From: Azadirachta indica
Taxonomy: Eukaryota; Streptophyta; Magnoliopsida; Sapindales; Meliaceae
Assembly: GCA_022749755.1 (NCBI GenBank)
Contig: CM040445.1
Location: 10,065,182-10,129,181, forward strand
DNA: 64,000 nt
Reading direction: 5' to 3'
Shown piece after piece: positions 1 to 64,000 of this stretch. How positions within the stretch are numbered: position 1 is the first letter of the stretch; each line of letters starts with the position of its first letter. Under the pieces are notes generated by a model. It searched no databases. It had not been told where the DNA came from and saw nothing but the letters and a program-made list of their open reading frames with translations. The translations under genes and the position numbers were made by a program.

Positions 1-129
1 TAGTAACATCAATAGGTGTGGGGAATTTGCCGTATTGGACAGGTTGTCTGCTGTTACGTTGACTCTGTCTTCCATGAATTACAATGAAGACTTATGAACG
101 TATGTGGCTAATTACAGTAGTTATTTCTT

Positions 130-444
130 CTAGCATATATTGATCGGTTTTGTGTTTGGAGATGCGAGAATGTGAAAGAACAAACAGAAAATGGCAAACT
201 GGGGCCGGCATCTTTTACTTGTTAACTTCAACTTTTGAAATGCAGCTTTTGAGCCCACATTCCTGTGTGTGTGTTGAAATCTTCGGGAGGTTCTGAGAAA
301 AATCAAGGTCCATAGCACAATTAAAGTAGTTATGTCGACATCTTCCAGCTGCCTTTCCTTTAGGGCTTCAAATGTAAACATCATCATCATCTGCGACTTC
401 ACCTTCACGAAGGGGTACCACCAATTAATAGTTTGAAATATCAT
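130..444 (-). CDS. Hypothetical 104-residue ORF, doubtful
   Basis: An uninterrupted minus-strand ORF of 104 residues in a part of the window slightly less AT-rich than its surroundings. It starts MIFQTINWW and has a Met run, an acidic stretch (ALKERQLEDVD), one hydrophobic segment at about residues 40-50 (LIVLWTLIFL), then a basic region. I recognise no family. A TATA-like run lies just upstream in the antisense sense (rc of 464-473). It could be the edge of a host gene continuing beyond position 1, a non-coding transcript, or chance. The start codon is simply the first ATG. Confidence 0.15.
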   Translation of the reverse strand: MIFQTINWWYPFVKVKSQMMMMFTFEALKERQLEDVDITTLIVLWTLIFLRTSRRFQHTHRNVGSKAAFQKLKLTSKRCRPQFAIFCLFFHILASPNTKPINIC

Positions 445-2725
445 ACATGCGTGTTATGAAATGAGGATATATAAGAAGACTCTGCTGCGTATATGAAAAG
501 TTGAGGGGTGTTATTTTCAATTTTAGATAAACCAAATCCATTAGAGTAGGGAGAGGTTTGATTTGCACCCAATAAGTTTTCAGAGTTCATAAGTTAATTA
601 TAGTAGGGAGAATGACAATTGCTCCCTTTTAGATGGAGACTTAACACATTTACTCTGCAGTTAGATTTTTCTCATAATTTTGCAAAAAAATTTTAAATTT
701 ACCCTTGATGTGTTCGGTTTCGTTTCCACAAACTCATTCAAGTCAAAAGTATTTGAAAAATCAATGGTGTACTATGATTTGAACTTTGCACTTCCAACCA
801 CCAGGGTCAGAAATATTTATGAGGTAATGGTTTATAGGTTATAATATATATAGCGTCTCAATATATTAGATTTATTTTGCAACTTAAAATTCTAAATATA
901 ATGAGTATGTAATTTTCTAATATTAAATTAATAATTATTACTTAAAAAGTTAAAAATTAAAACTTTTATTCTATTTAAATCAAAGTAATGATTTTTTCAA
1001 CAAAGAAATTGAAGAAAAATTAAACTAATAATTAATTTGTAAATTAAAAAATTAAATATAATTTGTGAACTCAAATCAATTTATACAAGTTACAGGTAAA
1101 AGTATATATTTGAATCGTTAAACTAATAATGAATTCGTGTGAGATTAAACTAATAATTATTTTAAATAAATATAAAACTAATTTTTATGTTACCATCATT
1201 AAAATTAGTTTCATGATTATTTTCTTGAATAACAATTACAAATTAGTTTTATGATTATTTAAGATAATAATTATTAATAATACTAAATTTATTTTAAATT
1301 TATGATTGCGAATTATAATAAAATAAGTTTTTTCTACAGATATGGTTATTTTATTTTTTTAGAATTAATTTAAAAATTATAAAAAAAAAAATAATATTTT
1401 TAGTTCTATAATATATTTAAGATTACAAAATCGAAAGTAAAGTAATATGTAATTTTGTGGTAAGGATGTGCATTTTTAATCATTGATCTCGAGTTCATTT
1501 CTAGCAGTTTCAAAATTTTAACTATTTTGCGATTTAAATAAACCAGTTAAAGGACTATGGGTAATTAAGAGGAAATTATCATTGCCCCTTATTGGTTCCA
1601 ACCCCGACACATTTCTTCTTTATTAAAAAACCTAATCATAATGAATTTTATAATTTTTAACCAATATTAAATTTAAACGAATATTATAAAAATATATTAC
1701 AGACTTTTTTGTAATTTAAAAAAATACAAAAAAAGAAATTGATATTCGTTATTGTTGTAAATTAAACTAATAATAATTTTATAAAACAAGTTACATGAAA
1801 TTTAAAATAATAATTATTTTGTAACATTAAATTAAAAATTATTTTCTATAAAGTTAAAAAATTATTATATTTTCAAAACAACTTTGTAAAGAATACACAT
1901 ATCTACAAATTGTTTATTTATGTCTTAAATTTATTTTATTACGTTCATTGAAAAGCTATGCTTCACTTATTTTTAACTGTTTTATAATTTAAATTAAATC
2001 AGTCGAGTCATAATCAATATAATAGTGGAACAATAGGAGATATAGCAATTGTTTTCCCTTATTTTAAAGTAAAAGAAAGATTTTAATGTGAAAAAAAAAA
2101 GTTCGAAGAGTAGATCTATAGGCGAAAAGATTAATAAAATTGTTTTTACAATAAAAACTTATTTCAAAATCATGAATCAAAATTAAACTATAAATACATA
2201 ATTTATGTACATTTTAAAATAAAACAGTTCATTTTGAATGAATCTACTTATAATAAAAGTAAATTTCAGCTTAGCACTTGTAGACTGATGCACAACAAAC
2301 AGACCCTATAATTAATGTAATAAACAAATTTATTAAGTAGGGATATCTTCACATATCTCTTTTAAAGTTTGTGAAAATCATAAATAAAAAAAAAGTTTGT
2401 CAAACATTATAAGAATATCATCTTAAGAACGGAGATGGGCCAAGGACCTCATTTCTTGACCCATCTGACACATCATTCCTGATTTGAGTCGAGAATTTTT
2501 ACAAGTTTTGGCTTGATTTTGAGTAATGTTACATATACAAACTTCTATACACCAATATAATTTTATGTCATTCTGTTATTATTATAATTTTTTATATTTT
2601 TACGAGAGTAAAAAATATTTTAATATATATTTATATGTATATGTACACGCACACACACGAATATATAACAATAATATAAAACAATATAATACTAACACAT
2701 TATTTAGTTTATATAGAATTTGTAT

Positions 2726-2915
2726 AAAATTTTGCAACAATTTTTAAATTCAAAAGGAGATGTGTAATTAAAATCTAGAGACAAGGGGGCCCATTTTCTT
2801 TCAGGAGTAAAACAAATCTAGGAGATTAGAGAGGACGTTAGAAAGAAGTTTGTGCAGCTAATTCCATTGAATAAAGATATTTTGCATAATATTTTAAAAT
2901 TATACATGGGATGTA
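2726..2915 (+). repeat. Local dispersed repeat, copy R1
   Basis: This block matches 5,677-5,895 in the same orientation. Shared landmarks are AAAATTTTGCAA, a run ending TTTTTAAATTCAAAAG, and ACAAATCTAGGAGATTAGAG followed by GAGGA and TTAGAAA. Its 3' part (TTGAATA ... TATTTTAAA) also resembles 3,586-3,735. The class is unknown. It has no coding potential and is probably a member of a local non-autonomous repeat family. Confidence 0.55.
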
Positions 2916-3585
2916 TAAGTAAAATTTAGAGACTACGAGTGTTTTCTTTTTTTTCAAGACCTAAGGGCCTATTTGTTTTTCTGGACTAAAATTTGAATAA
3001 AATTATTTAGATATTTAAGAGGTGTTGATTTTTTAAATTATATTTAAAAATTTATTAAAAATATCTAAATATAAATTAATTTAAAATTTTAATTTAAATC
3101 TAAATAACAAAACATTTGAATGAATTAAATATTTTTTTTGGTCAATAATACAATTACATTAGAATTTAACACTTCAATTTTAAATCTTATATAAGACTTT
3201 TTGTTTTTTGTAGTCTCTATTGGAACAATATTTTGACATAATTTATCTTTTATTTATTTTATAATTAATTTTTATATTATATTTAAATTGTTAATTCATA
3301 ATTTTTTTACTCACAATACAATTAAGTTATATATCATATGAAAAATAACATACATATATAATTTACTAAAAATTGTTTAATTTATGAATTATATTAATGT
3401 TTTTGTAAAATATAAATATATGTAATATTTAACAAGGACATATATGTAAACATATCAATTTTAATATTTTTATTCATATTAAAATAAATAATTTAATGTT
3501 TATATTCATATATGTAAGGTAAAAATATAAATCAAATTTATATTTTAATTAAATTCAAATTTCAAACAGAAAAAATAAGCACTAT

Positions 3586-3735
3586 ATAAATCAAATAAAC
3601 TCAAGAGCTGCGAGCATGTTAGAAAGAAGTTTGTATCTGTAAGCATCATTGAACACAAAATTTTGCATAAAGCGTATTCCAAATATTATTGAATAAAAAA
3701 TTGTATAATATTTTAAATAATTTATACGGAAAAAA
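3586..3735 (+). repeat. Local dispersed repeat, copy R2 (3' half)
   Basis: This matches the 3' half of the 5,677-5,895 copy. Shared features are AAATCAAATAAA, TCAAGAG, GAGAGAAGTTT-like text, then TTGAATA and ATTGTATAATATTTTAAATA ending in an AATTTATAC stretch. It is in the same orientation as the other two copies. Short insertions separate the shared blocks. Confidence 0.5.
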
Positions 3736-5470
3736 TATGTGCTTTTGGATGCATGAGTTTGTAAAGTTTACAAATATAACTTCGTATTCATGAAAACTAG
3801 TAAAAAGCAACAATGTTATAAAAAAGATCAACATATGCCATTTTTGAGAAATTAGTTCTTAAATATTAGATTGAAGAAAATTGTAAAATAGTTATTTATT
3901 ATGCATGCTCTTTAAGAATATTTTAGGATATGTTTAATTTACTTTTTGATAGAAATTTTTGTTTTTGAAAATGAAAAAAGAATACAAAAAATTATTAAAA
4001 TAGACATTTGTCTGCAAAATATTTATTAAATGCTTTTTTTGTCCAAAATTAGAAAACAAAATGAAAGTCGTTCTCATAGTTTTTGTCTTAGTTGCATTCC
4101 ACTACATTTTAGAAACAATTTTTTTATTATCTTAAACCTATCTTGAATGTATATTGTTTAGTTGTCGAGTTTGTGTAGGATTGTCATCATGGTTGGGTGA
4201 ATTAAAAATAATAATCCTCATTGTATGTATTTTTTTATAGAATTAAAATTAATAATTTTTTTCTAATTAAGACTTTATGTTGGAATTGTTGTATGTAGTC
4301 TAATTCTCTTATATTTCTCTTAGTTCAAAATGTAATCCAACTAATATTTAATTGACACCAATATATTATGTTTAGTATAAATTACATTTTACTTAGATTA
4401 TTCGTATTTGACTTGAGTACAATGACACCATCATTTTTTCTAAAAGAATTATAATAAGATCTAAACAGAACTCACTTAAATTTATATAAAATATAAGTTT
4501 AATTGAATAAATAATTAAATTTAATTAAATTTTTTATAACAAGAGATGTCAATTCTAATAAGTTTATTTATTCTCAAAATCAATGAATACTATTTCATGA
4601 TTAATATGTTTGCTTTATGAATTCTAACCCAAAAAAAAAAAAAAAAGAAGAAGATATATTTATTAATATTTTGGAAACATATATGTTAGAAGGAAGTCAT
4701 GAAATATTTTTTTTGAAACTTAATTAACTATAGTTATAGTAACATGTTTACTAGTATATATTTATATTTATTTTTAATTTAATAAATTTTAATTTATTTT
4801 AGGATATAATTCACTGGATGATTCGTAAGATTGGGGATGATGATGATTTTGTTTTATGGTCAGCTTCTATTAAGGAACATTTCATTCACCTATACACATG
4901 AAGAAGCTAAAAAAGGACCGCAAACTTCATAATCAATGTTATGATAATTTATTATTTGCATATAAATAAATTCAATGTTTGTATCAAGAATTAAATTTAC
5001 TATTTTTAAATTTATCTTTTTTAAAATAATTAAATTCTATTATCCTTTTATCCTTTTTATATTGATCTATGTTAAATATACGTTTGAAATAATCAATAAT
5101 AATAAAAGAATTATACTTGATTATAGTATAATTTTAATAAAAAAATGTTATTAGAAATATTTTAAATAAAAAAATATCCTTATTTTAATTATTTTTAAAA
5201 CTATATCAAATATGTTTTTACAATTTTTTAATTTGAAAAATAATTTTTAAATATTACATCAAACATATTTTTAAGTATTAAAAATTCAAAGAATGCAACT
5301 CATATTTTTGCCAACCACAGCCCCTAACTTTTTTTCTTTCACAATTTTAAAGATATATACGTAAATATATGAATGTTGAAATATTTACATTACTTTTAAA
5401 TTTTTACAAGATATATAATAAAAAGGAGTGGTTTTATGCATATACTCTACTATCGAAAACTATTGGTATA

Positions 5471-5541
5471 AACTGATGTGGTAGTAATATATCGTTGCCA
5501 CAAGTCCTATAATTTTACAAGAGTAAGAGAAATTTTAATGA

Positions 5542-5606
<65 letters not shown>

Positions 5607-5638
5607 GGTGACAACAATATGATGCTACTAAATTAGTT
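5471..5638. repeat. Palindromic MITE-like unit centred on a TA microsatellite
   Basis: The left arm (5,471-5,501, starting AACTGATGTGGTAGTAAT, ending TTGCCAC) is an imperfect inverted copy of 5,608-5,638 (GTGACAACAATATGATGC ... AATTAGTT). The core between the arms is mostly alternating TA (5,543-5,607) broken by TGTGTG. The structure would fold into a hairpin. No target duplication could be assigned. Confidence 0.45.
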
Positions 5639-5676
5639 GGTATAGATAAAATTTATATCTTATTGTTATTGAATAC

Positions 5677-5895
5677 AAAATTTTGCAATAATTTTTAAAT
5701 TCAAAAGCAGATATGTAATTAAAAATCTAGAGATGAGGAACGCTGTCCTGTGTTGAGACTAAAACAAATCTAGGAGATTAGAGAGGATATTAGAAAAGAC
5801 TAAATCAAATAAAATCAAGAGATGGAGAGCGAATTAGAGAGAAGTTTTTATTGAATAGGAAATTGTATAATATTTTAAATAATTTATACAAGAAT
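5677..5895 (+). repeat. Local dispersed repeat, copy R3
   Basis: The longest of three local direct copies. Its 5' part matches 2,726-2,915 and its 3' part matches 3,586-3,735, so it joins what the other two carry separately. It starts directly beyond the TA-centred palindrome. Confidence 0.55.
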
Positions 5896-5921
5896 ATTTA
5901 AATACATTTTAAATTATGAAG

Positions 5922-5946
5922 AGATATATATATATATATATATATA
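5922..5946. repeat. (TA)n microsatellite
   Basis: Alternating TA run of about 24 bases. Further simple repeats elsewhere in the window are listed separately. Confidence 0.9.
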
Positions 5947-5990
5947 ATGCTAGATGTGGACATTAGAGTATTAAAACATAAAATACAAAT

Positions 5991-6056
5991 TGTTGACAGT
6001 GGGATTCGGACCAAACATTTAATCTGGCACCTTAGACTAACTCGACCATTTCGAAA
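5991..6056 (-). pseudogene. tRNA-Leu-like pseudogene (truncated)
   Basis: On the minus strand this reads TGGTCGAGTTAGTCTAAGG (D-arm, A-box position), then TGCCAGATTAAATGTTTGG (anticodon arm), then CCGAATCCCACTGTCAAC (T-arm and acceptor 3' side). Eukaryotic tRNA-Leu has the same order, GGCCGAG...GGTCTAAGGCGCCAGA and GGGTTCGAATCCCAC. The long variable arm and the 5' half of the T-stem are missing, and the two acceptor strands do not pair. It is therefore a dead tRNA gene or a tRNA-derived insertion. The anticodon cannot be read safely because the loop is shifted. Confidence 0.55.
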
Positions 6057-6680
6057 TTTAATTTGCTTACTCTTTTTTAAATTCTTGAAATGCTCTTTTC
6101 CTTTCTAGTTACCATTCAAATTAGTACTATCCTGAAAACAAATTCGCACGTGCGATTAACGCTGGATCAGTGGCATTCCAAACAACAATTGATGACGGTA
6201 ATGTGTGAGTTTTGATGAACGTTTTTTCAACTCTTAATTGCATCTAATTGTGAGATACTACGCTTAGCGATTATCAACTAATTGACTACAGTAATGCATA
6301 TGTGTTTTCATCTATTTTTTATTATTTTAGTGGCTTTTGACAGTGAATTTGCTTAGACTTTTGGTATCCAGCACTGTAGGAGTCCGTGTCCAGTGGTAGC
6401 CCCTGTTGATGCTAAAATTCACTTGAACGATGACAATGGAGAGTGATAGTGGTAGTAGGAAAGCCAAATAGTTAGGCGATGGTCTCTATTTGATGATAAA
6501 TTCTTTTTTCACTTTGTAAGCTCATTTTGTTTATTTAGTTATTTTATATTGTTTGGATATTGTGGTGTTATTGTTTGACATGGTGGTCCCTTATCTTTCC
6601 TGAGATGACTTAATAAGATACATCTTCATTCATTGGATTTTTGTTTGTTTTGTGTGTGTGTAATCTATATATATATTTTT

Positions 6681-7448
6681 TGGGTTGGGTTTTTTCCTAT
6701 TTGGAGATAGCCCAAATTTTCTCTTCAATACTAATTAAACCCAATGAATTTAAAGACATTTCAGTCTTTTTTCAAGTAGGGTTAATATTTTAATTTATTT
6801 TGTTACAATATATATATGTGTGTTAAGAAGAGAAATGACACTGTTCATCATTTTTGAGAGAGAGAGTACTATTTATGAGAGAGAGGTAGAATAGTAAACT
6901 CGAGACAGTTTTGATCAAATGGCTGATCGGAGGTTGATTTGTGGTTCGATTGAGCTGAAATTTTACCAGCAGCTTTCTAACTCAGAGGACTAAATTCTGA
7001 ATAGTGAAGATCAGATTTAGAGTTTTTTTTCTCCAAATTTCGTGGTTAGAAGTTAGGCCATCTTTTTGGTTATTGTTTTTCTTGAACTCTCTCTAATTTT
7101 TTTGTAGAATTTGATTGTTTGCCAAGATTATATGATCTTGAGACTATTATGGATGTATACCTCTAATTCTAACTAGAGAGAAATTGTGTATTCCCATTAT
7201 TTGATTATACTGGAGTTTTTTTGGTGGACTACGATCCTGTAGTTTTTACTTCTCACATTGGGGAGGTTTTCCACGTTAAAATTGATTGTGTTATGGTTGT
7301 TTTGTTGATGATATGGTTGCTGTCTAAAAATTCATTTTGTGCCCAAAGATTGTTACTCTATTTGTTTGTTTCATATTAGGTTCATGCAAGTGGGGATAAG
7401 GTAATTATTGTGCTTCCGCAAATTGGTTTGTATTAGTTTATCCCAATA
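6681..7448 (+). repeat. 5' LTR of copia element A
   Basis: Begins TGGGTTGGGTTT and ends near CCCAATA, directly before the primer binding site. It aligns over its full length with 11,491-12,255. It carries a TATATATATGTG block near 6,810 that could be the promoter TATA region, and a GAGAGAGAG run at 6,857-6,886. Confidence 0.9.
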
Positions 7449-7451
7449 AAG

Positions 7452-7462
7452 TGGTATCAGAG
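7452..7462 (+). other. Primer binding site (initiator tRNA-Met)
   Basis: TGGTATCAGAG is complementary to the 3' end of plant initiator tRNA-Met, the usual primer of copia elements. It lies 3 bp after the 5' LTR. Confidence 0.9.
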
Positions 7463-7495
7463 TTTTGATTATATTTGTTTTGTGCCTTGTGTTGA

Positions 7496-8226
7496 ATGAT
7501 GGAAGCAAATACAAGTAAAATGGTTAATTTGAATGGTGCAAATTATCATTTATGGAAGGGAAAGATGGAAGATCTTTTATATGTGAAAGATTATTATTTA
7601 CCCGTGTTTGAGAAACAGAAATCCGATAATAAAACAGATGCACAATGGAAGTTGTTTCATCGTCAGGTGTATAAGTATATCAGACAATAGGTAGATGACA
7701 ATGTTTTGAATCACATTAGTGGAGAGACAAATGCAAGTTCTTTGTGGAATAAACTTAAAGAATTATATGCCAGAAAAATTGGGAACAACAAACTACTTTT
7801 GGTAAAGCAGATAATGAATTTGAAATATCGGGATGGAAAACCTATGACAGATCACTTAAATATATTTCAGGGAATCATTAATCAGTTGGCTGGAATGAAC
7901 ATCAAATTTGAAAATGCAGTACAAGAGTTATGGCTTTTAGGCATATTATCGGACTCATGGGAGACATTTAGAATGTCATTATCTAACTCAGTTTTTGATG
8001 GTATTATCACCATGGAATTGGCTAAGAATAGTGTTCTGAATGAAGAGGATAGAAGAAAGTCACAGGATTCTTCACAGTCAGAGATATCTTAGTCACAAAA
8101 AAGAAGGGGAGGAGTAAGAGTAGAGGTCCGAAGAACAGAGATAAAAGTAAAAGTAAGACCAACAAGTTTGCCAATGTTGAATGCTATCATTGTGGTTTGA
8201 AGGGGCACATAAAGAAGTATTGTTGA
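7496..8226 (+). pseudogene. gag: Copia element A gag
   Basis: Encodes the particle protein of element A. The frame opens at an ATG 34 bp after the primer site (MEANTSKMVNLNGANYHLW) and is of the UBN2/Retrotran_gag type. A TAG at 7,688-7,690 and another at 8,090-8,092 interrupt the same frame. A frameshift follows before a CCHC zinc knuckle (CX2CX4HX4C) read from 8,182 to 8,223, immediately followed by TGA and TAG. The knuckle shows that the nucleic-acid binding end of gag was present. Not functional. Confidence 0.88.
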
Positions 8227-8340
8227 TAGCTCAAGCGAGATAACAAGAAGGATAAAGGAAAGGAAACGAAAAATGATGACAGCAGTGATGATGACAGAGT
8301 TGCTACTATTACAGATGACTTTCTTATTATGTATGATGAT

Positions 8341-9960
8341 GATGTTGTCAAACTTGTATGCCATGAGACCAGTTACGTAATTGATAGTGGTGCCTTCATT
8401 CATGCTACATCGTGAAGGGAATTCTTTACATCTTATATATTTGGTGATTTTGGAGATGTTAAGATGAGACATAATGGCTTAACTAAAGCCATAGGCATGG
8501 GAGATGTGTGCTTGGAGACCAATAATGGCATGATGTTATTGCTGAAAAATGTCAAACATATTCCGGATATTCATTTGAACTTGATTCTGCAGGTAAACTT
8601 GATGATGAGGGTTTCTCTAGCAACTTTAGTGTTGGTAAATGGAAGCTTAACAAAGGTTCCATGGTTGTGGCCCGAGGAAAGAAATGTTCTTCATTATACT
8701 TTATGCAAGCAAAGATTGCAGATAATAGCATCAATACAGTGAAAAATGAAGATAGAATTGAGTTATGGCATAGAAGACTTGGTCATATGAGTGAGAAGGG
8801 TTTGAATGTTTTAGCCAAAAAGAATATACTTTTTGGGTTGAAAAAATGAATCTCTGAAGAAGTGTGTTCATTGCTAAGCAGGGAAGCAAATTAGGACTAC
8901 CTTTAAGACATCTCCACCTTCAAGAAAATTAGGTGTACTCGAACTAGTACACTTTGATGTTTGTGGCCCTATGAAAACAAAAACACTTGGTGGTGCTCTC
9001 TATTTTGTGACTTTTATAGATGAGCACTCAAGGAAGTTGTGGGTTTATACATTGAAGACAAAGGATCAAGTATTACATGTGTTCAAACAGTTTCAGGGCT
9101 CAGTTGAGAGACAGACTGGGAAGAAGTTGAAGTGCATCAGAACAGTTTCAGGCCTCATTTGATGAGTATTGCAGACAATTAGGAATTCGTCATCAAAAGA
9201 CACCTCCGAAGACTCCTTAGTTAAATGGGTTAGTTAAGAGGATGAATAAAACACTGGTTGAAAGAGTGAGATGTTTGCTTTCACAAGCACAATTGTCAAT
9301 ATCTTTTTGGGGGGAAGCTTTGAATATAGTTGTACATGTATTGAATCTCACACCGTGTATTCCTTTAAACTTTGATGTTCTAGATAAAGTTTGGTCAGGA
9401 AAGGATGTTGCTTATGATTATTTGTGTGTCTTTGGATGTAAAGCATTTGTGTATATTCTCAAAAATAAAAGGTTTAAACTTGATGTTAAGACAAGATAGT
9501 ATGTATTTCTCAGCTATGATTAAGATGAGTTTGACTATAGGTTTTATGATCCAGTGCAAAAAAAACTTGTAAGAAGTCGAGATGCTGTATTTATGGAAGA
9601 CTAAACTATACAGGATATTGAGAAGTCAAAAGAAGTAATGCCTCAATATAGTGATGCGTTGATAGACTTGGATTCAGTCCTTCCTACAAATGTTCCAACA
9701 TATCCTACAGATGAAGTCCTGGATGACCAGCATGGTACAGGTGATATTGACACTCATACATAGGTTGAGGTTGATGATGATGCTCAGGATCAGTCATCTA
9801 CTTCAAAGGCTTCACTAGATGCTCTACTCAGAAGATTTACCAGAAATGGACAACCCTCCATACGGTATCCTACGAGTGAGTATGTGTTACTAACTGATGG
9901 GGGAGAACCTGAATGTTATGCAGAAGCAGTGGAAAATGAACACAAGAAAGAGTGGATTGA
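8341..9960 (+). pseudogene. pol: Copia element A protease and integrase
   Basis: Protease is recognised by the aspartate motif DSGA at 8,383-8,394. The GAG-pre-integrase segment follows at 8,755-8,800 (LWHRRLGHMS) with the CXXC half of the zinc finger at 8,863-8,874, across a frameshift in a poly-A run near 8,841. The integrase core begins with HFDVCGPM near 8,950. Two of three catalytic positions are gone: the second Asp region reads IRTVSG at 9,136-9,153, with a short deletion after it, and the conserved Glu of GVAERMN is Lys at 9,236-9,238. In-frame stops occur at 9,218, 9,497, 9,521, 9,602 and 9,761. Confidence 0.88.
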
Positions 9961-11470
9961 TGCCATGTAAGACGAGATGAAGTCATTGTATGAAAATCAC
10001 ACATTTGAGTTGGTAAAGTTACCTAAGGGTAAAAGGGCTTTAAAGAATAAATGGGTGTATAGAGTGAAACAGGAAGAACATATCTCGCAGCCACGATACA
10101 AAGCCAGATTAGTTGTCAAGGGATTTAGCCAAAGGAAAGGTGTTGACTTTGATGAAATCTTTTCTCTAGTTGTCAAGATGTCATCCATTCGTGTGGTATT
10201 GGGCATAGCGATTAGTCTTGACTTGGAGGTTGAGCAGATGGATGTAAAGACTGCTTTTCTACATGGAAACTTAGATAAAGAAATTTATATGGAGTAGCCA
10301 GAGGGTTTCATAATAAAAGAAAAAGAAGACTATGTATACAAGCTGAAGAAAAGCCTCTATGGCTTGAAACAGGCACTAAGATAGTGGTGTAAAAAGTTTG
10401 AATCAGTTCTGGGGGAGTAAGGCTATCGAAAAACTTCTTCTGACCATTGTATTTTTGTGCAGAAATTCTCTGATGATGATTTTATTATACTGTTACTTTA
10501 TGTTGATGACATATTGATTGTTGGTATAGATGCTTCTAGAGTTGACAGGTTAAAGAAGCAGTTAAGCAAATCCTTTACTATGAAGGATTTAGGGCCAGTA
10601 AAACAAATCCTTGGCATCCAAATTTATCGAGATAGAGCAGCTAAGAAATTGTGTATATCACAGGAGCATTACATTAAAAAGGTACTTGAAAGGTTTAATA
10701 TGAACAACGCTAAAATGGTTAGCACTCCTCTTGCTATACACTTTAAGTTAAGTATCAAGTAGTCCCCTATAATAGATAAAGAGAAAGAAGACATGGAAAG
10801 AGTTCCTTATACTTCAACAGTTGGAAACTTGATGTATGCGATGGTATGCACAAAACCAGATATAGCTCATGCAGTCGGTGTTGTTAGTAGATTTTTATCC
10901 AATCTAGGAAGAGAGCATTGGAATGCAGTGAAGTGGATTATGAGATATCTTCGAGGTACTTCCGATTTCAAACTCACATTTGAAAATGGAGAATCTGTGT
11001 TAGTTAGCTATACAGATTCAGATATGGCTGGAGATGTTGATACTCGAAAGTCTACTATGGGTTACTTGATGACACTTTCAGGTGGAGCTGTATCATGGCA
11101 ATGAAGGCTACAAATATATGTTGCACTTTCCACTATAGAGATAGAATTCATTGCAGCGACTGAAGCATGCAAAGAATTGTTGTGGATGAAGAAGTTCTTA
11201 CAGGAACTTGATTTCAAGCAACAACGATATGTGGTATTTTGTGATAATCCAAGCGCAATTCACTTAAGTAAGAATTCCTCTTTTTATGCAAAATCAAAAC
11301 ATATTGATATGAGATATCATTGGTTGAGAGATGCACTTAATGATAATATGTTTGAGCTTGAAAAGATTCACATAAATCACAATGCCTCTGATATGTTAAC
11401 CAAGAGTCTTCCAAAGAAAAAGTTTGAAGTTTGTTGTTCGATTGTTAGGTTGGCAAGTCCCTCCATATAG
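9961..11470 (+). pseudogene. pol: Copia element A reverse transcriptase and RNase H
   Basis: One frame runs from before 9,968 to 11,470 with no frameshift, broken only by stops at 9,968, 10,295, 10,382, 10,418, 10,760 and 11,102. Reverse transcriptase landmarks are KNKWVYRVK, YKARLVVKGFSQ, QMDVKTAFLHG, LYGLKQ and the catalytic YVDD box at 10,499-10,510. RNase H landmarks are YTDSDMAGD near 11,010, the cryptic ALSTIE-type segment near 11,124, and KSKHIDMRYHWLRD near 11,300. Most stops sit where a Gln codon is expected (for example before PEGF at 10,295), which fits C-to-T decay. Confidence 0.93.
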
Positions 11471-11473
11471 TCG

Positions 11474-11490
11474 AAAAGGGGGAGATTTAT
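11474..11490 (+). other. Polypurine tract of copia element A
   Basis: AAAAGGGGGAGATTTA directly precedes the 3' LTR and is the plus-strand primer site in this family. Confidence 0.85.
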
Positions 11491-12255
11491 TGGGTTGGGT
11501 TTCTTTTTATTTGGAGATAGCCCAAATTTTCTCTTCAATAGTAATTAAGCCTAATTAATCCAAGGACATTTCACTCATTTCTCAAGTAAGGTTAATGTTT
11601 TAATTTCTTTTGTTACAATATATATATGTATGGTAAGAAGAGAAACGGAACTGTTCATTGTTTTTGAGAGAGAGGGCACTGTTCACAAGAGAGAGACAGA
11701 ATAATAAACTCGGGACAGTTTTGATCAAGTGGCTGATCGGAGGTCGATTTGTGGTCCGATTAAGCTGAAATTTTACCAACAGCTTCCTAACTCAGAGGAC
11801 TAAATTTCGAATGGTGGAGATCATATTTGGAGCTTTCTTTCTCTAGATTTCGTGGTTGAAAGTTAGAGCACCTTTTTGATGATGTTTTTCTTGAACTCTC
11901 TCTAATTTCTTTGTAAAATTTGATTGTTTGCCAAGATTGTGTGATCTTGAAAATGTTGTGAATGTGTACCTCTAGTTCTAATTAGAGAGAAATTGTGTAT
12001 TCCCATTATTTGATTATAGTAGGGTTTTTTGGGTGGACTACGGTCCTGTGGTTTTTACTCCTCACATTAGGAGGTTTTCCATGTTAAAATTAATTGTGTT
12101 ATGGTTGTTTTGTTGATGATGTGGTTGGTGTCCAGAATTAATTTTGTACCCAAAAATTGTTGCTCTATTTGTTTGTTTCCTATTAGATTCATGCAAGAGG
12201 GGATAAGGTAATTATTGTGTTTTCATAAATTGGTTTGTATTAGTTTATCTCAACA
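11491..12255 (+). repeat. 3' LTR of copia element A
   Basis: Begins TGGGTTGGGTTTC and ends TCTCAACA. It is collinear with 6,681-7,448, and many differences are C/T or G/A. Confidence 0.9.
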
Positions 12256-14000
12256 ATATATATATATATATATATTGAAGCATTTAGAGGTTGAGAGTTC
12301 GCATATGCTTGTTTTATAGTGAACACTTTGAATTTTAAAGCTTCGTTTGGTGATCATGTTAAGAAGTTATGCTAATAACTAGGGAAAAATATCATAACCC
12401 TTATTTTTAAAGAAAACATGAAACCCAAGTCTTCTAGTACTTCACTCCTAAGTGTAATTTTTTAAGAAACTACACCAACCCTCTATCTTAAATGTTTTTG
12501 ACATGAATAAGTTGTGATAAAATAATAATCACACCAATTTGATTGTTATTGCATGACCTTTTTGTTTTTATAGTATCTATTGTATTCTTGACATAATAAT
12601 AATATCTCAAAAGAAACATTACTACATGTTTTAAAATTAATAGTTGACTTTAGATCTCGCATTAAGATTAAATTCATAGTCAATTAAAAAACTAATTAAT
12701 GCATGTGATTATGTTGCATAGAGGATTGTTGTTACCGTATTAAGTTGCCAAAATTTCTTGATTATATAAGTATGCCATGAAAGTGAAAATTAGAGGTGGA
12801 TCCTTAATATCTTTTGTCCTGATTAATTTCGTATTCTTGATTTTGTTATTAGAAAATTGATTTATTTTACTTCATTTACTATTTTTGTTTTAGTTTTGTT
12901 AAATTTGGTCTTATTTATTAGTTTGGCATTCATTCATTTTAGGGTCTAGTAATAAAGAAGCATTACTCTAAGATATTCTCTATGAAATCAACATTGTGGA
13001 ATTACTTATTTTACTATAATTATTGGTTAGTATACTTGTGAATTTTAATTTAGATTCTAGGACTTTAATTTAAAGAAACTAGAATTTTACAACATTTATC
13101 ATTGTTAGCACTTTTATTGACATTATATAGCAATTAAATATATTTGAAGAATTTTTTAATTCTGAAAATTGTTTTTATTTTAATTAAACTCCATGTATTT
13201 AGTTTTCTAGTTGTTATAGGATTAGTTGGTTGTCAAAATCTAACTAGAAGATGTAGATTTGCAATTCTATAACTCAAAGGAAAGAAGAGCTTTTGGAAAC
13301 AAGAAGTTTGGAAAGGTAAGAATTCTTCTAAATTTTTGAGATTTATTTCCTTAAGGAATAAGGAAACAAAATTCCTCATTGGATTATAGTTTGTGGTTTT
13401 CATATAAATAATTAATATTTTCCAAAATTTGGTATAGCTTCTATTCACGTGAAAACCTAGTTCACGTGAAAACCTAGTCCAAAGAGAGCTTCTCGATAAG
13501 TATGATTTTTATTTTTTAAGTTGTTCATCTTTTTCTTATGCTTTGATTGAGAATAACTTAGTGGGATATATTTGTTTGTGATTCCTATTATGATAAACTT
13601 AAGGATTTAGATCTCTTAAATATTGTGAAGACAATTTGGTTGTGCTCTTTAAAGAGAAACTTCAATTTCTTCGGAAGAAGAAGTTATGTTTGTTGAAGGG
13701 AGTTTGACGACATCAGAAACGAGAGGATCTTGTAAAATAAGGTTATCTAAAAAGATCCTATATAACAGCGACAATAAAGAGGGAGTTTTTGATTTGTATA
13801 AGTTCATTGATGATTGGATCACTTATTTCTTAGTAAATTATTTTTTTTTTGGGCATGGCCTCATGGATGCAGGATTAGGAAATGCAAACCATGTCAAAAT
13901 TGCTTGTCATAATTATTTTATTTATGCCTTACTTGATTAAATTAATTGTGGAATTAATTAATATTAATTAATTAATTAAAATTTTCAATATACTTACCTA
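12256..14000. other. AT-rich spacer, possibly including the LTR of remnant B
   Basis: Opens with a TA microsatellite (12,256-12,275). No supported gene. The 13,200-14,000 part may be the 5' LTR of remnant B because it runs directly into a primer-site-like sequence, but no second copy exists in the window to prove it. An 84-residue frame at 13,686-13,940 lies inside this part and has no recognisable content. Confidence 0.5.
13444..13477 (+). repeat. 17-bp perfect tandem duplication containing CACGTG
   Basis: TTCACGTGAAAACCTAG occurs twice head to tail (13,444-13,460 and 13,461-13,477). Each copy carries the palindrome TTCACGTGAA with a G-box core. Confidence 0.9.
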
Positions 14001-14004
14001 CAAT

Positions 14005-15710
14005 CTTTCAATTGATATAAGAGTTTTGATGAGGTCTTGGTGTTGTGATTTCTTTTTATGGAGGTATGAATTTTCAAAGAAAAGGAGGATCAATCTCACG
14101 GTCACCTTTACTTGATGGAACAAATTATTCATATTGCAAGGCTAGGATTTTACATCAAACTACAACTTTCAGGCTCTTAATGCTATTTCTAATGCGGTTG
14201 ATCTAAACCAATTTAAATTGATCTCAACATGTGAATTCGCAAAGAAGGCGTGGGATATCCTACAAGTCACTCACGAAGGAACCTTGGCTGTGAAAAGATC
14301 TAAGATTCAAATGCTTACCTCTAGTTTTGAAAATTTGAGAATGCACGATGATGAATTGCTTTCTGATTTTAATTCAAAATTAAATGATATTGTTGATGAG
14401 TCTTATGCTTTAGGTGAAGAATATTCAGAGACTAAGCTTGTAAGGAAAATTTTGCGTTCTCTCCCTTAGAAATTTCAAGCAACAGTCCTGGCTATTGAAG
14501 AAAGCAAGGACATTGACAAACCGAAAGTTGAAGAATTGATAGGATCGTTGAGAACTTTTGAGATGTACATGAAGCAATGTAAAAAGGAGGAAGTATAGCT
14601 TTTCGAGTTGCTGAAACACAAAGCAATGGTAATGAGGAAAATTCTGACATTGATGAATCCGAAGCACTTGCTCTTCTTACCAAGAATTTTAACAAAATTC
14701 TGAAAAAAAATGGGACATAAATCTAAGCCAAGTCAGAAAGTTTCTTCAAATGGTAAGTCTTTATTTAAATCTTTTGAAACTAACAAAAATAAAGGAGTTC
14801 AATGCAGGGAATGTGAAGGATTTGGTCATATACAAGCTGAATGTGCCAACACACTCAAAAAGAAGCCAAAAGCTATGAAAACCACTTGGAGTGATGATGA
14901 ACCAGAATAAGAAACATCTGATATTGTAGGTAAATTCATAGCTTTCACTGGTATTTCACATTCTAAAAAATTATAGGTGTCCAGTTTTGTTGCAATAGAA
15001 ACGACAAATTTTTATTACAAAGAAACTGCAAAAATGAGTGACATTGCTCTTGGTCACACCGAATTAGCTTCTAGGGTAAGTTCCGATGAAGGTGAGTTAG
15101 AGATAGATACTATACATGCTTCTTATGAATTAATGTTTAACAAATGGTTACGAGTGTGTAATCTCAATAAAGCTTTCCAAAAACAAATTAATAGTCTCAT
15201 AAGTGAATGATCCAAAGCAAGTTGAGTTATGAGCAATCTGGATACGAATATAACTGAGAAGGATAGAAGAATAAGTGAGCTACAATGTGAGCTAGATTAC
15301 ACTCAGAAATCCTTGAAGATGCCTAACTCAGGTACATCTAAACTAGATCATATTTTGACATTGGGTAAGCATGGTTGTAATCATGAAGGACTTGGTTTTC
15401 AAAATGAAAAATCTTCAAGTGCCAAAAGTATGTATGTAAAAGCATTATATATTAAACCTGTTCAGCTAAATTTATCCCAAGGAAATGTTTCAAATAGACA
15501 TCCTTATGATTCAAAAGGTAAGACAAACAGATTTGTTCCTACTTGTAATTTCTGCAACATTAAAGGCCACATTGGACCAAATTGTTTTAAATTTCTGAAG
15601 TTCTTAAGAAATAACATGAATTCAAAATCTAAGACTTCTCCAAGACTTAGAAAAATATGGGTGAAGAAATCAGAAGTTAATATTTTTGCAGCTAATACAT
15701 CTTTGGATGT
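14005..15710 (+). mobile_element. Copia remnant B: gag-only fragment
   Basis: Starts with a degraded primer site (ATTGATATAAGAG at 14,010-14,022, compare TGGTATCAGAG) and then carries only gag-type coding sequence. Similarity stops just after the region that normally precedes the protease. No protease, integrase, reverse transcriptase or matching second LTR is found. It is either a 3'-truncated element or a gag-only non-autonomous type. Sequence only cannot separate the two. Confidence 0.75.
14066..15710 (+). pseudogene. gag: Copia remnant B gag with two zinc knuckles
   Basis: Reading starts MNFQRKGGSISRSPLLDGTN (14,066), a typical UBN2-type N-terminus. An internal deletion near 14,165 shifts to the frame that holds FKLISTCEFAKKAWDIL (14,200s). 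Stops at 14,467 and after 14,595 and a slip in a poly-A run near 14,705 interrupt it. A first zinc knuckle (CRECEGFGHIQAEC) lies near 14,803-14,845, with an acidic tail (WSDDEPE). A helical region follows (15,000-15,300), then a second knuckle (CNFCNIKGHIGPNC) near 15,544-15,585. Two knuckles and a coiled-coil-like spacer are usual for this copia gag type. Confidence 0.8.
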
Positions 15711-17790
15711 GTGTGTTATGCAAATCATGTTGTGTTTGACGTGTGTCTGTGTCATAGTACTCGTGATTCTAAATTTATTTTTTTCTTCTTACAAGAATAT
15801 CATTATTTGAGCTTGAAATACTTTGTACCATGATCTAGAATAGATAAATCTTGAATGAATTTTCAATCACTTTCATGATTAATTCTTGATTTTAGTTTAG
15901 TTTTAGAGATGGATACAATTTTTAAAATAAAATTAAATTGAGCTATGACTGTTCGCCTTAATTCTTATCTCAACAAAAATTGTGCATGCTATATAGTAAA
16001 AAAAGCTAACTTCATCGTTGTGTGAAGTATCCTTGAGTAATATGGGCTTATGTATCACCAATATGTAGATGACGATCTACCATGAGAAAATGATTGTCTC
16101 AACGATAGCATGAAAGCTACTGGTTTTGGATAAAAAAAATTAAAAAAAAAAAAAAAGGGAAAGAAAGCAGTAGCATGAAACAAACGTGTACTGCTAATCA
16201 TTGCAAAAACATATGCATGCGAATAAAATGAAAAAGTTGAGATTAAGATGATAAGGTTAGTTTGACTCGTTTTTTCTATTGTTGTAATCCTAAGATTGTT
16301 GACATCAATAAAATTAAAGAAAAATTGTGAGTTAATTGTCACACACACACACACACACACATAAATGGTACGTGTTTTCATTTATTCTATCTTATGGTGT
16401 AGAGATATTAAAGTCTTAAATATTGATTATTCATGCATGATGAAGTGAAGAAAAATTTAGAAAATCATGTTGACATGAATTAAGTTGTTTTTGTGTTTTC
16501 TGGACTTAATTGCAATGTGTGTCCAGATTTGGGCCTTAGTGTGTTTCAAAATCGTAATTTTTTTGATCATTGGCGTTTGTGGGTCTGGCTACAAATATTT
16601 GTGAAATTTAGGGCCATAACAATATTCTCAAACTCAAACTCGTGGGTACTATTTTGCACGATTTCTGTGTATAATTTGGGCTTTAGTTGATATATCATTT
16701 GCATAAAGAGTGCATATGATATTTTATTATGGAGTTGAGCGATAGTCTACATTAGATGATTTGCTTTCAGAGTAGTCTATTTTTTCGTGCTATCAGGGCG
16801 TTTAATGACATTAACGGGTTCAACTGGAGGAGTTTCATTGATATTTGTCCAAACAAGATCATGATCATGATCATTAGTTTATAAAGAGGCAAAAAAATCA
16901 TTTTGATTAAAATCTCATAAAAATAGGAAAAGTAAGTACATTAAGACTTAAATCCTTAACTAGAAGTAAAATTAACTAGAGGTAACAATAATAAATTTAT
17001 GTTTAAATTATAATTTGTCAATGTTAAACTTATAATTTAGGAATATTTTTAGCCACCTACTTTATTTTAGACAATATCTCATTATGATACAAAATATATT
17101 TTGAAGCTATACTACAATTTATGAGGATAGAAAATATATCGATAAGTTATCCATAAAAAATTTAATGATAGTTAGGAAGGTAAATTGTCTTTTTGATAAA
17201 ATCTAAAAAAAATCTTTTTCTAATTTTTCAAAAAAGTTTATGAATGCAAATAAAAAAATTTAGGAATAGAAATGAAAAAGTTCAAAGATGCAGATGATAT
17301 TATCCTAATTTAATCTAGAAGTAAGTCTAGCAAAGATTTGCTATCTTCCTCTTCCATTGCGGCCACCACCTATAGTTTCTCTTGCTCATTTTCTTTACAT
17401 GTGGAACTTCTCTCACACATTGTAAGTTGAGCCACCACTAGGCCAACCTCCACAGCGATGATGTCTAGCATCAATTCTCGCTGGTAGTTCGATTCTCCAT
17501 TGACAATCTCTCGATCTTTTCCAACCATTCTATCTCCATCTTGAAGTAAATCAACATAAACTATAATGCAGCATCATTCTCAATCTCCCCAACATGCTAG
17601 TTGAGATTTTCTTTTTCTTTTTCTTTTTTTTCTTTTTTCGTGGATGTTGTTAGAACTTGAACATTTCTTTGGCTGAGGAAGAAATTTCTTACAATAAAGA
17701 GGCCATTTAAACTATTAAGTTCAAATTGCTTGGTTAGATTTTAATATGCTTGATTCCATCTATTGTGCTGAATTGTTTTGGAATTTTTTG
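15711..17790. other. AT-rich spacer with a CA microsatellite
   Basis: No supported gene. A (CA)n run is at 16,340-16,361. A less AT-rich patch (about 17,340-17,600) contains C/T-rich text but no frame of coding quality. Short frames at 16,055-16,381 (minus) and 16,493-16,690 (plus) have simple-repeat composition. Confidence 0.5.
16340..16361. repeat. (CA)n microsatellite
   Basis: Eleven CA units. Confidence 0.95.
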
Positions 17791-17797
17791 AAACACT

Positions 17798-19035
17798 AAT
17801 GTGCAACCCAAGAGGGGGAGTGAATTGGGCTTCTAGCAAAAATTAACAACAAATTTGAATTTCAATCTAAACACACAAATTCAAATCAATCACAAATATA
17901 AGAGTGTAAGGGATAAAGAGATGAATACACAATTTATAAAGATAACGAGATGAACACAACAACTCGGCCTACATCCACTTCTTCAAGCTTTAATTGAAGA
18001 TTTCACTAAAAAACCAATTCTTGATCCCATAAGACTTCAAATGATAATCAAGAGGATTTCTGAGTACCTCTTAAACCTTTAAATGTTTGCTTATCCTAAA
18101 CACTTTACAAACTAAGGATTTATGGTATTCTATAACCTTTACAATGTTTGACTCACCCCAAACACTTATAACCTTGGATTTATTGTATCCTACAACCCTT
18201 ACAAAGTTTGGCTCATCCCAAACATTCGCAATGTCATTTAATCAAGTGAATGACAACCTCTTTCATTTTTTTATAGCAAAAACCAAATAGATTGAGAATA
18301 AAAAGCTTATTAAATTGATTTCCTCAATTGCAAATGATGAAATTAAATGCACTTGGAGATTCTAATGTGTGTTGAATGAATTTAAGCTCAAGGATGTGTG
18401 TTTTCTGTTTTGTGAACTCTTGGGTTTATAAAAATATGCTGAGAAAACTTATATGAATAAAATGAGTGAGTCTCCTTTTATAATTTCTTCAAAAATTAGC
18501 CGTTATGATACAAGAAATTCAAATTTTCATATTCAATTGACCATTTTTAAGATTCGGTTGATCGAAATACTTAAAAATGCAAAGAAGGACTTAAACTAGA
18601 AGTTAAGTCGACCAAAATTCAAATTTGGTTGGCTGAATTTCGAGACCATTCTGTTTTCGCAAATTTAGGTCAATCCACACTGTTCGTTGGTTTAGTGAAC
18701 AATTAATCTGGTTTAGCTCTAGTTTGGATGAACCACGAACAGTACCAATTTTTTGACAGTTTGAAAAGTTTACATTTTGATCCATGTTTCATATTTCTAA
18801 AACTTTGCATTTCAATCTAACTTTTCACAAAACATATGATATACATAAAACAAACTTGAGTTTTTTATCAATGCATGACACACTTACAAAAATACAAGCC
18901 TATATGTATAAAATACAGTATAAAATACCGTCTTTTACACTTGTGTCTTGACTTCGTATCTTGAGCTTGAATGATTCTTTTGTATTACTTTGATTGAATG
19001 ATATGTTTTGTGATCATCAAAATTATAGTTGTGTA
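17798..19035. mobile_element. Putative 1.24-kb non-coding mobile repeat
   Basis: The edges look terminal: AATGTGCAACCCAAGAGGGG at the left and AGTTGTGTA at the right, each flanked by ACACT (17,793-17,797 and 19,036-19,040). Sequence of the type CCCAAGAGGGGG...TGAATTGGG followed by CTCGGCCTACATCCACTTCT is a common non-coding repeat in plant genomes, but I cannot give its class. It has no coding content. An internal 60-bp tandem repeat is listed separately. Confidence 0.45.
18074..18250 (+). repeat. Degenerate 60-bp tandem repeat, three copies
   Basis: AACCTTTAAATG, AACCTTTACAATG and AACCCTTACAAAG begin at 18,074, 18,134 and 18,194, spaced exactly 60 bp. Each is followed by a GTTTG.CT.A.CC.AAACA.T block and a GGATTTATxGTAT block. 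The reading frame at 18,087-18,290 is produced by this repeat and is not a gene. Confidence 0.8.
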
Positions 19036-19399
19036 ACACTGAGATTAACACTTTTTAATACTTTTTTGATGAATTTGTGTGGATTTAGTTTGAGCTCAAA
19101 AAGGGAAAAGATGGTTTTTTTATAAGAGAAATGTAAGAAAGACAGGTTTATTGTTTGTTGTCATTTTTAACAATCATAGGGCCATAATTGTTATTTAGAA
19201 TTTTTTATAAGATTAAGGGTATAATGGTTTTTTATTCTCTCACAATTAATTTTTTTTTTTGCACAAATATTAGGAATTTATAATTTATTGATATATTTCT
19301 TGTCTTTTTAGATTGCAGTGTAGTATCAAAATATATGTTATATCACAGTGAGATATCGCCTTAAGTGAAGTAGTTAGCTGAAAATATCTTATAATTTAT

Positions 19400-19880
19400 A
19401 AATACTAATTAAAATAATTATTTTATCGTAAATTAGATATGCTTGTTTGATATATATATTTTAAATTAATTTTAAAAAATATGAAAAACAAATTTTAAGT
19501 TAACAATTTTAAGTTAAACATTAATATCTAATTATAAAAATTATTCTTAATTTAAATGTTATAGTTATTAAAAAAAATTCTAGGTCTCTAATTTTTTTTT
19601 ATCAATTTTTGCTTTAGCCTTTAAATAACTTAAATAAGTTAAAAAACCGAGGCTTTGTTAGTAAATATAACATTTATTTTAAATTTTAATTTTTTTATAA
19701 TTAACTACTAACATTTAATTTATAATTTTTTATAATTTTTAAAAAATATTTAATAATAATTAATATATCAATTAATTTTTTTATAATTTTTAAATTATTT
19801 TTAAAACAAATAATATATCAAACAAGCATATTCATAATAAAAAATTATTTTTAGGTTATAATTATTATTGTTTAAAATAC
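19400..19880. repeat. Inverted-repeat MITE-like unit
   Basis: ATATGCTTGTTTGATATAT near 19,438 is mirrored on the other strand near 19,812-19,835 (reading ATATATCAAACAAGCATATT on the plus strand). The flanking AT-rich sequence is also partly complementary. Length about 0.5 kb. No coding content. Confidence 0.5.
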
Positions 19881-20202
19881 AGTTTCTCAATACTAATAAA
19901 AATAATTTTGTTTTGTTAGTATCATTGTTTTAAGAGACCGTGTGTCTGTGTGTATATATATATACACAAATACAATAGTAGGTTTATAAATTATACTTAA
20001 ATTTGTAAATAATATAGTGGTAAGAGTTGTTTAAATTATATTATGTATACTATAATTTTTGTTAATTTTTATAGTATTAATAGTTCATTAATATTAATAA
20101 AAATAATTTGCTTTTTTTTTTATTTCTATGAGATTTTGATTGAAATAACTCGTTGGCCCTATACAAACTAATATAATACATTATATATAATATATTTTTG
20201 TA

Positions 20203-20968
20203 ATTATAATAATTTAATCCCTATTTTAATATTTTTTTCAATATACTAAGGATTGAATAATTTTTTAAATTATTACTTCAATAAAATATTTTAAAAAGAA
20301 AAATACTACTATAAAAAAATTTAAAACAATGAATTAAATCGAATTCCATATGTTAAAATATTCCTAACCATCTTCTTTTACTTAGTAATAATTTAATATT
20401 TAATTATAAAAAACTTTTAAATATTTTTTAACGTTTTATTTTTTTATATATTATATATTTATTTATAAAGATTATATTAAATTCATTATATTTTCTTAAG
20501 AAATATTAAAAAATATAAATAAAAAATAAAAAAGCAAAATTTGGTGCCCTTTATTAATAGAATTAGTAATTTGACATATTTTAATAATTAGATATATTTT
20601 ATGTTCTTATTAACTAATATAATCTAATTTCAATTAAAAATAGACAAGAAAGAGAATTTTGATTATTTTTGTCATAATATATATGTATATATAACATGTA
20701 TTCATTTTTTATATTTTTTATTTATATTTTCATAATTTTTTTAAGAAAATTTAATAAATATAAATGTAATTATTTAAAGATATACATTATATATAAAAAT
20801 AAAATGTAAAAGAATATTTCGATTAAAGTTTTTTATCTAACCCATTATTGGAATTAGTATTTTCTTTTCTAAATTTTTTATTAAAAATATTAAAATAAAA
20901 AGTAAATTGTTATAGTTGAAAAAATATATGGTGAAAAATATTAAAATAGGGATTAAATTATTATAATA
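20203..20968. repeat. Inverted repeat with ~38-bp near-perfect arms
   Basis: The left arm 20,203-20,240 (contains AATTTAATCCCTATTTTAAT) is almost the exact reverse complement of 20,931-20,968 (contains ATTAAAATAGGGATTAAATT). Weaker complementarity continues outward for some tens of bases. The loop of about 690 bp is AT-rich and non-coding. Confidence 0.65.
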
Positions 20969-21611
20969 AGATAAAGATATATATCATTTTGTTATTTTAA
21001 AAAAATTTAGGAGTATAAATAATAATAATCTAAAAGTTCAACTAACAAAAATAAAAGTTAATCAAGGATATTTATTTATTTGTTTAAATATTAGGGATAT
21101 TTGTTTTTCTCTAACTATTAGACGATATATACTTATTGCCTAAATGTTAAGGAGTATTTTTGTCAGTATCTTTTTTATTAAACATAAGAAAATCCTTATC
21201 TTAATAAAAAAAATACCTATAGTAATATTTTATTTACAAAATTAAGTTATGATTGTTTCACTATGTTTTATTAGGAATAAATAATTTAAATATGTTTTTG
21301 CAAAAAGAGTTCTTTTTTATTTGAAAATCATCAAAAATAAGAGTTTGAGTAGTACAAGATATCAATAACCTATAATATAGATGAACTTTGGTAGTATAAA
21401 GACATCAACCATAAACCTTTTTCAAGCTATAAGCATCCATACATGTTATATTATCTTATCAACAAACCGTAGGGTTTTCTTGCCCGAGTGAAGAAAAGTC
21501 AAGAGTGCCAAACAACTTGTTGTCGTCCCATATATTAGGTTCCAAATTTTCTATAAAATATATTAGAAAAAACTTGTCTTTCGCACACACTTGAGGTAAA
21601 TTTTTTAGTAC
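20969..21611. other. AT-rich spacer
   Basis: No gene or clear repeat seen between the inverted repeat and copia element C. Confidence 0.5.
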
Positions 21612-21853
21612 TATTAATGATATCTTACAAAATAGGCATAATGTTATTATTATGTAATATTATTGCAGTGATTTGTAAGATTATCATACAATTCATTTCC
21701 TTTTCTTTTTGTGATTTTATTATTGAAATTTGATTTGATTTGATGCAATAATTGTACATAATTTTATTTCCTTTCTTACTTTCACTGTATGCCTATATAA
21801 AGACCCCTTTTGTACATATTTGATTTAAGAAATACAAAACATATTTCTTCTCG
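21612..21853 (+). repeat. 5' LTR of copia element C
   Basis: Collinear with 26,551-26,785, starting TATTAATGATATCTTACAA (first base pair TA instead of TG). A probable promoter TATA box CTATATAAAG lies at about 21,792. Confidence 0.88.
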
Positions 21854-22580
21854 TAGTATCACAACCAAGTTCAGTTCTTCTCTAATTTCTATTTTCCTTC
21901 TAGTTTTAATTCAACCTTTTTGGTTCTCAGTACTGTCTCCACTAGCACCTCACCTACCACCGTAGTAGCGTGTGTACCTCACGCGCCATCAACTCTAGCC
22001 GTGTATGTATCTCACATGCTGCTGTACTCAGCTGTCCGTTTGCCTCACCGCCAACACCTACAGAAATAGAAAACATCGACAAGCACTGTGGTGGCCTCCT
22101 ATTCTTCACATGCGCCACCTGTTGTCAACACAAAGACAACTTTCTTTTCATTTGGTTGATCTCCGATTTGCAAAATTGGTGGTGCATTCTGCCTCACCAC
22201 CATCACCATTTAACTCAGAATTCGACGGCCGTTCATCCGGTGGTTTTCTTGTCCAGTTTCTAGCCACTTATCATCGTGGTCAACTCTGGGTCAAACCTGG
22301 TTCTTTCACTCTTTGATTTGATCAATCCTTAGTGCATCTTGCCTCACCGTTGCCTCACCGTTGCCGTCCTTTGACTTAGAAGAGTTTAGGTATCCTTCTT
22401 GTGGTCCCCATTCGCTATTCCTGATTGCCTATAATTATTGTCAAAGCCTAGTCCAAGCTGATTTTACACTTCACAGTCTGGTTGATTTCCGATTGATTTT
22501 TTTTTTGCTGAATATTTGTGTGTCCCTTGAATTCTTTCCGGCTGTCAAATCTTTCGACAAAGATCTAATTTAATCCAATC
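21854..22580 (+). other. Leader of copia element C, less AT-rich, non-gag
   Basis: Begins with a degraded primer site (AGTATCACAACC; compare TGGTATCAGAGC) and runs about 720 bp before gag. It is visibly richer in G and C than the rest of the element and has short tandem copies of TTGCCTCACCG near 22,340-22,365. Overlapping frames at 21,970-22,316 and 22,361-22,573 show no known domain. The leader could include captured sequence. Function unknown. Confidence 0.5.
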
Positions 22581-22582
22581 TT

Positions 22583-23430
22583 TATGGATAAATTGGACGT
22601 CTCACATCTTATTCATATGTAGTTAGATAGGCATAATTACATTTTGTGGGCTCAAGCTATATCTAATTTTTTCCAGGGGCATCATCTTGGGTGATATGTT
22701 ACCAGCCACATCGCTGAGCTATCAAAATAGGCGATGAAACTGATGGCAAGTTCACAGATTGTGGTTTTGCAACATTTTTATTCCCTTTATTTAGTTGTAG
22801 TTTAGCAGATTTGACATAGTTAAAATATTGTAGGCCTTTCTCGCATATCAATTTATCCCATCAATATTAGATCCTTTTCAAACTTTATCAAATGCGTTAA
22901 GAACCTAGCCAATTTATCTCTGATTTTCACTCTTACATGTAGTTTTTGTGGGATCAGTTATCACTCTCAAAACTTAAATGAACAACTTTTGAGGATATAG
23001 CAAAATTTACCATTTATAAGAACCAACAACGGTTAATGATGTTTCTCATAACTTTACGCAATACATTTGAGCCTACTCAAGCTTCACTCCTTTATTACAA
23101 AACCTTTATCTACTCTTGATGAAATTATTGACATACTTATTTAAGATGAAACTCAACTTGCTCCTCTACATTCGCCTTGCAATGAGACTATTTTGGCTAC
23201 ACAATGGGCTACTCAAAATAACTCTAAAATGGCTTGTAACTATTGTCATGAGATTGGTCATTGGGTTTTTAAATGTCCCACTAAAAGGTGCAAGATATGT
23301 CGCAAAGTTGGACCTAAGCATTTTGCAAAAGATTATCCAAATAAAAGGAGGCCGAAGAGCGTTCCACCATTATCTGCTGCTACTGCTGATGATTGCCTTA
23401 CCCTACATCCTTTACCACCACTGATTTAGC
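22583..23430 (+). pseudogene. gag: Copia element C gag
   Basis: A gag N-terminus begins at the ATG at 22,583 (MDKLDVSHLIHM, then LDRHNYILWAQAISNFFQGH) with stops where Gln and Trp codons are expected. The C-terminal part holds a CCHC zinc knuckle (CNYCHEIGHWVFKC) at 23,235-23,276, followed by a second, broken knuckle whose last Cys is Tyr (CKICRKVGPKHFAKDY). The middle is heavily decayed. Confidence 0.8.
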
Positions 23431-23499
23431 ATCTCTTCTTTACCAATTCTTGCAGAAATCTAATAATCCTTCCATTTCTTCTTTCTCAATTCCCTCAGG

Positions 23500-25010
23500 T
23501 ACATTATCATAATACTTTGACTCTACTTACTATAATCATATGATTGCTGATCCTACTTTCTTTTCTTTTAAATCTACTTCACCAAATTTACCTGTTATTC
23601 AGACTACAAATAGATCTAATATATCTGTTAGTCACCTAGATCAAATCAGTTTATCTCACCTCTCCTTACCTGACACTTTTTTTATCCTTCGTCTCACTTT
23701 TAATCTTTTATCTGTTGGTCAATTGTGTGATCTTGGTCTTCATGTTCTTTTTACCTCTTTTGGTTGTTATGTGCAAGATCCGAAGATGGGTTGGACACTT
23801 GGGACAACCCATAAAGTTGGACACCTATTCAAGCTTATTAGTCTTCATCTTCCATACATTTCTCATTCTATTCCTTAATCTATTGCTTTCACAACTTTAG
23901 TGTCTTCTTTGAGTTTTTGGCACACTCAACTTGGCCATATGCCACTTAGTCATCTTCGTTCACTAGTCTTTAGTGATATTTTGGGTACTATATCTAATGA
24001 CTAAGTTGATTGTATATCCTATCATTTAGCAAAACTTACTACTTTACCTTTTAATAATAGTGATTCTCTCTCATGCTTCTTTTAGCCTAATTCATTTTAA
24101 TATTTGGGGGCCTTCACCTAATGTTATAATGAGGGGTTTAAGGTATTTTGTCATTTTTATTGATGATTATTCTCGTTATACTTGAATATATCTTATGAAG
24201 CATAGGTCCGAGTTATTGAAAATCTACAGTACATTTGTCCAAATGATTCAAATATAATTCTCTCATTCTATTACAGTTTTGCATATTAATAATGCTATGG
24301 AATACAGGGATTCTAAGTTTCTACATCTTCTTTAAACCAATGGCACTCTTTGTCAATGATCCTGTCCAGACACATCCCAATAAATTGGTCGTGCTGAACG
24401 AAAATATAGGAATATTCTTGAAATAGTCTGTTCTTTTCTTATCTTAGCCTCTTGTCCAAAACGATTTCGGGGGAAGCAACTCTTACAGTTGTTTATACTA
24501 TCAATTGTATTCCTTTTCCACTTACCAATAATTAATCTCTATATGAATAGTTGTATAGGACTCTACCTAATTATAGTCTTCAAGTCTTTGGTTGTGTATG
24601 CTTTGTTTTTTTTCAGCCTTATGAATATACCAAATTAGAACCTAGGGCCTATTTATTTTGCTTTCTTAGCTATGGCATTAAACACAAAGGTTACACGTGT
24701 TGGGATCCAATGTCTCATAGACTTCATATATTAGATCATGTCATTTTTTGGGAACATAAAATATTCTCCTCTCTTTCAAATTTTCGTTCTAAGTCTCATC
24801 TCACTCCTTTTTTTACTAATGATGCTATAGAATTATTTCTTGATGAAACTAATGCAGGTACCACAAATGAGCTCTTAACAGATATATCCACTGCATCACC
24901 GTTTTCTCCTGAGTAGATGACCTTACCTTCTGGATCCACACTTGACATCACCACTTCGTGCACTAATATTCCTCCTCCACCTCGTCAATCAAATCGAGTA
25001 TGAACACTTC
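23500..25010 (+). pseudogene. pol: Copia element C protease remnant and integrase
   Basis: A GAG-pre-integrase motif (FWHTQLGHMPLSHL) lies near 23,917. The integrase core retains FIDDYSRYT near 24,160 and the third catalytic residue in AERKYR near 24,397. Both catalytic aspartates are Asn: HFNIWGPS at 24,093-24,116 (AAT at 24,099) and INNAMEY (AAT at 24,288). Downstream, 24,551-24,916 is an open stretch matching the copia integrase C-terminal region (LQVFGCVCFV, EPRAYLFCFLSYG). No convincing DSG protease motif was found. Confidence 0.82.
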
Positions 25011-25079
25011 CTATTAAACTCGATATTATCAATGTTTTTTTACTACTCTTTTCTTGTATGAATCTCAATTCTATTTTAA

Positions 25080-26540
25080 GACTAGTTCTAATCCTGTTTG
25101 GCAGCAAGCAATAACAGAAGAATTGTAGGCATTTGAAAATTCACATTTTTGGAACTTGGTTGATCTCCCGACTCACAAATCAGCCATTGGTTGCAAATAA
25201 GGTGTATAAAATCAAGAACAAAGTTGATGGCTAGATTGAACGTTATAAAGCCAGACTTGTTACAAAGTGGTTTAATCAAGAATGTAGCACTGACTATGAG
25301 GAAACCTTTGCTTATGTTGCTCACATGACCTTGTTCGAAGCTTGTTAATGATTGTTGCTATGCGTAGATGGACACCATTTCAATGGATGTTAAAAATGTT
25401 TTTTTCAATGGTGATCTGTTTATATGAATCTCCTTTAGAATACTCACATATGCCACACAAAGTCTGCAAGCTCCTCTAGCTTAGTTTGCCAAGTTCAATA
25501 TTACTATTCAATAACTTGGCTTTCATTCTAGCTTTTATAACACTGCTCTCTTTATTTGTCACACAAACCAGGGCTACATTCTATTGTTACTTTATATAGA
25601 TGATATGATCATTATTGGTGATGATGTTGATGAAATATCTGCTCTCAAGACCTTACTTCAACAAGACTTTGAGATGAAAAATTTTGGTCATCTTAATTAT
25701 TTCTTTAGTTTAGAGGTACTTTCGGACTCTAATGGCTACTATTTTTCTCAGGCCAAGTATGCTTTAGATCTTTTTGCTTGCGTTGGTTTGATAGACAGTC
25801 AAACCACCTCTACCCCCTTTGAACCAAATGCCAAACTCACACTTGTTTGATGGGATTCCACTTAAAGATGCCACCCTTTACAAACAACTGGTGGGTAGCT
25901 TGGTTTGTCTCACTCTTACTTGACTTGATATATCTCATGCTATTCATATCGTGACCCAGTACATGTCTGCCCCTCGCTCTCCCTATTATGCAATTGTTCT
26001 CCATATTCTCTATTATATTAAAAGCATTTTGTTTCATGCGTTTCTCTACACATTCATCTTTAGAGTTACATGTTTTTTCTGATGCAGATTAAGCTAGTGA
26101 TCCTACTAATCGATACTTTATTATTGAATTTTTGTCTTTTTTTGAAAGTCTCTTATTTCTTAGTGATATAAGAAATAGATAATTGTTGCAAGATCTAGCA
26201 TAGAGGTTGAATACCGTGCCCTTGTTGATACTACTGAGGAGATTACTTGGCTTCGATGGTTACTCAGTAATATAAGTGTTCACTCTGGTCCCATTCTCCT
26301 TACCTGTGATAATAGTAGTGTTATTCAAATTGTCCACAATGATATATTTTATGAAAGCACCAAACACATTGAAGTTTACTGCCATTTTATTCGTCAACAT
26401 ATCATTATAGGCATTATTACACTTTGTTTGATCTCCTCCTCTAATCAACCAATATATATGTTCACAAAATGTCATCCTCTTGTTCGTTTTCGTAACTTGG
26501 TGTCCAAACTCAAGTTACCTTCTACTAAGCCATTTTGAGT
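25080..26540 (+). pseudogene. pol: Copia element C reverse transcriptase and RNase H
   Basis: Reverse transcriptase starts near 25,098 (WQQAITEEL, FWNLVDLP) and is badly frameshifted until 25,584, where LLLYIDDMIIIG gives the YxDD catalytic box. It continues to STPFEPNAKL (about 25,835). A YKQLVGSLVCLTLT segment follows. RNase H remains as EYRALVDTTEEITWLRWLL (about 26,200-26,260) and STKHIEVYCHFIR (about 26,357-26,400). Confidence 0.85.
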
Positions 26541-26550
26541 TTAGGGGAGC
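26540..26550 (+). other. Polypurine tract of copia element C
   Basis: TTTAGGGGAGC immediately before the 3' LTR. Confidence 0.7.
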
Positions 26551-26785
26551 TGTTAATGATATCTTACAAATTAGGCATACTATTATTATATAATATTATT
26601 GCATTGATTTCTAAGATTATCATACAACTAATTTCCTTTTCTTTTTGTGATTTTATTATTGAGATTTGATTTGATGTAATAATTATACGTAATTTTTTTG
26701 CCTTTCTTACTCTTATTGTATGTCTATATAAAGGCCTCTTTTGTACATGTTTGATTCAAGAAATACATACCATATTTCTTCTCTG
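26551..26785 (+). repeat. 3' LTR of copia element C
   Basis: Begins TGTTAATGATATCTTACAA and ends TTCTTCTCTG before the target duplication AGTAC. The TATA box CTATATAAAG at about 26,723 matches that of the 5' copy. Confidence 0.88.
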
Positions 26786-27580
26786 AGTACTTTATCATGT
26801 AATAACAATACAAAGTGATTATGACCTTGTCATATCACATGTCAAAATTTAAATTTAATTGTACTTTTCTATTTTTTGCCATCTAAAATAGTATTTTCTT
26901 TCATTATCTTTTGAACCTAATCCTTTCTCACATACTACCACACAATTTGGATCTTATGCTAATTGAGTTTTTTGAGTTTTCACAAGTTCATGTCCGAGAA
27001 ATCATCAAAAGTCATAACAACAAATTTTTCTGGGATTAGAATTCTTCAAAGGCTGGTACGCCCAAGGAAAAATGCCTTAGACGCACTTCAGGTTTGATCC
27101 AATTGCGTATCTGCCTCCAGAAGTTTAAAAAATATTCCATTACATCTTACTGTTATTAAGTAATAGTATTTTTACTATTTTAGCCCTGACATAATGAGAG
27201 AACATATGGGTCTCAATAGAGTCATATGTGGGTCCCACGTATTTGTCCAATTGTGCCTCCCAAAGGAATTTTTTTTTATTTTGACGTGAAATTGAAGAAT
27301 AATTTATTAGTTTGATGTGAAGATAAATTAGTGTACAAATAAAATAATAGTTTTTTTTTTTGTTTTGACGGGAATTAAATAATAATTTATTGTATTTAAC
27401 CGAAAATTAAATTTTTAGTTACAAAATAAATAATATAATTAAATAATATTTATATTAAATTAAATGATAATTTTCTATTATCAAAACTATCCTAATATTG
27501 GTATTTGATTGACTGCACCATTTCCTCCTTATCCCATTTTTTTTTTTTCAGGTGTATATGGTATGATCCAAACACGCTTC

Positions 27581-27605
27581 ATCTCTCTATCTCTCTCTCT
27601 CTCTT
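27581..27605. repeat. (CT)n microsatellite
   Basis: CT-rich run inside the Mutator-like element. Confidence 0.85.
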
Positions 27606-28081
27606 TTATACAACAAACTCGTCGTCTGATTTTCTACTTTCAATTATATTTACCATCCATTTTGTTCTCAGCATCTCGGCTTGAGATTCCTCTTCCTTAG
27701 TTTCTCTAATTTTCTGTGTTATTATCTCCTTTTGCACATATTTCTTTCTTTAACTGACATCACTCCTTCAACCAGCATAAACCTCTATTTATCACGGGCT
27801 TCTTCAACCCTATGGCTACCAATCAACAAAGGAACAATAAAGAAACAACAAATTTGGTTATTCAACAATTAAAAAAAAAATTAAAAGTAAATAGTTTTTT
27901 GTAAAGATTGGAAATTTTGCCTAAAATCATAAATTTAATCCAATAACTTCACAAATTCTACTTTCTCTTCAACCAAAATTCAATTTTTTCCCCCGTCACA
28001 AATTGATTCTTTAATCCTTTTCTTCTACAAACAAAATCCTTCAGAATATTCTGCTGTTTCATCGCCCCCTTGCTCCCTCTC

Positions 28082-28103
28082 CCACCACCACCACCACCAC
28101 CAC
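28082..28103. repeat. (CCA)n microsatellite
   Basis: Seven CCA units inside the Mutator-like element, in a C-rich neighbourhood. Confidence 0.9.
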
Positions 28104-28527
28104 TGCTACCGCTTTATTCGCACCTTACTTCACCGCCGCACACTCCGAGTGCACCCAAAAATACAACCCACTCCCACCACCATGTCATTTTCATCCTTAA
28201 CCCTCAACCGTGGATTCTTCATCTTCATTGAAGAATGATTTCACAGTAGAAGAGATTGTTTGGCTACCAAGAAAGTGAGAGAGAGCAAAGGAGAAAAAAG
28301 ATAATAAAATAAAAAAATGATGATATTGAAAAAATTAAAAAGATGTTAAGTTTAAATAAATATGTTTAATGTAATTTTAATTATATGAAAAGATAATTTT
28401 ATTCTTATATAAATTATTTTTTAGTTATCTTAATTGACGGTAAAACCTAACGGACTATTTTTTAAACTTTAGAGAGGTGATAGACAATTAGATTAAATCT
28501 GTGGTGGTCTAGGAAATTTTCCCTGGG

Positions 28528-30007
28528 TCACTTACTATTTCAATTTAGAAAATGGGTGAAAACCACTTGATTTGTAGTGCAAAATATATTGCTTTTTATA
28601 AATATATATATATTTTTTACAAATTTTAGTTTGATTTGTTTTTCTTTTATTGGTGTAAAATATTTAACGTATTTTCTCCTTAGTTTCGAAAGCTTTTGGA
28701 TGCAACTTTCAAAGGGAGTTATTCTATTGTCAATCCTCCTAAGTTTTCTTAAAATTCCTTTTATTTTATTTATTTCATTACGATATATTTAAATCAAAAT
28801 ATTCTTTAAAATACATTGTTAATTCTAAAAAACATTGATTATCTCACCTTATTTTTTTTATAAATCCCTTACTTATTATTCAAGTCCCATGTCAACAGTA
28901 TTTTCTAAAATGTTAAATTTCATAAAAATTTTCTAACTATAAGTGATGATTATTTTTAATAAATTTAAGATTGTTTTAAAAAAATTTGGTAAGTGGAAGT
29001 TTAAAACTAATAAAAAAATATTACATGTGTAATAAGTGAGTATAAAAAGTGTTTAACACAATCTTAGGGCCCATTTGATTTACAAATCCAACTACTTTAA
29101 AAATTAGATTACAATTCAAAATTTTGAGTTTTATTTTTAGTATTTAAAAATATATATTTAATATAATATTTAAAAATTTATTTTAAAATTAAAATTTAAA
29201 AACGTGAGAAATATGTTTGAATATAATACATGAGAATAATAATAATAAAAAAAAAATATTTATTTAGTTGAATATATTAGAGTAATAGTATATTAAAATT
29301 TTAGTAATAATTTTTTAGTTAATTATATTTTTAGAATAATTTTAAATCAAAATTTTAATAGTAATTAACATTGTTTAATACTCTATAACTTTTATTTTAA
29401 ATATATTAATACAACATATTACATTAAAAATTTTGGCATCTTTACTCCATTTTGATAAAATTTTTTCAAGTGTAATTGTGTTTGTACATATTTTCATCAG
29501 TAGCTCACAGAGTGCACAAAGTGGAATTTGTGTGATTTCAAGAAACGAAGAAAGGTAAAGCTCCCTCCCTAAACTTAAAAGTGTTGACTAGAAGACTGTT
29601 TGGAAGAAGATTTTTGGTTTAGTAAATAAATAAGTTGTTGCTATGAGTGTTTTTAGAGGTTTATGAAAACTGAGAACAGAGTTGATAGACCTCCCCGCAA
29701 TTGAGAATAGAGCTTGTCTGAAGGGTTAGAACAACGTTAGACGACCTCCTAAGTATGGTATAGGTGAGGATTGATGTTGTTTATAGTATAACTAAGGGTT
29801 AAACTCATTACTCACAAGTTAGACAAAATATAAGTAACAAGAGGAATACATGAAGATAACTACAAATCGTACAAAATTTCAGTGGTTTTGACATTTAGCC
29901 TACGTCTACTAGTAAAATTGTCAAAAATATCCATTATATCAATGAGTGTTTACAAATCATTCATTTCAAGAAAATAAGATCATAACAATAAGTTAGTTTT
30001 TCTTAGT
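28528..30007. other. AT-rich spacer with a MITE-like edge
   Basis: No supported gene. A GGGCCCATTTGATTTACAAA block at 29,068 resembles the edge of a hAT-like MITE. I could not assign its partner. The small hydrophobic frame at 28,577-28,792 reflects T-rich composition. Confidence 0.45.
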
Positions 30008-30025
30008 TATTGGGAGAACTAATTT

Positions 30026-30164
30026 TTTTTTTTTTATTTTAAAAATGTAAGTGGGGTTGGGCCACGCCCAAATGCATATATTTTTTTACTTTTATATAAC
30101 CCGGACTCAAACCCAGGCAAGCACCAAATATATGAGATTAACCACCAGAGCCGAACACTTCGGG
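30026..30164 (-). mobile_element. tRNA-derived SINE with 18-bp target duplications
   Basis: Read on the minus strand, the 5' end is at 30,164 and starts CCCGAAGTGTTCGGCTCTGG. It holds an A-box-like TCGGCTCTGGTGG (about 30,154 down to 30,142) and a B-box GGTTTGAGTCC (30,113 down to 30,103), and ends in a poly-A tail (poly-T on the plus strand from 30,026). It is bounded by the exact direct repeats TATTGGGAGAACTAATTT at 30,008-30,025 and 30,165-30,182. Pol III box order, A-tail and long target duplication together define a SINE. The length of 139 bp is usual for plant SINEs. Confidence 0.88.
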
Positions 30165-30182
30165 TATTGGGAGAACTAATTT

Positions 30183-31501
30183 ATTAATTAAATTGTGGAG
30201 ATTTTCTTGTGGACAAAATAGGTTTCTATAGACAAATATAATAGCGAAAACTACATTTTCTTCTTATTATTAGATCCAAAAACTCGCCTTTACTCTATGA
30301 ATTTTTGGATATCATAACATATTTGCTTATGTGTAAAAGGTATAATGAGGACAAGTCACTGTGAAATAGGTTTATATGCAAACGATGACAGAAAATATAA
30401 ATATTTATATATTTATTTTTATATGTAAATATATTTATATAATTTATATATAAATATTTTTTACATAAACATGAATTAATTTTATATAAATTTAATATTT
30501 AAGTTTATAAAAGTTCTACATAATTAATAAATTATTAGATTTATAAATATATAAAATTTAATTTAAATTGTGAGAAAATATAAATATTTGGGAAAATGCC
30601 CTAACCCCCTTCCCCCGCCCTCAGGTTTAAACTAAATGCTCATCACCCCTATGAGACTTAAAAAATTCGATTCAATCCGGGAGGCAAAATCGGGTCGAAA
30701 ACGAAATCACCAATAACAGAGTTGAAGTTCATCGAATTCGACCCATAAATCCTCGACTTCACCATCTCACTCTACTTAATTGATTCGACTTCAATTTCCT
30801 CTCTCTCCGATTCGACTTTAGCTTCTTTTATTTCTACCTTTGTTGATTCAACAGTTGATGATGCCATTTCTACTTTAACTGCCATTGGGCATAAAAAAAA
30901 ACTGACTTTCTGCTCTATAATCGTCGATTGGGTAGAAAATGTGTGGGTAAAGAAGATGTGTCGGGTTGTTCGTCTGATTGGAAAAGAAAATGTGTGGATA
31001 AAGATGTGTTGGATTGTCTATCTATTTGGAAAGAAAGAAAATAAAAGTGAGAAAAAAGGACGTGATGTTTTAATTTGATTCTAATTCAATAACTTAATTT
31101 TTTTTTATTTTGATTTTTATGTAATTTGATAGAGGTACGTTTTCAATTGGAGAGAGAAAAAAATATAACTTATTAATAAATTAATATAACCACAAGTATT
31201 ATTAATGTGTATAACTTATTAATAAATTAATTTAAATTTAATTTAAACAGAATATTTGATGATTAATTTGGTGCTTGAAAGCAGATTTTTATCAACATTT
31301 CATGTTGAGTATTGGATTGCTTGCCATGCTCCCAAATTTCTCATTTTACATATTGAGTTTATGACTACTATTAGCTTATTTAATTATATAATGCATGTGT
31401 TATAAGATTTAATTTAAACATTTTATCTATTAGCAAATAAATCTAACAACAAAAGAAAATCTTTTTTCCTTTAGGATTTTCCTTTTTCTAATAGACTTAT
31501 A
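30183..31501. other. Spacer with a solitary Mutator-like end
   Basis: 30,590-30,668 (GGGAAAATGCCCTAACCCCC ... GACTTAAAAAAT) resembles the terminal repeat of the element at 27,061, but no inverted partner was found nearby. The CACTA insertion at 31,502 may have separated them, or one end is lost. The following 30,690-30,830 block is a little less AT-rich (repeated ATTCGAC). No gene supported. Confidence 0.45.
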
Positions 31502-34500
31502 CACTACAAGACAAATGATAATTGGATTAGTGTCACTAATATGCTTTATTAACCTACTTTCCAAGTAATGCAGTAACCTCAACTAGCAGTCCCGATGCTA
31601 AATAGAGTGTTATAACAAAAATATCAGTATTCAATATGTTCAATAAATCAATAGTATATTGAGACTATGATATCAAGATTTGTATATTATCAAAATGGCA
31701 TATAAGATTTCTTATTTGTTGATATTAGATTAGTATCAATAAATGTTTTATATATTAAAAAAAATTAAATTTTATTGCTAATAATAATGCCCCTATTTAT
31801 TTTTTAAATGTCAAATTTATTAAAAGTATTAGCAATATACTAATAAAAATTAAGCTGTAACATAAATATTATAAATTGAACACAGAAAATTTCCTACAAT
31901 TTAAGTCACAATACAATAATTTTCATACATCCATCTCCCACTCAAAGTTCAATCCAAAAATAATTTTAGTACAAAAATAATTCTAAGTCTAAAAATAAAA
32001 TTAACTATTGTATACAAAAATAGTTACAAATTAAACATTGTGTATAAGAAAAATAAAAGTAGCAGTGTTGACCAATTTTAAGCAAACAAAAGTAAAGTAT
32101 AAGTATATGGATTTCCATTCAAGCAATCTCACAATTTTTCTTTAACCATAGAGAAGACACAAGAACTAAAATTCATTAAATTTACCAAAATAACTTAACA
32201 ATTTTCCTGCATCAAAATTCATTAAAAATGACATATTGTTTAATATCTAAAAAAAGAAACAATTGAGAATTAATGAAATGATCAGAACATAATCAATTTA
32301 TAAAAGTGAATAAAAAAATTGAATCAAATCAAATTTCTACCACTATATCAAAACATGCAAAGGATGTTTAGCAAATACAAAAAATTAGAATAAGATTTAT
32401 ATTTATTCCACAAATGACATTTGGTATGTAGTATAGATATATGCGCAACGACCATAAGCTGAAAAAGAATGTAGTGATATAGTATTGGCAGCTAATCTTA
32501 ATGCATGTAGATTTATAAGATAATAATAAAGATATCTAATCATTAGAAGAGTAATTGAGATCAAGTTTTTAGAAAATAGCCAATTTGAAAACCACTCTTA
32601 CAGTAGAAAAATCTGCCACTCTTTCCCAGATTCATGTTTCTTTTGATGACTAAAATACTTAAACTTGAAACCTTATCACCTTAACTTTTATGTGATAAGA
32701 ACATTATTTTACAAGAATAGACCAAAGTTAATATAGTACATAGTAAAAAGTAGTTTTACTTGTCAAAGTTAGAGAAATAAAAATTGTCATATCTAAAAGA
32801 TTAAAATAATCAAGTTTATAACTTCTTAATTTACAAAATAGAGCTTATATTTTTGCCAAATCCTTGACAAGATTGGGAAGTTTAGACACAATAATCATAG
32901 ATTCTTGAACCAACAAGAATGGAAAGAAATTTATATTTGTATAAAAGTTATATTTATGTTAAACTTCTTATCCTCAATTGAATACATCATCTTAAAAAAA
33001 TAATTAAGAAAAGAAAAATGGAATCAGTAGAAAACCTTAAATATTAAAGTAATTGAAATGCAAATGTATCATTTAAAGTTATTATTATGATGCTTTAACA
33101 CCAAGTTCCAATCATGATAAGCAACTAATTTTCAGAGAAGTGATAATTAAATGATTCAGTTAAGAAGCTTACTTTACATCCATGGCCCCATAGTACATGT
33201 AAATTTCTAGCATATAATATCATTTTGAATAATTTTTTAAAATCTTAAAAAGTTTTGTTTCAATTAAAGTTAATATTAGTTGTTACAACTTAAAAGTTGT
33301 AATTTTCAAGCATAAATTGTTTCGAGTAATAAAAGTTCAAAATTCCGAGTGTTAATCAATAAGGAATATATTATACAAAGTTTGTAAGTTTAATGGTCCA
33401 AATATTATGCAAAAGTACAATTGATTTATTGATTGTTGAATATAAATTTAATATTATTAACTATTACAGCATTAAGGATTCATTTTGTTGATAATTATAA
33501 AAATTTTTCCTTATTTATTTTTTAACTCACTTAAGAATCATTTAAGAGATGATCTCAATTAGAGGGTAATATATTTAAATACATTGCAATATCTCTTTGA
33601 AGAAAAGGTAGCAAAATAAAATATTAATCAATCAATTTATTTGTAAAAACTACAACATATCTTATTTATGATTTGTAGAAAATGTATAAACATTCAGTAT
33701 CTTGTTGTTAATAATGAATCAAGCTTCTTAACAAATCAAAACACTCTTAAGAAAATAGAATTTATTCAATTAAAAAAATTTTGCATTGAAACACAATTTA
33801 GAATAATAAAAGAACAATACTATAAAATCAACAAAACTTTACCCTTAGCCCTAATTATGAATTTAGAAAGACATTATATAATTGAAGCCTAAATTACAAA
33901 AGGAGAGAAAATAATAACAAAAGAAGAGCTGCTACTAACTTCCACATCTTCCTTTATATAAGTAAAACTAAAGATATTTCACATATGTAAACATAATTTG
34001 TTAAGTTTCGATTAATCACACTCTACTAACTTATAACATATTTTTGACTATCAAAACAACCAAAATTTATAAAATGACCTTTTTCAAAGTTGTAAGTGCA
34101 TGACTTAGCTTTCTAATGGCCTATTTGTTACCCTTATTGATTTTGTAAAATATAAATTGTGTTGAAAATAGTAAAGATGCTCAAGTTATATTTTTCCACT
34201 GCCCTTCTAAAATAATGACTCTTTCTGATAGTTAACTTGTTGAAATTTGAGAAAATGTAAAACATAAACAATTTAAACTCTTAATAAGTTTGTTTCACCC
34301 AACTGTATGATTTTTGGGTACATAGTTTAAGAGATATAACCCAAATACAGAAATATGTTAGGCTAGTCTAAAGATGCACTTGAGTTATATTGAAGCTCAA
34401 TTTTGCTCCAGTAATTACTTGAACTAGCCAATTTTTGACTTGCATAGTGTGAAGTAATGAGTCTATGTTTGTCTAGCTCAAAAATCGTATCAATTAATAT

Positions 34501-36206
34501 TTTGGATTAAAAGATATTCTTATTATACGAAATCTACGCAAAATCAATTATTTAGTCGAATTCTTATATTAGAATTCAATATAAAGGAATATGCTTCGTT
34601 TTAAGGAATTTAATGACATTCTTAAGTGCAAAAATCATAATATGTCTCTTAATAAATATACACTTTTAAGCATTTATCATTACTAATGAGACATTTTCTT
34701 GAATAATTAGAGTATAATTTTCAAGACCTTAGAAACTCTATTTAAAATGGATACTATGCATATTCCTACAAATCCAACGTTTGCAATAAACATCTGTACA
34801 AATAATCAAAACAAAAAGTTAATCAATGAATTGAATTGCACATTTTCACTTTGATAAAGAAAAAGGTTAAAACTCAACAATAAGAAAATTTATGTAATTT
34901 TAAAAAATTTTATATTTTAAAGGAGAAATTATATGTACATCAAGATACATAAGAAGCAAACAACACTTTATTACATATTCAACCACAGCCACTTCATATC
35001 ACACCTCTTATATGTTCTCTAATCATAGCCGAATGTAATTGCAACAACAATATCCAATGCAAAGCAATATCCAACATATACAAAGTGAATGTAAATAAGT
35101 AAAAGAATATAGCTAATAGCAACAACAAAAGCAATTCTTTTGGCTCTCAAATTAATAAATAAACAACTCAAAAATAAAAATATTGCCAAATAAAAGTCAA
35201 AATCAAGTCTCAAATTAGTATATCACTCCAACAATAAAAAATGGCTATATAAGAAATAAAAAAATTAGTATAAGCACTCCAATAATGGCAAATTACAAAA
35301 TAAAGAACAAAGAAATTAGCATATGTATTCCAACAATAAAAATTGCAATACAAGGAATAAAAGAATCAACATGTACACTGTAATAACTCGCCGATTTCAT
35401 GCGTATCTACAAATTAGCTTCCAAATTAGCACATACAACCCGCTGATTTCATACAAATCCACTTGTAAAGCAATATGTATCTTAAAAGTTGACTTCGAAA
35501 TCAATCTCAAGAATAAAAATATATCAGAGATTGAGAATAGAGTCAAGAAAACTACGAAAACATAATCAATATTGTAAAACTCAAATCCTAGAAATGGAAA
35601 AACAAAATAAAACTAATAAAATCAATATACATAGAATAGAAACTCAGAAATAAGAAACATAATTTAAGGATTTCAATATTTGATGACTAACCTCAGTAGA
35701 TGTTCTAATTTGAGAAACTAGTGTTCAGATTTGAAGCTGGATTTTTGTTCTTTGAATATAATACAAGTAGATTTCACTGGATGTTAACTGCAAATAGGGT
35801 TGATTTAAGGTAGAATAGGTTGATTTCAAATGAGTCTTGGTTATTTGAAGGACAAACACAAGGTTATTTTGGTTAATTTGATGCTAAGTTAAGAGAAAGT
35901 TTAGGGGAAAAACTTTTAGAGCTAAGTGGAAAAACTAAATTGAAGGGAGAAAATGGGTTTTAGATTTTATTTTGAGGAGAAAAGAGCAAAAAACATTGTT
36001 TGGTTGTCAAAATTGTGCCTAAAATGACAACATTTTTGCTGGTGATACTATGGTCTCAAAGAACCCTGACACTTGTTGTTTATTGTCAGTAATTCCTATT
36101 ATAATTTTTTTATTCACGAGAAAAGTCCACTCTTGTGCATTAGTTTTGACATTTTCTCAAAAGTATCAGAGCTTAGTATCAGTAATGTTCATTGTTTCTA
36201 GTAGTG
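31502..36206. mobile_element. CACTA (En/Spm) transposon, non-autonomous
   Basis: The left end is CACTACAAGACAAATGA at 31,502. The right end is TTGTTTCTAGTAGTG ending at 36,206, i.e. CACTACTAGAAACAATGA on the minus strand. The 3-bp target duplication ATA flanks both ends exactly (31,499-31,501 and 36,207-36,209). Total 4,705 bp. Short subterminal motifs such as GTATCAGTAA and TGTCACTAAT occur near the ends, as expected for this superfamily. No TNPA/TNPD-like coding sequence is visible, and reading frames such as 33,668-33,892 are AT-rich chance frames. Confidence 0.85.
35215..35390 (+). repeat. Degenerate ~50-bp tandem repeat inside the CACTA element
   Basis: TTAGTATATCACTCCAACAA, TTAGTATAAGCACTCCAATA, TTAGCATATGTATTCCAACA and a weaker fourth copy start near 35,216, 35,265, 35,317 and 35,367, spaced about 50 bp. 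Confidence 0.65.
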
Positions 36207-36830
36207 ATACCTCCCAGCTCTATCTCTAGAATCTCATTCAATATATCTAAATTATCTCACCTAAATTAATTGCCATGAATTTTGGACATTTCAATTTTCA
36301 ACTCATATCATTAAAAAAAATTTTAGAAAAGAAAGAAAGAAAAAAACCAGTCACTACCAATCAAATCTACCAAATATAAAACTCTTTCCACAAAGGTTCA
36401 TTGATAAAAAACTCAAAGTTAACTCATCCATCTCAAAACTTGAGCTTGATGTAGTGCCAATGCCTGTGGTTGGAGGAGAGAGGGAAAATAAGGTTTTTAC
36501 AGTTATAGTTGAAGCAGAGAGAGAGAAGGGAAGTGTATGTGCTTGGATTTGGAAGAGAAAGGAGTTGGTAAGGGAGATGATAGAGCAGTGATTGAGAAAG
36601 TTGAGGACAGAGAGAGATAAGTAAAGCTACCGAGGTAGGAGGGGGAGAAGGGCAATAATGGCACATTTCAAGATGGGAAAGGAACAAAGATGACAATAAG
36701 GTGTCAGAAATTGTTTGTGGATAATTTTCTTTTTTTTTTCTTTTGTTTGTTTTGTTTCTTAGTCAGATTCATGACTATTTCTATTCATACATCACCTCTC
36801 TTATAGTAAATAAGATCAAAATGTCCTTAA
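36207..36830. other. Spacer between CACTA and foldback element
   Basis: AT-rich at first, then a purine-rich stretch (36,470-36,700) whose minus strand is pyrimidine-rich and gives an 87-residue Ser/Leu/Pro-rich frame at 36,433-36,696. I see no domain and regard the frame as compositional. Confidence 0.45.
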
Positions 36831-36839
36831 AAGGTCATT
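36831..36839 (+). repeat. 9-bp target duplication, left copy
   Basis: AAGGTCATT, matched with one mismatch by AAAGTCATT at 38,890-38,898. A 9-bp duplication is the Mutator-superfamily signature. Confidence 0.7.
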
Positions 36840-38889
36840 GGGAAATTTCCCAAATAAGCTTAATTTTTTTGAAGTTTATGTAAATAATCTCTTAAAAAAA
36901 TTTTACTAACCTAATCTAAAATATATTTTTTGAACTAAATTATCATCAATAGCCTACTTCAATTTATTTTTTACAAGTCTATTTTTTTATTTTTTCTTAT
37001 TAGATTAAATTTTTAAATTCTCCCAAATTCAAACTCTTCTCTTTTAAAACTATTTCTCTTTTCAAAATCACTTTTCTTAATAATAGTGGAGACAACGGCG
37101 GCATATTTTTTATGGTGAAGTTTTGTCACCGATATTAAGAGATTTTTTTGTTATATAGGTATTTTTTATATGTGAATTAATTGATTAAAGAGAAATTTCT
37201 CTTCTCAAATGTGGATTCAATGTTAATTATATATTAAAGAGTATTGATTTAAGTTTAAATTATATTGATCGATTGTTATATAAATGCAAAAATATGGATA
37301 ATTTGAGAATAAGAAGGTATTGTGCGATTTTAAATCATGGGCCTTTTACCTGAAAAATGAATTTCGGGTGAGGCCAAAATTTGCCTTATTACAAAAATGG
37401 ATTTCGGGTAAGGCCAAAATTTGCCTCACCCAAAAACTACTTTACGAATAAGGCTAAATTTGGTCTTATCCAAAAATAGTTTTCGGATAAGGCATATTTT
37501 GACCTTACCCAAAAATCACTTTTTGGGTAAGGCTAAATTTTCAGGTAAAACTAAATTTGGCCTTACCCAAAAAGTAATTTTCAAGCAAGGCATAATTTTT
37601 CTTTACCCAAAAACTATTTTTCGGGGTAACGTATAATTTAGCTTTACCCAAAAAATCATTTTCGGTTAAAGTATATTTTGGTTTTACCCAAAAATCACTT
37701 TTTGAGTAAAGTCAAATTTTTGGATAAGGTTAAATTTGGCTTGGCCTTATTCAAAAAGTGGTCTTTGGGTAAAGCATAATTTTATCTTACCCAAAAGCCA
37801 TTTTTTGAGTAAAACCAAATTTTTAGGTAAGGTAAAATTTTGCCCTACTCAAAAACTATTTTTTGCGTAAGGCTAAATTTGACCTTATCCAAAAAATGGT
37901 TTTCGAGTAAAGTATATTTTGGTTTTACCCAAAAGTCACTTTTTGAGTAAGGCCAAATTTAGTTTTATCCCATATGTCTTACTCGAAAATTATTTTTTGG
38001 GTAAAAGCAAATTTAACTTTATCAAAAAGTGATTTTTTGGTAGGTAAAATTTTGTTTTATCCAAAAATTTGACTTTACTCAAAAATTGATTTTCGGATAA
38101 AGTCAAATTTAGCCTTACCCAAGATTTGATTTTACTCTAAAAAGTAGTTTTTGAGTAACATCAAAATATGGCTTACCCGAAAATGATTTTTGGGTAAGGT
38201 CAAATTTAAGTTTACTCGAAAAGTAATTTTTGGGTAAGGCAAAATTGTGTTTTAGGTAACAAAGTTGGCTTTATCCGAAAAGTAGTTTTTGGATAAGGCT
38301 AATTTTGACCTTACCCGAAATCTATTTTTCTGGTAAGGAAAATTTTGACCTTATCAAAATTTATTTTCCAAGTAAAAAACTAATAATTCAAAGTCACACA
38401 ACACCTTATTATTCTCAAATCATCTATGTTTTTTGCATTTATATAACAACCAATCAACGTAATTTAAATTTAAATTAATACTCTTTACTACATAATCAAC
38501 ATTAAATCTACATTTGATAAGAGAAATTTCTCTTTAATGAATTAATTCACACATAAAATATATACTTATATAACAAAAAAATAACTTAATATTGATGATC
38601 ATGATTTCACTATAAAAAATATGCTATAATCGTCTCCACTGTTAGTAAAAAAAAGTAATTTTGAGGAGAGAAATAATTTTGAAAGAGGAGAATTTGAATT
38701 TAGAAGGGTTTAAAAATTTAAAATAATAAAGAAAAGTAAAAAGGTAGACTTTTAAAAAATAAATTGAAGTGAGTTATTGAAAATAATTTAATTCAAAAAT
38801 ATATTTTAGTTTAAGTTGGTAAAAAAGTTTTTATAAAAGATTATTTACATAAACTTCAAAATAATTAAAGTTATTTTAAAAAACTTTCT
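36840..38889. mobile_element. Mutator-like foldback element with palindromic core array
   Basis: A 2,050-bp element. The left arm (36,840 to about 37,350) and right arm (about 38,372-38,889) are inverted copies over roughly 510 bp. Matching blocks, left arm versus reverse complement of right arm, include GAAGTTTATGTAAATAATCT, AGTGGAGACxA near 37,087, AGAGAAATTTCTCTT near 37,190, and TTGTTATATAAATGCAAAAA near 37,274. The outer end GGGAAATTTCCCAAATA is a MULE-type end, and a 9-bp near-exact duplication flanks it. The ~1-kb centre is a palindromic minisatellite. No transposase is present, so it must have been moved in trans. Confidence 0.85.
37360..38365. repeat. Palindromic minisatellite, about 22 units
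   Basis: Each unit contains a half-arm of the type TTTTTGGGTAAGGCCAAA followed by its own reverse complement (TTTGGCCTTACCCAAAAA), so the consensus unit is its own inverse. The CTTACCCAAAAA anchor recurs at about 37,384, 37,423, 37,464, 37,503, 37,561, 37,601, 37,641, 37,681, 37,745, 37,785, 37,843, 37,882, 37,922, 37,977, 38,016, 38,055, 38,112, 38,171, 38,209, 38,267, 38,308 and 38,348. Spacing is mostly 39-41 bp or 55-64 bp, the longer step adding about half a palindrome. The frame at 37,421-37,636 is only this repeat translated. Confidence 0.92.
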
Positions 38890-38898
38890 AAAGTCATT
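38890..38898 (+). repeat. 9-bp target duplication, right copy
   Basis: AAAGTCATT, one mismatch from the left copy. Confidence 0.7.
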
Positions 38899-39180
38899 TT
38901 CTTTTGTTACCGTTTCAATAATAAAGGTGTTTTTCGATTTTTTTTTTTGTAGCAGGCAGAAAATAAAGTAGGTTTGATCTAACAAGGGGGAAAAATGTAG
39001 TTTTTCCAATATAATAGAATAAAGAAAGCTTAGAGAAGAAAAAAGTGACAGTGGTCAAACGAAGGTTGGAGATGGTTTTCGTAAAGTAGAATCCTGAGGA
39101 GACTAGTTTATTTTAGTGGTGGAGAATCAAGAGTTGAATGTAGAATGACCTCTCTTGTATTTTCTTTCCCTCCCCCTTTT

Positions 39181-39716
39181 TATACTCTCTTTCCCCTCTC
39201 TCTTTGGCCTCATCCGACCTTATTCTCATCATTTCATTGGAAAACTCGCAAATGTAACATCATAGTATTCAAAGTGCTTACTTTTCAACAAAGGACAAAA
39301 GGAGATTTCTCTTGTATTAGCATTTTGGTGCTCATATCAACAGGGTTACAATCCATTATATTTCATTCTACAGTGTAATCGTACGTGTCACTAAGTCATT
39401 GTAATTTCCTCGCTGTGGGTCTTTGTTTTGGCTCAGGTGATCCTTTGGAATATTATTCTTAGCTTTTCTCTTGGTAATTTCGCAATCTCTAAATGGCTCC
39501 TTCTACTTTATATTCGTTTGTTGACGCATACCCTTTACTCATGTAAAGCTCGTTCTCTTTTGTCTTTTTAGATTTTGGGAAAATGGCCTCACTTATTTCA
39601 TCATTCAACTGACTGGATATTTCATCCTAAATATCTCTCCTTACTTACCATTTCTCGTTTTGGGCCTTATCTCTTTGCTGGATTATTCCTAATCAAGCCT
39701 AGTTTTTTTGGTCCCA
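39181..39716 (+). repeat. LTR-like dispersed repeat, copy 1
   Basis: This matches 56,711-57,398 in the same orientation over its whole length. Shared blocks include GGAGATTTCT near 39,301, ATTCTACAGTGTAATCGTA (second copy TTCTATGGTGTAATC), AGTCATTGTA, GGAATATTATTCTTA, GTAAAGCTC and CGTTTTGGGC near 39,656. A third copy of only the last ~60 bp (ATTCCTAATTAGGCCTAATT...TTTTGGTCCC) is at 40,545-40,606. It is non-coding. The length and the shared abrupt 3' end suggest an LTR of an unidentified element. Confidence 0.65.
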
Positions 39717-39791
39717 TAAAAAAATAACCAAGCAAATTGAATAATTTGTTATTAATTTAATAATAAATTTCTTACTTTGTATAAGATAAAA

Positions 39792-40444
39792 GGATGTTGC
39801 GTTGCCTCGATTTTAGGAAATAATCAACATACCCCTAAATTTTAGTAAAAGAAAGATACCTCTAAATTTTGGAGAAAGTCAATATATTTTTCTGATTATT
39901 ATTTATTTAATTATTTTACTTTTCAACTATTGAAAAAAAATTTATAAAATAATTATATTATCTCTATTTTTTAATAACTAATATAATCTTATTCTAACAT
40001 TTAAATTTAAAAATTATATTAATATTTTTACTCTTAATTTTTCCAAATTAATAATCATATTTTTATTAACTTTAATTATATGTAATTTATAAAAAATTTT
40101 AAATAAAATATTTTAATTACATGATATATTTTAGAATCACATATAATTTAAATATTATAAAAATTTAATAATAAATTTTAAGGAAATGAAATAATTAAAG
40201 GTCAAAATTATTATTATAACTCTGAAATTTAAATGTTGGATAAGATTATATTGCTTATTACCAAAATAATATAATCAATTTACAAGTTTGTTAATAATTG
40301 AGGGGTAAAATGGTCAAATTGAAATAAGAATAATAATTTTAAGAGTATATTGACTTTCTTCAAATCTAAAGGATATCTTACCTTTACCAAAACTCCTAAA
40401 TATATTGATTTTCCTAAAATATCCAGCGGGTAAGCACAATATCC
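39792..40444. mobile_element. Non-autonomous element with ~240-bp inverted repeats
   Basis: The left arm starts at 39,792 (GGATGTTGCGTTGCCTCG) and is mirrored by the right arm ending at 40,444 (minus strand GGATATTGTGCTTACCCG). Strong blocks are GATTTTAGGAAA, a GAAAGTCAATATA block, and TAATATAATCTTAT near 39,970 against ATAAGATTATATTG near 40,240. The arms extend about 240 bp, leaving a loop of about 150 bp. No coding content and no clear target duplication. Confidence 0.6.
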
Positions 40445-40502
40445 CTATAAAACAAAACATCAATAAAACACAATATTTCTGTAAAACAAACCATCACTAA
40501 AA
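40435..40502 (+). repeat. 34-bp tandem duplication
   Basis: CACAATATCCCTATAAAACA... and CACAATATTTCTGTAAAACA... are consecutive 34-bp copies with four differences, overlapping the right edge of the inverted-repeat element. Confidence 0.7.
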
Positions 40503-40544
40503 CAATAAAATATTATATCATGACTAATAATAAGAGTTTTTTTC

Positions 40545-40606
40545 ATTGGCCATGACTCTTTACTAAATTATTCCTAATTAGGCCTAATTATTTTGGTCCC
40601 TAATAA
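40545..40606 (+). repeat. LTR-like dispersed repeat, 3' fragment
   Basis: CATTGGCCATGACTCTTT... then ATTATTCCTAATTAGGCCTA and TTTTGGTCCC repeat the 3' end of the copies at 39,181 and 56,711. Confidence 0.5.
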
Positions 40607-41459
40607 TGTGCTTGCTATGATTTGAACCTTGGACTTGGATTATAAATGACATGCTACTTATCATTACAACATTTATATATTCAAAATTTCTTATTTGATA
40701 TCTAATAAGGAGTGGACCTGATTCTTTTAATAGTAAAACTAAAAAATCTAACGGTGTTTAGCGGATTGGATTGGTAGATTATAATATTTTCAATCCAACC
40801 AAATCCGTTGTATAATAGAATTTGGCTTGACTTGATCCATTCTGATGCAAATAGAGTAAAATATTTAATTTTAGTATTGATTATATTTTATTAACGAAGA
40901 TAATCAAGAAAATATGATTTAAACTTTCAAACAAATGTACCCATTAAAATTGAAAATATAAATAATTATAACTGGGTTTTTTAATAAAAAAACTTCATTC
41001 GTTAAAATTACATCGTAAATAAAAATTTTCAAGAATACAATAGTAAAGTTATAACCCTTAACATAATATTATTATCAAATTTTATTTTAATAAGAAATAA
41101 TATCATCAAATGTAGTATTCTTGGCACCTTAAAATCTCCCTTGAAAAACAAAAATATATTATAAATAAAAGATATTGGTCAGTGAAAAAAACCAAAAATA
41201 ATGCATCTAATAGAAAAATAATTATTCTATTTACTTATGGTCATATCACAAGATATTAAACATCATCAAATGTAGTTTTCTTAGCACCTAAAATCTCAAT
41301 AAGAAATAAGAAACAAAATAGAAAAAATAATTTTAACTAAAGTTAAATAGGATTTGTATATTTGTTCCATTTACTACATTCAATATGTTTAATCCCATCC
41401 ATTAACTCATTTTGAAGATTTAATGGTGAAGAATGAATTAATTTTGTGTGCAAATGAGT
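40607..41459. other. AT-rich spacer with a short internal duplication
   Basis: A 40-bp block (ATCATCAAATGTAGTATTCT ...) at 41,099-41,138 recurs at 41,261-41,300. Around 40,745-40,815 the paired motifs GGATTGGATTGG and CAATCCAACCAAATCCG resemble subterminal hAT sequence. No gene seen. Confidence 0.45.
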
Positions 41460-41579
41460 GCCTGTAGGGTATAAATTGAATAATACAAAGACTATTTATA
41501 ATATAAAAGAAAATAATTTACACAAATTAAACATTAATAAGCACAAATATAATTGTATAAATTGAATAATATAAAGACT
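41460..41579 (+). repeat. ~150-bp satellite, left flank unit
   Basis: Matches the units at 54,097-54,720 (ACACAAATTAAACATTAATA, GCACAAATATAATTGTATAA, ATTGAATAATATAAAGACT). The Tat element splits this array. Confidence 0.75.
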
Positions 41580-42493
41580 TGTTGATATACAAAAATTGAG
41601 TATGGACCTAAACCTAAGCCCAATCCCAAGCCAAAATTACGTCATCTTACCTAGTAATATATACACAAGCACAGGTAAGTTTAATCCACTCTCTGGGGAT
41701 AGATTGTGGGACATGGTATCAAAGGTTAAAGTGGTTCAAAGTTTAACTCAAATCAATATAATATCTTACACTTAACTCACTTGAGGTTACTTAGGCCCAA
41801 TGTATTCTTTATATGATTAGGGATAGCAAAATTTCCTATAGACCCTCAAATCTATAGGGACATGGGAAAGAATTCAAGTAAATTTTCGAGAAATTGGGTT
41901 AGAAATGGGGAAAAATTAATCTTCAATTTATTAATGGGATGAGGATTGATTTAGCTCTCCTTACCTCATCTCTACCCCCATTCTCCATTAAAACATAATA
42001 TAAATATATTATAATTTAAGTTAAATTTTATATTTTTAAATATAAATTTATATTATAATTTCTAAAATTATATAATATAATTAAATGTAATTAATAATAA
42101 AAAATTATGGGGTCGTGAATTAATGTTGTAAAAAATAAAATATACAAATAAAAAGTAAAAAATTAAAAAAACCTTAAATTGTGTTTCTAATAATATATTA
42201 ATAATTTTTTTATTTAAGTTAATTAAATTTTTATATTAATAAAATTAATTTATAAAATAACATAAAATAGAGAATTGAGACAGGGATTGGAAATCCATTC
42301 TCCATGTAGAAATTTTCCATCCCCACCCCCATTAAATTTATTGAAAAATGGGATGGGAAATGAGGGTCAAAATTGAAAATGGGGTAGGGAATAGAGCATA
42401 CATCTTCACTCCTACCTCGCCCCATTGCCATCCCTATATATGATTATGTTAATGCATGAAAAACACAAAAAGCCCAAAAAGACTTTTCTTTTT
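41580..42493 (+). repeat. 5' LTR fragment of the Tat element (interrupted)
   Basis: 41,580-41,817 and 42,445-42,493 align with the first ~275 bp of the 3' LTR (shared: AAGCCAAAATTAC, TCAATATAATAT, CAAAAAGCCCAAAAAG). A hAT MITE separates the two pieces, and the rest is lost at the copia junction. Confidence 0.8.
41818..42436. mobile_element. hAT MITE, 619 bp, exact 8-bp target duplication
   Basis: Ends TAGGGATAGCAA and TTGCCATCCCTA form the terminal inverted repeat typical of one plant hAT group. Direct repeats TATATGAT at 41,810-41,817 and 42,437-42,444 are identical. Subterminal CCCCAT/ATGGGG-type motifs occur at both ends. The frame at 42,231-42,431 (minus) is an artefact of these motifs. 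No transposase. It sits inside the 5' LTR of the Tat element, so it arrived later. Confidence 0.9.
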
Positions 42494-42713
42494 TGTCAGA
42501 TTTTTAAGAAATAAGTTAGAAAACAAAATCTGAATTAATTATTTTATATATGATTAGCTTTCTGTTTCTTTTTTTCAAGTTTAGAGATTTGTTAATTATA
42601 GGATTCCCTGATTTGGTGGAATTCCTATGTGGGACTTTTTTCTATTATTTATATTGTACTTGTTCTTTATGAATATATAGAAAAATATAGATGTTTTGCT
42701 CCTAAAAACCTAT
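42494..42713 (+). repeat. Probable 5' LTR of copia element E
   Basis: Bounded by the Tat LTR break and by a degraded primer site (GATATTAGATC at 42,715-42,725, compare TGGTATCAGAGC). No 3' partner remains, so both borders are inferred. Confidence 0.6.
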
Positions 42714-42766
42714 ACGATATTAGATCAAAGTGCTCTTTTTCTTTATTCTTATGCTAATGACTGGCC

Positions 42767-43700
42767 ATGACCAGTGTTCAAAGAAACTCTACTGCCTCTT
42801 CCGGCTCTTCCAGTACTTTTGAAATCATTCAAACCAACCTTATTGTTTCTTCCACATTTGTACAAGCTGAATATTATTCTCAAAATTTAGCCCTTTCTCT
42901 TATAGGTACAAAACTAAACAGGCACAACTATCTCGAATGGGTCAATCCAAAAAATTGGCAATTAACGACAGAGGAAAAATCAGGCACTTGACTCGAGAAA
43001 TTTCCAAACCTACTGTTAGTGATCCAAAGCTGGAAAAATGGCAGTCCAAAAATTCTATTGTTATTGGTTGGCTCATCAATTCTATGGAATCTGCGATTGG
43101 AAATCTCACCTATTTCTTCATATTGCTCGAGATGTCTAGGAGGCTATTCAAGATCTTTATTCAAAACTAGAGAATTCATCTCAAATTTTTGAGTTGAAAA
43201 CTTGTCTTTGTAAATCTAATCAAAATGATTGTGATGTTACCACTTATTACAATGAATTGATAACATTATGGTAGGAACTTGATCAGTGTTATAATGATAT
43301 TTAGGAGAATCCGAATGACTATGCTCACCACAAGAAGAAAGAGGAAAATGATAAACTTTACATGATTTTAGTCGGTCTTAATTGAAATTTGGATGAGGTC
43401 TGAGGTTATATTCTTCGAAGGAAGCCACTGCCTACTCTTAGGGAAGTATTTTCTGAGATTAGATGTGAGGAGTCAAGGAAAAAAATCATGCTACACAACA
43501 CTAAACTTAGTTTCAACATTGAATCTGAGAGTTCCGCTCTTATGCCAAAAGGTGGTAATTTTGACAATGATGTGCGTAAGAAGTTATAGTTTGATCATTA
43601 CAAAAAACCATGGCATACAAGAGAGACATGTTGAAAGCTCCATGATAAACCAACAAATTGGAAGCCAAAATCCAAACGTGATGGTTGTGCCTACCAAGTC
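42767..43700 (+). pseudogene. gag: Copia element E gag
   Basis: The N-terminal half reads MTSVQRNSTASSGSSS then LIGTKLNRHNYLEW. After a frameshift near 42,940 come IRHLTREISKPTVSDPKLEKW and SIVIGWLINSMESAIG, the pattern of the Retrotran_gag_3 type. Further on (43,140-43,480) stops sit at positions expected to be Gln, Trp or Arg. The zinc knuckle near 43,592-43,635 is broken: the first two cysteines read Phe and Tyr (FDHYKKPWHTRETC). Confidence 0.85.
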
Positions 43701-43733
43701 ACTACTGAGGAGACGCAAGAGCCTTTTCCTAAC

Positions 43734-44930
43734 TTGGATGCAATTCCTTTTACCAAGGAGCAATTAGAGCACTTATATAAATTATTTCAATCTCCAAAAT
43801 TGTACATAACTCCATCTTATTCTTTGGTTCAAAAGGGTAACTCTCTTGTCACTACGTTTTTTGGTGTTAGTCCTAATTCTACTCATTCTTGGATAATTGA
43901 TTCTGGCGCCATTGAACATATGACTAGTTGCCCTAAAATATTTTCCTCCTATAGTCCTTGTGTAGGCAATAAAAAGGTTAAAACTGTAGATGGTTTACTC
44001 TCTATAATTATTGGGATTGGAAACTGTCAAACTCACTTCTTTGATGACCTTTCACGATGTACTTCATGTTCCCAAATTGTCTTGCAATCTACTGTCCATC
44101 AGCAAAATTACTTCTGATCATCAATGTTAAGCTAACTTTTACTCTTCTTATTGTGAGTTCTAAGATTTGACCCAAGGGGGGATAATTGGCAGTGCTTAGG
44201 AAAATGATGGCCTTTATTATTTTGATGATGGACTTGACTTGAGTGAACAATGTCAAAGTACTTGCGTATATTTTATTTCTATTTCCAAATATAATGATAT
44301 TATATTAAGGCATTTTATGTTAGGCCATCCTAGCTTTCAGTATTTAAAATACTTGTTTCTAAATTTATTTATGAATAAAAATCCATTTTCTTCTCAATGT
44401 GAAATTTCTCAATTTACTAAACATCATCATGCATCTGTTTCTCCCAACCTCATAAATCAACCACACTATTTACTTTGATCCATCGTGATATCTAGGGTAC
44501 ATGTAGAATATCTATATATTCTAGTAAAAAATGGTTTGTGACCTTTATTGATGATCACACAAGATTAAGTTGGGTTTCTTTGATGAAGAAAAAAATCTGA
44601 AGTGGAAACAATTTTCAAAAATTTTTACATCATAATACAAACATAATTTCCAAAAAATATTCAAATATTGCGAAGTGATAATGGTCGAGAATATTTCAAA
44701 AATATTTTAGGCCAATTTTTTCTTGACAAAGGAATTGTCCATCAAAGCTCTTGCATTGACATTCCGCAACAAAATGGTTGGAAACTTTCAAGAAAATTTA
44801 GCGCATAATCCTTAATCTTCGTACTTTGAAGTCATTCATTTGAGGTAAGTTGTTATGCATTTACCTTATAACCTTCGTGGCTATAAAAGCTCTAACTAAG
44901 AACACTCTATATACTGTACAAGTAGGTAGA
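43734..44930 (+). pseudogene. pol: Copia element E protease and partial integrase
   Basis: The protease active site is intact in sequence (WIIDSGAIEHM, Asp codon 43,899-43,901), within an open frame from 43,734 to 44,117. The GAG-pre-integrase motif (LRHFMLGHPSFQYLKYLF) lies near 44,305. The integrase keeps the second Asp in RSDNGREYF (44,677-44,679), but the region of the third catalytic residue is deleted after PQQNG near 44,775. The remaining fragment ends near 44,930. Confidence 0.82.
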
Positions 44931-44944
44931 TTTCAAAAATAGAA

Positions 44945-47280
44945 GCACGAAGATCTTAACTTAAACATATATGCTTTGCACTAGTATACGTCTCACAAAA
45001 GATGCGTCACTACTTTTTAACTCGCCCATTGTACTTGATGGTTAAAATAGATCTTATGCGATATTTGCTACTTAGAGAAGTGTTAACTAGGAAACTAGCA
45101 GATGGTTATTGATGCTTATAAAATTTGACATCATATCTGTCACTCGCAACACCATGAAAGGTTAAGCAGTGATTGACATGGTTACTGCATTTTCTACACA
45201 CGAAGGTCATAAACTCATAGAAGAAGTACCTTCAAGCTTACCAAAAGAAACATGTACAAATATCTCCAATGAAAACCCTTAAGTGCTCTATTTTGATGAT
45301 TCGACAGCATTTTAAGCCAGTGGGGTAAGGCTTGTAATAGTCAACCTTAATGGATAGAAGTTCCATTTCTCATTTAAGCTCGACTTCCCATGCATAAATA
45401 ATGAAGTTGAATATGAAGCAACAATCACCGACCTTCAAAAAGCACTAAGCTTAGGAGCTAAAAAATAAGATTATTGAGAGACTTTGCGTTAGTCATAGAG
45501 CAAATAAGAGGAGAGCTCACAGTAAAAGAACTAGTGTTAGCTTCATACAGAACGCTTGTCCAACAGTTGCTAAGGCTGTTCAAGGAAGCCTTAGTTAAAC
45601 ACATAAACAAAAGCCTCAACAAATATATGGATGCACTTCCTATATTAAGAACCAAAATAGCCTTGATAGGGGGTGTTGCTAATATCTTAATCCTTAGAAA
45701 GAAAGAACCATTTACCTGTATTGAATTGAAGGTCGAGGATGAATGCTAAACATCATCTAATAATTGGCAATACCCCATAAGTTAAGCTCTCTTGTGCTTT
45801 ATGGAGGTGGTCAGTCTTAAACAAATCAAAATTTTCACCTTAATCAATGGAATTCTTTACAGAAGAATGCTTGGAGATTTTTTAGTTAGTTGTGTTCCCT
45901 CTATAAAAGGGCAGAAATTGATGCATGAATTACACGTAACAACATGCAATATAGAAAACAAGGTCAGCCTTTTTAAACGCCTACAAAGAACTAGGTGCTA
46001 TTGACCAGAGATGAAGCAGTATGCTTAGTATAAGTAGTAAGTGTACATTGCTCACTGAAATGAGAAGAAGTCTTCATTATGCCAATGCCAGAAGACTAGC
46101 GGGATCCCTATATATAGTACTTCATCAATAGTTCCTTGTCAAGCAATTGAAAGGGTGCCCATGAGCTTCGATGAACTATAAAAAGATACTTTACAGAACA
46201 ATGCCTTTTGTTTCGCAAAGGATTTAACAGAAAGGCCAAACTCATTGAGTCCATCAAAGGAAAGGTATTGAGAATACTATACACCAAACTCATTGAGTCT
46301 AAATACTATTGACCTTCCATGCAAATGGATGCTAAAGATTTTGTTAAAGATGTCACATATGTTAGATCTATAACAACATCCAACATTAGCATCCAATTGC
46401 TCTTTAAAATATAGCTCCACTATGGCCCTTCCATACTTGCGGGCTGGATCTCATAGGGCCTATCCACCATACAGTGCCAAGCTACACTTGAATATTTGTT
46501 GCAACAAAATACTTTTTTAAGTAGGTGGAAACTATCCCTTAAAGAAAGCCATTGGCTTTACTGTAGGCAATTTTATTAAAAAAGTACATTATATGTTATT
46601 TTGAGATCTCTTACAAACTCATTGTAGATAATGACACTCTTTTTATCAATAAACAAATAGAAGACAGACTTATCCATTATGATATCAAGCATAGTAGGTT
46701 TACACTATACTACCCACAGGGAGATGGACAGAGAGAGGCTACTAATAAAACAATTCTAAAAATCTTGAATAAGAGGATACACGAGTATAATACTGACTAT
46801 AGTGCACATTTGAATGATGCACTTTAGGAATATAGAACATTACCTAAATTGGCTACCAATTTCTCTTCATTTTCACTAGTATACGGAACAAAAGCAATTA
46901 GGCTAGTAGAACTCAGCATTCCAACAGTTAGGATAATCTTAACGAATGAGAAGCCTTTCAGTGTTGCTCTTTTGATACAACTCGAGCAAGTTGATGAGAA
47001 ATGGGAAGCAATGAAGAGGCATATAGACTCCTACCATTAAAGAATATCGTAGCTTATGCTAAAGTCATTTAAAATCGAGACCTTAAACTTAGGAATATGG
47101 TCCTAAAAGTAGCCGATAACATTAAAAAAATTTGGCATCACCTACCAATTTCACTGTTTGATAGGAAGGTCCATATATCATCAAAACTCCATACAGTAGC
47201 GACTACTATCTCCTTGCCATTATTGACAAGGAAAACTTGCAAGATCCCATCAATAGGAAGTAGCTCAAGAGGTATTACTG
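44945..47280 (+). pseudogene. pol: Tat element RNase H domains and integrase
   Basis: 44,945-45,260 matches the gypsy RT-linked RNase H (YVSQKMRHYFLTHPLYL-type block, then VLTRKLADG). 45,290-45,720 is the second, archaeal-type RNase H that marks Tat (LYFDDSTAF, NNEVEYEA, VIEQIRGELTVKE, KSLNKYMDALP). Integrase follows: zinc-finger remnants (MHELHVTTCNIENKVSLFKR) near 45,920, first catalytic Asp at 46,447 (LDLIGPIHH), second at 46,627 (VDNDT), Glu at 46,735 (GQREATNK). The last two are 35 residues apart, as in DD35E. SLVYGTKAI follows near 46,880, then the C-terminal EGPY...LKRYY near 47,165-47,278. Scattered stops and frameshifts disable it. Confidence 0.87.
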
Positions 47281-47689
47281 TTAAGATAGGTGCCACTAGG
47301 GGGTGCAACAAATCGAGAAGATCCAACCGCTTCTCATTATAGAGAGGTACGTACCAAACCTCCGAGATCAACATATTTCAAAACAATGGGCTTTTATGAG
47401 GGTTAATTAATTACCACCAAAATTTTACCTTCTTAAATAAATGAAACAATGGGTTTTTCTAAATAGAATTTGTGTAGAAAATCAATTTTATTTTTGTTAT
47501 TAAATAAAATTTTAGTTTCATTTATTTCATCCAAAATGCAAAGATTTCTCCTTTTCAAAAGGAAGCAAAAAAAAAATATATCAATCAATTAAAGCCTTGT
47601 AGAAACCACCTTTGCAAGAAGGAACAACATTCTAAATGTATATTTTATTCATGATTCTTTATAAAGTTAATATTCTTTTTTATTCGTTA

Positions 47690-48650
47690 ACGCCTTTATG
47701 CAGTCTAAAATCTGTAGGATGCCCCCTTAAAGGGATGTCCGAATAAGCTTTAAGTTATACTTAAAGCTATACTAATGCCCACACGGAGTGGATGCCTCTT
47801 TAGAGAGATGTTCATATGAGTTTTAAGTGAATTTATGGCTATACTGATGCTTACAAAAACTTAAACGAAGTAGATGCCTCTTTAGAAAGATATTTAGATG
47901 AGCTTTTAGTGAATTTAAGGCTATACTGATGCCCACACGAACTTAAATAGAGTAGATGCCCCCTTAGAGGGATAACCATATAAGTTATAGGTTAAACTTA
48001 AGGCTATAGCGATTCCCACATGAACTTAGATAGAGTGGATACCCTATTTGAGGGATGATAAGGTCAGTCTTGAGCCATGCTCAAGGCTATATCGATGCCA
48101 AAAAACCTAATTGCGATGGATGAACCTTGCTTCTTATTCCGTATAAGTTTTAAGTTATGCTTAAAACCATCACAATGCCCCAAAAAGTTAAGTAGAAGGA
48201 TGATCCCATGAAGGGATTTCCATATTATTTTAGGTCACACCTAAAGCAATCACAAAGCCCACAGAGCTAAGCCGTAGCAATTCTATATAAGTTCTAGGTC
48301 ACACTTAAGGTTATCACGATACTCTTAGAGTTAAGCCGGAAGAAGATTCCATAAAAGGATTTTTATATGAGTTTTAGGTCACACCTAAGGCTATCACGAT
48401 GCCCTCAGAGCTAGGCCAGAGAGAACCCTTCATTAGGGCTTTCTCCATATAAATTTTGGGATGTCAACCAAGTCATCACAATGATTGTAGGTTTAAGACC
48501 GCATTATTATCAAGATAGTGGCACTCTATCTCTCTTTTTTGCAGAACATAAGCAAGGTTGTCCATAGAATTCTCGTATGAGCTTTGGATTATCATCTAGA
48601 GCTGTCACGATGACCATAAGACTTAAGCTAGGGGATATTGCCAAAGAAAT
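47690..48650 (+). repeat. ~82-bp degenerate tandem array, about 11 units
   Basis: A GGCTAT.(A/C)(C/T)GATGCCCxCA anchor recurs at 47,766, 47,838, 47,920, 48,003, 48,086, 48,166, 48,246, 48,310, 48,390, 48,472 and about 48,601, i.e. mostly 80-83 bp apart. Each unit also carries a CTTTAGAGGGAT-like block and a CATATGAGTTTTAGGTCACA-like block. Similarity rises toward the middle units. The array lies between the Tat integrase and the antisense gene, where Tat elements often carry tandem repeats. Confidence 0.85.
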
Positions 48651-49136
48651 AAAATTAAGACTACCATATGAGCCTATTCATAACAAAATCCCATAAGGTC
48701 AAAATGAACTCTCATCCTCATTAGTCATCCGGAGAGTGCGCAAACAAGAAATTTGCACAGTGTGATGCTACAATTCTAACAAAGAAGAAAGGAAGAAACA
48801 TTATCAGTGTTCTTTGCATGTTCATTTTGGTACTAAAGTAGTTAAAATCTCTGTTATTACACTATGCGTTACTTTTATACTTATATATACAAAGTTGACT
48901 AAAAGCTAAAATGCGTATGGTCCATATTTCATCTACCACATATGTACAAACACAAATATATGCATTGTAGTAGCAGAAAGCAGGCCAAGATGGTCAATAT
49001 ATCATTTCATAAATACCTAGCAACTAGCAGAACATGTTAAGTTTGTTTTGCAATAAATCTCCTTATAAGAAGGAGAAGGCATAGGGATTTCAAATCATCA
49101 AAGTACTTATGAGTAGTACAAAATAATACAACCTTA
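48651..49136. other. Tat internal spacer
   Basis: About 490 bp between the tandem array and the end of the antisense gene. No frame or repeat recognised. Confidence 0.5.
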
Positions 49137-52100
49137 TCAGTGGCTAGTCAGGAAACCAAATAAACAAGAAATGCCCTTCACTTCTTCAAAATCCTTCATA
49201 TATGTTAGCCAATCATCAGAAAGCTAATTAGCATCTGCTCGTGATTTCTCCAACCTCTCCGAGCGAGCCTAAGCCTCTGTTAGGTCACGACGAGCTCTAT
49301 CTAATTCATCATTAAGAATGGGATAGTCATTGATTGGCAAAGCCTAAAAAAATAAGACAAGCAAGATTCATAAAAATGTCCATCAGAGGCTTCACAATGA
49401 ACCCTACTTGTTGTGCATTCAGACAAGCATTCTTCTAGGCTAGTAGCATGTCCAGAGTGACATCCTCGTGGTCAACCTATGAGATCTCATAAAGAACTAA
49501 AGCAATCATTTAAATAACTGAATTCTTCAAAAAGGTGGAATATTGACAATCAACCGCAAAGTTTAGAATCTTTTCAAGGAAGGCCCGTATGTGTTGAATT
49601 GATTCAGAGGGGATAAAAGCAGTAAAAAATGATAGCCTATTACCACTCACAAGAACTAAAGGATAAATGAAGCACTAAAAAATGAAGCACTAAAGGAACA
49701 GGCTCCAAATCATTTGAGGATAGCTTGTCTCAAAATAACGAAATATTCTTATGAATCAGACTAGGGGGACCAGAACTAAAGGCTGAAAAAAAAATGAATG
49801 GAAATCCCTGAATATAAGAAGCTCCTACTAGAAGACAAACAAGTTATGTAAAATATGTATGCTATATTTGAAGTAAACGAAGGTAAAGGAAAAGACTGTT
49901 GAACTGTTGTGCTTGTACTAGAACGAGCGGGACCATGACTAACTCCTAAACAAAAAGGCGCACACATATATGATTATATGAGCTTAAATGATGACCAAAG
50001 CAGCAAGGCATGCTAAAAGAAAGGTGTAGTATAATAACCAATTACATTCTGAGAGCAACAGCCTATGTAGCATCTTTCATACACCTAAAAAAAAAACGAA
50101 AGAGAAGAAAGGCAGATTATAAAAAGATGTACATAGCAAAACCAAAAGAAAAGAAAAGGCAAAGAGAAGCTACCTTGTGTAAGTTCTACGCAAATTCATT
50201 CTTTTTCCTATCAGTAGAATACTTACTTGAGGAATTTGAACTCTTAGAAGAAGAATAGCTATTAGAGGAAACTATCATAGGCTTATTGGTTACCTCAAAA
50301 TGCTTGATAGACCTGTAATGAGAACATTTTTTTAATAGAACCAAGGGAGATCAGTTAGAAGCAGTAATCTTCTATTTAGGAGGATTTGGTTTTAGAGCTG
50401 CAACTTTCGAAAAACTTTTGGATTTTCTAGTAAAAGCAGATTTAGGAGTAGTCAATGAACTTCTACTCCTAAGAATTTGCAAAAAATTTGTCAAAATCAG
50501 AAAGAGCAGTAAGATCCTTAACAGTAATGGGAAACGCCATTGAAGGGAATTCTGCTAGCCTTAGTGTATGTTAGGCAGTAACCCTTACTATATTGTGGTG
50601 GTCGGAATATAGTGTAATGTAAGGAAGCTTTTGCTTCCTTTCATTTCAAATAGTAGAGGCAAAACTGACTTTCAAATAGTCATAGGGAATTTAATAATCC
50701 AAACTTGCTAAATCTTCTAGATGTCTCGTTGCAAATTCAACAAGAGCCAAAAGCAAGCACCTCTAGTATTGGCAGTATAAAGAGGTGGTCATACCATGCA
50801 TATCAACACTAGTAATTATAACATTCTTATAATGTAGTTTAGGACGATTAGCAAGCTTGGACATAAGTAAAATGATTAATAGCCTTCTTGAGAGATTGGG
50901 CAAAAGGCATAGACTAAAGAGTTATCATATCACAACCGAATTACTTCCAAACCCGATGAGGTTGATAGGATATCACAAATATAGCACCATGGGCATCAAC
51001 ACATGCTAGCTAGCTTCGCTAATAGCTCACAAAATAAGCACTATAGTAGATAAACATTATTAAGCTATATACGGACTTGACAGATACCATTTAAATGAAA
51101 TAAATCAACAAATTCGAGAATGTAAAAAGAATCAAATAGCATTTGGTATGGATGAAAAGAGAATCCATCCTTATCATCAATATGGCCCAACAAATCAACG
51201 CAATAAAGACACTAGTAATACCAATTCATGCATGAAGGAAATTTGGGGGGCGGTATATCTATAGAAAAAGGTAAGGAAGAGCAAAAAACATCTTTCTTCA
51301 TATGGCAGCATCAAGTAGAGGATAAGCATAATGTAGAAAACATTCCAAAAGGAATACTTGAAAAGAGTGTGCATCAATGGAAGAATCTACAATGCAATGC
51401 CAACTTCTTTTACTTCAACCAAATGATCAATTCAAGTTTGTGGTGAAGTATACCTAAATATAATGAAGCTAAAGGCAAGTAATGACCATGATCCAAATAT
51501 GTGGATGAAGAGAAGGTTGATGGCATTAACCAAGTTGTTCCAGAAAAAGAAATGGCTCAACCACAAAGCAATCATAGCCTCAAATGATGGCTTAAGTTAT
51601 ACTTTCACCAATAGCAAACACTTGTCAACAATAGAACTCCAAAAATACTTAGTCAAGTTTTGATAGGTAAGACGTGTGGAACTTTGACTACTCAAAAAAA
51701 GGATCACAAGAGCATTCTCCATTCATCTTTTTACCTACAATTGGATATTCTGAGGGTTTTTATATCAAAAAACAAGTAGGCCCAAGATAGCAGATACATC
51801 CTCAGGGGTTGGGGTAAATTCTCCCTTTAGTATTATAAGGGTATGAGTACCAATACTTTAATGACATACTAGTTACTGCAGTGAAGATCAATCTTTTCCC
51901 ATAGACAAAAACAACGAAACAAAGATCGCAACAATAATTTTCGTGTGAGAAAGAATGTCCCTGGTTGCAACACTCTCTAATTCCACATCCATTCATTCAC
52001 TCCAGCCTTGGCTCTAAGCTAATGTTGAACAAAATTATGTTAGAACAGGTTTGAATTTATTAAAGGCAATACAAAGTCAAGAAATACTATTTGGTCTAAT

Positions 52101-52236
52101 AAAATGTGCTATATCAAAAGTTGATTGAGCAAATATTCCTCTAGGATGGATTTTGCTTTAGAAGATAGTTTACCCATAAATCCTTCATATAGAAAAGGTG
52201 ATCCAGAACTCTAACAGTCGAACCAGAGGTTGCCAT
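49137..52236 (-). pseudogene. Antisense gene of the Tat element, plant-mobile-domain-like
   Basis: Read on the minus strand from an ATG at 52,236 (MATSGSTVRVLDHLFYMKDL...) to a TGA at 49,137-49,139. Recognisable pieces in order are DVELESVATRDILSHTK (near 51,970), TPTPEDVSAILGL (near 51,810), a KYFW block (near 51,645), and FEAMIALWLSHFFFWNN (near 51,560). A block ending FLLECFLHYAYP (near 51,335), a Ser-rich linker (near 50,245) and a charged coiled-coil-like segment ELDRARRDLTEA (near 49,300) follow. The order (T.EDV..LLGLP, then a conserved aromatic core) resembles plant mobile domain proteins, carried antisense by many Tat elements. A TTTTTTTAG before the coiled coil looks like a splice acceptor. 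Several stops make it dead. Confidence 0.65.
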
Positions 52237-52838
52237 TATATAATAATGCAACGAATGAAAGGAAAAATACAATGGAAAACTTTTAAGGATAGAGGAGAAT
52301 GATGGAAGTTTACCTGATTGAGAGATGTAGGCTAGACAGAAATATAAGAGAACTTCATATTGAACATAAGAAAGCAACATATGTAAACAATAGTGGAAAC
52401 ATGAGGGACCACACCGATTTTGCAAAAGAGGAAAAAGAAAATGGTAAATTTCTTGAAATGGAAAGAACTTCATTTAATGCAATTTTAAAAATATGGAAAA
52501 TCAAAAATCAGCCTTATCCATTAGATATTTGAAGCAAGAAAGGTGAACATTAGTGAGGGAGAAAATGACTCTTAGCCATTAGAGACAATTGAAGGGTAGC
52601 TACGTAACAGCTAATATTTTATCTAAAAAATAAGAAGCCATATGCGATATGACAGAAAGCTAGAGTGTTTTAGTATCAATTGCAACAAAATTATTTTGAG
52701 ATATACTACTACAAGTAGAACCACAAAGTTTTAAAGGTTAAAAAGAAAACATAAGGTATTGCATATTGCATCTTTGGAGTTGATCATATACATCACTCAT
52801 CTATGAGACTACATAATTCATATGATCAAAAGGGCTAA
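52237..52838. other. Tat 3' internal region upstream of the LTR
   Basis: Contains the presumed 5' region of the antisense gene and ends in a short purine run (AAAAGGGCTAA, 52,828-52,838) immediately before the 3' LTR, the likely polypurine tract. No sense-strand gene is supported; the frame at 52,299-52,532 is opposite the antisense exon and its leader. Confidence 0.6.
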
Positions 52839-54091
52839 TGTTGACACATGAAAATTGATCATGGACCCGAGTTCAAGCCAAAATTACATTATCTTATTGG
52901 GTAATGTACACAAAAACACAAGTGTGCTCAAACCTCTCTTTGAGGCATAAATTGTGAGTTGTGGTGTGGAAGGTTTGAGTAGTCGATAGTCTGGCTTAAA
53001 TCAATATAATATTCTAGGCGTAGCCCACTTGGGAGATCCTTAAGCGCAAAGGATCCATTATATCATGAGGCTAATGCCTAAAAAGAACAAAAAGCCCAAA
53101 AAGCCTTATCATTTTAAAGGCCAAAACTTTAGAGTCTATTTTAGTCTAAAACTTTATTGTAATTAATTTAACATTAATTAAAATAAATATTTTGTTCTAA
53201 TTAGGAATAGTTAAAATAAATGTCTTATTGTAATTAGGAATAATTAGAATAGCTATTTTATTACAAGTATAAATCTTTGGACACCTCTTTCAAGTAGGAT
53301 TAAAATTATAGCAATTTAAATTCTAAATAAAGTCTTGTCTTAAGAGAGTTTAACTTGTATTAAAATAAGATTATATGAGCTAGTCTTATTTTATTATAAC
53401 TCTATATTACACACTATATAAACCCATAACTCTACATCTAATAGAGAACATTCACACGTCATCAAGGTTAGACTTTCATCAGTCTAGAATCACGTTCTTG
53501 AAGAGCACCTTCTTCTTGGCGATAACCCTCGTGATTCTTGGCTTACTTTTTGGCAATTACTTGTTGCCAAGCTCAATCTTAAACATTACCCTATTGTCTT
53601 ATCGTCTCTCCTGCATGAACTAGTTATTAAACTGATTATTTAGCCATAAAATTGCCTTGTCCGTAGACTTAGTTCGTATTAAATATTGACTTCCTTCATA
53701 ATTGCGATTAACTATTAAAACCACCGTGTTCCTTTGTATTCATACTTAGACTAACTTGTTCCCACACACCGTAAACTCATAATTTGTGTCTCATGCTTTT
53801 TCTAAGTATTTTTCAAGTACAAAAGTGGCAACAGATAATGATAGTAGATCCTTTTATTCAAATTCAAGCCAGTCTCCTAAGGTTACAATATTACGATTCT
53901 CGAATGACCACATGCAATTTAAGGGATGTAGTAGCCCTTACTCCCTATAACTCAGAAAAGTGGTATGCAAACTTGATTTAAATCCAGAGGCCTAGCGATA
54001 TCAAAGCCTATCGAGAATGATACTAGGTTTACATTAGTGATCAACCAATCACGATTCGACCCTTGGATCAGGTAGATTTTCCTTGCAAACA
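52839..54091 (+). repeat. 3' LTR of the Tat element, 1,253 bp
   Basis: Starts TGTTGACACATGAAAATTGA and ends TTGCAAACA, followed by the target duplication AGACT. A promoter-like CTATATAAACCC block lies at 53,415. The first ~275 bp align to the broken 5' LTR. Confidence 0.88.
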
Positions 54092-54096
54092 AGACT

Positions 54097-54720
54097 ATAT
54101 ATAATTATCTAAAAGCCTCAGTATATAAGAATTTAACATCAATATAAAAGAAATTATAATTAATCAATAATATACAAATTGCACAAATGAAACATTATTA
54201 AGCGCATATAACTATATAAATTGAATAATCTATCAGTAATTATCAAAAAAAACTCGTTAGACATAATTGTATAGAAGAATTTAACACTACTATAAAATTT
54301 TTTTCAATTAGTCAATAATATAAAAGAAAATAAATTGCACAAATTAAACATTAATAATACAATTATATTAAATAATATAAAGGCTATATATAATTACACA
54401 AAAACTCATTAGAGAAAATTGTATATAAGAATTTAACACCAATATAAAAGAAATTATAATTAATCAATAATATACAAATTAAACTTTAATAAGTACAAAT
54501 ATAATTGTATAAATTAAATAATATAACGATTATATATATAATTATCACAACAAACTCATTAGACATAATTGTATATAAGAATTTAATAGCAATATAAAAG
54601 AAATTTTAATTAGCCAAATAATATGAAAGAAAATAAATTGTACAAATTAAACATTAATAAGTGCAAATATAATTATTCAATTTTTATATAATTATCAAAA
54701 AAAATTAACACCAATATTTA
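54097..54720 (+). repeat. ~150-bp AT-rich satellite array, about four units
   Basis: The AAGAATTTAA anchor recurs at 54,127, 54,275, 54,427 and 54,577 (spacing 148, 152, 150). Each unit carries TTAGACATAATTGTAT, AAAAGAAATTATAATTA, AAATTGCACAAATTAAACA and AATATAATTGTATAAATT. The array continues to the left of the Tat element at 41,460-41,579. Confidence 0.88.
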
Positions 54721-56700
54721 GTAATCTATTACAAAATATTAAAACATAATTCAAATATTAATAAAAAAATTACCTTTAAATTTTTAGGGGTTTCATAAAA
54801 ATTAAAAAGTTTAAGATGAGAAAAATGGACGATATTGCGATTTTCAAAGGAGGGAAAAGTGGCAGAGGCAGGAACGGAAGAAATGAATAATTGGGTCATT
54901 CGGCAACTTTCTCTTCTTTTTGTAGTTTTTACCATTTTATTTTATGTCATTTTTAATGCTAATAATTACATCATTGGGCCTACAACTTATTATACTATTT
55001 TCTTTTTTTTTTTTCCTTCTTCATGTTTTATTTCATTTTTAATATTAATAAATAGTTTGGTACAGTAAATTTATTAAAAATTATTGAATTAAAATCAATA
55101 GATTATCAAGTTTACATAAATATTTTAAAATTTTATATATTGTAATAAAAATTTTGTTTAAAATATTATTATATTATTTTCAATAGATTTGATCAAATTT
55201 TGGTGAATTAACAATGTGAATACGTTGTTCAATCATTATATATGGATATTAGATTTTTGAATCTAACTCAATCCACCAATCCACCAAATCCACTAAAAAA
55301 AGGATAGATTAGATTAAGCAAATTGGTTAGTTGGAGATTATGAATACCCTTACAAAAGTTTATGCAAATAAATATGATTTTTACTTCTAATTTAGTTTAG
55401 AGGAGATTTTTTTAATTGAATCTTAATTCAGTATTATTATTTTATCTCGATATGAATTATCAAATGATATTTTAAAATTTTATACATATATCATGTAGGA
55501 TCAATTATTATTGAGCCTATAATTATTATACACACACTATCACATGGTGACTCACCAATATTTTTAACACATACAACTATATTGAATAATAAAATCTTTA
55601 TATTGATTAAAGATTTTACCCTTCAGAAAATGTTTTTTCATGCATTGGCTTCTATAGATTTTTATTGTTTGCATTTTGTGGCAATCTCGATTACCAAAAG
55701 GATTAGTTTAATTTCATTTATTGAATTTTTTTAGTATAAAATAAAAAACTAATTGACAAAAAAATTAAAGAAAGGAAAGGAGATTATGATAATGGGAACC
55801 TTGTGATAAAACCACATAGAATTGGTCAATTTTTTATTAGTTGAATTAGCATCATTCATTAAATCTAAATTTAACTAAAACTTGAATCTAAATGATTTTT
55901 TTTCCCCTTACACATCTAAATCTAAGTGTTAAATTGTTCACTTTTATAAAAATAAAAATTTGAAAACTAATATTTTGACCTACATATACCCTTTTAAAGC
56001 ATTACATATATTTATATTTATATCTTGTAAAAATTTTTATTGTGTTAATACAATAGTCTATAAAGAGAACAATTTCTAATAAATTACATTAATATTAATA
56101 TTATTTTTTCTATATGATATATGCTTTTTTTTTTTTGGCTTAATCTTGTGATAAAGAAAAACTATAAATCAATTATTCAAATGATGCAAAAATTGATGAA
56201 AAATTAAATAAAAAGATAAATTATGTAGTAACATTAAGTGTGTAAAAATAAAGGGAGATAACAAATTAACGAAAAAAGGTTAAATAAACTGTCAAATTTA
56301 AATATTAGAAAATAAATTAATATAATAAGATCATTATTGAGAAACAAAATAATTAATTTATTCAGACACTGATTGTTTACATATTAGTTAAAATTTAATT
56401 TAATTATATTCATAAATTTTTAATAAGTTCTTATATAAATATTAGAAAATAAATAATTTGTAAACAACTAAATAATTTTATTCAAAATTTGGTTAATAAA
56501 ATTAACAAACCCATATGAAAAACTCGTAATGTTAATGACAAATTTTTTTATTATATATCAATAGAATAAGAATATAAAAAATATAATTTGCAATATATCT
56601 TTGAAACTTTTGAAGATATCTAATTAGTGAATAGAAAGTAGGAAAAATAATTAATTATAAATACAGTATTTTAAAATTTGAAGATTGAGACATATATAGA
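54721..56700. other. AT-rich spacer, no supported gene
   Basis: Holds a possible hAT-like right end near 55,240-55,350 (paired AATCCACCAATCCACCAAAT, then TTATGAATACCCTTA) and a 60-bp block at 55,541-55,600 repeated at 63,748-63,805. The 54,835-55,068 frame has only T-rich hydrophobic composition after a short start. Otherwise plain AT-rich sequence. Confidence 0.45.
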
Positions 56701-56710
56701 CACATATACC

Positions 56711-57398
56711 TTTTACCCTCACTCTCTGCCCTCATCCTACCTCATTGTCATCATTTGGCAGATGTAATATCATAATGTTCAGGTACTTACTTTTCACCGA
56801 ACGACAAAAAGGAGATTTCTTTTGTTTTGGAATGTTGGTTCTCATATCGACGGGGCTAAAATCTTCTATATTGCATTCTATGGTGTAATCATCTCTCTCA
56901 TTGATAGGCAACAAGTGTCATTAAGTCATTGTACATTTCCTCGTTGTGGTTCCCTGTTTCGAGCTTAGGTGATCTTCTGGAATATTATTCTTAACTGTTC
57001 TCTTGGTTAGAAGCCACCTTGTGGCCTGCAGGAAAATTTTGAAGATTTTGGAAGGAAATTATCAATTTTGAATTTTAAAATTATATTTTTATTATTTGGA
57101 CTACTGTAAATTTTAGATCATTGCATTTTGGCCCCTTTGAATATTAACCCTAGCTCCAATATTGTTATCAGTAACATGGCATTCTGGAAGTGGCTCCTAC
57201 ACCTACTTTACATTCTCTTGTTAACACATATCCTTCGTTTGTGTAAAGCTCATTCTCTTTTCTTTTTCTATATTTTAGGAAATGGATCTTACTTATGTAA
57301 TAATTTAGCCTCCCATTTTGCCTTCAACTTCTCTCCTTAATTATAATTTCACGTTTTGGGCTTTATCTCTGTTTTGGGTTATTACTAATTAGGCGTAG
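56711..57398 (+). repeat. LTR-like dispersed repeat, copy 2
   Basis: Second copy of the 39,181-39,716 repeat, with an extra segment of about 170 bp (roughly 57,010-57,180, starting TAGAAGCCACCTTGTGGCC) absent from copy 1. Its 3' end (ATTACTAATTAGGCGTAG) abuts the truncated LTR of copia element D. The short frame at 57,128-57,340 is not conserved in copy 1. Confidence 0.65.
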
Positions 57399-57570
57399 TT
57401 GAAGAAAAATCTATAATTGTCACTCTTTTATACTTGGTTGTAAGAATTGTGTTATCTTTCGTTATATATATACACATACATACATTTTCTTTCTTTGTAT
57501 ATTTATGCTCCTTATATATATAGAGCTGTGAAAATTTACCTAGAAATACTTCCTAGCTCTCTTTTTTTCA
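57399..57570 (+). repeat. 5' LTR of copia element D (truncated)
   Basis: Aligns with the 3' two thirds of 63,453-63,705 (GTAAGAATTGTGTT, ATATTTATGC, TATATATAGAG, ACCTAGAAATAC, CTAGCTCTCTT), with about 30 bp deleted near its end relative to the 3' LTR. Confidence 0.82.
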
Positions 57571-57582
57571 TGGTATTAGAGC
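57571..57582 (+). other. Primer binding site of copia element D
   Basis: TGGTATTAGAGC differs by one base from the tRNA-Met complement TGGTATCAGAGC and immediately follows the LTR. Confidence 0.85.
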
Positions 57583-57942
57583 AAAATTTGAAATAAAACA
57601 CCTTTTGAGACATTTTTTTAATATGGAGGACGCAAGTTTATACGTACGTGTTTTACTCATGAATTAAATAATTTTGTGCTAGGATAATTGTGAAAAATCC
57701 TCAATCTCAAGTGTTATCTAATAAATTTGTCTGCTCGAGTGTAGTTGAGGAAAAGTTGGTGCAAATTGAGCTAAGGGAGTAGAACACATATCATGGACTG
57801 CTATCATTGACATTGAGTATGGGTTACTAAATGGATTATAGCATCTTCAACAAGACTCATAATCCATTGCTATTTGTTCCATTTGAAAATAGACATTTAG
57901 AGTTTTCTAAAGATATATTACATACATATCATATTTAACATT

Positions 57943-59206
57943 TGTGGTGTAATAGTCCGAACACATTTGGTAAGAGCAAAATATGCCATGGAACAGCAAG
58001 AGCTGTATGGCTGCGCCATCCTAGGTGCACACTCATGCCACAGAACCTCAAATTTGACCCAAGACAGCAAGTGGGGCACGGTTCCCCCTTAAAAAGGCAC
58101 CTGGGGCATGCCGGCGCCATTTCCTCTCACCCTCATGCCTTTCTATGACTTGTAGTGCATCCAAGGGCCATTTTCAACTTTGTATCAAATTTAGATGTGG
58201 GAGATTTGAATAAAACCAAGGGTTTTATGTTTTTCTCACATTAGCCACATACCAAAGAAGAAAAAAGTGAGAGAGAGGGAGAGAATGGGATGAATTTTCT
58301 AGAGAGAGAGGCTTAGAGTTCAACAATTTCTTAAAGATTCTTAGCATATTCTTGAAAATTGAAGTCTTAGAGCATCTCTCAATCCAAGTTTTCTCTTTTT
58401 CAATATTTTATTTATTGAAATTTATATTTTATAATATTATTCGAGGCTATGTCAACATTAATGAATTTCTTGACGATAATTGTTATAAAATTTTCTATGT
58501 TAGGCTTAATTTTATATTTTAGCAACTTGATGTAGCTTATTTGAACTATATATTGATTGATTGGCAATTTGTTAATATTAGTATTCACTTGTATTTACCA
58601 ATATTTAATGCCTCTAATTTATTAATTGATGAATTAGTTGATTGATAATGAATAAATTGATTCTTAAGAGAGATTAATTTGTTTATTAGGTTAAAAAAAT
58701 ACAATTTAAATAGTTGTGAGACCGAGGGGAGATCAACAATTAGATTATCAAATTGACACTAAGGTAGTATGAGGCCAGGAAGAGACCAACACATAGATAA
58801 TGAAATTGAAACTTAGGATGTTATTAAGATTACGAGGTGATGAAGTTCTGGGTAATTAATTATGGATAGAGCATAACGAGTGTGAAACTCAAGCAAGTTA
58901 GATAGGGAGAGAGAACAAAGTCATTTTATAACTCATGATTAGTAAATCAAATCAAAACACATTAACAATTGTTAATTAGAAAAACAATTATCATAGAAAT
59001 TTCCATTTTCTTTAATTTAGTTTTTCTTATTTGATTATGTTTTTATTTTTGAATTTGTTCATGAAATTAGTTTGCCTAAATAAAATTAATTTGTTATAGC
59101 TATAATATTTAACTTTAATTTGAAAAATCAATTTTTGTTGGTGCGATATTATTATTTATCACTTTATTACTTTTAATGGCCCGTGTAGTTGTGGTTAAAT
59201 GCACAC
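57943..59206. mobile_element. Putative solo-LTR-like insertion in element D leader
   Basis: Begins TGTGGTGTAATAGTCCGAAC, contains the only clearly GC-rich block of the region (57,990-58,110, GCACCTGGGGCATGCCGGCG), then GAGAGAGAG-rich and AT-rich sequence, and ends near GGTTAAATGCACAC. Candidate 5-bp flanks ACATT (57,938-57,942) and ACGTT (59,207-59,211) differ at one base. The style (TGTAATxxCCGAAC start, GA-rich region, pyrimidine/AT tail) fits a gypsy LTR, but no partner or internal coding sequence is present. The two frames at 57,935-58,148 are just the GC-rich block. Confidence 0.4.
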
Positions 59207-59224
59207 ACGTTAGTGTTGTTGCGA

Positions 59225-60110
59225 GTACAAGTTCATTATCTTCCTCAAAAAAAACATCAATAGCTGATATTTATTTTCTTCACCAACTCGGATCATCTGG
59301 GAATCACACTCGTCTGTAAAGTCCTTGATGGAAACAACTATGGAACTTGGAGTTGTTTTATGACTATCAATCTTAGTGCAAAGAACAAAATGGGTTGTTG
59401 ATGGATCCATCAAGAAACCACCAGTCATCGATGCAAACTATCAACTTTGAAGGAGATGCAATGATATTGATACTCTGATTTTCAATTCTCTCAATCAAGA
59501 ATTAGGCAATAGTGTGATAGATACTGATACTCCTGCACAAGCATGGTTAGATCTCAAAGAGCGTTTTTCTCAAGGGAATGCAACAGGAATTTTTGAAATC
59601 TAAAGAGATATTGTTGAGCATAAACAAAGACAACAAATCAATTTCTCTTCACTACACTAAATTCAAGTCATTGTGAGATGAGCTGGGCTTTTACAATGAT
59701 TTGCCAACTTGTAGCTGTAGTTGTCTAAAGAAGCTAATTGAGCACAATGATTGTGGAAATGTAATTCAATTTCTCATGGGATTAAATGACTCTTATATTG
59801 CCACAAGGGGCTAAATTCTTTCGATGCAGCCTTTACCCACAGTTAAGAAGATATATTCATTATTGATTCAAGAAGAAAAGCAATGACAGATTGTTATGCA
59901 AAGGGAAAACAACACAACTAATGCCATAAATGCTTCAAATACCAAAAGGTCTTTGCACTGCAGTTATTGTGATCGAATAACTCATAATATTGATGGGTGC
60001 TTCTATCTCATTGGATTTCCCCTTGGGATACAGAAGAATAATTGCTATGCTGTCTACAAGATTCAAAGTGAATCCTCTCATCGTGTCAATACTACCTAAG
60101 GTGAATTTCT
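59225..60110 (+). pseudogene. gag: Copia element D gag
   Basis: Recognisable blocks are a FxHPSDHxG-like start near 59,275, VLDGNNYGTW near 59,322, MTINLSAKNKMG near 59,360, DGSIKKPPV near 59,402, AQAWLDLKERFSQGN near 59,538, and a FLMGLNDSY block near 59,772. The zinc knuckle CSYCDRITHNIDGC is at about 59,959-60,000. This order defines the Retrotran_gag_3/UBN2_3 type. Several frameshifts and stops separate the blocks. Confidence 0.85.
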
Positions 60111-60199
60111 AGGATTTACAGCCGAAGAATATTCACAGATAAAGGCTATTCTTCGTGATGATAAAAATCAGTCTTATACAAAGGTTGCAGGATTGCAAA

Positions 60200-61800
60200 A
60201 CCACATTTGATTCCATACAATTCTCTCTTTTCTATTCCAAAACGTTGGATTATTAACAATGGTGCTGTTGATCATATCTTTTCTTTGTCCAATTTGTCTC
60301 ATAAATTCATACCTTCCATGACGTCATTTGTTGAACTTCCTAATAGATCTCAGTCTCTGAAACAATACATAGGTTCTATTAAATTAAATCCAAACTTGCC
60401 TCTGAAGGATTTACTTTTTGTTTCTTCATTCAAAGTTAATTTGTTGTTAGTTAAGGAACTAACGAGAGATTTGAAACGTACAATTCTTTTTCATCCAAAT
60501 TTTTGTGTCTCGCAAGAATCGACAACGATGAAGATGATTGGTCTGGGAAGCAACATAATGGTCTATACAGCTTGTTTAAAGAAGTCGAATCACCTGCCAT
60601 TTCTTGTGGCCAAAACTTTACTGTCCATAATGGTGTCTGGCACCAAAGACTAGACCATCCTTCTACAGTACCCTCTCTTATTTTGTCAAAAACAATTCCA
60701 ACATTTTTTTTTAATTTCAGTCTTCATTGTGATGTTTGTCCATTAGCTAAACAAAGTCATCTCCCTTTTCCATAAAGGTCTATTTCTACTGTTAAACCAC
60801 TTGAGTTGATTCATTGTGATATTCGGGGCCCTCATCGCATTGCATCTCATTCTGGGTGCCTGTAATTTTTTTACTATGTTGATGATTTTCCACGTTTTAC
60901 TTGGATATGTCTCTTGCAATTTAACTATGAAACACAAGAACTATTGGAATCTACTTTTTTTCTATGTTTGCACCCAATTTCTTTCTTATATCAAAAAATT
61001 AGGAGTTCATAACGGTAGTCAACTTCTCTTGATGAACAATATTTTTAAAGATCTTGGCATTATCTTTTATCATTCCTCTTTCAACTCCTAATAAGATGGA
61101 GTTGTGAAGTGAAAACATAGACATCTTTTAAATGTAGGAAGAACACTACGGTTTCAAGCTTATTTTACACTAATTTTTTGGGGAGAAAGCATCCTTACAC
61201 CTGCATATATTATTAATAGCATGCCTGCACATGTTTTATCCAAGAAAGCACCATTTGAAATCTTCTATAAAAGCTAACCTAAGTATGATCAATTTTTTGT
61301 TTCTGGATTTTTTTCCATGCTGCAAATCCTAAACCATTCCAAAAATTTGAACCTAGGGCACAAAAATGCAAATTTGTTGGTTATCCTCTTGGTCAAAAAG
61401 CCTGTCGGGTTTATGATTTGGAAAGAATTTTTTTTCTCAAGATTGGAAGTTGTATTCCATTAGCATATATTTCCCTTCTCTCACTGGACACAAGAAGACC
61501 CGTTTGACCATTTTGATTAACACTTCCAATGCCTAATTCAGAAACATTCTTTCAATCTCCACAATGCTCAAATGCACTTACATATGAACCAGAATATACT
61601 ACACCAAAAAGACTCACTTCACCATCATCTCCCATATTGGATACACTTATGAATTCACTTCATCCGCAAATTCCCTCAAAGTACAAGATGTTGCCAAAGC
61701 ACCTTTGCCTTTTGATTCTATCATTCAATCTCTTTCACCTGTTGCTCCTTCTATGGTTCGAGGGGCTCGTACCAAATACCCCGACGTTTGATTAGTGGAT
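60200..61800 (+). pseudogene. pol: Copia element D protease and integrase
   Basis: The protease region reads WIINNGAVDHI at 60,246-60,278. The catalytic Asp is Asn (AAC at 60,255), so the enzyme would be dead even without frameshifts. GAG-pre-integrase follows as VWHQRLDHPSTVP near 60,638 with CDVCPLAKQ near 60,728. The integrase core begins ELIHCDIRGPH near 60,803 and is badly shifted after 60,860. An FxPxxQKFEPRAQKCKFVGYP-like integrase C-terminal block remains near 61,335-61,395. Confidence 0.83.
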
Positions 61801-61949
61801 TATCATTGTGCACAGACCATACGTGTTAACCTAGGTCATCATCAGGTACTCGATATCCTATCTTTAAGTCTGTTTCTTATGCTCATTTGTCTTCTTCACA
61901 TCATCTTTTCTCATCAATACTATCTCTGCTTCTGTTGAACCCGCAGCTT

Positions 61950-63430
61950 TTGCCTAGGCTGAGATTGATCCAAAATGGAGAGAGGCGATGCAATCTGAAA
62001 TCTTAGCACTTGAGTAGCAAAATACTTGGAGTCTAACAATTCTACCTTCGGGTAAGAAAATTATCAGTAGCATATGGGTTTATGCAACCAAATATAACTC
62101 AGATTGTTCTGTTGAGCCCTACAAAGCATGCCTTGTTGCCAAAGGCTACACAAAACATGAAGGGTTAGACTATGACGAGACTTTTGCTCTTGTTGCCAAA
62201 CTTGTCACCGCTTGTTGTTTATTGGCCATTGCTATAGTTCTTTATTAGTCCTACATTGATTTGACGTACAAAATGTTTTTTACATAATGATCTTGAGGAA
62301 GAAGTCTACATGATTTCACCTCCAAAGTTTTGTGACGGGGGGAGAAATTGTTATGTTGACTAATTAAATTGTTATATAGTTCAAAACAAGCACCTCGGAA
62401 TTCAATCTAAAAATTCTGCAAAGCCATTCAAGATGCCAGGTATAGACAGTCGAAGCAAATTATTCTTTACTTGCGTATGTGGACAATCTTTTACAGCAGT
62501 TTTGATTTATATGGATGATATGGTCATTACAAAGAATAATAAGATTGCCATTGGTGATCTTAAAGATCTTGGTAAAATTGAAATATTTTCTTGGTTTAGA
62601 GGTGGCACGTTCTAAGCAAGGTATTTTTATTTCTAAAAGAAAATATATCTTGGATATACTTAATGATGCAGGTTTACTTGGTGCACGACATGTTGATTTT
62701 CCTATGGAAACGATCAAAAACTTAATATATCTGAAGGTGAGTTGTTGAAAGATCCTCTATGATACAGAAGACTTGTTGGGCAGCTTATATGTCTTACAGT
62801 TACTCGACCCAATATTACTTATGCAGTTAATATTCTCAGCCAGTCTATGTATGAACCAAAGAAAGCCTCATTTTGAAGCAGCAAGGCTTATTCATAGATA
62901 CGTAAAGGGCACTTTAGGACAAGGGTTGTTATTGTCTTATGTAAGCAGATTACATTTGAAAAAGGTTTGTAAAGCTGCTTAGGTTGGATGTCCTACACTA
63001 GAAGGTCAGTTACTGGTTATTGTATATTTCTTGGTGGCTCGTCACTTATATCTTAGAAATAAAATAATAAAAAAAAAAGGTACAAAATTGCTGCCCGTTC
63101 ATCTGCTGAACCAGAATGCAGGTCTATTGCAACCACCACATGTGAATTAACATGGTTGAGATACTTTCTTCAAGACTTGAAAGTTAATTATCCAGAAGCA
63201 GTAAAGTCGTACGTGACAACCAGGCAGCACTTACATATAGAAGCAAATCCAGTTTATCATGAGCGAACCAAGCATATCAAAATCGATTGTCATATAGTGC
63301 GAGAAAAAATACAATTAGGCTTAATCACTGCTGCCAATATGCCTTTAACTCTTAAAGTGGCTGATATCTTTACAAAGCCTTTGTGTACTGTTTTCACTCA
63401 CATTTGTGCAAGTTGGGCATTCTAGATATC
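61950..63430 (+). pseudogene. pol: Copia element D reverse transcriptase and RNase H
   Basis: Reverse transcriptase starts near 61,950 (AEIDPKWREAMQSEI), continues with YKACLVAKGYTKHEGLDYDE near 62,120, and holds the catalytic box as YMDD at 62,508-62,519. Between these the frame is lost several times. RRLVGQLICLTV-like text near 62,764 and ITYAVN near 62,815 follow. RNase H ends the element: RYKIAARSSAEPECRS near 63,080, ELTWLRYFLQDL near 63,146, HERTKHIKIDCHIVR near 63,260, and DIFTKPL near 63,364. Confidence 0.87.
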
Positions 63431-63440
63431 CATGCTCCAA

Positions 63441-63452
63441 CTTAAGGGGGAG
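63441..63452 (+). other. Polypurine tract of copia element D
   Basis: TTAAGGGGGAG precedes the 3' LTR. Confidence 0.8.
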
Positions 63453-63705
63453 TGTTGGAAATTGAGAAAAGTAAGCAATCACAAGATTCCTTAGAATCAT
63501 GCTACAGCTGGTACTTTAAAGAAAAATTTGTAATTGCCATTTTTATGTTTGGATGTAAGAATTGTGTTTTCTTTTCTTACGTATTTATTTTCTTTCCTTT
63601 TATATTTATGCACTTTGTATATATAGAGTTGTATAACTTACCTAGAAATACAGCAAAGTGGATTTTTCTCTCGTTATCTATATACTTCTAGCTCTCTTCT
63701 ATTCA
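63453..63705 (+). repeat. 3' LTR of copia element D
   Basis: Starts TGTTGGAAATTGAG and ends TCTTCTATTCA. It is 253 bp with TATATATAGAG near its promoter region. ATCAG follows and would be the right target duplication. Confidence 0.85.
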
Positions 63706-64000
63706 ATCAGTTAGAACAATCAAATTTACAATATTTTTAAACTCATCGTCACATGGTGACCTACGCACCAATATTTTTAACACATGCATTTGTATTAAAT
63801 AATATTGCAGCATATTTTATATAAATAAATAATAATTAGAAACCCATTAAATTTTTTATAAAATTGTTTATGTTATTTTCTAAACCAATAGAGTTGAATT
63901 GTTTCAATAGTTGAGATTAAATTTAATGCACATAGTTAATGTACAATTAATATAATATAATGAATACATATAATTAAAATATTTGTCTTTTTTCTCTTTC
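63706..64000. other. AT-rich flank
   Basis: Carries the block CACATGGTGAC...CAATATTTTTAACACAT (63,748-63,790) also found at 55,541-55,585. Nothing else seen. Confidence 0.5.

Follow-up and report, generated by a model that had tools for sequence, protein, structure and literature searches.

A foldback Mutator-like element of Azadirachta indica with a palindromic minisatellite core, and a likely transposase-bearing parent lineage in the same genome

What is the repeat that lies at positions 36840–38889 of a 64,000-nucleotide stretch of the Azadirachta indica genome (hereafter the window), and how did it acquire its form? It consists of two long inverted arms on either side of an array of short half-sites (Table 1), and it is a non-autonomous foldback-type Mutator-like element (MULE), decayed and gene-less. 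The origin of foldback transposons is unsettled. In this case a likely parent, built as arm, array and transposase, and a derivative, built as arm, array and arm, share one genome, and because each lineage has many copies there, the question of origin becomes directly testable. The foldback family also carries a mutation footprint compatible with silencing.

Table 1. Parts and borders of the foldback element, in window coordinates.
Feature	Position	Strand	Remark
Left target duplication copy AAGGTCATT	36831..36839	.	8/9 identical to right copy
Left arm (long terminal inverted repeat), 506 bp	36840..37345	+	83.0% to right-arm reverse complement
Palindromic minisatellite core, 1.04 kb, 49 half-sites of 18-bp type TTTTTGGGTAAGGCCAAA	37346..38385	.	
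Right arm (long terminal inverted repeat), 504 bp	38386..38889	-	
Right target duplication copy AAAGTCATT	38890..38898	.	8/9 identical to left copy

When the left arm was compared with the minus strand of the window by BLAST, the right arm was recovered over 495 bp (E 2e-142), and the next-best minus-strand match in the 64 kb had an E value of 0.002. An earlier note on this DNA, made from the letters alone, had described inverted arms of about 510 bp within the same outer limits and a near-exact 9-bp target duplication. Both descriptions hold: the duplication has one mismatch here, and duplications in the family peak at this length. No open reading frame of at least 120 amino acids overlaps the element. 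A reading as an RNA family was rejected, as Rfam gave no match at gathering score within the window.

The left arm was used to search the 281-Mb genome, and the best 40 of 262 candidates were scored; these represent 28 elements including the window copy. All 27 relatives carry a second arm in inverted orientation, which is full-length in 26 and a 105-bp remnant in L028. Together with L066 and L067, which came from a search with the core, the two-armed copies other than the window element number at least 29, segmental duplicates included. Elements span 1264–2096 bp, with arms of about 505 bp that are 81–90% identical within elements. Target duplications were examined in 25 elements, allowing one base of slack at either border. 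L028 was left out, as were L025 and L027 as segmental duplicates; L010 and L026, likewise segmental duplicates, were retained. Exact 9-bp duplications were detected in 7 of the 25, compared with 0.7% of left-right pairs drawn from different elements, and duplications with at most one mismatch in 18 of 25, compared with 3.0% of such cross pairs. No element had an exact 10-bp duplication. With up to three mismatches allowed, the genome contains the terminus pattern GRAAATTTTCTAAAATAACCTTAAT at 66 + 67 places, a count that takes in the ends of transposase elements too, compared with 1 + 2 for a reversed control.

These features place the family among the MULEs: it has the 9-bp target duplication, long terminal inverted repeats (TIRs), and ends in common with an element that encodes a transposase with MURA/MULE domains. 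As in FB-like foldback elements, the inverted repeats take up almost the whole element, internal tandem repeats included. MITEs are also gene-less and TIR-bearing but are typically under ~800 bp, so that copies of 1264–2096 bp are too long for that class. The window copy does not look like a Pack-MULE, as half-sites fill its interior and no open reading frame of the above length overlaps it, and its long TIRs separate it from VANDAL elements, in which TIRs are degenerate or absent.

Could the arms and the core be independent repeats that adjoin by chance? The earlier note had named this outcome, along with an absence of other copies having matching ends and a 9-bp duplication, as evidence against its reading. 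A search with the core alone, in which the best 40 of 135 candidates were scored, returned the same loci as the arm search plus some others; these places beyond the arm search's best 40 of 262 count in favour of independence. However, when five core-only places were examined, arm sequence lay beside the array in all of them (two arms in L066, two in L067, one in L069, one in L070 and part of one in L068), and the array was present in 28 of 28 arm-found elements (27 by the half-site profile and L028 by the core search). In L070 and L068, the array is flanked by the arm, or part of it, on one side and by coding-like sequence on the other. Core-only places outside these five include C9:9697k, C5:11547k, C4:8158k and C10:15396k, and four further core-search places on C2 have a MURA match downstream. 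For the places examined, independence was rejected, and we regard it as extremely improbable overall. The arms and the core are a single unit, they are kept together in other copies, and that unit has moved.

Comparison of the arms gives some indication of the history of the family. Mean arm identity within one element (0.853, 23 elements) is close to that between elements (0.846), and left and right arms could not be distinguished as sequence types. Hence no arm homogenisation was seen, and nothing has preserved the pairing of arms. As judged from these sequence comparisons, the identities are compatible with a family that spread over roughly one period and then decayed.

Within the window core, half-sites span positions 37361 to 38361, the first starting at 37361 and the last at 38341. 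Their orientation mostly alternates, with starts 15 and 25 bp apart in turn, which gives a 40-bp palindromic period. Extra half-sites are scattered among them, each starting 18 bp beyond a half-site of like orientation, and produce sporadic 58-bp steps. A half-site profile trained on 27 cores, the window core among them, found 51 matches in that core and 17 elsewhere in the window at threshold 6, and 47 compared with 4 at threshold 10; letter-shuffled versions of all 27 cores yielded one match in total. The same grammar applies throughout the 27 cores, where 346 of 374 '+-' junctions fall at 15 bp, 291 of 348 '-+' junctions at 25 bp, and 94 of 109 same-orientation junctions at 18 bp ('++' 47/58, '--' 47/51). 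Copies differ in size, with 11 to 53 half-sites per core.

Individual units are far less regular than their consensus. In the window copy, 19 '+-' pairs have the standard spacing, and identity between their halves averages 65% (56–78%). Across 298 pairs in 23 cores, the two halves of one unit are 71.6% identical, compared with 72.8% for random half-sites of the same element. Since unit halves are no more alike than random half-sites, there is no sign of selection or repair acting across single small hairpins. Near-perfect palindromy is a property of the consensus unit and not of single units. Recent changes could be followed in sets of segmental duplicates (L009/L010, 98.9% identical; L022/L026, 99.6%; and L023/L025/L027). 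Core gaps of at least 8 bp number one each in L009/L010 and L022/L026, both exactly 40 bp, and none in L023/L025/L027. What stands of the earlier reading is a mobile foldback MULE with a self-complementary minisatellite core. Its near-perfect units give way to a near-perfect consensus, its regular alternation of ~40- and ~58-bp spacing to a mainly 40-bp period, and its growth by half-palindrome steps is not supported as the recent mode, as both recent core changes of this size are whole 40-bp units.

The same note had proposed that the element is inverted at two scales and would fold into a very long hairpin, and the predicted folds agree with this. The RNA fold of the whole element is predicted at -904.8 kcal/mol, compared with -363 to -369 for four shuffles, and 435 of its 875 base pairs run from arm to arm. 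For the core alone, the predicted energy is -444.5 kcal/mol, compared with -206.9 (sd 6.9) for 12 shuffles.

The core-search locus L070 and its neighbour L071 (C2:22913000-22918400) contain in order a terminus, an arm, the palindromic array, and a broken transposase gene running inward. One transposase piece of this C2 element scored above the Pfam cut-off for PF10551 (MULE); below the cut-off were PF10551 in a second piece, PF03108 (DBD_Tnp_Mut) and SWIM. We searched the genome with the C2 arm plus array, scored the best 40 of 213 candidates, and compared these places with the 150 + 150 matches listed from two transposase searches. A MULE-domain match lies on the same strand, 1.6–3.5 kb downstream, at 26 of the best 40 places, and a list chosen by hand picked out the same 26. 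Among the matches listed, none within 8 kb of the 40 places lies upstream or on the opposite strand, and 14 places have no match within 8 kb at all. For random places, a MULE-domain match within 4 kb downstream occurred in 0.2% of 4000 draws. The 17 copies of these 5' ends at C2 0.5–2.8 Mb and 21.7–23.5 Mb are 88–100% identical, and one copy lies on C5 (same best 40 of 213); this crowding on C2 suggests local segmental amplification. On the 3' side of the C2 transposase gene, L071:1103-1194 (C2:22914102-22914193) is a second, small palindrome-rich stretch with GGGTACC and TTTTTCGAGTACTCGAAAA, which differs from the main array in sequence and resembles it in style.

A second transposase element, L072 (C3:17900400-17909000), has two tandem arms at its 5' end, the first partial, followed by a reverse-strand array at 1004–1740 and a MURA transposase (PF10551, E 1.3e-15; SWIM, E 4.9e-7). 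At its 3' end are two tandem arm tips of ~160 bp, so that arm sequence is duplicated in tandem at both ends (C3:17900449-17900767 and 17908036-17908835). Its borders are poly-A, which makes its target duplication ambiguous. The C2 and C3 elements are the two that were read at length, and both are broken. Downstream of MURA and on the opposite strand, L072 contains pieces of an Ulp1-type protease (PF02902, E 3.1e-8) at L072:2118-2681 (C3:17902517-17903080); as these are in separate frames, this copy looks broken. A Pfam scan of 12 coding pieces brought out only MURA-type and Ulp1 families, with three pieces unmatched. A search with a piece of the C3 transposase recovered five relatives, the best-scoring of which, from Diospyros lotus, is 43% identical over 97%. 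For a host gene of the same genome, the FRS6-type L073, close named matches come from Citrus, Pistacia, Mangifera and Acer, in keeping with Sapindales. A MULE domain 13 kb from the C10 array was set aside, as it is distinct from the coding sequence beside that array.

The two ends of the transposase elements differ. Six 5' ends, which have arm and array by construction since they were chosen from arm-plus-array matches, cover 470–488 arm positions at 71–74% identity and continue into an array of 11–33 half-sites; L072 has one additional isolated half-site 554 bp away. At all seven 3' ends the match is confined to the outer 152–174 arm positions (83–89% identity), and the array is absent, with 0–2 stray half-sites. 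Six of these seven are terminus-pattern matches picked by eye 5–9 kb downstream of a MURA match, so their assignment to that MURA gene is by inference. The foldback elements are almost certainly a non-autonomous MULE family with a likely parent lineage in the same genome.

How might a foldback form have arisen from such a parent? We consider it highly likely that both foldback ends are of the parent's 5' type: both arms are homologous along their length to the parent 5' arm, including the inner part that is missing from parent 3' ends. It is probable, with somewhat less assurance, that the foldback MULE as a whole is two such ends, each an arm with its array, joined head to head without any unique sequence in between. 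The opening order of half-sites +-+-++- occurs in four of six parent arrays (L072 being counted after one stray half-site was dropped) and, among the 46 foldback core ends, at 12 left and 7 right ones, 19 in total. Both ends have it in 2 of 23 cores, and the window copy has it at neither. Within foldback cores, extra '++' half-sites are distributed 35:7 in favour of the left half and extra '--' half-sites 31:8 in favour of the right half. The outermost half-sites (ranks 0–3) are 0.78–0.83 identical to their mirror partners compared with 0.67–0.74 to other half-sites, whereas past rank 7 the likeness of mirror partners hardly exceeds that of controls. Exact mirror symmetry was observed in 2 of 23 cores, one of which (L019) is plain alternation; L022, L032, L009 and L017, at 0.38–0.46, are far from it.

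Non-autonomous DNA transposons usually originate by internal deletion, and the foldback form could likewise descend from a parent MULE that had arm and array at both ends and lost its genes. The outer ~150 bp common to both parent ends fits such a history, as do the tandem copies of the outer arm part at the 3' end of the C3 element. However, neither the array nor the inner ~330 bp of the arm is present at any of the seven 3' ends, and we judge an ordinary deletion to be unlikely. Over the outer 150 bp, the foldback consensus is 85–89% identical to MURA 3' ends compared with 81–85% to 5' ends, so the foldback tips themselves possibly came from either side of the parent.

Under the head-to-head arrangement, DNA synthesis may have folded back on a hairpin-forming array unit and thereby added a second, inverted copy of the 5' end, giving the founder. 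None of the copies shows fold-back duplication under way, and the founder event is one that we infer; this particular route is a tentative suggestion, and recombination between two inverted parents would give the same product. The founder would then have been moved in trans by transposase of the parent lineage, acting through the terminal ~150 bp common to both parent ends.

The footprint of decay was examined in the duplicate pairs L009/L010, L022/L026 and L023/L025 by comparing the element with its flanks. Within the element, 5290 aligned bases contained 50 differences, and the 5662 aligned bases of flank contained 15 (p 4e-6). Scored per G+C site, transitions were about nine times commoner inside, at 36/1342 compared with 6/1963 outside (Fisher p 1.9e-9); the p-values treat sites as independent, and the changes are unpolarised, their direction being assumed. 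Transversions numbered 14 inside and 9 outside (p 0.30). The inside and outside counts of transitions were 27/1159 and 4/1264 at CHH, 6/118 and 0/322 at CG, and 3/65 and 2/377 at CHG. Differences inside were spread along the element, and 5 of the 15 outside lie in one TA run. A C-aware arm consensus gave C>T or G>A at 0.20–0.36 per context compared with 0.014 for T>C; consensus calling inflates this contrast, and the argument for decay therefore rests on the duplicate pairs. Differences among other copies are mostly transitions as well, and conversion by other copies could contribute to the excess.

Judged by its sequence contexts, the transition excess fits the footprint of cytosine methylation in all contexts, confined to the element. 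In plants, CHH methylation is placed on such elements by RNA-directed methylation, and long inverted MULE derivatives can start silencing, as Muk killer does in maize. The hairpin and the dispersed copies may have made the family a target of this pathway, after which its cytosines would have decayed to thymines; RNA-directed methylation is described for VANDAL MULEs (PMC10398659). From the predicted fold energy and the decay footprint, silencing by hairpin-derived RNA is plausible. Another reading of the same two observations, the very stable predicted fold and the transition excess, is that the host has selected the hairpin locus as a source of small RNA, either MIR-like or as a silencing trigger. 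We consider this very improbable: Rfam gave no gathering-score match in the window, palindrome halves show no excess pairing, and arm identity of 0.853 within compared with 0.846 between elements leaves arm pairing unpreserved.

What might the array do in the parent? One proposal is that it provides subterminal binding sites for a protein, either the transposase or a regulator encoded by the element, and such a putative role may be why the array lies between the terminus and the transposase gene. By analogy with the arrays bound by VANC (PMC5735166) and with the sites of Galileo (PMC4079207), we offer this as a possibility of rather low probability. A stronger contender, though still somewhat short of an even chance, is that slippage produced the array as a passive minisatellite that lacks any binding role, and that movement depends on the ends alone. 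This alternative opposes the binding-site step only and is compatible with the rest of our preferred explanation. It agrees with the lack of excess similarity between palindrome partners, with a decay pattern that fits unconstrained methylated DNA, and with the variation from 11 to 53 half-sites among copies. It is harder to reconcile with the same 15/25 grammar being kept in parent and derivative lineages whose arms are 15–34% different, and with the finding that 0 of 28 arm-found elements lack an array. We also consider, as a speculation with few odds in its favour, that a palindromic minisatellite at the promoter-side end of a MULE has two jobs, serving as a dense set of putative inverted half-sites for a protein encoded by the element and forming hairpins whose fold-back copying converts the 5' end of an autonomous element into a self-complementary, gene-less derivative. 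If true, dual-role arrays of this kind would offer ordinary MULEs a general path to becoming foldback transposons and hairpin loci that trigger silencing.

Related arrangements are known from other systems. FARE1 of Arabidopsis (as cited in PMC4486113 and PMC3169594) and MuTAnT of Medicago (PMC4486113) also have modular long inverted repeats, a strong hairpin and, as described there, a mudrA-bearing relative in the genome. Unlike in the account of PMC4486113, the inner module here is a minisatellite with a palindromic consensus that matches the 5' array of the transposase element, and the target duplications, judged by eye, show no (TA)n preference. The Tm1 Mutator/Foldback elements of root-knot nematodes resemble this family in their 9-bp duplications, in inverted repeats of composite build with short tandem units in varying number, and in having both transposase-bearing and gene-less classes (PMC3169594); the units described for Tm1 are 13–15-bp tandem repeats, whereas those studied here switch orientation in turn and occupy the middle of the element. 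The Drosophila foldback elements Tetris and Galileo likewise have inverted repeats with inner tandem repeats, and those of Galileo are said to hold extra transposase-binding sites (PMC4079207). However, Tetris repeats are ~220-bp tandem units, the hosts of both are animals (PMC4079207), and the Galileo transposase is given as P-element-type (PMC3169594), unlike the MURA-type enzyme here.

Among plant MULEs, those with tandem TIRs (PMC3310237) resemble the C3 element in having duplicated arm sequence at both ends, but in that text 'palindrom', 'minisatellite' and 'foldback' occur 0 times, and no palindromic array was seen there. The VANDAL elements of Arabidopsis are a candidate for a system that works alike, as they are MULEs with fast-changing, non-coding arrays of short motifs, including upstream of VANA, and these arrays are reported to be bound by an element-encoded protein and targeted by RNA-directed DNA methylation (PMC5735166, PMC10398659). 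According to the same sources, VANDALs have degenerate TIRs and motifs in one orientation, whereas this family has long TIRs and alternating half-sites; no gene like VANC (PMC5735166) stood out among the 12 pieces of the general Pfam scan here. MULEs carrying ULP1 (KI-MULE, and those of melon and grapevine; PMC2528002) are similar to the C3 parent in its Ulp1-type protease pieces, but KI-MULE is described there as non-TIR, in contrast to the TIRs at both ends and the array at one end of the C3 parent. Tandem units inside foldback arms are thus already known from Tm1 (PMC3169594) and Tetris (PMC4079207). In the literature searched, which took in few subscription papers, we found neither a plant MULE with a core of palindromic units nor a foldback core traced to an array beside a transposase gene. 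Set against that literature, these two features, a unit that is itself palindromic in consensus and a core traceable to such an array, appear to be new.

The neighbourhood of the element in the window seems to be rich in transposons. Open frames at window positions 7691-8092, 11105-11470, 23513-24916, 43372-44117, 60165-60653 and 63063-63425 resemble, by eye, parts of Copia-type retrotransposon proteins. A separate tandem array, with about four copies of a ~150-bp unit, occupies a very AT-rich stretch at 54121-54704.
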